Source of the DNA: a virus
Direction: 5' to 3' (one strand)
Virus record (IMG/VR): IMGVR_UViG_3300015164_000005
Location: 1 to 34,315 of that record
DNA: 34,315 nucleotides
In this document: positions 1 through 34,315 of the stretch, piece after piece
Numbering within the stretch: the stretch's first letter is position 1
Layout of the letters: every line of letters begins with the position of its first letter
The notes under the pieces: generated by a model
Seen by the model: only the letters and a program-made list of their open reading frames with translations
Told to the model about the DNA's origin: nothing
The model's database searches: none
Position numbers and translations under genes: made by a program

Positions 1-63
1 GACAAGATCGCGGATGGAACCGATAGGCGCAAGGCTAGGCTAGGCGCGCTCTACGCCTTGTAG
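1..63 (+). CDS. C-terminal end of an upstream gene (partial)
   Basis: Frame 1 is open from the window edge to a TAG at 61-63 and encodes about 20 basic residues ending in ALYAL. It is too short to identify. It may be the tail of the gene preceding the small terminase. Only its position and open frame support it. Confidence 0.3.
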   Translation, partial: DKIADGTDRRKARLGALYAL

Positions 64-228
64 GGGGACTGCGGATCGATGTTTGACTGGGGAAGTTCGC
101 ACCAAAAGAGGGCGGGGCGGTAACGAGAATCATTCGCATTCGAAAATAGACCGTTCGCATGCATTTCGTCAGATAAAACCTGACTTGTAGGCTATTTATC
201 GCGCACGCGCGAAGCAGAAGGTATTGAA
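64..228. other. Intergenic region before the terminase genes
   Basis: No convincing gene is present. There is a 5-bp inverted repeat, GTCAG at 168-172 and CTGAC at 180-184, with a 7-base loop. A weak Shine-Dalgarno-like AAGG precedes the ATG of the next gene. This would be a reasonable place for a promoter or a packaging site upstream of terS, but no good -35/-10 pair and no recognisable cos or pac site is visible. Confidence 0.3.
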
Positions 229-648
229 ATGGCACGAAAAAGTATGGCCGCACTGGAAACGGTGGCGGTGTTGGCGAACGCCAGAATCAAGCCGCCTACT
301 GGTTTCAAGAAAGAGTATCTACCGGAGTGGCGCGCGATAGTTGATTCTTTGCCTGCTGACTACTTCAGACCTGGCGATATTCCCTTATTGGCCGCGTTTT
401 GCTCTGCCTCTGCACGCCACAAACAAGCCGATGCGTTGCTGGATCAACATGGCCTTATCCTACCTAACGAGCGTGGCACATTGGTAGCTAATCCGGCTGC
501 GTCCATCATGCAATCTCAGGCGTGCGCTATGGCTCAGTTGGCCGTGAAATTAAGGCTGTGCCCGTCGGCGCGATATAACGAGCAACAGGCGAATACCAAG
601 GCGAAAACCAAGGGTGAACGTCCTTGGCAGGAAGAAAAGGCAGATTAA
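229..648 (+). CDS. terS: Phage terminase small subunit, P27-like
   Basis: This 139-residue protein fits the P27 family of small terminase subunits, which bind the packaging site and hand concatemeric DNA to the large subunit. Supporting features are the early 'PEWRAIVDSLP' segment, the 'FRPGDIPLLAAFC' helix, the 'LVANPAASIM' segment and a C-terminal helix around 'LRLCPSARY', all in family-typical order. The ATG at 229 follows a purine-rich AAGG. It lies just upstream of the large subunit but is separated from it by an inserted HNH gene. Assignment rests on remembered family patterns and gene order. Confidence 0.8.
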   Translation: MARKSMAALETVAVLANARIKPPTGFKKEYLPEWRAIVDSLPADYFRPGDIPLLAAFCSASARHKQADALLDQHGLILPNERGTLVANPAASIMQSQACAMAQLAVKLRLCPSARYNEQQANTKAKTKGERPWQEEKAD

Positions 649-657
649 GGCAACTGA

Positions 658-730
658 TAAAATAGCGAAGCCGATTGGTGTTTGCGCACCTACCGGCTTC
701 TAATCACCTGCAATAACTGGAGTATCACAG
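658..730 (+). promoter_or_regulatory. Folded leader of the first HNH gene (leader A)
   Basis: A TAAAAT box at 658-663 starts 9 bases after the terS stop. It is followed by a hairpin: GAAGCCG (667-673) pairs with CGGCTTC (694-700), and inside it GGTG (677-680) pairs with CACC (687-690) around a 6-base loop. A second CACC, within CACCTGC at 705-711, could compete for the same GGTG. GGAG then precedes the ATG at 731. The TAAAAT box, outer stem, GGTG/CACC stem and the CACCTGCAATA segment recur at 18656-18728 before another HNH gene. The TAAAAT could be a -10 element, but no matching -35 is evident. Function is inferred. Confidence 0.6.
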
Positions 731-1897
731 ATGACTGAGGCGGATTGTAGCGCGTGCGCGCAGTGTGGGAAAACGCTTGAAAGAGGGAAGACCACAGGAA
801 GAAAGAAAAAATATTGTAAGCCATGTTTAGCAGACCGTAAGAAGAAACGACAAAAGGGCAAACCACAACTAGCAACAGTAAATTTATCCAAAGCAGTTAT
901 AGAATTAAAGTGTGGTCATTGTAAAGTGGCGTTTCTGTCGAATGTAGAGCGAGGGTTTTGCAGCAAAAGATGCTATTGCAAGGATTACAACAAAACTGGG
1001 CTTCGTGATTTTGTATGCGCGCAATGTCATTGCACATTTTCATCAGAGCGCAAACGAACATATTGCGGTAAGGCGTGCCTCGAAGCGGTTCTTGTATTAA
1101 GAACGGAAGCCAACAGGATAAAGAATGGTACCAATACATTCGCAGGAGCAATAGAGGCGCGCCGCCAGCGGTCAAAATTCAACTTCAACTGCGAGCACTG
1201 CGGTAAAGCATTCCACAGGGTGCCGGGCGGCCACAACATCGAGAACGGATCGCGCACCAGATGGTGCTCGATGCGTTGCAAGATGGACGCTACTGTTAAG
1301 CGCCGTGAAGACAATAGAGTACAGCCATTCAGCAAGTATTTCGCGCGATTTTGTGCAGAATGCGAAAAACCATTCGCTGCGCTGGCCGAGAAAGTATTGA
1401 TTTGTAAGGAATGCAAGCGGCGTCGTACCCTAGTTATTCGCGCGCCATGTGAACAATGTGGTGGGCCGATCACAGGCAGAGGCAAGAAGTTCTGTTCTAA
1501 GAAATGCTATCGCTTAAGTCCAAATTTCATAGACGGTAGGGCGTCTGCGCGTAAAGCCGGAAAACTAAAGCGACGTGGTGCAGTAGTTACCAATTTCAAT
1601 CCGATAGTTGTATTGGAACGTGACGGATGGCGCTGTCAAATATGCGGAGTCTCTACGCCGAAGTCAAGGCGCGGCACGAATCACCACAATGCGCCAGAAA
1701 TCGACCATGTTCGCCCTATCAGCAGAGGCGGTGAACATTCGATGGAAAATACCCAATGCGCGTGTCGAGCATGCAATGGTCTTAAATCGGATGTTCTAGT
1801 CATAGGCCAGATAGGATTGTTCTCGGCGGATGCTATAGCAAAAGCTGGCATTAGAAAGAGAAGCGTGAAGAAGTGGGAAAAAGTGGCGGCAACCTGA
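731..1897 (+). CDS. HNH endonuclease with six tandem zinc ribbons
   Basis: This 388-residue protein has two parts. Residues 9-259 hold six cysteine quartets of the form Cx2C...Cx2-3C, at about 9-32, 61-81, 96-116, 154-183, 208-228 and 240-259, each a likely zinc ribbon. Residues 292-356 form a classical HNH nuclease domain: 'RDGWRCQIC', then 'EIDHVRPISRGG' with the D326-H327 pair, then 'CRACNGLKS'. The zinc array probably binds DNA, as in free-standing homing endonucleases. Its ORF splits terS from terL and overlaps the terL start by 25 bases. HNH proteins beside terminases can also assist packaging (HK97 gp74), so that role cannot be excluded. The long zinc array and the leader shared with a second HNH gene favour a mobile endonuclease. 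Confidence 0.85.
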   Translation: MTEADCSACAQCGKTLERGKTTGRKKKYCKPCLADRKKKRQKGKPQLATVNLSKAVIELKCGHCKVAFLSNVERGFCSKRCYCKDYNKTGLRDFVCAQCHCTFSSERKRTYCGKACLEAVLVLRTEANRIKNGTNTFAGAIEARRQRSKFNFNCEHCGKAFHRVPGGHNIENGSRTRWCSMRCKMDATVKRREDNRVQPFSKYFARFCAECEKPFAALAEKVLICKECKRRRTLVIRAPCEQCGGPITGRGKKFCSKKCYRLSPNFIDGRASARKAGKLKRRGAVVTNFNPIVVLERDGWRCQICGVSTPKSRRGTNHHNAPEIDHVRPISRGGEHSMENTQCACRACNGLKSDVLVIGQIGLFSADAIAKAGIRKRSVKKWEKVAAT

Positions 1898-3408
1898 AGC
1901 TATCACCGCGCGCCAAGCGCAATGTTGAATGGGTGGAAAAATTCTGCCGCGTGCCAGAAGGCCGCCTAATCCGCAAGCCAGTAACGCTCAGTACGGCGCA
2001 ATTGACGTGGATGGAGATGATCTACGGCAGTTCGACGCGGATGTTCATATGCTCGCTTCCAAGAAAAAACGGCAAAACTTCGATCAGTGCGATGCTGGTG
2101 TTGCTGCACTTGGTAGGCCCAGAAGCCGTACCGAACGGACAGCTTTACAGCACGGCGCTTTCCAGAGATCAGGCGTCGATCCTGTTCGCGCTAGCCGCCA
2201 AAATGGTACGGATGAATCCAGACCTTTCATCCTACGTGACCATCCGCGACACGGCGAAGCAACTGCTTTGCCACGAGTTAGGCACAGTATATCGTGCGCT
2301 CAGTGCCGATGCGTCAACGGCTTACGGTCTCTCGCCAGTGTTCACGGTTCACGATGAGTTGGGACAGGTAAAAGGGCCACGCTCAGAACTGTACGAGGCG
2401 ATAGAAACGGCGAGTGCTGCGCAAGAGCATCCGCTGTCGATAGTTATCAGCACGCAGGCACCGACTGATGCAGACTTGCTATCGATGTTGATCGATGACG
2501 CGATCACCGGAACCGATCCGCGCATCAAGTGCGTGCTCTATGCTGTAGATAAGGACGATGACCCGTTCGATGAAAAAGTGCTGGCGGCAGCACAACCGAA
2601 CTGGCACTTGATGAATCACGAGGAAGTGTTCAAGACGGCGGCGGATGCGAAACGCATGCCGTCTATGGAAGCCTCATTTCGGAACTTGGTCGGCAACCAG
2701 CGCGTTGAAGCCCGCTCCCCATTCATCTCACGTTCCGTTTGGATGGACAACACCGGATCGCCGCTGGATGACCTCGAAGGACTAGACGTATATGCCGGTC
2801 TCGATCTTTCCGAAACATCCGACTTGACTGCCCTCGTGCTCATTGCTCGGCACAATGGCAAGTGGACAGTAAAGCCGATCTTCTGGCTGCCGGAACAAGG
2901 ATTGGCCGAGAAGTCGCGCAAGGATCGCGTGCCTTATGACCTGTGGGCACAGCAGGGATACCTGCTGACGACGCCGGGTGCTGCGATTCGGTATGAGTAT
3001 GTCGCAGAATATCTGCGCGGTATCTTCGACCGGCTGAACATCGTAAAGCTGGCGTTCGACCGCTACAACATGAAGCATCTCAAGCCGTGGCTGCAACAGG
3101 CCGGATTTACGGATGAAGAGTTGGAGAAGTTCGAGGAATTCGGGCAGGGCTATATCTCAATGTCGCCTGCGTTGCGGAGTTTGGAAGAATTGCTGCTCAA
3201 CAAGCAACTGGAACATGGCGCGCATCCGGTGCTGACGATGTGCGCGGCGAATGCGGTTGTGATTAAAGACCCGGCTGGGAATCGGAAACTGGATAAGTCG
3301 AAGTCAACCGGGCGCATAGACGGCATGATTTCTTTAGCGGAAGCCATCGGAGTTGCAGGTACAATTATTGCCGAGCCGAAAATAGAATTCCAGGCATTTT
3401 TTCTTTAA
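1873..3408 (+). CDS. terL: Phage terminase large subunit (Terminase_1 type)
   Basis: This 511-residue protein is the packaging motor. The N-terminal ATPase has a Walker A-like LPRKNGKT at residues 62-69, a Walker B ending in D161-E162 ('TVHDELG') and a coupling motif 'STQAP' near 193-197. The C-terminal RNase H-like nuclease carries the expected acidic residues D311 ('GLDLSETSD'), D396 ('AFDRYNM') and D483 ('GRIDGMISLAEA'). It appears full length and intact. The start chosen is GTG at 1873, inside the end of the HNH gene, with a purine-rich AGAGAAG upstream. 'AKRNVEWVEKFCRVPEG' shortly after is typical of the family N-terminus, so the true start is close. It ends in TAATG with the next gene. 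Confidence 0.95.
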   Translation: MGKSGGNLKLSPRAKRNVEWVEKFCRVPEGRLIRKPVTLSTAQLTWMEMIYGSSTRMFICSLPRKNGKTSISAMLVLLHLVGPEAVPNGQLYSTALSRDQASILFALAAKMVRMNPDLSSYVTIRDTAKQLLCHELGTVYRALSADASTAYGLSPVFTVHDELGQVKGPRSELYEAIETASAAQEHPLSIVISTQAPTDADLLSMLIDDAITGTDPRIKCVLYAVDKDDDPFDEKVLAAAQPNWHLMNHEEVFKTAADAKRMPSMEASFRNLVGNQRVEARSPFISRSVWMDNTGSPLDDLEGLDVYAGLDLSETSDLTALVLIARHNGKWTVKPIFWLPEQGLAEKSRKDRVPYDLWAQQGYLLTTPGAAIRYEYVAEYLRGIFDRLNIVKLAFDRYNMKHLKPWLQQAGFTDEELEKFEEFGQGYISMSPALRSLEELLLNKQLEHGAHPVLTMCAANAVVIKDPAGNRKLDKSKSTGRIDGMISLAEAIGVAGTIIAEPKIEFQAFFL

Positions 3409-3695
3409 TGGACTTCCTCAAACTCTTCAACAAGCAGCCGACACCTGAGCCTGAAAAAGCCTACGCCTACGAGATTCAACTTGGCCCGCGCGACTGGCTA
3501 ATCGTCTCGACCTCCAAGGAATGCTCGGACGAAGAAGAGGACGACATTAGATACACGTTTTCCGAATTAGAGAACGCCGGACGCAAGGTGATAGTTCTAA
3601 GCGATAGGTTCAAACTGTCGATTGTGCGGAGGGGCGATGTAGTCCATGTGGATGGGAATGGCGATAATTTCACTTACACGCTGGACGAGATTTGA
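3408..3695 (+). CDS. Small acidic protein downstream of terL, function unknown
   Basis: This 95-residue protein begins at the ATG that overlaps the terL stop by one base (TAATG), which implies translational coupling. It has a proline/glutamate-rich N-terminus, a very acidic stretch (DEEEDD, about residues 42-47) and alternating short strands that suggest a compact alpha/beta fold. I do not recognise a family. Its position between terminase and capsid suggests a head or packaging accessory, which is inference only. Confidence 0.7.
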   Translation: MDFLKLFNKQPTPEPEKAYAYEIQLGPRDWLIVSTSKECSDEEEDDIRYTFSELENAGRKVIVLSDRFKLSIVRRGDVVHVDGNGDNFTYTLDEI

Positions 3696-3715
3696 ACTGG
3701 TTTGGTGTAACACGA

Positions 3716-3937
3716 TCACCGTTTCACGAGTCGTGTATAGCGCGGGCATATACCAAACGAGTTTACCCAATACTGGGTGTCGACCATAGGATCATTGTAG
3801 TCAACATTGCATTTCCCGTCAGTGTCTTCATCGCCGAGGTAGATACTTGCCGCTTTATAGTGCTCGCACTTGTCGCAGTACATGCCGGTAGCGGCGCGTT
3901 CTTCCTTGGTGGAAATTCTATAGCCTGTAGGTGTCAT
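3716..3937 (-). CDS. Small cysteine-rich protein on the opposite strand
   Basis: This is the only credible minus-strand gene in the window, 73 residues from an ATG at 3935-3937. An upstream TTG at 3974-3976 would add 13 residues but overlaps the promoter candidate. Two cysteine pairs are visible: 'CDKCEHY' near residues 20-26, and single cysteines near the centre ('GKCNVDY') and C-terminus ('FGICPRY'). Zinc binding is possible. The + strand reading of this segment gives an ORF with poor composition, so minus is preferred. Its lone orientation and position beside a promoter and a terminator resemble a moron, an independently expressed accessory gene. No family recognised. Confidence 0.6.
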   Translation of the reverse strand: MTPTGYRISTKEERAATGMYCDKCEHYKAASIYLGDEDTDGKCNVDYNDPMVDTQYWVNSFGICPRYTRLVKR

Positions 3938-3975
3938 GAAATCATCCGTCCGGTCACGTAGCAGTTCACGAGACA

Positions 3976-4004
3976 ATTATATAACGAAGTAGCAGAAAAC
4001 CGAA
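3976..4004 (-). promoter_or_regulatory. Candidate promoter for the minus-strand gene
   Basis: On the minus strand a perfect TATAAT occupies 3981-3976. TTCGGT lies 17 bases upstream as a poor -35. Transcription would begin near 3969, about 30 bases before the ATG at 3937. The -35 area overlaps direct repeats seen on the + strand as AACCGAA at 3998-4004 and 4007-4013, which could serve as an operator. The -10 is strong; the rest is tentative. Confidence 0.4.
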
Positions 4005-4011
4005 TTAACCG

Positions 4012-4036
4012 AACCGGCCTAGCGCCGGTTTTTTTT
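4012..4036 (+). terminator. Intrinsic terminator upstream of the capsid gene
   Basis: AACCGGC (4012-4018) pairs with GCCGGTT (4024-4030) around the loop CTAGC, followed by an uninterrupted run of eight T ending at 4036. It acts on + strand transcription and ends only 13 bases before the capsid fusion ATG, inside what otherwise looks like one operon. Capsid expression would therefore need readthrough or antitermination. Confidence 0.85.
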
Positions 4037-4048
4037 GGGCGAAATGAA

Positions 4049-5998
4049 ATGAACCGCGCGTTCAGTACGTTCTCGATAAAAAGTATCAATGAAGATCAGC
4101 GGATCATCGAAGGCATCGCAAGCACGCCTTCGACGGATCGCGTGGGCGACATTGTTGAGCCAATGGGCGCTAGCTTTGTCTTGCCGATCCCGTTTCTGAT
4201 GGGGCATGGCAAAGGAGTAGAAGATTCGGTCGGCCATGTTATCAGCGCCAATGTAACCCCGGAAGGAATTTTGATACGCGCTCAAATCGAGAGCGATCCG
4301 GTGCTACCTGAGCTGGACAAGGCGTGGGCACGGCTGAAAAAGGGTTTGGTGCGCGGCCTTTCCATCGGATTCAAATCAATTGGCAAACCGACTCCCATAA
4401 CTGGCGGCGGGCTTCACTTCAAGCAGTGGTCTTGGCTTGAGTTATCAGGAGTGGTGATCCCGGCAAATGCAGACGCCTCAATTACTACCATCAAGGCAAT
4501 TTCCGACGACTTTCTCGCCGCGTTCGGTAAAGAGAAAGTCGCCGTCGTTCGCCTTGGCAAATCTCCCGGCGCTTCGGGAACAACTAAACAACTCCCGAAA
4601 GGAACAATCATGGCTAAGACTACTGCTGAGACGATCAGCGGATTTGAAACGAAACGAGCTGCCGTCATTGGCAGCATGACAACCATCATGGAGAAATCCG
4701 CCGAAGACGGCGCTACTCTCGATGAGGAACAGACCACGCAGTACGACGACGCTGCTACGGAACTGAAAACCATCGACGCGCATTTGGATCGGCTGAAGAA
4801 GCATGAGCAGATCATGCTGACGAAGGCTACGGTGATTACGCACGAGAATACGAGCACGCAGGAAAGCGGTAGCAATGCGCGCGGCGGCATTATCACCGTT
4901 AAATCTAATCTGCCGAAAGGAACAGCGTTCGCGCGTTACGTCAAAACGCTCGCAGCAGCCGGCGGGAATCTGATGCAGGCCGCGGAGATGGCGAAGAGGT
5001 ACGACGACACCACGCCTGAAGTGGGATTGGTGCTTAAGGCAGCGGTCGCCGCTGGTACGACCACCGATACGGCGTGGGCCGCGCCGCTGGTGCCGTATCG
5101 GATTATGCAGAACGAGTTTATCGAACTGCTGCGTCCGCAGACAATCCTCGGTCGCGTGCCAGGGTTGCGCATGGTTCCGTTCAACATCAAGATGCCAGCG
5201 CAAACTGGTGGGTCAACGGTCAATTGGGTCGGACAAAATGCGCCCAAGCCGGTTTCCGCTCTGGCGTTCACAAGCTTGACGCTCGACTTTACCAAGGCGG
5301 CAGGAATCGTGGTTATCTCGGAAGAGTTGGCACGTCTGTCGACGCCTTCGGCGGAAGCGATTGTTACAGCCGATCTTACTGCGCAGATGGCTCAATTCCT
5401 CGATATTGCGTTTGTCGATCCATCGAAAGCCGCCGTACCTGGTGTGTCACCGGCATCTATCACCAATGGTGCGACTACGTTTACGGCGAGCGGGAGTGAC
5501 GCAAACGCGTTACGCGCTGACGTGAGGAAGTTGATCGGAACATTCCAAGTTACCAACATGAGCACGGCTGGGTCGGTGTGGATTATGACCGAGACACAGG
5601 CGACTGCGATTGCGATGATGGTAAATGCGCTCGGACAGCCTGAGTTTCCAGGACTCACGGCGCAAGGCGGCACGTTGTTTGGACTGCCTGTGATTACGTC
5701 AGAAAACGTGGTGCAAACGACAGCCGGCACGCCGCCAGTTACCACGGCAGGGATTATTCTTGTCAAGGCAAGCGAGATTCTTATGGCCGACGATGGACAG
5801 GTGACAATCGACATCAGCCGCGAGGCATCGTTGCAGATGGATGGTGCTCCGACCAATCCTCCGGGCGCGTCTACTGTGATGGTCTCCCTTTGGCAGCAAA
5901 ATCTTGTGGGCATTCGTTGCGAGCGGTGGATTCACTTCGTCCGTCGGCGCCCCGGTGCTGTCGCCTACATCAGCGACGCTAATTACGTCACTGGTTGA
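4049..5998 (+). CDS. Fused prohead protease and major capsid protein
   Basis: This 649-residue protein joins two genes that are often separate. Residues 1 to about 165 resemble an HK97-type prohead protease (peptidase S78): 'IIEGIASTPSTDRVGDIV', a candidate catalytic histidine in 'PFLMGHGKG' and serine in 'VRGLSIGFKS'. Residues from about 188 resemble an HK97-fold capsid protein. A predicted coiled-coil delta domain spans about 195-260, followed by the mature shell ('PLVPYRIMQNEFIELLRPQTILGRVPG', 'FTKAAGIVVISEELARLS', 'LFGLPVITSENV', C-terminal 'RCERWIHFVRRRPGAVAYI'). The ATG at 4049 has only a weak GGG upstream. A well-placed ribosome site precedes Met188, so the capsid part may also be made alone. 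Fusions of this kind are known in other phages. Confidence 0.93.
   Translation: MNRAFSTFSIKSINEDQRIIEGIASTPSTDRVGDIVEPMGASFVLPIPFLMGHGKGVEDSVGHVISANVTPEGILIRAQIESDPVLPELDKAWARLKKGLVRGLSIGFKSIGKPTPITGGGLHFKQWSWLELSGVVIPANADASITTIKAISDDFLAAFGKEKVAVVRLGKSPGASGTTKQLPKGTIMAKTTAETISGFETKRAAVIGSMTTIMEKSAEDGATLDEEQTTQYDDAATELKTIDAHLDRLKKHEQIMLTKATVITHENTSTQESGSNARGGIITVKSNLPKGTAFARYVKTLAAAGGNLMQAAEMAKRYDDTTPEVGLVLKAAVAAGTTTDTAWAAPLVPYRIMQNEFIELLRPQTILGRVPGLRMVPFNIKMPAQTGGSTVNWVGQNAPKPVSALAFTSLTLDFTKAAGIVVISEELARLSTPSAEAIVTADLTAQMAQFLDIAFVDPSKAAVPGVSPASITNGATTFTASGSDANALRADVRKLIGTFQVTNMSTAGSVWIMTETQATAIAMMVNALGQPEFPGLTAQGGTLFGLPVITSENVVQTTAGTPPVTTAGIILVKASEILMADDGQVTIDISREASLQMDGAPTNPPGASTVMVSLWQQNLVGIRCERWIHFVRRRPGAVAYISDANYVTG
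4597..4612 (+). promoter_or_regulatory. Internal ribosome binding site and start for stand-alone capsid
   Basis: GAAAGGA at 4597-4603 lies 6 bases before an in-frame ATG at 4610-4612, residue 188 of the fusion. This is a better Shine-Dalgarno than the one at the fusion start. The Met falls at the protease/delta-domain boundary, where a separate capsid gene would begin ('MAKTTAET'). Confidence 0.55.
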
Positions 5999-6012
5999 TT
6001 CATCTTTCCACG

Positions 6013-6044
6013 GGCCGGCCATCATTGCGTTGTAATGGCCTGCC
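6013..6044 (+). other. Stem-loop after the capsid gene
   Basis: GGCCAT (6017-6022) pairs with ATGGCC (6035-6040), extended by GGC/GCC across a single mismatch. It sits between the capsid stop and the next Shine-Dalgarno. It lacks a T tract, so it is more likely an mRNA-stabilising or processing hairpin than a terminator. Confidence 0.4.
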
Positions 6045-6066
6045 GTTTGATACAAAGGAGTTCAAG

Positions 6067-6372
6067 ATGGATCAATCATTGATAGCTACCAAAGCGTTTA
6101 CCTATAAAGGTGTTGCGCTAAAGATTGGCGATAAATTCGAAGCCAAGGCACAGGACGCACGCACATTGATAGCGATCAAAAAAGCCGAGAAAGCGCCTCC
6201 TGAAGAGATAAAGGACGACAGTAAAACTAAGAAGGTACCGAATATAGCATCCGATAAACAGTCGGCGATAGAAACCAAAGATTTGACCGTCGACGGCGAA
6301 GAAGGCGTGGGCGACGACACGGCAAGGGCGAAGCGCAAATATCAGCGCAAAGACATGGAAGCAGAGACATGA
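6067..6372 (+). CDS. Small charged protein after the capsid gene, function unknown
   Basis: The reading frame is open from 5995, but the ATG at 6067 is preceded by AAAGGAG at ideal spacing and is the preferred start, giving 101 residues. The N-terminus ('FTYKGVALKIGDKFEA') looks like a small beta fold. The rest is lysine/glutamate-rich and low complexity. A similar layout, a short beta N-terminus with an acidic tail, is seen in the 69-residue protein at 11815. No family is recognised; a small head-associated protein is plausible from position. Confidence 0.7.
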   Translation: MDQSLIATKAFTYKGVALKIGDKFEAKAQDARTLIAIKKAEKAPPEEIKDDSKTKKVPNIASDKQSAIETKDLTVDGEEGVGDDTARAKRKYQRKDMEAET

Positions 6373-6380
6373 TTTTGTAG

Positions 6381-6480
6381 TAAAATAACACTGTTGCGGA
6401 TAGGGAAACGCGTCCCGAAACGTTGGCTGCCTGAGCCAACTTCCGCAGCTCCCAATCAGGCGTCACGTCAGGAGTGATTT
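6381..6480 (+). promoter_or_regulatory. Three-way-junction leader of the GIY-YIG gene
   Basis: TAAAAT (6381-6386) begins 8 bases after the previous stop. Downstream, TGCGGA (6395-6400) pairs with TCCGCA (6442-6447) and encloses two hairpins: GGGA (6403-6406) with TCCC (6413-6416), and TTGGCT (6423-6428) with AGCCAA (6434-6439). Just before the ATG at 6481, TCAC pairs with GTGA around the GGA of the Shine-Dalgarno. The layout of box, fold and hidden ribosome site parallels leaders A and B, although the sequence differs. Control of endonuclease translation is the likely role. Confidence 0.55.
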
Positions 6481-7191
6481 ATGGCTATCTATATTTACGG
6501 GCTTGTAGACCCGATTTCCGGTGTCGTGCGATATGTCGGCAAATCTAACGACCCAGAGTGGAGACTGTATGGTCACCTGCAACTAGCCGCTTCAGGAAAG
6601 AAGAAACAGAACTCAGGGATATGGTTAAGATCTCTGAAAGATGCTGGTCTTAAACCAGAAATGATAATTTTAGAAACGCTCAAGGATGGTGACGATTGGG
6701 CCAGTGTCGAGCGGCGCTATATAGAAAATGCCAATAGTTATGGTTGGCAATTGACAAATATGGTGCAAGGCGGTCGTGGTGGAGGCTATCTAAAGCCAGA
6801 AGATAAAGAAGAATGGCTTGGTCGCGTTATAGACTCTCTGAGTACACCGGAAGTAAGAAAAAAAATATCTGACGGAGTGATTAGAGCCAACATGCGGCCT
6901 GAGATGAAAGAAAATCATCGGCAGCGCCGTATAAAAATGTGGGCCGATCCTATCTATAGAGAGAGGATGGCTAATAAGGCGCAAGAAGCGAACAAACGCC
7001 CGGAAGTAAAAGCGCGACGCGTGGCGAGTGGTAAAAAAACTATGGTGACAAAAGAGGCGCGTGCCATAGTCGCAGAAAAGCTAAAAGCGTACTACGCAAC
7101 AGAAGAAGGTCGGCAAAACAAGATAACGACATCCAACGATGCAACGAAACGGGCGAAAGCCGTAGAAAAAGCAAAAGCGTTTGTGGGCTGA
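6481..7191 (+). CDS. GIY-YIG homing-type endonuclease, 3' end frameshifted
   Basis: The 236-residue reading frame starts with a GIY-YIG nuclease domain: 'YIYGLVDP' and 'VRYVGKS' (residues 4-22), a conserved Arg/Tyr/His segment near 28-32, the catalytic glutamate E77 in 'SVERRYIE', and 'LTNMVQGGRGG' at 91-101. Residues from about 115 hold basic repeats like the DNA-binding modules (NUMOD3-like) of phage homing endonucleases. The frame stops at 7189-7191, but the +1 frame continues the same repeat ('LWAEPEYRAM', parallel to 'MWADPIYRER' earlier) to a TAA at 7307-7309. One extra base, probably in the A5 run at 7166-7170 or A4 run at 7173-7176, therefore truncates about 39 residues. The nuclease domain is intact. 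A terminator overlaps the ancestral stop. Confidence 0.88.
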   Translation: MAIYIYGLVDPISGVVRYVGKSNDPEWRLYGHLQLAASGKKKQNSGIWLRSLKDAGLKPEMIILETLKDGDDWASVERRYIENANSYGWQLTNMVQGGRGGGYLKPEDKEEWLGRVIDSLSTPEVRKKISDGVIRANMRPEMKENHRQRRIKMWADPIYRERMANKAQEANKRPEVKARRVASGKKTMVTKEARAIVAEKLKAYYATEEGRQNKITTSNDATKRAKAVEKAKAFVG

Positions 7192-7309
7192 ACCAGAATA
7201 CAGGGCGATGCAGATAGCGAAGCGCAAAGCGGATGCAGCAACACCAGAAGGTAAGGAGCGAATGCGTCTATTTCGTGAGAAACGAACAGTCAACAAAACC
7301 GCCGCCTAA
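7192..7309 (+). pseudogene. Out-of-frame C-terminal end of the GIY-YIG gene
   Basis: Read in the frame one base forward of the GIY-YIG ORF, this stretch encodes a basic helix-rich tail ('EPEYRAMQIAKRKADAATPE') ending at TAA 7307-7309. It matches the repeat pattern of the preceding 100 residues, so the full-length ancestor was about 275 residues. A sequencing indel or a real mutation would both explain it. Confidence 0.6.
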
Positions 7310-7321
7310 TGGCGGTTTTTT
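7295..7321 (+). terminator. Intrinsic terminator after the GIY-YIG gene
   Basis: AAAACCGCC (7295-7303) pairs with GGCGGTTTT (7311-7319) around GCCTAAT, with a T run to 7321. It contains the stop of the ancestral endonuclease frame, so it seems to belong to the inserted element. It lies 66 bases before the portal gene. Confidence 0.85.
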
Positions 7322-7386
7322 ATTTGGATCATCACATGCCACAAATGGAACTGATTGCAAGTACTGCCTGGCTGGAAGCCGAATAG

Positions 7387-8805
7387 ATGCAGATGCGTCT
7401 TTTTGGCCGCGATCTGACTATAACCAAGGCAGCGCCGCCTACCGGCATGTCCGTTCCGGCATTCTCAGGTTCCGGCGGCTGGTTCGGCTCCATCCGCGAA
7501 GGCTTCAGCGGCGCGTGGCAGCGAAATGTAGAAGTGGAATCGCGCGAGAACATCCTTGCGTTCTCGGCGGTGTATGCCTGCGTGAGCCTTATCGCTGGCG
7601 ACATTTCCAAGCTGCGCATCATGCTCACGCAGGAGACGGATGCGGATGTGTGGGAGGAATTCGACACGCCAGCATTCAGCCCGGTCTTGCGCAAGCCGAA
7701 CGGGTATCAGACGCGCATCCAGTTCATCGAACAATGGATTACGTCCAAGCTCTTGCACGGGAACGCCTGCGTCTACAAAGAGCGCGATGGCCGCGGCGTA
7801 GTGTCCGGCCTGCATGTGCTCGACAGCCGCCGTGTAAAGCCTTTGGTAGCCGACGATGGCGGCGTGTATTACCAGTTGAGTCGCGACACTATCTCGCAAG
7901 TAGGAGACGGTGTAATCGTTCCTGCGAGCGAGATCATTCATGACCGGATGAACTGCTTCTATCACCCGCTGGTCGGCATCAGTCCGATCTCGGCGTGCGG
8001 GGCGTCGGCTACGCAGGGGATAAGGATTCAGGCAAACTCGGCCAAGTTCTTCGAGAACATGAGCCGTCCGTCAGGGCAGCTGACAGCACCAGCACGGATT
8101 GATGATGAAACGGCAGCACGGTTGAAGCGCGAGTTTGAGGCGAACTTCAGTGGCGGTAATCTTGGGCGACTGTTTGTTAGCGGTAATGGACTTAAATATG
8201 ACTCGATGTCAATCCCTGCGCAGGACGCGCAGTTGATTGAGCAGTTACGCTGGACAGTAGAGGATGTTGCGCGCACATTCCACGTTCCGCTGCACAAACT
8301 AGGCAGCGGGCAGCCGACGTTGAACAACATCGTTGCACTGAATCAGGATTATTACTCGCAAACATTGCAGACGCTTATCGAGGCGGTGGAATGCCTGTTG
8401 GATGAAGGGCTTTCGCTTCCATCAGGTTATGCGACTGAGTTTGATTTGGATGGGTTGCTGCGGATGGATCCGCTGTCGCGGGCAGAGGCTAATGAGAAGG
8501 CTACCCGCGCCGGGATCATGACGCCGAACGAAGGTCGGTTGAGTATGAATCTGCCGCCTGTTGTGGGTGGGGATACACCCTACCTCCAAATTCAAAATTT
8601 TGCGTTAAGGGATTTGGCTAAACGAAGTGAATTAGCCAATCCATTTGTGACGACGCCTGTTCCTGCTACGCCATCTGTACCATCACCAACGGCTAACGAT
8701 ACTCAAACTGGCAAGGCTCTTGCGATCAATATAGAGGATGAACTTGAAGCCATAATGTTGCGCGCCAAGACGGATTTGAGGAAAGAATTGTGTCTACCGT
8801 ACTGA
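7387..8805 (+). CDS. Phage portal protein, HK97 family
   Basis: This 472-residue protein matches HK97-family portals, which form the dodecameric DNA gateway of the capsid vertex. Recognisable segments are 'ENILAFSAVYACVSLIAGDIS' near residue 54, 'RIQFIEQWITSKLLHGNACVY', 'IIHDRMNCFYHPLVGISPISACG', 'FFENMSRPSGQL', 'LRWTVEDVARTFHVPLHKLG' and 'LNQDYYSQTLQTLIEAVE'. The C-terminal 60 residues are proline/threonine-rich. The ATG at 7387 follows a GGAAG. Normal portals lie close to the capsid gene; here the GIY-YIG element separates them. An HNH gene begins inside its last 16 bases. Confidence 0.95.
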   Translation: MQMRLFGRDLTITKAAPPTGMSVPAFSGSGGWFGSIREGFSGAWQRNVEVESRENILAFSAVYACVSLIAGDISKLRIMLTQETDADVWEEFDTPAFSPVLRKPNGYQTRIQFIEQWITSKLLHGNACVYKERDGRGVVSGLHVLDSRRVKPLVADDGGVYYQLSRDTISQVGDGVIVPASEIIHDRMNCFYHPLVGISPISACGASATQGIRIQANSAKFFENMSRPSGQLTAPARIDDETAARLKREFEANFSGGNLGRLFVSGNGLKYDSMSIPAQDAQLIEQLRWTVEDVARTFHVPLHKLGSGQPTLNNIVALNQDYYSQTLQTLIEAVECLLDEGLSLPSGYATEFDLDGLLRMDPLSRAEANEKATRAGIMTPNEGRLSMNLPPVVGGDTPYLQIQNFALRDLAKRSELANPFVTTPVPATPSVPSPTANDTQTGKALAINIEDELEAIMLRAKTDLRKELCLPY

Positions 8806-9524
8806 AAAGTTGCACGCGTTGCCATGTAGCGAAGCCGCTGGCAGAGTTCCATATTAACCATAGGATAACGACTGGTACAGGGTCATCACGCGGTGGCCTT
8901 GGTGTTATTGCGCAATGCAAGGCGTGCCGTAGCCATCGATCCGACCCGACGCTGCGAGGCAGGAGAGAGCAGATTGCGGTTTTCGCGGCGCAGCAGTTAA
9001 AAAGGTGCGGTACCTGCAAACAAGGATTGCCACACTCGGAATTTCATAAGCGCGTGAGATCAGATGATGGTCTAGCGTTCACGTGTAAGAAATGCGTGAA
9101 TACAAATAGCGCGAAATGGCGGGAGGCTAATCCTGGTGCGCATGATCGGTGGTATTTTGAAAACAAAGAACACAAATTAGCTTACGCTACGCAATGGCGA
9201 TCTGAGAATGTAGAAATGCGTAAAGTAGCTAACGCCCGGTGGGCTAAAGCCAATCCCCACAAAGTCAACGCGCTAATCGCCAAGCGCACAGCGGCCAAGT
9301 TCCGGGCCACGGTATCGTGGTCAAGTCAAGACGCTATCGAAGCCATCTATGCCGAGGCGCTGCGCCTATCGCGCGAGACTGGAATCCGACATGACGTAGA
9401 CCACATAGTCCCACTTCAAGGAAAGACTGTCAGCGGTCTGCATTGGGAAGGAAACCTGCAAATCCTGACGAAGACTGAGAACTTATCTAAGTCCAATCGT
9501 TACTGGCCTGACTCCCCGACATGA
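8790..9524 (+). CDS. HNH endonuclease between portal and fibre genes
   Basis: This 244-residue protein starts at a GTG inside the portal 3' end, preceded by GAGGAAAG. Two zinc ribbons are visible, C8/C11/C43/C46 and C73/C76/C99/C102. A basic helical linker follows, with repeated 'W(R/A)xxNP' motifs at about 110-160. The C-terminal HNH-type nuclease has 'HDVDHIVPLQGK' (D204-H205), 'GLHWEGNLQILT' and 'NLSKSNR'. It ends in ATGA with the next gene, so it fills the gap between two virion genes exactly. Unlike the other mobile endonucleases here it has no folded leader and would be co-translated with portal mRNA. A free-standing homing endonuclease is most likely. Confidence 0.87.
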   Translation: MSTVLKSCTRCHVAKPLAEFHINHRITTGTGSSRGGLGVIAQCKACRSHRSDPTLRGRREQIAVFAAQQLKRCGTCKQGLPHSEFHKRVRSDDGLAFTCKKCVNTNSAKWREANPGAHDRWYFENKEHKLAYATQWRSENVEMRKVANARWAKANPHKVNALIAKRTAAKFRATVSWSSQDAIEAIYAEALRLSRETGIRHDVDHIVPLQGKTVSGLHWEGNLQILTKTENLSKSNRYWPDSPT

Positions 9525-11797
9525 TCGAAAAACAAGAGATTTCATCCTTGATGAAGGCGGTCGCTGGAGTGGTGCGCGAATATGTCGATGGCAAAGCCGA
9601 TCCGCTAGGCACCCGTCTTTCCGGCTTGGAATCGCGCGTAGAAGAAGTCTCAAAGCCGGATCGCTTCAAGTCTTATCTGGACGCATCCGTTGATGTGGTG
9701 CGCAAAGATGCGTCTGGACTTGACGACAAGCTTGGCGGCATAGAGAAACGGCTGGATGCCACTAATACGGCCATTGCCGAGGCCGTAGCGCCATTCGCTG
9801 TGCGGCTTACTGGTATAGAGGCCAAAGTCGAAGAAGCGGCCAACACGGAGCGTTTCAGGCCATTCCTTGAAACCGCGCTTGATGCGGTGCGAAAGGAAAG
9901 CGGCAAAGTCGATGAGAAGCTTGGCGAAATAGAGAAGCGGCTGGAAACGACGGCAGATAAGTTTTATGACGCGGTAGGCCCGCTTGAATTGCAAGTGCAC
10001 GAGTGGAATCGTCGTATCGAGGACTTATCCAAAACGATCCCGCCTGATCCGGCAGAAAAAATTCAAAAACTGGTTGATAACGTAGGCGCGACAGTCGTCC
10101 GGCTGGACGGATGCGAAAAGCAGATGGAATCACTATCTGCGCTCGCCGCTGGAATAGACCCGCTTGATCGGAAACTTGCCGGTCTGACCGAGCGCGTCGA
10201 GAAAGTGGCGCTGTCGATTCCGGCAGATACAACCGAAAGCGTGAGCGCAGCGCGCGCGGAAATATCGGCAGTCGGCAAACGCATCGACGGCATAGAGCCG
10301 CGTCTTGAAGGTCTAGCCAAAAGCGCAGCCGAAGTCACGCCGATAACGGAAAGAATCATTCGCCTGGAAACGCGCTACGAAGATGTCAAGCGCGAGGCTA
10401 TTGATGCGGGCATTGCCAAGGCGATAGAGGACTTCGCAGGAAAGGCGGTAAGTCCGCTAAACGATAAGATCGGCACGCTCGAAGCGCGGCTTGCGGACGT
10501 TGGCAAAAGCGCCGCCGAAGCGGTCAATCCGCTGACGACCAAGATCGATGATTTGTCATCAAGATTCAAGGAAATAGACGCAGCCAATGATGCGCGGCAC
10601 GAAAAAATCCTGAAGTCGGTCGATGTTCAAATAGTCGAAGCCGTCAATCGCTTGCCTCCTCCCAAGGACGGCGAGCATGGCAAGGACGGAGTAAGCGCCT
10701 ATCAGATCGCCGTAAGCAAGGGTTTCTTTGGATCGGAGGACGAGTGGCTAAGTTCGTTAAACGGCTGCGATGGAATCGCAGGAGAATCTATCACTGGGCC
10801 AAAGGGCGAGGCTGGTAAGGATGCAGAGCCGGTCGATATAGCGCTTGTCGTCAAGGAAGTGGTTGCGCAGATTCCTGTCCCGAAAGATGGGGTGGATGGG
10901 AAAGACGGAAAGGATGCAGAACCAGTCTCGGATGAACTTGTACGCGCTGAAGTTGCGAAGGCGGTTGCGGAAATCCCCAAACCGAAAGATGTGTCACCGG
11001 ATGTTGTTGCTGAGTTGGTTGTCGCTGAAGTTCAAAAAGCGGTATCTGAACTGCCAAAGGCAAAGGACGGAAAAGACGGTCTGGCAGGAAAAGACGCCGA
11101 GCCGGTCGATGTAGAGAAGATCATAGCTGGTGTTGTCGCTAGGATTCCAGTTCCCAGGGATGGCGAGCGAGGCCCGCCCGGAGAAAGCATTGTCGGGCTT
11201 AAAGGCGAGCCAGGGCGCGATGTGCCGATAGAAGTGGTCTCTGCGCTGGTTGCTGGCGAAGTGGCGAAAGCGATAGGAGCACTCCCGAAAGCGGAGAAAG
11301 CGCGGGATGGGGAAGATGGCCGCGATGCGCTGCACATTGAAGTGCTGCCGATGATCGACACGAGCAAGAGTGCGCCACGCGGAACATTCGCCAGTCACAA
11401 CGGCGGGCTATGGCGTGCCGCGCGGAATACCGATGCCGGAGAGGATTTGCATCTTTGCGGCTGGCAATCTGTGGTTGAAGGATTCCCAGAGATCGATGTC
11501 GAGCAGGGCGATGATTTGCGGACGTTTACGCTTCGTGCTGTGAGTTCTACCGGCAGGAAGATGGAAAAGAGTTTTTCGCTGCCGGTGATGATTGATCGAG
11601 GAGTTTTCAAGGCAGATACGGCTTACGTTGCGGGGGATGTTGTGTCCTACGGCGGGAGCATTTGGATTGCACAGCATGAAACGAAGGATTCGCCAGGAAG
11701 CAGTGATGCGTTCCGTTTGGCGGTGAAGCGAGGAAGAGATGCGAAGGACGTTGCGCTGCTGTCGCCTAAGACGCCACAGCAGGTCAGGTTAAAGTAA
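9521..11797 (+). CDS. Coiled-coil and collagen-like fibre protein with a C-terminal binding domain
   Basis: This 758-residue protein is a probable virion fibre. Residues 29-91 and 92-154 are a tandem 63-residue repeat (nine heptads) predicted to form a coiled coil, and heptad-like sequence continues to about 370. Residues of about 375-575 alternate collagen-like Gly-x-y blocks ('KDGEHGKDG', 'GPKGEAGKD', 'GERGPPGES') with helical units starting 'DAEPVD'. The C-terminus has beta-rich segments: 'GTFASHNGGLWRAARNT' and 'YVAGDVVSYGGSIWIAQHET', the latter like small carbohydrate-binding modules of the CBM5/12 type. No catalytic motif is seen. Its place directly after portal suggests a head or neck fibre that may touch the cell surface. 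The ATG overlaps the HNH stop by 4 bases. Confidence 0.75.
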   Translation: MIEKQEISSLMKAVAGVVREYVDGKADPLGTRLSGLESRVEEVSKPDRFKSYLDASVDVVRKDASGLDDKLGGIEKRLDATNTAIAEAVAPFAVRLTGIEAKVEEAANTERFRPFLETALDAVRKESGKVDEKLGEIEKRLETTADKFYDAVGPLELQVHEWNRRIEDLSKTIPPDPAEKIQKLVDNVGATVVRLDGCEKQMESLSALAAGIDPLDRKLAGLTERVEKVALSIPADTTESVSAARAEISAVGKRIDGIEPRLEGLAKSAAEVTPITERIIRLETRYEDVKREAIDAGIAKAIEDFAGKAVSPLNDKIGTLEARLADVGKSAAEAVNPLTTKIDDLSSRFKEIDAANDARHEKILKSVDVQIVEAVNRLPPPKDGEHGKDGVSAYQIAVSKGFFGSEDEWLSSLNGCDGIAGESITGPKGEAGKDAEPVDIALVVKEVVAQIPVPKDGVDGKDGKDAEPVSDELVRAEVAKAVAEIPKPKDVSPDVVAELVVAEVQKAVSELPKAKDGKDGLAGKDAEPVDVEKIIAGVVARIPVPRDGERGPPGESIVGLKGEPGRDVPIEVVSALVAGEVAKAIGALPKAEKARDGEDGRDALHIEVLPMIDTSKSAPRGTFASHNGGLWRAARNTDAGEDLHLCGWQSVVEGFPEIDVEQGDDLRTFTLRAVSSTGRKMEKSFSLPVMIDRGVFKADTAYVAGDVVSYGGSIWIAQHETKDSPGSSDAFRLAVKRGRDAKDVALLSPKTPQQVRLK
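9605..9982 (+). repeat. Tandem 189-bp coding repeat, two copies
   Basis: Two consecutive 63-codon units (9605-9793 and 9794-9982) encode closely similar coiled-coil segments, with shared anchors 'RLxGxExxVEE', 'DxVRK' and 'GxIEKRL' at identical spacing. The length is exactly nine heptads, so the duplication keeps the coiled-coil register. Confidence 0.7.
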
Positions 11798-11814
11798 AAC
11801 CATTAGGAGAAATC

Positions 11815-12024
11815 ATGAGAATCAAAATCATCGAAAGTTATCGCTCCGACAAGGGCTATATCTCAGCCGGCACAGAACAGGAAGTGGACGACGAAGCCGG
11901 CATGAGCCTCATTCGTGGCGGTCTGGCCGAAGAGATCGGCGTTAAGCCCAAGTTGGCGCGCAAGGAGACTGAGCCGGAGACGGATTCGACGGAATCAGAT
12001 CATGGCGATGGTGTAGCTGCATGA
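11815..12024 (+). CDS. Small acidic-tailed protein, function unknown
   Basis: This 69-residue protein follows AGGAG at good spacing. The N-terminus ('RIKIIESYRSDKGYISAGTE') has a short beta-barrel-like pattern, and the C-terminal half is rich in Glu, Asp, Ser and Thr. It overlaps the next gene by ATGA. Short proteins of this type are common between phage head genes; I assign no function. Confidence 0.7.
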   Translation: MRIKIIESYRSDKGYISAGTEQEVDDEAGMSLIRGGLAEEIGVKPKLARKETEPETDSTESDHGDGVAA

Positions 12025-13940
12025 GCGATTCGACAGTAGGCTTGCCGCCAGATTCTACCGGCAAGGAAGTTCGCACTTTCCGACAGACGGTTGGAGCCAA
12101 TCAGGTAGAAGTGCAAGGTATCGCACTGTGCGATCCTGCCAATGCGACGGCTGTTGCCAGCGTAGTTACGTCCGCCCCGGCAACGAATGCGGCAGGACTC
12201 GTGACTCGTTCTATACCGTTCGGCACCGAGGCGACGGCGGCGAAGCAGGACACCGGGAATGCATCTCTGGTCTCGCTGCTGACGACGCTTACAAGCGTAT
12301 TGACCGCGTTGCAGGGAACGTTGACAACAAGCGCCGCTGCCTTGCCATTACCTGCTGGCGCGGCGACGCAGGCGACGCTTGCGAGCGTGCTGGCGGCACT
12401 GCAAAGCACATTGACTGTCGGATTAGTCGGCGGTACGGTAGAAATTTCCAACGACATCGGCAATCCATTGCCTGTATCCGGCACAGTAACGGCATCCGGC
12501 CCGTTGACCGATACGCAATTGCGAGCTACCCCGGTTCCGGTATCAATGTCAGGGTCAAGCGGCGGCCTTACAGACACGCAACTGCGGGCAGCCGCAGTGT
12601 CCGTCGCCGTCTCAAATCTGCCCGGTACGCAGCCAGTATCAGGCACCGTCAACGTCGGTAATTTCCCGGTAACATCCGGCACGGTGACGGCGAATGCCGG
12701 ACTAAACCTGAATACGTCGACGCTCGCGCTGGAAGCCGGCAATCTCGCCGCTCTTGTGGGAAAAGACTTCGCGACCCAGACGACACTCGCGGCAATTCTT
12801 ACCAAGATCATCACCGCACCAGCTACCGAAGCGACGCTTGCCGCGCTGCTCGCAGAAGCGCAGAACGACAAGGCGCTACAGGAAACTATCTGGACGGACG
12901 GGACAAATTTTTTCATCCGCCGACTGGTCTTCGATGAATCAGCTCAGTCCTACACAGTTTCGTACACGACCCCAAGTGGCGGAGCGACAACGCTGCCTGG
13001 CGGCGCCTACCCGGTAGCGACCGGCGCCGACCGAGAGATCGTCAGTTCGATATATGCCGCTACTGCGGGCGGTACGGGTTATACGACCGGGGACACCATT
13101 GGCAAGCGCGAGGTGTGGGACGTTGCTACGGCGACGCCGGCCATTCTTGCAACGTTCTGGGAAAACCTGACGACCGGAGCAACGCTTTCCGGCACGCCAG
13201 CCAATATCGCCTACAGCGGCGCGACGCCTGGGGCGGCTACGGCGGCGAATCAGGCGACTGGAAATACGACGCTTGCGAGCATCCTTGCGAAACTCATTAC
13301 GGCGCCAGCGACGGAGGCAACTCTAGCGTCGATCCTCGCAAAGCTAATCGCAGGGCCAGCTACGGAAACGACACTATCAGTGCTCTCAGGAAAGATACCT
13401 GCGCTTGGTGGTGCTGCTGCTGCTGCAAGCCTCCCGGTGGTGCTGTCGAGCGATGGCCCGTTCGTATCGGCGACCGGAGCTATAACGGAAACCGCGCCTG
13501 CTACAGATACCGCGTCGAGCGGTTTGAACGGCAGGCTCCAGCGGATTGCGCAACGTATCTCGAGCTTGCTGGCGCTCTTGCCTGCGAGTCTCGGCATTAA
13601 GACGGCGGCGAACAGCTTGTCGATCGCGCCGGCATCGGATGCGATTTTTACCGTCTCATCCGTCGGCGTCACATATACCGACCGCAGCGGCACGATTACG
13701 GCAGGAGGAACGGCGCAGCAGATGGCAGCGGCCAATGCTTCCAGGAAAGGGTACTTTATCCAGAACAACTCCACCAGCGATCTCTGGATCAATAGCGTCA
13801 CGACCGCCGTGCTGAGTCAGCCGAGCATCAAGTTGCCGGCTGGCGCGCTCTACGAAGCGCCGGCTAATGGAGTACCTGTGACAGCGATCAGCATTATCGG
13901 AGCGACGACGGCGCAGGCATTTTCAGCGCGGGAATACTAA
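12021..13940 (+). CDS. Repeat-rich virion structural protein, possible decoration or head fibre
   Basis: This 639-residue protein is low in charge and rich in Ala, Thr, Val and Gly. Short helical repeats of the form 'ATxATLAxIL' recur at about residues 114-124, 249-290 and 410-455, alternating with beta segments such as 'QPVSGTVNVGNFPVTSGTV'. The final 90 residues form a separate beta domain ('VTYTDRSGTITAGGTAQQ', 'GYFIQNNSTSDLWINS'), a pattern I associate with phage decoration and fibre proteins. It starts four bases inside the preceding gene and is followed after one base by another large fibre gene. Structural role inferred from composition and position. Confidence 0.65.
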   Translation: MSDSTVGLPPDSTGKEVRTFRQTVGANQVEVQGIALCDPANATAVASVVTSAPATNAAGLVTRSIPFGTEATAAKQDTGNASLVSLLTTLTSVLTALQGTLTTSAAALPLPAGAATQATLASVLAALQSTLTVGLVGGTVEISNDIGNPLPVSGTVTASGPLTDTQLRATPVPVSMSGSSGGLTDTQLRAAAVSVAVSNLPGTQPVSGTVNVGNFPVTSGTVTANAGLNLNTSTLALEAGNLAALVGKDFATQTTLAAILTKIITAPATEATLAALLAEAQNDKALQETIWTDGTNFFIRRLVFDESAQSYTVSYTTPSGGATTLPGGAYPVATGADREIVSSIYAATAGGTGYTTGDTIGKREVWDVATATPAILATFWENLTTGATLSGTPANIAYSGATPGAATAANQATGNTTLASILAKLITAPATEATLASILAKLIAGPATETTLSVLSGKIPALGGAAAAASLPVVLSSDGPFVSATGAITETAPATDTASSGLNGRLQRIAQRISSLLALLPASLGIKTAANSLSIAPASDAIFTVSSVGVTYTDRSGTITAGGTAQQMAAANASRKGYFIQNNSTSDLWINSVTTAVLSQPSIKLPAGALYEAPANGVPVTAISIIGATTAQAFSAREY

Positions 13941-13941
13941 T

Positions 13942-16128
13942 ATGCCGATTACTTTTCCACCAGCAGCAAGCGGCAGCGGCGTCACCGATCTGGCTGGCAT
14001 TCCAGGAGAAAGTGCGCTCAACAAGCTATCCACGTCGCGCGATCTGGTCACGTACACACCGGCTCCAAACTATTTCGTCGCGTTCCCGGCTGCCGGAGCA
14101 TCTTATGCACTTTTTACCAGTGCGGCGGCCACGTCTGGAATCATCGACTCTATCTGGATCACGTGCGACGGCGGTGCTGGCTCCTTTGACGCTCGGTTGC
14201 GCATCTTCGTCGATCAGGAGCTTGTCCCGAGTTTCGATGTCGATCTCGGCACCTTATTCGTATCGCACGGCGAAGCGCACACTGGTGCTGGCTATTCGGT
14301 AGCCACGGACAACATTTTCACCGGCTGTTGCGGCACCAATACGCATCCCGGCTTTTCTCCGACCGGCAATCAGGTTTCCTACGAGATAAAGTATCCTGTG
14401 CCATTTGGCAATGGCATCAGGGTCGATGTCTACACGCCGGCAAGCGGTGTCACCATCCCAGGAGGCAGCAGTCTATTCACGCAAGTACATCTGCGCGAAA
14501 GCGGCACGTCCACGCTGCGGCTGCGCTCGACAGGGGCAACCCGGCTGGCGCCGGTTGCTGCGGTTGCCGCAAGCGACATTACTTTCTGCGATCTGCCGCA
14601 AAATGCCGGCTCGTGGGTGTACATGGGTCTATATGTGTTTAATCCGAGCACGCTCGGCGCTGGTCGTTACGGCTATCTCGAAAAGCCGTGGCTGGTGTAC
14701 ACCGATGGCGGAAGCACCCCATCGTTTGCGGCTACCGGCGCCGAGGATTTGTACCAGGCCGGCTGGTATTTCAATGCTAACAAGCGCTTCACCACGCCAT
14801 CTGTGCTGCTGACCGAGACTAACAACACAGCCGGCAGTACCGTCGTCGGCCTCGATCTTCTGAAGTTGCGGCGGGGCGTCAAGTTCAACAGCCGGCTCAA
14901 AGTGGTCTGGTCTGAAAAAGGCTCGCCGTGGACGACTAGCATCACCTATTCGATTGTTTACTGCTTGCTGTATTACGTGGACACGGCAATCCCGTTTGTT
15001 CCATCCGCGCCCACCTCTGTAGGATCGACCCTCACTGGATCGACCACTGGAACAGTGACGTGGGCAGCCCCGGCTTCTATCGGTAGTCAGGTATTGATAG
15101 GCTACACTGTGACGCTCTCGCCAGGCGGCGCAACTCAGACCGTGGCTGCGAATGTTCTCAGTGCCAACTTCACCGGCCTGACGACCGGCACCGCATATAC
15201 ACCGACAGTTGTTGCAACGAATAGCGTAGGAAATAGCACGGGTGCCGTCGGGCCGGCGTTTACGCCTGCCAGCTTCACGGTGCCAGGAACACCGACGATA
15301 GGCGTCGCAACAGCAGGCAATGCACAAGCATCGGTATTGTTCACAGCTCCCGGCTCGAACGGTGGATCGGCGATTACCGGCTACACGGCAACGTCCACCC
15401 CCGGCGGCTTTACGGGCACGGTCTCCGGCCCCGGGTCTGGTTCGATCACTGTTACCGGCCTCGCCAACGGCACCGCATACACGTTCACTGTGCACGCTAC
15501 CAATGCTATCGGAAATAGCTCTGAATCTGCGGCGTCGAACAGCGTTACTCCGAGCGTCTCGATCGTGCTGTCCGATCTATTCAACAGGGCCGACGCTTCA
15601 ACCCTCGGGAATGCCGATACCGGCCAGACGTGGGCAACGGCTGCAAGCGGCGGCACAGCGAGCGTTGGCATTGTCGGCAACAAGGCATATGTACGAAACT
15701 CGACGATAGGCGGACATACGGTTGCCTATGCCAGTGCGACGAAGGCCGATGTCGACATCACGGCAATTCTGGGTGCGGCAGGAGTGGTTCCTGCCTATGG
15801 CGGGATCGTGTTGCGGTATGTCGATATTAACAACGACTTGCATTTGCAGCTCGGTGGCGATAACAGTGCAGCCGTCTCCTATGCACTCGAAAAGAAGATT
15901 TCCGGTGCGTACACATCGATAGCTACCATCTCTGTCACTCCGACAGCGGGCGACACCGTGCGGATTGTGGCTATCGGCACGACGATTGATGTCTATATCA
16001 ATGGCACGCACTACGGGCCTTACACTGCCTCTGGAATCAGCACCACTTCGCAAAACGTCGGCTTCCAAGCCAACCAGAGCGGGGGCGGAACTTCGACAGT
16101 GACATGGGACAGCATTAGTGTCGTTTAA
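13942..16128 (+). CDS. Fibre or adhesin with two Fn3 domains and a lectin-like C-terminus
   Basis: This 728-residue protein has an N-terminal beta domain of about 350 residues. Its 'LRIFVDQELVPSFDVDLGTLF' stretch resembles DUF2961-type proteins. Two fibronectin type III repeats follow at about 354-441 and 448-537 ('ITGYTVT...' strands and 'TGLANGTAYTFTVHATNAIGN'). Residues 543-728 look like a concanavalin A-type jelly roll that could bind glycans. Fn3 and lectin-like modules are common on phage surfaces, where they give weak attachment to cells or mucus. It is the third large surface protein in a row between portal and neck genes. Domain calls are by pattern only. Confidence 0.65.
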   Translation: MPITFPPAASGSGVTDLAGIPGESALNKLSTSRDLVTYTPAPNYFVAFPAAGASYALFTSAAATSGIIDSIWITCDGGAGSFDARLRIFVDQELVPSFDVDLGTLFVSHGEAHTGAGYSVATDNIFTGCCGTNTHPGFSPTGNQVSYEIKYPVPFGNGIRVDVYTPASGVTIPGGSSLFTQVHLRESGTSTLRLRSTGATRLAPVAAVAASDITFCDLPQNAGSWVYMGLYVFNPSTLGAGRYGYLEKPWLVYTDGGSTPSFAATGAEDLYQAGWYFNANKRFTTPSVLLTETNNTAGSTVVGLDLLKLRRGVKFNSRLKVVWSEKGSPWTTSITYSIVYCLLYYVDTAIPFVPSAPTSVGSTLTGSTTGTVTWAAPASIGSQVLIGYTVTLSPGGATQTVAANVLSANFTGLTTGTAYTPTVVATNSVGNSTGAVGPAFTPASFTVPGTPTIGVATAGNAQASVLFTAPGSNGGSAITGYTATSTPGGFTGTVSGPGSGSITVTGLANGTAYTFTVHATNAIGNSSESAASNSVTPSVSIVLSDLFNRADASTLGNADTGQTWATAASGGTASVGIVGNKAYVRNSTIGGHTVAYASATKADVDITAILGAAGVVPAYGGIVLRYVDINNDLHLQLGGDNSAAVSYALEKKISGAYTSIATISVTPTAGDTVRIVAIGTTIDVYINGTHYGPYTASGISTTSQNVGFQANQSGGGTSTVTWDSISVV

Positions 16129-16131
16129 TTG

Positions 16132-16248
16132 ATGCTGCTCGCACTCTGGCCGCTTCTTTGGGGATCATCTGATACCGTCCCAGTCGCATCTGCGTTCGTA
16201 ATGGGAAATCGTCGCGTGTTCGAAATCGACGCGCGTGGGAGCGAGTAG
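16132..16248 (+). CDS. Small hydrophobic N-terminus protein, 38 residues
   Basis: The ATG lies 3 bases after the preceding stop. The product begins with a Leu/Trp-rich segment ('MLLALWPLLWGSS') and ends with a polar 'GNRRVFEIDARGSE' tail. Similar very short proteins with a hydrophobic start and an 'RRxF' tail are often annotated in this position between phage fibre and neck genes. Support is modest because of its size. Confidence 0.45.
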   Translation: MLLALWPLLWGSSDTVPVASAFVMGNRRVFEIDARGSE

Positions 16249-16279
16249 TTCCTGTAGAGATGTATTAGGGGGAAGTCAA

Positions 16280-16627
16280 TTGCTCGAAAAGCGAACTTCA
16301 GAAACATGGCCATTCGATTTCGATTGCAGCAGATTGCTTTGCAGGAACGAAGTTATAACGGCTGTCGTGTCGGTTACCGCAGAACCGACGCTAACGACGC
16401 CGCTTACGTTCGGAGTGCCTGTCGTCAACACGTTGCCGGTGCAGTATCCGAATCGCACGGCAGCGGTCGGCAAGGTGATTCAGGTGGAGATTGGCGGTGG
16501 CGTGATTGCCGACGGCTTGTCCCATCAACGTTGCACGATTCGAGCAAAGTTTACCAAGTCGCAATCTACCGGAATCGGCGAGGCGACTGCATATCTTGAT
16601 CTTGTCGATACCCCTTCGCCGCCATGA
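16280..16627 (+). CDS. Small beta-rich neck or fibre-adaptor-like protein
   Basis: The frame is open from 16235, but the TTG at 16280 has a strong AGGGGGAAG just upstream and is the likely start, giving 115 residues. The pattern 'SETWPFDFDCSRLL' followed by 'ITAVVSVTAEPT' and several strands resembles small phage proteins with an Ig-like fold that are often annotated as fibre-tail adaptors. It overlaps the phiE125 gp8-like gene by ATGA. The assignment is tentative. Confidence 0.55.
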   Translation: MLEKRTSETWPFDFDCSRLLCRNEVITAVVSVTAEPTLTTPLTFGVPVVNTLPVQYPNRTAAVGKVIQVEIGGGVIADGLSHQRCTIRAKFTKSQSTGIGEATAYLDLVDTPSPP

Positions 16628-17508
16628 CAATCCAACTCTTAAGCGCTGCTACTGTAGAGCCGGTGAGTCTCGCGGAAGCAAAAGTACACTTGCGCGTAAC
16701 TGGTGACGAAGAAGATGATTTGATCGAGGCGTTGATTGTGGCGGCGCGCGAAAAGGCGGAGCACGAGACCGGACGGACGCTGATTGCGCAAACGTACAGG
16801 CTATCGCTTGATTCGTTCCCGCCGGATGCAAGGAACGGTATGAATGGCTGTCGGCAGCACATGCCGACATGGGGCTACTGGTACGGAGCGCACACGCCGA
16901 AAACATTGCCGTTCATAGCGTCCCCGGTGCGCGTCGTGGCGTCCGTCAAGTACAGAGACACGGATGGAGTGCTTCAAACGGTAGCGCCAGCCGATTATGT
17001 GGTTGACCTGTTCAGCGATCCGGCTCGGATCACGCCTGCGACCGGACGCGCATGGCCGTCGCATTGGTCGCAGCCTGGAGCCGTCGAGATCGTATTCAGT
17101 GCTGGTTATGCCGTTCCGGTAACGGTAGATGCGGCTGCGAACACGATTGCGGTCGCTAATTGGGAATCGCTCGCAGTTGGCTATCCGGTGCGACTATCGA
17201 ATGTCGGCGGCGTGCTGCCAGTTCCGCTGAAGCAGAAAACAGATTACTACGTGCAGGCTGTTGTAAGCCCTGGCGTTTATACGCTATCGGCGGCTTTTGG
17301 TGGAACAATGATCGATCTTACGGATAGCGGTACTGGCACAACACTATTTGGAGAAGTGCCTGGCGCTATCCGCTCGTGGATATTGGCGGCAGTAGGCACG
17401 CTCTACGTGAACCGCGAAACGACGGTGGTAGATACGCGAATTACAGTAAACGAGTTGCCATTTATAGATGGGCTGCTTGACCGTTACCGGATTTATTCGG
17501 CGGTTTGA
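16624..17508 (+). CDS. Head-tail connector, phiE125 gp8-like, with inserted domain
   Basis: This 294-residue protein has the conserved N-terminal 'EPVSLAEAKVHLRVTGDEEDDLIEALIVAAREKAEHETGR'-type helices, then a beta hairpin region ('SPVRVVASVKYRDTDG') and a C-terminal helix ('IRSWILAAVGTLYVNRE'). This is the plan of phage connectors that sit under the portal. Between 'FSAGYA' (residue 163) and 'VPGAIR' (245) lies about 80 residues of beta-rich sequence ('NTIAVANW', 'TDYYVQAV', 'IDLTDSGTGT') absent from the usual family and probably an exposed inserted domain. It overlaps the upstream gene by 4 bases and ends 1 base before the next ATG. Confidence 0.82.
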   Translation: MTIQLLSAATVEPVSLAEAKVHLRVTGDEEDDLIEALIVAAREKAEHETGRTLIAQTYRLSLDSFPPDARNGMNGCRQHMPTWGYWYGAHTPKTLPFIASPVRVVASVKYRDTDGVLQTVAPADYVVDLFSDPARITPATGRAWPSHWSQPGAVEIVFSAGYAVPVTVDAAANTIAVANWESLAVGYPVRLSNVGGVLPVPLKQKTDYYVQAVVSPGVYTLSAAFGGTMIDLTDSGTGTTLFGEVPGAIRSWILAAVGTLYVNRETTVVDTRITVNELPFIDGLLDRYRIYSAV

Positions 17509-17509
17509 C

Positions 17510-17836
17510 ATGCGTTCCGGCAGTTTGAATCAGCGGATTGATCTGCAAAAGAAAAGCATCACGCGAGATGCGTTAAATGCGGAAGTCGTGACGTGGATCA
17601 CGGTTTATCCGCGTGAACCTGCGAAGGTAGAGGCGATCACTGGGCGCGAAGTGCATGCGGCAAGTCAACTGCATGCGGCAATGACATTGAAAGTGACAAT
17701 TCGGGTGAAACAGGATGTCAATGCCGAGTGGAGGGCGCTGTGGAATGATGAACCGTTGTCGATTGGAGCGGTGTTGCCGGTGCCTACGCTGGATCGGTTG
17801 ACGCTGTTGTGTAGCCAAGGGATGAGTCAGGGATAA
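17510..17836 (+). CDS. Head-tail adaptor (joining) protein
   Basis: This 108-residue protein starts at the ATG 17510, which directly follows the stop of the connector gene; an upstream GTG or TTG in the same frame is less likely. 'RSGSLNQRIDLQKKS', 'VYPREPAKVEAITGREV' and 'VTIRVKQDVNAEWRALWNDEPLSI' fit the phage head-tail joining family (SPP1 gp16/HK97 gp9-like small beta barrel). The order connector, adaptor, gp10-like is standard. Confidence 0.82.
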   Translation: MRSGSLNQRIDLQKKSITRDALNAEVVTWITVYPREPAKVEAITGREVHAASQLHAAMTLKVTIRVKQDVNAEWRALWNDEPLSIGAVLPVPTLDRLTLLCSQGMSQG

Positions 17837-17838
17837 CC

Positions 17839-18046
17839 ATGCCATTGTTACTTACACAACAAATCGCGCCTAAGTTGTGCGAAGCATTGGGTATTTCAAC
17901 AAAGAGACTACGAAGAATGGAAATTTGTGTTAAATCAAGCGGATGCTGTCGAAATTAAATGCTTCTACCACGCCGACGATATTGCGACTGGAGCGATTGT
18001 GGATGTTATGAAAAGCTATAGATTGCTGGAAAAGACAGATGGCTGA
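17839..18046 (+). pseudogene. Small neck-region gene apparently broken by a +1 frameshift
   Basis: An ATG at 17839 opens a frame that stops at 17956 after 39 residues whose end looks random. The frame one base forward is open from before 17839 to TGA 18044-18046. It encodes a well-formed sequence ('HWVFQQRDYEEWKF', 'ADAVEIKCFYHADDIATG', 'DVMKSYRLLEKTDG') but has no start codon. It also overlaps the next gene by 8 bases, as a real gene here would. Switching frames between about 17872 and 17890 gives a 68-residue protein. A one-base insertion, an assembly error, or less likely programmed +1 frameshifting could explain this. Function unknown. Confidence 0.55.
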
Positions 18047-18638
18047 CGGTATCACCATCCAAGTCAGCGGCTTGGCAGAAGTCGAGCGGCTGCTGAATAC
18101 CGTGTCGGCTGATTTGCGCGGCGGGGTTATCAGGAAAGCGCTGCTGGATGGCGGGCGAATAATGGTCGCGGAGGCGAGGCGGCGCGCGCCGGTGCTGAAG
18201 AAGGCGAGTAGAACGCGGCGTCCGGGCGTGATGCGGGATAGTATCAAGGTGCGGTCGTCAAAGTTCGCCAAGGGACAGGCGGGCGTAATCGGGGTGTATA
18301 TCAGCGTGTCGGCTACCAAGGCGAAGAGACGGAGAGCGCCGGTAAGTGGCGATCCATTTTTTTATCAGTGGGTGGAGGCTGGTCACCTGATGGTACCCAG
18401 GGGCATGGGGACAAAAGGTATCAGCAAGAGGGAGATTAGGCGTCTGACGAAGCTCGGCTTACGTTCCACAATAACGGCGCGACGTGCTACAGCGGCGGCA
18501 CGGCGCAAATCGGTTGCCACGGGATTCGTTCGGCCTTACAAATTCTTGGAGCCTGCATTCAATGCCACAAAACAAGCGGTAGTTGATAAGTTTCAAGAGG
18601 CGATAGTTCGGCGTGTAGCACAAGCAAATTCGGTGTAA
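18039..18638 (+). CDS. HK97 gp10-like neck protein
   Basis: This 199-residue basic protein has the family opening 'ITIQVSGLAEVERLL' and 'RKALLDGGRIMVAEARRRAPV'. It then has 'TRRPGVMRDSIKV' and a C-terminal 'GFVRPYKFLEPAFNATKQAVVDKFQEAI', all characteristic of HK97 gp10 (tail completion or minor capsid). It is somewhat longer than usual because of a basic insertion around residues 120-150. In related phages the DUF3168-like gene follows directly; here an inserted cassette of 1.7 kb intervenes. Confidence 0.85.
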   Translation: MADGITIQVSGLAEVERLLNTVSADLRGGVIRKALLDGGRIMVAEARRRAPVLKKASRTRRPGVMRDSIKVRSSKFAKGQAGVIGVYISVSATKAKRRRAPVSGDPFFYQWVEAGHLMVPRGMGTKGISKREIRRLTKLGLRSTITARRATAAARRKSVATGFVRPYKFLEPAFNATKQAVVDKFQEAIVRRVAQANSV

Positions 18639-18655
18639 GTGCTTGTTTAATAGGC

Positions 18656-18728
18656 TATAATAGCAAGGCCGACTAGGTGTAACTAGCACCGTAGCCGGCC
18701 TCTAACCACCTGCAATAGGAGTTGCAAA
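18656..18728 (+). promoter_or_regulatory. Folded leader of the third HNH gene (leader B)
   Basis: TATAAT (18656-18661) begins 17 bases after the gp10-like stop. AGGCCG (18666-18671) pairs with CGGCCT (18696-18701). Inside, CTA (18673-18675) faces TAG (18692-18694) and GGTG (18676-18679) pairs with CACC (18687-18690). CACCTGC (18707-18713) repeats the CACC and could compete for GGTG. TGCAA (18711-18715) can also pair with TTGCA (18722-18726), placing the TAGGAG ribosome site in the loop. The outer stem has different bases from leader A at paired positions yet still pairs, which supports a real RNA structure. Likely a translational control element. Confidence 0.6.
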
Positions 18729-19217
18729 ATGGCTGATCAGAATTTTAGCGCAGAGTTCGCGCGCGCGACGTTCCAATATTATCCAGATACCGGAGTATTA
18801 ATCCGTCTTGTGCATTCAGGTAATGCCAAAGCTGGATCAATTGCCGGATGCGTTGCGAGCAATGGATATGTAATTATCAAGGTAAACGGGCGTGCTTATA
18901 AAGCGCATAGGTTGGCGTGGCTCATTATGATTGGTGAATGGCCGGTAGGAGATATTGACCACATAGACAGAGACCGTGCCAATAATAGGTTTTCCAACCT
19001 ACGGCGCGCAACTACGCGGGAGAACACACAAAATGTGGACGCGAAGAGTAAAAACATAGCAGGGTTGCGCGGGGTGTCACCGCACGCTAGTAAGTGGCGT
19101 GCACGGATAAGAATAGACAATCGACTCAAGCTTCTTGGCTCGTTTGATACGCCAGAATTGGCGCATGCAGCGTACATAGAAGCCAAACGTCGATTGCATC
19201 CATTTGGAATGCTGTAA
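18729..19217 (+). CDS. HNH endonuclease with AP2-like DNA-binding domain
   Basis: This 162-residue protein is a typical small phage homing endonuclease. An N-terminal beta segment leads into the HNH core ('AHRLAWLIMIGEWP', then 'DIDHIDRDRANNRFSNLRRAT', with D-H at about 75-76 and the trailing Asn). Residues of about 110-157 form an AP2-like DNA-binding fold ('GVSPHASKWRARIRIDNRLKLLGSFDTPELAHAAYIEAKRR'). It lies between the gp10-like gene and the patatin gene and follows leader B. It is a close relative of the remnant at 20774-21093. Confidence 0.88.
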   Translation: MADQNFSAEFARATFQYYPDTGVLIRLVHSGNAKAGSIAGCVASNGYVIIKVNGRAYKAHRLAWLIMIGEWPVGDIDHIDRDRANNRFSNLRRATTRENTQNVDAKSKNIAGLRGVSPHASKWRARIRIDNRLKLLGSFDTPELAHAAYIEAKRRLHPFGML

Positions 19218-19233
19218 TGAGAGGTGAGGGCGA

Positions 19234-20226
19234 ATGAAGAAACGTATAGCCCTAGCCTTACAAGGCGGAGGCTCGCACGGTTCGTGGACGTGGGGGGTAC
19301 TCGATCGCCTACTTAAAGAAGAAAACCTATCAATAGAAGCCATCAGCGGAACATCAAGCGGCGGGATGAATGCCGCAGCCCTATCCTACGGCATGGCGAT
19401 AGGCGGCGCAGACGGGGCCAGAGACACGCTCAGTGCCTTATGGGAAGGCGTCTCGAAGGCAAGCCCGCCGTGGTCGGCGTGGATGGCCTCTATGGCCGCA
19501 GTCGTTTCTCCGTATTCGTATCCGATGTATTTCAACGCCTTGGCCGAAGTAATCGAAGGCGTTATCGAGTTCGCAGTAGTGCGCGCCTGCGAGAAACCAA
19601 AGATTTTCATCTGCGCGACAGATGTAAAGACGAATAAACGGAAAGTCTTCGGCCCAAAGGAAATCACGATCGACGTGCTGCTCGCTTCTGCTTGCCTGCC
19701 GCAGATATTCCGGGCTGTAGAGATCGACGGTGGAGCATATTGGGACGGCGGATATATGGGCAACCCTGTACTGTCGCCGCTGCTGCCGCACTGTACGGAT
19801 GTAGTTATCGTTCAAGTGAATCCGATGCTGCGGCCTGAGATTCCACGCACGGCGCGAGAGATCACGGATCGCGTGAACGAAATCACGTTTAACTCGTCCC
19901 TCGTGCATGAGCTGATGACTATCAATACGATAAATCGCCTGCTGGAATACGGGGAGCTGGTAAGCGCGAGATTTCACCCTGTATTTTTCCATCGGATTGC
20001 ACCAGCGCCGGCCATTACCGGCGCCAAGAGCGATACCTCGTGGAAATATCTGCTGACGCTACACGCCGCTGGATGGAAAGCGGCGGACGACTGGCTGCGC
20101 GATCCGAACATGTTCGGCAAGGTAGGCACGGCCTCATCGGTAAACGTATTCAATGACTTGCTCGCTCCGCTTGCCGTGGAATATGTTGGCCCGGATAGCA
20201 AAAATAAAATGAATTCCGGGACATGA
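19234..20226 (+). CDS. Patatin-like phospholipase
   Basis: This 330-residue protein has all the key parts of a patatin-fold serine lipid hydrolase. These are an oxyanion-hole loop 'GGGSHGSW' (11-18), the nucleophile elbow G39-T-S41-S-G43 and the dyad aspartate D171 in 'DGGYMGNP'. No signal peptide or membrane segment is seen, so it should act on membrane lipids from the cytoplasm. The family is common in bacterial chromosomes; such enzymes include toxins and defence effectors such as CapV. A strong GAGGTGAGGG lies before the ATG, 16 bases after the HNH stop. It interrupts the usual neck gene order, so it is accessory cargo. Roles in lysis, superinfection exclusion or host benefit are all possible; none is proven by sequence. 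Confidence 0.9.
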   Translation: MKKRIALALQGGGSHGSWTWGVLDRLLKEENLSIEAISGTSSGGMNAAALSYGMAIGGADGARDTLSALWEGVSKASPPWSAWMASMAAVVSPYSYPMYFNALAEVIEGVIEFAVVRACEKPKIFICATDVKTNKRKVFGPKEITIDVLLASACLPQIFRAVEIDGGAYWDGGYMGNPVLSPLLPHCTDVVIVQVNPMLRPEIPRTAREITDRVNEITFNSSLVHELMTINTINRLLEYGELVSARFHPVFFHRIAPAPAITGAKSDTSWKYLLTLHAAGWKAADDWLRDPNMFGKVGTASSVNVFNDLLAPLAVEYVGPDSKNKMNSGT

Positions 20227-20232
20227 CTTACG

Positions 20233-20376
20233 ATGATAGATGACAGCAACGCGCTTCGGGCTAAATGGGAGCGTCTGCATGCGGAGCGCGACAATACTGG
20301 ACAGCGCGTCGTTAATGCGTGCATCGTACTGTCCGTCGTCATAGCAATAACCATCCTCTGCACAATACTATGGTGA
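20233..20376 (+). CDS. 47-residue single-helix membrane protein
   Basis: The ATG is 6 bases after the patatin stop. The product has a charged N-terminal half ('DDSNALRAKWERLHAERDN') and one strongly hydrophobic helix ('VVNACIVLSVVIAITILCTI', about residues 26-45) that reaches the C-terminus. It ends four bases into the next gene's second codon region, so it is co-translated. Its tight link with the phospholipase suggests it anchors, regulates or cooperates with that enzyme. A small holin-like role is an alternative. Confidence 0.6.
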   Translation: MIDDSNALRAKWERLHAERDNTGQRVVNACIVLSVVIAITILCTILW

Positions 20377-20741
20377 GCGCAGAACAGAAAACCATTGATG
20401 CGCTGAAGGCATCAATCGCACTCGCAGCGCTAGTCGGCAGCGGAGATCAGCTTCGCGTGTTCCCGGACGAGGCGGATCAAAGCGCAGTCAAGCCGTACAT
20501 CGTATTTGATCGCGTCGGGGCTGCACCGGAGACCTATCTGGACTTCGCGCCAGCGCCGGTGAAGGTGATGATGCTGATTACGATTTGGGCGGATAGCCGG
20601 ATGGTGGCGGCGGCAGTTGCGGATGCAGTGGCAGATGCAATGAGAGAAGCGTTTCACATGCTGACGGATCGGACGGGGAGCGATGTGCCTGATATTCGTG
20701 AGTTTGCGGAAGCGCTTTCGTTCGATATTTGGGAGTATTAA
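20370..20741 (+). CDS. Tail completion protein, DUF3168-like
   Basis: Starting at the ATG 20370 (a GTG at 20373 is possible) this gives 123 residues. 'LAALVGSGDQLRVFPDEADQSAVKPYIVFDRV', 'ITIWADSRMVAAAVADAVADAM' and a C-terminal 'FDIWEY' fit the DUF3168/gp17-like tail completion family, which caps the tail tube at the neck. It normally follows the gp10-like gene directly. Confidence 0.8.
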   Translation: MVSAEQKTIDALKASIALAALVGSGDQLRVFPDEADQSAVKPYIVFDRVGAAPETYLDFAPAPVKVMMLITIWADSRMVAAAVADAVADAMREAFHMLTDRTGSDVPDIREFAEALSFDIWEY

Positions 20742-20757
20742 CGTATTGATTAGATGG

Positions 20758-21093
20758 TAAAATCGTAGCGAAGCCGTCTAGCATGGCTATTAGCCACGGG
20801 CGCATGGCCGGATAAGTTTCTCGATCACATAGACGGCAACAGAGCAAACAATCGCTTTGAAAACCTACGTCAAGCAACAAAAGCGCAAAACTCACAGAAT
20901 GGATACAAGGCGAATAGCAACAATGTATCAGGGTGTCTTGGTGTTACTTGGAACAAGCGAGACGATGTATGGCAATCACGCATCATGATAGATAACAAAT
21001 CTATATCGCTTGGATCATTCAAAACACGTGATGAGGCTAAGACGGCATATTTGCTCGCCAAAAGAAGGGTGCACGACTTTGGCTGTATCTAAA
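20758..21093 (+). pseudogene. Decayed HNH endonuclease with truncated leader
   Basis: TAAAAT (20758-20763) and TAGCGAAGCCG (20766-20776) match the start of leader A, then the sequence jumps directly into the middle of an HNH gene. From 20775 it reads 'RLAWLLATGAWPDKFLDHID', homologous to residues 61-80 of the HNH protein at 18729, with the rest of the nuclease core and the AP2-like domain after it. The start codon, about 60 N-terminal codons and the right arm of the leader hairpin are missing. CCG at 20774-20776 fits both sides of the junction. An A5 run at 21060-21064 shifts the frame by one base just before the ancestral end, whose stop is TAA 21091-21093. No usable in-frame start remains. 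Confidence 0.75.
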
Positions 21094-21115
21094 CGACAGC
21101 CAAAGTCTTGCGAAC

Positions 21116-21140
21116 AAAGCCACTTTCGAGTGGCTTTTTT
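21116..21140 (+). terminator. Intrinsic terminator with UUCG loop before the tail tube gene
   Basis: AAAGCCACT (21116-21124) pairs with AGTGGCTTT (21129-21137) around a TTCG tetraloop and is followed by more T. It is among the most stable terminator forms. It ends 25 bases before the tail tube ATG with no evident promoter between them. Confidence 0.88.
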
Positions 21141-21165
21141 ATTGTCTAACTAAAAGGAAAGAATC

Positions 21166-21816
21166 ATGGCACGAACATTAGTGAACGGCGCGTCCGTCGC
21201 AATCGCAGGAACCTATGGAACGCCGTCTGCAATGTCGGCTATTACAAATGCACTTCCGGCGGTGGCGACGTTGGCACCGGCGCATGGCGTAGTGGTAAGC
21301 GATCTCGTGGAGATCACGTCAGGATGGCAACAATTAGACGGGCGCATTGGTCGTGCGTCCGCCGTCGCTACGAATGACATTTCGCTTGAGACAATAGATA
21401 CGACCGACACTACCAGGTATCCGCCTGGAACCGGAATCGGCAGCGCGCGCGAGATTTTGACGTGGGCTGATATTGCGCAGATCGTGGATTTTAAACAAGC
21501 CGGGGGCGTGCAACAGTTTCTCAGCTATCAATATTTGTCGCAAGATGCGCAGTCAAAAATACCGACATTCAGGGATGCGGTAGATTTTACTCTGGTGACG
21601 CACGATGATGTCGCCCTGGCGCACTACGCCATCGTCCTAGCCGCCCAAAACACAGCCACACAGCGCGCGTTCCGCATCACCACGCGCGACGGCAAGAAGT
21701 GGTACGGCACCGGGTACTGGTCGATCCAGCAAACGCCAGAATTCGCCATCAACGACGTTCTCAAGCGCACGATCAACCTCACGGTTAGCGGCACGATCAC
21801 AGGCTACCTGAGTTAG
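21166..21816 (+). CDS. Major tail tube protein
   Basis: This 216-residue protein follows AAAAGGAAAG. It is beta-rich ('VEITSGWQQLDGRIGRASAVATNDISLETIDT', 'AFRITTRDGKKWYGTGYWSIQQTPEFAIND', 'TINLTVSGTITGYL'), the pattern of siphovirus tail tube subunits. Its position directly before the frameshifted chaperone and tape measure genes supports the call. Confidence 0.85.
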   Translation: MARTLVNGASVAIAGTYGTPSAMSAITNALPAVATLAPAHGVVVSDLVEITSGWQQLDGRIGRASAVATNDISLETIDTTDTTRYPPGTGIGSAREILTWADIAQIVDFKQAGGVQQFLSYQYLSQDAQSKIPTFRDAVDFTLVTHDDVALAHYAIVLAAQNTATQRAFRITTRDGKKWYGTGYWSIQQTPEFAINDVLKRTINLTVSGTITGYLS

Positions 21817-21819
21817 TCG

Positions 21820-22203
21820 ATGACCCTCGACGACCTCAAAGCCGCCGTAGAGTCCTCCAGGCGCTTCACGCACACCGTTGACGGTCGCACATTCACGCTG
21901 CGCATGCCGACCAGTCACGAAGTAAAAATGGCCTACGCGCGAGCGCGCACCGGAACTAACGATCATCTGGCCGCATTTTTCCAATCGCAGCGAGAGATAG
22001 CAGAGCGCGCCGTCACAGGCTGGACCGAGGTGATCGAGACCGATCTGGTGCCGGAAGGCGCGAGTGCGCCGCTTGCATTCGACGCATCGCTCGTGCCGTT
22101 GCTATTCGATGTGCATGCGGAGTGGCAAATGGCTATATCGGACGCTATCGACAAGCGCATCGCCGAGCGAGAGAAAACGCAAGAGGCCGCTGCAAAAAAC
22201 TGA
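21820..22203 (+). CDS. Tail assembly chaperone, short form (gpG-like)
   Basis: This 127-residue protein, three bases after the tail tube gene, begins 'MTLDDLKAAVESSRRFTHTVDGRTFTLRMPTSHEV' and ends at a TGA directly after the slippery sequence. In lambda-like phages the equivalent gpG and its frameshifted extension gpGT coat the tape measure protein and recruit tail tube subunits. The location between tube and tape measure genes, with a frameshift site at the end, is diagnostic even though the sequence is divergent. Confidence 0.88.
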   Translation: MTLDDLKAAVESSRRFTHTVDGRTFTLRMPTSHEVKMAYARARTGTNDHLAAFFQSQREIAERAVTGWTEVIETDLVPEGASAPLAFDASLVPLLFDVHAEWQMAISDAIDKRIAEREKTQEAAAKN

Positions 22204-22242
22204 GAGAGCGCATCGCGTGGGACAGAGCCATTGTAGATGCGC
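22194..22242 (+). promoter_or_regulatory. Programmed -1 ribosomal frameshift site with downstream stem-loop
   Basis: A AAA AAC at 22194-22200 is in the correct register (codons GCA AAA AAC TGA) to be a classic X XXY YYZ heptamer. Seven bases later GCGCATC (22208-22214) pairs with GATGCGC (22236-22242), and TGG/CCA can pair inside the loop. Slippage bypasses the TGA and joins the next frame, which is open to 22454. Confidence 0.88.
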
Positions 22243-22454
22243 GCGGCAATGAAATACGGCTGTCGATGTGCGGCGATAAGCCGGTGCTTGGTGCGGAAGA
22301 GACGGAGGCTATTCATGCGTGGAACTTTCTCGATGGATGGAACCCGTGCAATCTGCCGGTCTATCTGGCCTTTCATCGAGTACCGGATATTGATTTGCTT
22401 GTGAACCTGTTGATGGAAATTCGTGATGCTCTCAACGAAAAATACGACGACTGA
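22200..22454 (+). CDS. Frameshift extension of the tail assembly chaperone (T-like part)
   Basis: Made only as a -1 fusion to the preceding protein, giving about 211 residues in total. The extension ('LRERIAWDRAIVDARGNEIRL', 'EAIHAWNFLDGWNPCNLPVYLAFHRVPDIDLLVNLLMEIRDALNEKYDD') is mainly helical and ends 8 bases before the tape measure ATG. An independent ATG at 22122 in this frame exists, but without the fusion logic it would make little sense. Confidence 0.85.
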   Translation: MRERIAWDRAIVDARGNEIRLSMCGDKPVLGAEETEAIHAWNFLDGWNPCNLPVYLAFHRVPDIDLLVNLLMEIRDALNEKYDD

Positions 22455-22462
22455 GGTCTGAA

Positions 22463-25400
22463 ATGGCTACCGCAGTTCTCAGCATTGACATCGAAGCCCG
22501 CATTGCGAATCTGGAGGCTGGTTTTCAGAGGGCGTCCAAGCTCGCAAAGGACTTCGGCGCTGGCATGGCCGCAGGGTCTACGACGGCGACAGCGGCTGGG
22601 GAGAAGCTGCTGGCGTCCATGAAGGAACAGATTGCGACGTTCGGGCTTGCTGGGACGCAGTTGCAGATGTACCGGGCAGGGCAAGAAGGCGTAGCGCAGC
22701 AAGCAACGCTTTTGACGAGAGTCCTGGATAATCTAGGCAATGCTGAAAAGAGGAAGGCAGAGCTACAGCGGGTTGCGATAGCAGACGACCGAGAAAGGAG
22801 CACAGTCAGTCAGCAATTAGCCAATGCGCAGCAGCAGATGGTGGCATCGCTGCAACGCGAGATAGATGTTTTTGGCAAGACCGCAGCCGAAGTCAGGTTG
22901 ATGGATGCGGCTTTGATCGGCGCAGCCGCAGCCGTCGCACCGCTGGCAGCGCAGTTGGAGCGGCTACAAACAGAAGCCAAGGGTGCCGGCGCGACGCGGA
23001 CGTTTATCGCTGCGCTGCAATCTGAGGTTTCCGCCTTGGAATCCGAAGCGGCTGCGGCTGGCAAGTCCGCGTCAGAGTTGAAGGTGTTGGAGGCGGCGCA
23101 TCTTGGAGCAGCGCAGGCGGCAGGGCCGCTGATAGCGCGGATCGAGGAATTGAGGAATGCGGAAGCCGTGGCCGCAGTCGAAGCGGCAAAGTTGGCGGCG
23201 GCAAGGAAGGAGGCGGACAGTGCTGTAGCTGGCAGGCAATTGTTTATTGAGGAATTAAAACGGGAACGGGAGGAAATAGGCAAGAATAGGTTTGATCTGC
23301 TGGAGCTAAAAGCGGCACGGCTGGATGCTGCTGCGGCAGGTGGTGGCGCGCAACCGATTGGCGGTGGCGAAACCGGCGCCTTGATAGCGGATATAAAACG
23401 GCTCCAAGCCGCCGAGCAGGAAGCCGCAAGAGCGCGCGCACAACTGACCCAACAAGAGAAATTGGGTGCGGATCAGTTGATCGACGCGGCCAACAAGCGC
23501 AGCCGCTTCATCGAAGTCCTGAACCGCGAGGCTACGGCTATCGGCAAGACGCGCAGCGAGCTGTTGACGCTGGAAGCGGCAGAGCATGGAGTGAGCGTTC
23601 AGGCGCAGCCGATGATCGACAAGTTGCGTCAAATGGAGCAGCACGGCGGCGGTCAATTCGGTGGCATCGCCAACAACGCCAAGCGCACTGCATTCGAGTT
23701 GCAGCAGGTTTCCTACCAGTTGAACGACTTTTTTGTACAAATAGCAAGCGGACAGTCGCCGCTGACGGCGTTCATCCAGCAGGGGTCGCAATTATCCGGC
23801 ACTTATGGTGGCGTGGGCGCTGCGTTCAAGGGACTGTTCTCACTGATTACGCCCGCGATAGCGTTGTTTGGCACTGCTGCCGCAGTCGTTGGCGGACTAG
23901 GCTTTGCTTTCTACAAAGCAGTGCAGGAAGCGGAGGCGTTCAACAAAGCCATTTCGCTGACCGGAAATTATGCTGGGGTCACGGCAGACAAGATCAACGC
24001 CCTAGCCGCATTCAGCGCAGCAGCCTCGCAGGCTCATGTCGGCGTGGCGCGCGATGTATTGCAGGGTTTGGTTGCTTCTGGACGATTTACCGGAGAGACG
24101 CTTGGTTCGGTATCGGAAGCGGCGCTAAATCTCCAAAAAAATACCGGGGCAGCAACCGATGAAGTCGTGGCCGATTTTGCCAGGATGACCGATGGCGTTA
24201 CCAAATGGGCTGAAGAGCACAACAAGCAATATCACTTCCTGACGGCATCGGAACTCGAACATATCCGCCTTTTGGAAGAAGAAGGGAGAAAGAGCGAAGC
24301 CTATATCGCGGTTGCCAATGCGATGAATGAGCATCTAAAAGACCAGAACGATAACGTCGGATTGCTGATCGGCTCATGGCGCGGCTTTTCAACTGCTGCA
24401 TCAGCAGCATGGGATGTAATGAAAGGCATTGGACGTGACGAAACCTTGGGCGAAAAGATCGATGAGCTACGCAATAGACTGAATGCTCCGTTCCTTGCCA
24501 TTGGTACAGAATTTGGCGGCACGACCGATATTCTCGGAGACCGGGCAGCAGGCGAACGAAAGCTTGAAACCTATTTGCGCGCTCAAGCGGCGTTCGAGCA
24601 CTTGGTTACGCTGAAGGCCAAGAAAAAACAGAACGAAGAGGATTTACATCAGGACAATGAGTTTCTGCGGAAAGCTGAGGAGCAGTTTAGAACGAATGGA
24701 GAAAAGAGAGCAAAGGAAATCGGCGAGATAAACAGGAAGGCAGATGATGCAATCGCCAAAGGTGGTGAGTTCTCGACTGAACGACGGGCCAAACTGATTA
24801 AAAACGTCGAGGACAAATACAAAGACCAGAAAGGGCCGGCAGGAGCGAAGGACGATCCGACCAAGGCTCTACTCGCAAACCGCCTGAAAGACTACGAGCA
24901 CTCAATCGCGGAAGAATCCGAGATGCACGCCGCTTACAACAAGCTCGTGGATTTCTATTATTCGCAAAACCTGATCTCCACCGAAGACTATTACGCAGGC
25001 CGCAATCAGCGCGACGCCGATGGATTGAAGCTGAAGATCGACGCTTACGACAAGGAAATAGAAGCGGTGCGGGCGCATCAGGCCAAAACCGGGAAAGCGG
25101 TAGAGCGCGCCGAGGACGAAGGCAAGATCAACGATCTGATGGAAAAGAAACGCAAGCTCACGCTGGAGGCGCAACTAGAGACAATAGTCGGCAGCGCCAA
25201 GGAGGTAGCGGCGGTCAAGAGCCTGACCAACCAGATCAACGAAATGAACGGTGCGCTTCAGCGACTTACAGGCAACAAGGGCGAAGGCGCTGGCGCAGCG
25301 TTCGACAAGCAATATGGGGATTTGAAAAAGAAACTTGAAATAGAGAAAAACACGACCGAGCTAGCCAATTACGATCAGCTTCGCGCAGAAACGGTAGCCC

Positions 25401-26584
25401 AAGGCGCACTAAACGATAAGGTCGGCGAGGCGGCGCTGATTTACGAAAAACTGCGCAACACCGAAGAAAATATAGCCATCGCCCGACAGTTCGGGACGAT
25501 CTCGGAACTTGAATCGCTAGGCGCACTAGGCGCGGCGCGGGCTGCTTCGATAGTACAACTGGAAAGCATTCTCAAAGAAACCGAAGCCATCGCAGCAACA
25601 TCATCTGGTACAAAACTTCCGCTGGAAGCGCAGAAGGCGCGATTGGAATTCGACAAACTGCGCGCCAGCGGTGACGTGCTCGGAGATCATATGCGCACCC
25701 TGTTCAAAGACGATCTGAGCGGGCCAATGACGACATTTTTTGATGACCTGGCAGCAGGAAAAAATGTGCTCGATTCGCTCAAAGGCGCGTTTGCGAGTTT
25801 TGCGACCAGTGTCGTACATAACATCAACAGCATCGTAGCCAAGAATTTCGCGGAATCCTTGTTCGCCAAGGGCAGCCCAGGCGGCGATGCGGCGAGCTGG
25901 CTGGCGAAGCTATTTGGCGGTGCGGGCGCTGGTGGTGCGACTGGCGGGACAAGTTTCGCAGGCGGCGCAGACGCAGCCGCAGCGGAATCGTTTATCAGCA
26001 AGATCGCCGCGAAAGATACCGGATCGTCGGGCGTGGTGGATTCCTTGCTGGGCGGACTTACTGGTGCCAAGAAAGGCGACGCGCCGGGCAACCCGCTGTA
26101 CGTCAGCGACGTGTCGCTTTATGGGATGACTGGCGGATCGGGCGGAGGAGTAGCTGGCGGTGGTGGATCAGGCGGCGGCGGATTAATCGGGACCGGAATA
26201 AAGGCCATAGGAGACTATTTCGGGAGTTCCGGCGGGGCGAGTGCAGGGACAAGTTTCGCTGGCGGTGCCGATTCAGCGGCAGCTGAGACCTTCTTCAGCA
26301 TGTTCGCGGAAGCCGGCGCCGGGGCCGCGTCAGGCGGCGAGACAACGCCGGGCTGGTTCATGGCAGGCGAGAAAGGACGCGAGCTCATCCGCACCAAAGG
26401 CGCTCGCGTCTACAACAACCGCGATACGGAAAAGATGCTTGGTGAGCCTGCGCAGAAAGCCGGCGACACGATCCACAATTACAACATCACGGTTGCGCCG
26501 CCGGAAGGATCGGATCGCAGAACGGCGCTGCAATGGGGTGAGGCTGTTGGGCAACGCATTAGAAGCGCTGGCAGGAACGCGTAA
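22463..26584 (+). CDS. Tail length tape measure protein
   Basis: This 1373-residue protein is by far the longest gene, directly after the chaperone, as expected for the tape measure that sets tail length. The N-terminal 400 residues carry about five imperfect helical units with anchors such as 'GKTAAEVRLMDAALIGA' (138), 'GKSASELKVLEAAHLGA' (200), 'GKNRFDLLELKAARLDA' (273) and 'GKTRSELLTLEAAEHGV' (361). 'YQLNDFFVQIASGQSPLTAFIQQG' (418-441) and a hydrophobic stretch at about 455-485 match lambda-type tape measures. The C-terminus has 'FFDDLAAGKNVLDSLKGAFASFATSVV' and glycine-rich linkers, with 'GTSFAGGAD' repeated twice. It ends one base into the next ATG. Confidence 0.95.
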   Translation: MATAVLSIDIEARIANLEAGFQRASKLAKDFGAGMAAGSTTATAAGEKLLASMKEQIATFGLAGTQLQMYRAGQEGVAQQATLLTRVLDNLGNAEKRKAELQRVAIADDRERSTVSQQLANAQQQMVASLQREIDVFGKTAAEVRLMDAALIGAAAAVAPLAAQLERLQTEAKGAGATRTFIAALQSEVSALESEAAAAGKSASELKVLEAAHLGAAQAAGPLIARIEELRNAEAVAAVEAAKLAAARKEADSAVAGRQLFIEELKREREEIGKNRFDLLELKAARLDAAAAGGGAQPIGGGETGALIADIKRLQAAEQEAARARAQLTQQEKLGADQLIDAANKRSRFIEVLNREATAIGKTRSELLTLEAAEHGVSVQAQPMIDKLRQMEQHGGGQFGGIANNAKRTAFELQQVSYQLNDFFVQIASGQSPLTAFIQQGSQLSGTYGGVGAAFKGLFSLITPAIALFGTAAAVVGGLGFAFYKAVQEAEAFNKAISLTGNYAGVTADKINALAAFSAAASQAHVGVARDVLQGLVASGRFTGETLGSVSEAALNLQKNTGAATDEVVADFARMTDGVTKWAEEHNKQYHFLTASELEHIRLLEEEGRKSEAYIAVANAMNEHLKDQNDNVGLLIGSWRGFSTAASAAWDVMKGIGRDETLGEKIDELRNRLNAPFLAIGTEFGGTTDILGDRAAGERKLETYLRAQAAFEHLVTLKAKKKQNEEDLHQDNEFLRKAEEQFRTNGEKRAKEIGEINRKADDAIAKGGEFSTERRAKLIKNVEDKYKDQKGPAGAKDDPTKALLANRLKDYEHSIAEESEMHAAYNKLVDFYYSQNLISTEDYYAGRNQRDADGLKLKIDAYDKEIEAVRAHQAKTGKAVERAEDEGKINDLMEKKRKLTLEAQLETIVGSAKEVAAVKSLTNQINEMNGALQRLTGNKGEGAGAAFDKQYGDLKKKLEIEKNTTELANYDQLRAETVAQGALNDKVGEAALIYEKLRNTEENIAIARQFGTISELESLGALGAARAASIVQLESILKETEAIAATSSGTKLPLEAQKARLEFDKLRASGDVLGDHMRTLFKDDLSGPMTTFFDDLAAGKNVLDSLKGAFASFATSVVHNINSIVAKNFAESLFAKGSPGGDAASWLAKLFGGAGAGGATGGTSFAGGADAAAAESFISKIAAKDTGSSGVVDSLLGGLTGAKKGDAPGNPLYVSDVSLYGMTGGSGGGVAGGGGSGGGGLIGTGIKAIGDYFGSSGGASAGTSFAGGADSAAAETFFSMFAEAGAGAASGGETTPGWFMAGEKGRELIRTKGARVYNNRDTEKMLGEPAQKAGDTIHNYNITVAPPEGSDRRTALQWGEAVGQRIRSAGRNA

Positions 26585-27249
26585 TGTTTCTGGACGATAT
26601 GATTTTTCCGCAAGTCGTTTCTATGGGCGGATTCGACGGCGACATAGAGCGTCTTAGCGTAGCCGCTACCAATCAGGGCGGATTCCGGCAAACGACATTG
26701 GTATGGGATCGCTCGCTGCGTACATATCAGGCCGGGCTTGTCGTGCGACCGTTAAGCCAATGGACGGAGATCGAGCGATTCTGGGAGTCGTGCGACGGCA
26801 ATGTGCATCAGTTCCGGCTACAAGACCCATATGGCTTTCAATGCGCGCTTGGCGAAGGCGTCCTATGGTCAATCGACACGAACGGAAACCCGGTCGGACT
26901 GGTTGGAATCGGGAATAGTGGTGCAGCGTACCGTTTATTCAGACAGATCGGGAATCCATTGCATCCGAGGTATCGTGAGATTCAAAAGCCGTTCGGAACA
27001 ATCGTCATCAAGCGCAATGGAGTGAATGCGGCCAGCGGCACCTACGCGCTGGATATGAATACCGGCATTGTCACGTTTTCTGCCGGAAACTTCCCGGCGG
27101 CGACTGTGGCGTTATCGTGGTATGGCAACTTCCATACTCCGGCGCAATTTCTCGATACCACGCTGAAGCGTTCGGTAAAGGCCAAGCAGCAAGGTGGAGA
27201 GTTGCTGGTGGACACGCCGAGCATAGCTATTGTCGAGGCACGCCTTTGA
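26584..27249 (+). CDS. Distal tail protein, DUF2460 (gene transfer agent gp12-like)
   Basis: This 221-residue protein shows the family features 'FPQVVSMGGFDGD', 'ERLSVAATNQGGFRQTTLVWDRSLRTYQAGL', 'FWESCDGNVHQFRLQDPYGFQC' and 'GTIVIKRNG...GIVTFSAGNFPA'. DUF2460 proteins form the distal tail ring in gene transfer agents and related siphoviruses. TAATG links it to the tape measure gene. Confidence 0.92.
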   Translation: MFLDDMIFPQVVSMGGFDGDIERLSVAATNQGGFRQTTLVWDRSLRTYQAGLVVRPLSQWTEIERFWESCDGNVHQFRLQDPYGFQCALGEGVLWSIDTNGNPVGLVGIGNSGAAYRLFRQIGNPLHPRYREIQKPFGTIVIKRNGVNAASGTYALDMNTGIVTFSAGNFPAATVALSWYGNFHTPAQFLDTTLKRSVKAKQQGGELLVDTPSIAIVEARL

Positions 27250-28391
27250 AGACGATCACGCTGGCGCGCCGCGATTACCTAGCCAAAGGCGATCTGACAG
27301 AAGCGCGCACATGGCGCGCAGTGCGCAAGGATGGCACGGTATTCACCTTCACTAATAACGATGTCGATCTGACTAAGAATAGTGAAAGGTATGTCGCTCG
27401 CACCGGATTCAATGCCTCTGCCGTTTCCAATACCGCAAGCCTGGCGGTTGACAACATGGAAGTGTCTGGCTTTCTGCATGGCGCGTCTATTACTGAAGTC
27501 GACATTAGCGCAGGGCGATGGGACGCTGCGACGATCTTTGTTGCAGATGTCAATTTTCGCAATGTGGCGCAAGGGCAAACAATCGTTGCGGTCGGAACGG
27601 TCGGCAACATCAGCGCCGGTCGTCTCAGTTTTACGGTCGAGTGTCGCGGTCATTCACAACTGTTGTCGCAGAACATCGGGCGCAGCGTGACGCCGTATTG
27701 CGACGCCGATGTATTTGATGCCCGCTGCGGCAAAGACCCGACACCGTACATAGTCACCGGCAGTGTTACCGGCGGCAATACCGACATGAAGCATTTCTCC
27801 GATTCGACGCGACACGAAGCTGATCGGTGGTTCGATTTCGGCAAAGTGACGTGGCTCGCTGGAGAGAACGCGGGACTATCGCAAGAGATAAAGAAACAGA
27901 CCGGCAGCGCTTTCGTCTTGCAGTTGCGCATGCCGTTTCCAATCGATATAGGTGATACCTACACGATGCTGCCTGGGTGCAACAAGCTATTGAATAGAGG
28001 TGCCATTGGAGATGCGATTACTGGTGCCTGTAATTCCAACAATTTGCCGCCCGACACATTCACCGCACCAGGCATGGCGCAACCGTCCGGCTTCTTTAAT
28101 AATGCGATCCTGACGTGGCTCTCAGGGCAGAACACAGGCGTCGTAGTGCATATATCGGCATATGTATCAGATAGGATACAGGGAACATTCACGCTGTCAT
28201 ACCCTATGACTGGCGGTATAAATATCGGTGATAGATTTACACTGGCTCCCGATCCAAATGTAGTTGCGACCTTTGCCGGAACGCCGGACGGCGACTGCAA
28301 GATCAAGTACAACAACGCGAACTACTTTCGCGGATTTCCGTATGTACCGGGTCTTAATCGTACAGTTGGCGAGGGCAACGCTCCAGCTTGA
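27246..28391 (+). CDS. Tail hub protein, DUF2163 (gene transfer agent gp13-like) with duplicated module
   Basis: The start is a TTG at 27246 overlapping the previous stop (TTGA), giving 381 residues from 'KTITLARRDYL'. Family hallmarks are 'ECRGHSQLLSQNIGRSVTPYCDADVFDARCG' (residues 133-161), 'DTYTMLPGCNK' and the C-terminal 'CKIKYNNANYFRGFPYVPG'. Between the last two lies an extra unit. Residues 283-338 ('ILTWLSGQNTG...FTLSYPMTGGINIGDRFTLAP') repeat residues 195-247 ('VTWLAGENAG...QLRMPFPIDIGDTYTMLP'), so the protein carries an internal duplication. It joins the distal tail to the tip. Confidence 0.9.
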   Translation: MKTITLARRDYLAKGDLTEARTWRAVRKDGTVFTFTNNDVDLTKNSERYVARTGFNASAVSNTASLAVDNMEVSGFLHGASITEVDISAGRWDAATIFVADVNFRNVAQGQTIVAVGTVGNISAGRLSFTVECRGHSQLLSQNIGRSVTPYCDADVFDARCGKDPTPYIVTGSVTGGNTDMKHFSDSTRHEADRWFDFGKVTWLAGENAGLSQEIKKQTGSAFVLQLRMPFPIDIGDTYTMLPGCNKLLNRGAIGDAITGACNSNNLPPDTFTAPGMAQPSGFFNNAILTWLSGQNTGVVVHISAYVSDRIQGTFTLSYPMTGGINIGDRFTLAPDPNVVATFAGTPDGDCKIKYNNANYFRGFPYVPGLNRTVGEGNAPA

Positions 28392-28416
28392 ATAGGAGCG
28401 ATGCAGGGCATAAGGA

Positions 28417-31400
28417 ATGGGTTATCTAGGCGCGATTGTCGGCGGCGTCATTGGCGCCGTCGTAACCTTTTACACGTGGGACCCGGAATACGTCTATTAC
28501 GGCTGGACAATAGGTGCAGCGCTCGGCAGCGCGATAGAAGAAGCCAGCAAGGGTACGCTAAAGATCGAAGGGCCGAAGGCCAGCGATCTGACGGTACAGG
28601 TCGCCACTTACGGCGGCATGGTGCCTATTCACTTCGGCACCGTAGGTGTAACTGGAACCGTAATCGATCTCGACGTAATCACGGCGCATTCCGATAAAAA
28701 CTATGTAAAGGCGCAGAAAGCCTATGTAACCACATATACCTACACGACGACGGTCGCCATCATGCTCGGCGAAGGCGTATGCCTTGGAGTACGAAAAATA
28801 TGGCTTGATGGCAAGTTGTGGTATTCGTCGGCATCTGATACAAATGCTGAAACAATCGTGGCTAGTTCCCAGAACGTCACCCCTAGCTTGAGCGGTGGTG
28901 GTGCCGTTTCATGGTTTCTCACAGGATTCACATTTCAGAAAAAGAACACTACTACGAGCTTTGTCACAATACCGCCAAAGTTCACGTTTTATCCAGGCAC
29001 AGAGACGCAGTTACCAGACCCAACGCTCGAAGCGATTCACGGTGTAGGCAACGTGCCGGCGTATCGCGGTGTGGCCTATGTGGTGATCTCTAATAACGCC
29101 GAGATTCTGAACGGAAACAGACTGCGGCAGTTGAAGTTTGAGTTGGTGTACTCAGGATCGATGGCGATAGTACATCGGAACTGGGCTAAGGGGCCGGCGT
29201 CGCGGGTAGGAACATACGTTGATTGCGGAGTGCAGTCGTTCCTTCCTAACGGAAGTGACGAAATTATATTGATGAAACAGACGGCGAATTATGCCGTAAC
29301 GGGCCTAGCATCATTTTATGAAGTATGGTCGATAACGCCGACAGCACAAACGCTGATAAGCAAGTTTGCGCTGCCGGATATGGCGCATCCATACCGGGCA
29401 ACCCCAGGGTCGTCGGATGAATTCGGGCATTTGCGCCCGTGGGTATCAAATCCGGCATACGTGTTTCAGGGAGTTTATCGCTGGATTTATCCAGATGGGA
29501 CATTCGTCAGTTTTTATACAGGAGTGGATTTCTGCGCTTTTAATCCGGTAAATGTGCTCGCATTTTCAAAGCATGGCGATAACCTGCTGCTGCTTGGTGC
29601 ACATGCAGCTACGTCAACGACATTCGTGTTGGTCAAGCTATTCAAGATGGACGGTAGTCTGGTTGCGAGCCGTGATTTCACGGCAGATTTGGGATCAAGT
29701 GAGAGCATAAAAGCAGTAGTGCTGGTCGCTTCATGTGCGTGGGTGATTTCAACGGACATAGCGGCAGGAACAAACATTCTTCGCAAATGCAGTCTGCTGG
29801 ATTTATCGACAATCGCGACGATTACCTACATAGCAAATGATCTTATACCTGGTGGAGTAGGTGAATGTTACTGGTACTTATTCAGTGGATTTGCCCAACT
29901 ATGTTTGGCAGGTGATGAGTTTTACATCCGCAATCCTATCGGTAATGCGCCGTATGGGCACTTCATCCTCAAGGTCGACTCATCCGGCGTAATAACCATC
30001 GATGGCAGCGATGGCATGGTATTAGCCACGCCGATTGATGGAGGAATCGGCCCTGATGTTTCGGCTGTTCAGGTCGATCTATATGGCAGTGCCTTCGGCT
30101 ACAACCCGTCGAGTCGTGTAGCAACATTCATGGCAAACGAAAATCTGTCGCCTGGGTTTTTCATCTGGCCGTACAGCGTCGCGCTCGGTGCCCTTGCATC
30201 AGGTACAACAACCGCTGGCGAGATCATCTCGACCATCGCACAGCGCGCCGGTTACACGCCGGATCAACTCGATGTATCGCAGATTCCAGATGCAGTGCTT
30301 GGCTATTCAATCGCCTCTATCGCGCCTGCGAGGAGTGCGATAGAACCTGTTGCGAAATACGCATATTCCGATCCGGTCGATTCTGATGGAAAAACGAAGT
30401 GGGTAAAGCGCGGCGGGCCGCCGTTATTCACGGTATATTTCGATGATCTGTGCGCGCACGAGATCGGCGCGCAAATGCCTGAACCGTTCTCGTTCTCGCG
30501 CACACAGGAAGTAGACCTTCCAAGCAAGGTAATCGTCAACTTCAAGAATCCGCTCGCTGACTATGAACCTGGCAGCGAGCAGAGTCCGCAACGATCAACG
30601 ACCAGTAAAAATCCGGTCACTGATAGTATGCCAATCGTGATGTTGCCGCAGAAAGCGGCGGAATTGGCATCGGTTGAATATTTCGATCAGATCATTCAGC
30701 GCCAACCTCGCACGTTTTCCGTGTTGAAAAAGTTCGATTATGTCGAACCGACCGATCCGGGATGGGTGGAATGGCCGAGAGGCACGTTTAATCTTGTACG
30801 TGTCGTCAAACGGGTGGAAAACGGGCCGGTATTAAAGTTCGATTGTGTGCCGGAAGACGCTGACGCCTATACGCCGAATGTTACGGCCACGTCCATTGCG
30901 ACTGGACAGACCGGGATAGTGTTGGTGGCGCCGGCAACGCTCACGTTGTTGGACATTCCCATATCGCAGGATTCTGACGATAACGCCGGACTATATGCTG
31001 TGATGGCAGGAGCGTCGAATAAAGGCACGAGCCTGTTCCGCAGCGCTGACGATCTAAATTATGCTGAACTCAGTTTCGTTGAAAACAGCGCGATCACTGG
31101 CTTTGCAACATCGGCGCTTGGCAATTGGGCGGGCGGCAACGTATTCGATGAAATAAACACGGTTGATGTGTACGTTAACGGAACGCTAACCAGCGCTACA
31201 GAAGCAGCAATTCTTTCCGATCCAACACTGAATGCATACGTGATAGGCGTACAAGGCGCAGAAGAATTGGGCCAGTTCACGGTAGCGACGCAACTCAGCG
31301 CCGGGAAATATCGACTGTCTCGATTAATGAGAGGACAGCGCGGTACAGAGTGGGCAATGGGGATGCATACATCCTCAGATCATTTTGTGCTATTGGGCAG

Positions 31401-31998
31401 CGGTGGCACATTGCGGCCAGACGAAGGAACTAGTGCGATAGGAGCGACACGCTATTACAAGGCAGTCAGCCTTGGGCGCTCGCTCGCTCAGACCTATGGG
31501 CAGCAGTTTATCAATACGGGGGTCGGGCTGGAGCCGCTCAGTCCGGTCAATCTGCGGTGGGGCGTGAACGCTGCGGGCGATTACATAATCTACGCGCAAA
31601 GACGGAGCCGATTGCAAGAGCGCCAAGGAATGTTCTGGGATTTGCCTGTCGGCGAAGTGGCGGAACTGTACGATCTTGAGGTTTATGCAGATGCCGGCTA
31701 TACGATGCTCAAGCACACGTTCAGCAATCAGACGGGTTTCCCGATCAGATACACCCTGGCGATGCAGACGGCAGACTACGGCGTGGCTGTGATAAGTTTC
31801 TACGTTAAGATTTACCAGCGCTCTGCGGTAGTCGGGCGCGGCTATCCGTTGTCAGGATTTGTGAACAACGTGCCGGCCGTTATAGGTGGCGGAGGAACAG
31901 GAGGAGGAGGAACCTATGTGTCCGGGACTGGTATAACGACGTTGGCAGGCGTGCCAATTGTCACGTTAGCAGTGGGCGATCCGATAGTTACTAAGTAG
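28417..31998 (+). CDS. Tail tip / host-specificity protein (Phage-tail_3-like)
   Basis: This 1193-residue protein occupies the slot of the tail tip (gene transfer agent gp15/lambda J position). It opens with small hydrophobic segments ('AIVGGVIGAVVTFYTW') and a hub domain ('VQVATYGGMVPIHFGTVGVTG'). A middle beta-propeller-like region spans about 250-560. The conserved part has 'GEIISTIAQRAGYTPDQLDVSQIP', 'FSFSRTQEVDLPSKVIVNFKNP' and 'GKYRLSRLMRGQRGTEWAMG', typical of this family. The C-terminus has glycine runs before a short end domain. It probably contacts the host receptor and carries downstream fibres. The usual NlpC/P60 peptidase gene before it is absent. Confidence 0.88.
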   Translation: MGYLGAIVGGVIGAVVTFYTWDPEYVYYGWTIGAALGSAIEEASKGTLKIEGPKASDLTVQVATYGGMVPIHFGTVGVTGTVIDLDVITAHSDKNYVKAQKAYVTTYTYTTTVAIMLGEGVCLGVRKIWLDGKLWYSSASDTNAETIVASSQNVTPSLSGGGAVSWFLTGFTFQKKNTTTSFVTIPPKFTFYPGTETQLPDPTLEAIHGVGNVPAYRGVAYVVISNNAEILNGNRLRQLKFELVYSGSMAIVHRNWAKGPASRVGTYVDCGVQSFLPNGSDEIILMKQTANYAVTGLASFYEVWSITPTAQTLISKFALPDMAHPYRATPGSSDEFGHLRPWVSNPAYVFQGVYRWIYPDGTFVSFYTGVDFCAFNPVNVLAFSKHGDNLLLLGAHAATSTTFVLVKLFKMDGSLVASRDFTADLGSSESIKAVVLVASCAWVISTDIAAGTNILRKCSLLDLSTIATITYIANDLIPGGVGECYWYLFSGFAQLCLAGDEFYIRNPIGNAPYGHFILKVDSSGVITIDGSDGMVLATPIDGGIGPDVSAVQVDLYGSAFGYNPSSRVATFMANENLSPGFFIWPYSVALGALASGTTTAGEIISTIAQRAGYTPDQLDVSQIPDAVLGYSIASIAPARSAIEPVAKYAYSDPVDSDGKTKWVKRGGPPLFTVYFDDLCAHEIGAQMPEPFSFSRTQEVDLPSKVIVNFKNPLADYEPGSEQSPQRSTTSKNPVTDSMPIVMLPQKAAELASVEYFDQIIQRQPRTFSVLKKFDYVEPTDPGWVEWPRGTFNLVRVVKRVENGPVLKFDCVPEDADAYTPNVTATSIATGQTGIVLVAPATLTLLDIPISQDSDDNAGLYAVMAGASNKGTSLFRSADDLNYAELSFVENSAITGFATSALGNWAGGNVFDEINTVDVYVNGTLTSATEAAILSDPTLNAYVIGVQGAEELGQFTVATQLSAGKYRLSRLMRGQRGTEWAMGMHTSSDHFVLLGSGGTLRPDEGTSAIGATRYYKAVSLGRSLAQTYGQQFINTGVGLEPLSPVNLRWGVNAAGDYIIYAQRRSRLQERQGMFWDLPVGEVAELYDLEVYADAGYTMLKHTFSNQTGFPIRYTLAMQTADYGVAVISFYVKIYQRSAVVGRGYPLSGFVNNVPAVIGGGGTGGGGTYVSGTGITTLAGVPIVTLAVGDPIVTK

Positions 31999-32006
31999 TC
32001 ACATTT

Positions 32007-32354
32007 ATGGCAACTACCATCAGTGCATTACCGGCAGCGAGCGCGCTGGACGGAACCGAACCGTTTCCAGTCGATCAGGCGACGGACACCAAGCGTTCTG
32101 CGATTTCTGCATTGCTTACCTATCTCTTAGGCAAGACGAAGGTCCCTGTCAGCATCGGCGATGGAGTAGCGACCAGTTTCGACATTATCCACAATTTTGG
32201 GACGCGGGATGTTGATGTATACGTATATCGCACAGCCGCGCCTTATGATCGGATAATCCCGGATATAGATCATACCGACGTAAACACTATTACCGTTCGA
32301 GGTTTCGCTACGCCGCCTGGCACTAACGCTTACAGGGTTGTCGTGAGGCTCTGA
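32007..32354 (+). CDS. Small tail fibre-associated protein
   Basis: This 115-residue protein starts 'TTISALPAASALDGTEPFPVDQATDTKRSA', an attachment-type motif common at the N-terminus of phage fibre proteins. A compact beta domain follows ('ATSFDIIHNFGTRDVDVYVYRT', 'ITVRGFATPPGTNAYRVVVRL'). It overlaps the next fibre gene by one base. Probably a tip-to-fibre adaptor; exact role unknown. Confidence 0.7.
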   Translation: MATTISALPAASALDGTEPFPVDQATDTKRSAISALLTYLLGKTKVPVSIGDGVATSFDIIHNFGTRDVDVYVYRTAAPYDRIIPDIDHTDVNTITVRGFATPPGTNAYRVVVRL

Positions 32355-33046
32355 TGCCGGCAATATTCGGCTCTATCAATCTGGACGGTGGAACGCGGAT
32401 CAGGGGACTGCCTGCGGCATCGGCGGGCGATGAACCGCTGCGCAAGGCAGAAGCGATAGGCTGGTCGATATGGCGCGATGGAACGGGAGTGCCGTCGAAC
32501 AGCAGCGGGTCTGACGGCGACTATTATCTGGATGATTCGACCGGGAACGTATATCGGCGCAGCGGTGGCGTTTATTCTATAGTTTCCAATATCAAGGGCG
32601 CGGCGGGAGCTACAGGAACAGCGGGAGTGGCAGGTGCAACCGGGCCTACAGGGGCCACGGGCGCTACGGGCGCGGCTGGAACGGCGGGGATAACGCCTAT
32701 TGGCGCGACGTGGGTGATCGGAGCCGGAATAATTACGATTCCTGTCAATCTTGTCCCGGCCTATGCGGACATAACCTGTGCGATTACTGGCGTGACGATT
32801 CTTACTGAAGGCGGGACTGGATCGTGCGTGATCGACATATTCAAGAGTGCTATAGGAGCATACCCGCCTACGTCAGCTAATTCTATTTGCGGATCATCCA
32901 AGCCGACGATCAGCGCTGGCAAGACATATAGCGACACCACGCTCACGGGCTGGACAACAGCTATTGCGGCTGGAGACACATTGCGGTTCTCTCTTGTTTC
33001 ATCTAGCACATTCACATTGGTCGCTGTGCGACTGAAATTGTCATAG
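32354..33046 (+). CDS. Collagen-like tail fibre protein
   Basis: This 230-residue protein has three parts. An N-terminal attachment-like region includes 'RIRGLPAASAGDEPLRKAEA'. A Gly-x-y collagen-like rod follows at about residues 82-112, rich in GAT and GAA triplets. The C-terminal beta-rich head of about 110 residues ('TCAITGVTILTEGGTGSCVIDIFKS') could be a trimerising or receptor-binding tip. Collagen-like trimers are common in phage tail fibres. Confidence 0.8.
   Translation: MPAIFGSINLDGGTRIRGLPAASAGDEPLRKAEAIGWSIWRDGTGVPSNSSGSDGDYYLDDSTGNVYRRSGGVYSIVSNIKGAAGATGTAGVAGATGPTGATGATGAAGTAGITPIGATWVIGAGIITIPVNLVPAYADITCAITGVTILTEGGTGSCVIDIFKSAIGAYPPTSANSICGSSKPTISAGKTYSDTTLTGWTTAIAAGDTLRFSLVSSSTFTLVAVRLKLS
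32597..32692 (+). repeat. Collagen-like Gly-x-y coding repeat
   Basis: About ten consecutive triplet repeats starting with glycine codons are encoded, with variable third positions. Varied codons for the same residues show selection on protein rather than simple DNA slippage. Confidence 0.75.
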
Positions 33047-33055
33047 GGGCCGATA

Positions 33056-33970
33056 ATGGCGAATACGTTCACCATAACTAGCATCGTAGACAATACAAGC
33101 GATGCAGGTTTCCGAACATGGGTAGCAGAGATCGTGTCTGCTATGTTTACGTCCATTGGACTTACGCAAACGGCTGATACCGGGCAGATCAATACGTCTA
33201 CTGTGACGCGACCTGCAATAAATACGAGTGCCGGCTACGTGATCGGCAGATTCAACGATACAGCGCAGGCTACATCGCCGGTCTTTTTCAAATTGGAATT
33301 TGGCTCCGCAAATCCTGCAAACAATCCTCAGATGTGGATCACGGTCGGAACCGGATCGAATGGGAGCGGAACGATTACAGGCGTTACTATGGTGCGAAGT
33401 TCCGTGACAAATAGTGTGGCACCAACATCAATCATTACATCTTATATTTCCCGTTTCGTATACAACCCGACGTATGGCTTTTTCGGCTTTACATGGAAAA
33501 TAGGCAGTACGACGACAAATGTCGGATTAGGCGGGTTGATCCTTGCGCGCAGCACAGGAGCAACCGGGGCGGTGACTACCGATGCTGTGTTGCTGATAAC
33601 TAACTCAGCGACGACATCTGGCAATCAAGGCTCGCTTGGCACAATACAGAGTTATAGTTACCTAACATCAGCATTGGTGTCGCTAACGTCACAAACAGCA
33701 TGGGGACTGTTCCCGTTTGTGCTGCTGTCATCCGTTGTTGGAGGGCAGATTCAAATAGGCCCTGCGTTTCAAGCCACGCCTGTAATTGGCGTTCATGCAT
33801 GTATAGGCATGGCAATCATTACTGAGATTCCAGTTGGTAACACAGTATCGCTCGCGCTTGTCGGAAGTACGGCGATCACGTTGATAAACATGGGAACAAT
33901 GTTTGGTGGTACAAGTAATGTAGGAGCAAATCCATTAGGAGGCATAGGCGTTATGTGCCTGTGGCAGTAG
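33056..33970 (+). CDS. Probable virion protein, function unknown
   Basis: This 304-residue protein is rich in Thr, Ser, Gly and Val and predicted beta throughout ('FTITSIVDNTSDAGFRTWVAEIVSAMFTSIGL' at the start). The early 'FRTWVAEIVSAMFTSIGLTQTADTGQIN' resembles openings seen in phage baseplate-periphery or fibre proteins. No catalytic motif is visible. Its position among fibre genes suggests a structural role. Confidence 0.7.
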   Translation: MANTFTITSIVDNTSDAGFRTWVAEIVSAMFTSIGLTQTADTGQINTSTVTRPAINTSAGYVIGRFNDTAQATSPVFFKLEFGSANPANNPQMWITVGTGSNGSGTITGVTMVRSSVTNSVAPTSIITSYISRFVYNPTYGFFGFTWKIGSTTTNVGLGGLILARSTGATGAVTTDAVLLITNSATTSGNQGSLGTIQSYSYLTSALVSLTSQTAWGLFPFVLLSSVVGGQIQIGPAFQATPVIGVHACIGMAIITEIPVGNTVSLALVGSTAITLINMGTMFGGTSNVGANPLGGIGVMCLWQ

Positions 33971-33973
33971 CAG

Positions 33974-34222
33974 ATGACAACATATGCTTCAGTAGGGGTT
34001 GCATCTCCGCTGTCCGCAACGGGGAACAGCGGGATATTGGCTACTGGAATAAATGTTGCCGGTGGCGAAGTAGCATTCGAGCTATCCACGTTGCCACAAG
34101 TGGCGCGCGATGGACAAATATATGGTGAGAGCGGTGGATTGATGTACGCCGGACGAGTAAGTAATATGTTGCCAACGGTGGCAGCTGGTTCTATAGCTGT
34201 TGGATATGCAACCTACGGATAA
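33974..34222 (+). CDS. Small protein among fibre genes, function unknown
   Basis: This 82-residue protein begins 3 bases after the preceding stop and is glycine/alanine-rich with a beta pattern ('YASVGVASPLSATGNSGILATGINVAGGEV'). No family is recognised. Confidence 0.6.
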   Translation: MTTYASVGVASPLSATGNSGILATGINVAGGEVAFELSTLPQVARDGQIYGESGGLMYAGRVSNMLPTVAAGSIAVGYATYG

Positions 34223-34229
34223 AAGAGAC

Positions 34230-34315
34230 GATGACCGCGCTCCCAAACATTGCAGCCAATGCCAGCGGAAATGAAGTAATTGCGAATCAGAATTTCGCGG
34301 CTGTCGCGCCCGCCG
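34230..34315 (+). CDS. N-terminus of a further fibre-type protein (cut by window end)
   Basis: An ATG 7 bases after the previous stop, preceded by AAGAGACG, opens a frame that runs to the window edge. The first residues ('ALPNIAANASGNEVIANQNF') match the N-terminal motif common in phage tail fibre-like proteins, where it is followed by 'AALSP'-type sequence. Confidence 0.65.

Follow-up and report, generated by a model that had tools for sequence, protein, structure and literature searches.

Degenerating genes for HNN-AP2 endonucleases have been described in the Xanthomonas oryzae phages Xp10, OP1 and Xop411 and, as hegG and hegJ, in T5; they occur in intact and in truncated stages, and that paper reports no conserved sequences in their flanks (PMC2248197). 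A second precedent is I-TevIII of the T4 nrdB intron, an HNH homing endonuclease inactivated by a large deletion, whose intact version is found in RB3 (PMC2988022). Ribosome-binding sites are sequestered by hairpins in the T4-type genes for I-TevI, I-TevII, I-TevIII, segB and mobE, and a hairpin precedes the ribosome-binding site of seg43(25). This structure is described as forming on early and middle transcripts while late transcripts escape it, which serves timing (PMC2988022).

We analysed a viral stretch of 34,315 nucleotides (IMG/VR record IMGVR_UViG_3300015164_000005, positions 1 to 34,315; hereafter the window), which carries an HNH-AP2 remnant among its tail genes (Table 1). As far as the published account of the HNN-AP2 genes goes, the family found here resembles them in joining HNN to AP2, in quasi-conserved HRLAWLL and WP boxes and in being free-standing and dispersed; it differs in that the remnant keeps the HNH core and a probable AP2 domain but has lost its start and first 60 codons and has the end of a leader attached (PMC2248197). 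I-TevIII, as described, is likewise a phage HNH gene killed by deletion, yet it is intron-encoded whereas the remnant is free-standing with a promoter-like leader (PMC2988022). With these precedents the remnant reads as the ordinary decay of a free-standing putative homing endonuclease. We propose that an HNH-AP2 cassette entered the gap between the tail-terminator and tail-tube genes and that a deletion of ~240 bp then killed the gene, a reading to which we assign a probability of roughly 80%.

Table 1. Positions in the window of the remnant, its neighbours and the leaders of the same type.
Feature	Position	Strand	Basis
Leader A, intact, before the zinc-finger HNH gene 731-1897	664..739	+	R1, 66.4 bits; training sequence
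Leader B, intact, before the intact HNH_3 gene B, 18729-19217	18662..18737	+	R1, 55.1 bits; training sequence
Tail-terminator gene (Tail_completion_gp17), left neighbour of the remnant	20388..20741	+	Pfam, PHROGs
Extended -10-like element TGG-TAAAAT, left end of the leader cassette	20755..20763	+	Sequence; like 658-663 and 18656-18661
TAGCGAAGCCG, leader left end, holding the 5' arm of the first hairpin (GAAGCCG)	20766..20776	+	Match to leader A
Putative deletion junction, leader arm ...AGCC(G) joined to Arg codon CGT (20775-20777), codon 61 equivalent	20774..20777	+	Alignment
HNH_3 (HNN) and AP2 endonuclease remnant, codon 61 equivalent to stop	20775..21092	+	Pfam, PHROGs, translation, alignment
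Inverted repeat over the remnant stop	21071..21111		Repeat search, fold; just before the tail-tube terminator
Terminator-like hairpin, probably the phage's own, between remnant and tail-tube gene	21116..21137	+	Terminator scan
Major tail-tube gene, right neighbour of the remnant	21166..21816	+	Pfam, PHROGs

The open frame at 20769-21089 on the plus strand is stop-free and 107 amino acids long; the interval 20766-21092 translates as a stop, RSRLAWLLATGAWPDKFLDHIDGN...AKRRVHDFGCI and a second stop. Residues 3-42 match Pfam HNH_3 (PF13392, 8.2e-15) at profile positions 5-45, and alignment with intact relatives places the DHxDGN...NN...NL core of HNH_3 in the remnant. The match to AP2 (PF00847, 8.5e-6) reaches 26.4 bits, under the curated cut-off of 33.3 bits; gene B, though intact, scores less (19.5 bits). 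In PHROGs the remnant covers positions 161-262 of phrog_99 (7.9e-40), of which intact gene B spans 109-262, and it also matches the shorter profile phrog_4578. Its first homologous residue is residue 61 of gene B, to which it is 51% identical, and of the same-family gene at locus L145 in a related phage. Because the Pfam and PHROGs matches begin in mid-profile, the remnant is best read as the back part of a decayed, free-standing HNH-AP2 (HNN) endonuclease gene.

An in-frame TAG at 20766 stands before the frame, and from there to 20985, a position already past the catalytic motif, the frame holds no ATG, GTG or TTG. Lacking a usable start codon, the remnant appears dead as a gene, with start and N-terminus lost, much as the sequence-only reading had supposed when it called the gene an HNH remnant. 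The HNH core and AP2-like region do lie in an undisturbed frame, and an in-frame ATG stands at 20754, upstream of the TAG, so one could imagine a short HNH-AP2 protein whose translation begins at a non-standard codon or passes through the TAG. We consider this very improbable, given the missing start codons, the loss of the leader's Shine-Dalgarno sequence and the homologues. The remnant protein found 57 loci, one of which is cut by a contig end and was left out; none of the other 56 (45 distinct) has the short N-terminus, and in each the frame, taken at its longest possible N-terminus, reaches a possible start at least 49 codons earlier. A conserved homologue with the same short N-terminus had been named in advance as evidence against decay, and this set holds none. 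Against a genome collection the protein gave three weak matches (uncultured Clostridia, Gemmiger and Bacillus), and 20300-21900 has no relatives at the DNA level among GenBank phages.

The 3' end of the remnant is intact. It had been said to be frameshifted in a run of five A, which proved mistaken: the frame is continuous to the TAA at 21090-21092, and 20758-21092 contains no five-A run, the longest being four. The C-terminus, ...KRRVHDFGCI, parallels HEFGTI (L145), HPFGTL (L302, a second locus of the same related phage) and HPFGML (gene B). With no such run, an unbroken frame and a normal C-terminus, decay by a 3' frameshift is rejected, and since the remaining frame and C-terminus have not yet decayed, the sequence suggests that the gene was lost recently. 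Across the remnant stop codon lies a near-perfect inverted repeat of 16 nt, 94% complementary, with 9 nt between its arms. L145 and L327 have an equivalently placed counterpart of the terminator-like hairpin that follows, and inspection by eye shows one in many HNH-free relatives.

The position given by the sequence-only reading, between DUF3168-like and tail tube genes, agrees with the Pfam and PHROGs assignments of the flanks as tail-terminator and tail-tube genes. Two close relatives, IMGVR_UViG_3300012668_000143 (loci L145, L302 and L304) and IMGVR_UViG_3300011227_000014 (L303 and L305), have the same gene order in the region and are 79% identical to the window in a patatin-like protein and 66% in the tail tube. 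In both, 78 bp separate the tail-terminator from the tail-tube gene and hold a terminator-like hairpin but no HNH gene; these gaps are letter-identical, so the two count as one lineage. The remnant thus sits at a site that is empty in these relatives, as an insertion would; either the lineage of the window gained this copy or the close relatives lost it. The patatin-like phospholipase gene (window 19234-20226, PF01734, 1.9e-22) lies among the tail genes and is kept in both close relatives.

A wider survey of the slot took in 129 loci, 128 with a plus-strand tail-tube relative, of which 119 extended 600 nt or more upstream; several contigs are represented repeatedly, and the distinct upstream sequences number 85. 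An HNH gene is absent from the slot in 118 of the 119 and present in one, L327. There an HNH_3 gene (3377-3877, 166 aa), with a full N-terminus and intact by length, lies 9 bp behind a Tail_completion_gp17 gene; a terminator-like hairpin and a tail-tube gene come after it, and Pfam confirms the two flanking genes as tail terminator and tail tube. The slot is therefore open to the family of the remnant. The intact relative that had been called for at this locus was thus found only in a distant form, 36% identical and with no leader detected by the covariance model R1 (below); an allele of the remnant site with intact gene and leader was not found among the loci searched.

Upstream of the remnant lies the left end of a leader, TAAAAT-CGT-AGCGAAGCCG. 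The 11-mer TAGCGAAGCCG is an exact match to the left end of leader A (663-673), so the identity claimed from sequence alone is confirmed. The window has just one more exact copy, at 8827, where it falls within the coding part of a different endonuclease gene; this is probably coincidence and makes the bare 11-mer weaker evidence than it looks. The combined motif TA[AT]AAT-N0-3-AGC[AG]A[AG]NCC has exactly three sites in the window (658, 18656 and 20758), two of them preceding endonuclease genes and the third the remnant, and none of 300 dinucleotide shuffles contains it; the motif was defined only after the three sites had been seen. Compared with leader A, two extra bases (CG) stand between the -10-like hexamer TAAAAT and TAGCG, and a consensus scan gave no -35/-10 pair at this leader end. 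The 3' arm of the first hairpin, the second hairpin, the Shine-Dalgarno sequence and the start codon are missing; no leader hairpin appears in the folded remnant RNA, and R1 gives no match there.

Several points weigh against a cassette with a later deletion: the search met no allele of this very site with gene and leader intact, the close relatives with the empty slot amount to a single lineage, the gene at L327 has no R1-detected leader and is only 36% identical, CG is added after the -10, and the 11-mer also occurs in unrelated coding sequence at 8827. The left part could instead be native intergenic DNA that is leader-like by chance, the 5' end of the HNH gene having been lost by a deletion into the flank. 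The empty site of the relative that carries L145 contains ...GTAACCGTAGC..., near the place of the window's GTAAAATCGTAGC, so that part of CGTAGC could be native flank; the apparently coincidental 11-mer at 8827 points the same way. We nevertheless hold native flank to be quite unlikely, because the full motif (-10, spacing and AGCGAAGCC) stands in the window only before endonuclease genes, with none in 300 shuffles, and because the L145 leader begins with the same TAAAATAGCGAAGCCG before a same-family gene. The L145 cassette, with its leader start TTTAAAATAGCGAAGCCG, full two-hairpin leader, ATGGCT and a gene with ...YAHRLAY, offers the best picture of what the ancestor of the remnant would have been.

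The earlier estimate that about 60 codons and most of the leader are gone also stands: the joint lies at the codon 61 equivalent, and the missing stretch of leader and gene measures 237 bp on the gene B template or 245 bp on the L145 template. If the lost codon was His (CAY), as it is before Arg in gene B and five other intact relatives aligned, the partners of the joint share CG or CCG, 2-3 nt; with equal base use, random joints share at least two bases in 16% of cases and at least three in 5%. Microhomology at CCG, as proposed from the sequence, is thus possible but unproven, no intact allele having been found at this site to give the ancestral letters.

Under the cassette-and-deletion reading, a free-standing cassette comprising a promoter-like element, a two-hairpin leader and an HNH-AP2 putative homing endonuclease gene would have entered between the tail-terminator gene and the terminator preceding the tail-tube gene. 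A later deletion of ~240 bp would have taken out most of the leader and the Shine-Dalgarno sequence as well as the gene's start codon and N-terminal 60 codons, so that codon 61 now follows directly on the 5' arm of the first leader hairpin. We infer a single event, its size and this order; the truncated, startless gene with its intact 3' part, the leader left end before it and the empty site in close relatives are observed. The joint could also stem from illegitimate recombination between two cassettes, for example leader A and another HNH gene. Three leaders of one type in one genome supply the material, and L302 has a leader-led shortened HNH gene in tandem with an intact one, but both parts of the remnant stand in the expected order at a single site and a deletion takes fewer steps, which makes such recombination an unlikely origin. 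At L302 (4189-4983, minus strand) the intergenic slot corresponding to that of gene B is taken by two HNH units reading the other way, an HNH fragment shortened to 77 residues and preceded by a leader (18.8 bits) and, directly behind it, an intact-looking HNH_3 gene; this slot seems to have been invaded repeatedly.

Read from its 5' end, the leader runs from a -10-like element with an adjoining hairpin through UAACCAC to AUGGCU, with a predicted second hairpin enclosing the Shine-Dalgarno sequence. R1 was built from 13 intact leaders, A and B included. A first scan with TATAATN{0,2}AGCRAN{18,44}YTCTAACCAC gave 13 loci, of which 11 immediately precede frames that look endonuclease-like by eye, some of these having later been scanned against families; L080 and L083 have no hairpin and were judged chance. 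A second pattern without the -10, AGCGARN{16,46}YTCTAACCACN{8,34}ATGGCT, matched at least 120 phage stretches, 80 of which were examined as loci. The first hairpin folds in 75 of these (73 by the script rule, and L079 and L081 outside it), and L098, L131, L148, L149 and L160, which fail the rule, were judged chance. R1 scores L098 at 49.3 bits despite the failed rule, so this locus may be real and its protein was kept in the set described below.

Covariation in the first hairpin is strong. Among the 13 leaders, seven of the nine first-helix pairs change on both sides, with 27 two-sided-change cells against 9.1 (sd 2.1) in shuffles and 3-6 with the partner slid. Matches to the model number 81 (64 distinct rows); a few are probably chance, and the alignment is fitted to the model. 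They hold 162 such cells against 53 (sd 5) in shuffles and 14-47 slid. Because the scan pattern already dictated the three outermost pairs as well as the CCA/UGG helix, only helix 1 pairs 4 to 9 are independent of it, and these account for 138 of the 162. The second hairpin is suggestive only: a Shine-Dalgarno-like run lies in or overlaps the predicted loop in 40 of 49 distinct inner stretches, and stability against shuffles has a mean z of -1.0, with 9 of 49 at p 0.05 or less.

Rfam 15, run over the window, 25 leader loci and the chance locus L149, gave no match at gathering level on a leader; outside the window, the search went up to E 1 for 12 sources and used the gathering level for 14. 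Below threshold, L171 resembles R1162-like (E 0.008) and, on the other strand, FinP (E 0.05). A match at L124 was set aside as below cut-off, as was Phe_leader at window 21056-21143 (35.2 bits, cut-off 55); sR43 at 8076-8128 was also set aside, and Betaproteobacteria-1 (L125) and int-alpA (L100) exceed their cut-offs but lie away from the leaders. A literature search for the letters CTAACCAC returned nothing relevant by title among the matches listed. Relative to Rfam and the literature searched, the leader is apparently undescribed; a survey that reportedly presents 224 candidate structured RNAs falls outside that scope.

Among 74 distinct leader-led proteins, Pfam recognises HNH in 13, HNH_5 in 13, HNH_3 in 12, Endonuclease_7 in seven and Cpn10 in five (overlap possible). 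This set comes from the matches listed and leaves out the chance loci L080, L083, L131, L148, L149 and L160, L087 and L088, and two frames under 20 codons. PHROGs agrees on the endonucleases, and many of the other proteins are, by eye, small CxxC proteins. Only M1 and A2 are invariant across the 74, ATGGCT having been part of the scan pattern. An HNH-specific element is rejected by the GroES-like (Cpn10, 5/74), small CxxC and other genes that also follow the leader in other phages, and among the 57 remnant-protein loci only two have an R1-detected leader, both training sequences. The suggestion that this leader type was attached to a third HNH gene therefore stands as to the three endonuclease-linked sites of the window, and falls short in that the type is not bound to HNH genes. 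A leader before such unrelated genes would be a shared expression module, not a mark of homing endonucleases.

Many second-scan leaders, above all those before CxxC proteins, have no TATAAT-like element in front. Eleven before small CxxC proteins (L111, L113, L115, L116, L127, L129, L132, L135, L138, L156 and L167) lack any TATAAT-type element and share CTATCGTTAA just before AGCGAAA, perhaps a phage-specific promoter. Twelve regions around HNH genes of named phages were searched with R1; one matches weakly, in Synechococcus phage Yong-M3-232 (L298 293-367, 19.4 bits), with the apical GGTGCTACCAACACC present and UAACCAC absent, and the other matches stay under 10 bits. What follows the Yong-M3-232 match is a reading frame with a short helicase-like start and, joined to it in frame, an HNH part; the next gene is annotated as a helicase. 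Within the window, the GIY-YIG gene 6481-7191 has a structured leader of its own (6388-6480), which ends in ATGGCT, is unmatched by R1 and is predicted to form a three-way junction and then a hairpin with the Shine-Dalgarno sequence in the loop. At 4569-4618, inside the frame 4049-5998, a ribosome-binding-site-like run and ATGGCTAAG mark a possible internal start, with a weak match (11.4 bits) to the 3' half of the leader.

As far as the T4-type hairpins are described, the leader is like them in placing RNA structure where ribosomes bind on genes for phage homing endonucleases. It differs in that (i) its promoter-like -10, where seen, precedes both hairpins and its Shine-Dalgarno sequence lies mostly in a predicted hairpin loop; and (ii) it carries conserved AGCGAR, UAACCAC and AUGGCU and is common to unrelated genes, non-endonucleases included (PMC2988022). 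With the promoter-like element before both hairpins, the early/late mechanism of T4-type phages appears unlikely here. HEARO, the HNH endonuclease-associated RNA and ORF, is likewise a structured RNA beside an HNH-type gene; unlike it, the leaders have no gathering-level Rfam match.

We regard it as reasonably probable that the leader is an undescribed, widespread structured 5' UTR of phages, serving as an exchangeable expression module before acquired genes. Such a module would begin, in some cases, with an extended -10; a hairpin of ~12 bp (AGCGAR...YUC) would follow where the transcript starts or directly beside that point, and after it would come the linker UAACCAC and the second hairpin. 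The placement of the transcript start follows from the -10-like element, which, where present, stands directly before AGCGAR. The second hairpin would present the Shine-Dalgarno sequence in its loop and partly hide AUGG, the CCA of the linker pairing with the UGG of the AUGG start. A hairpin at the 5' end of an mRNA commonly delays its decay. The module may thus provide mRNA protection and a controlled start for several unrelated families of homing endonuclease and for GroES-like and small CxxC genes; the window would then record three such attachments within a single phage, that of the remnant being seen after its loss.

The remnant offers a clean case of how a free-standing putative homing endonuclease of a phage dies: the start and the leader are lost, the catalytic part can still be read, and the slot is empty in close relatives and filled by an intact gene in one phage further off. 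It matters more as a pointer to the leader, a single covarying RNA structure that links phage genes otherwise unrelated and whose effects on transcript stability and translation are directly testable.
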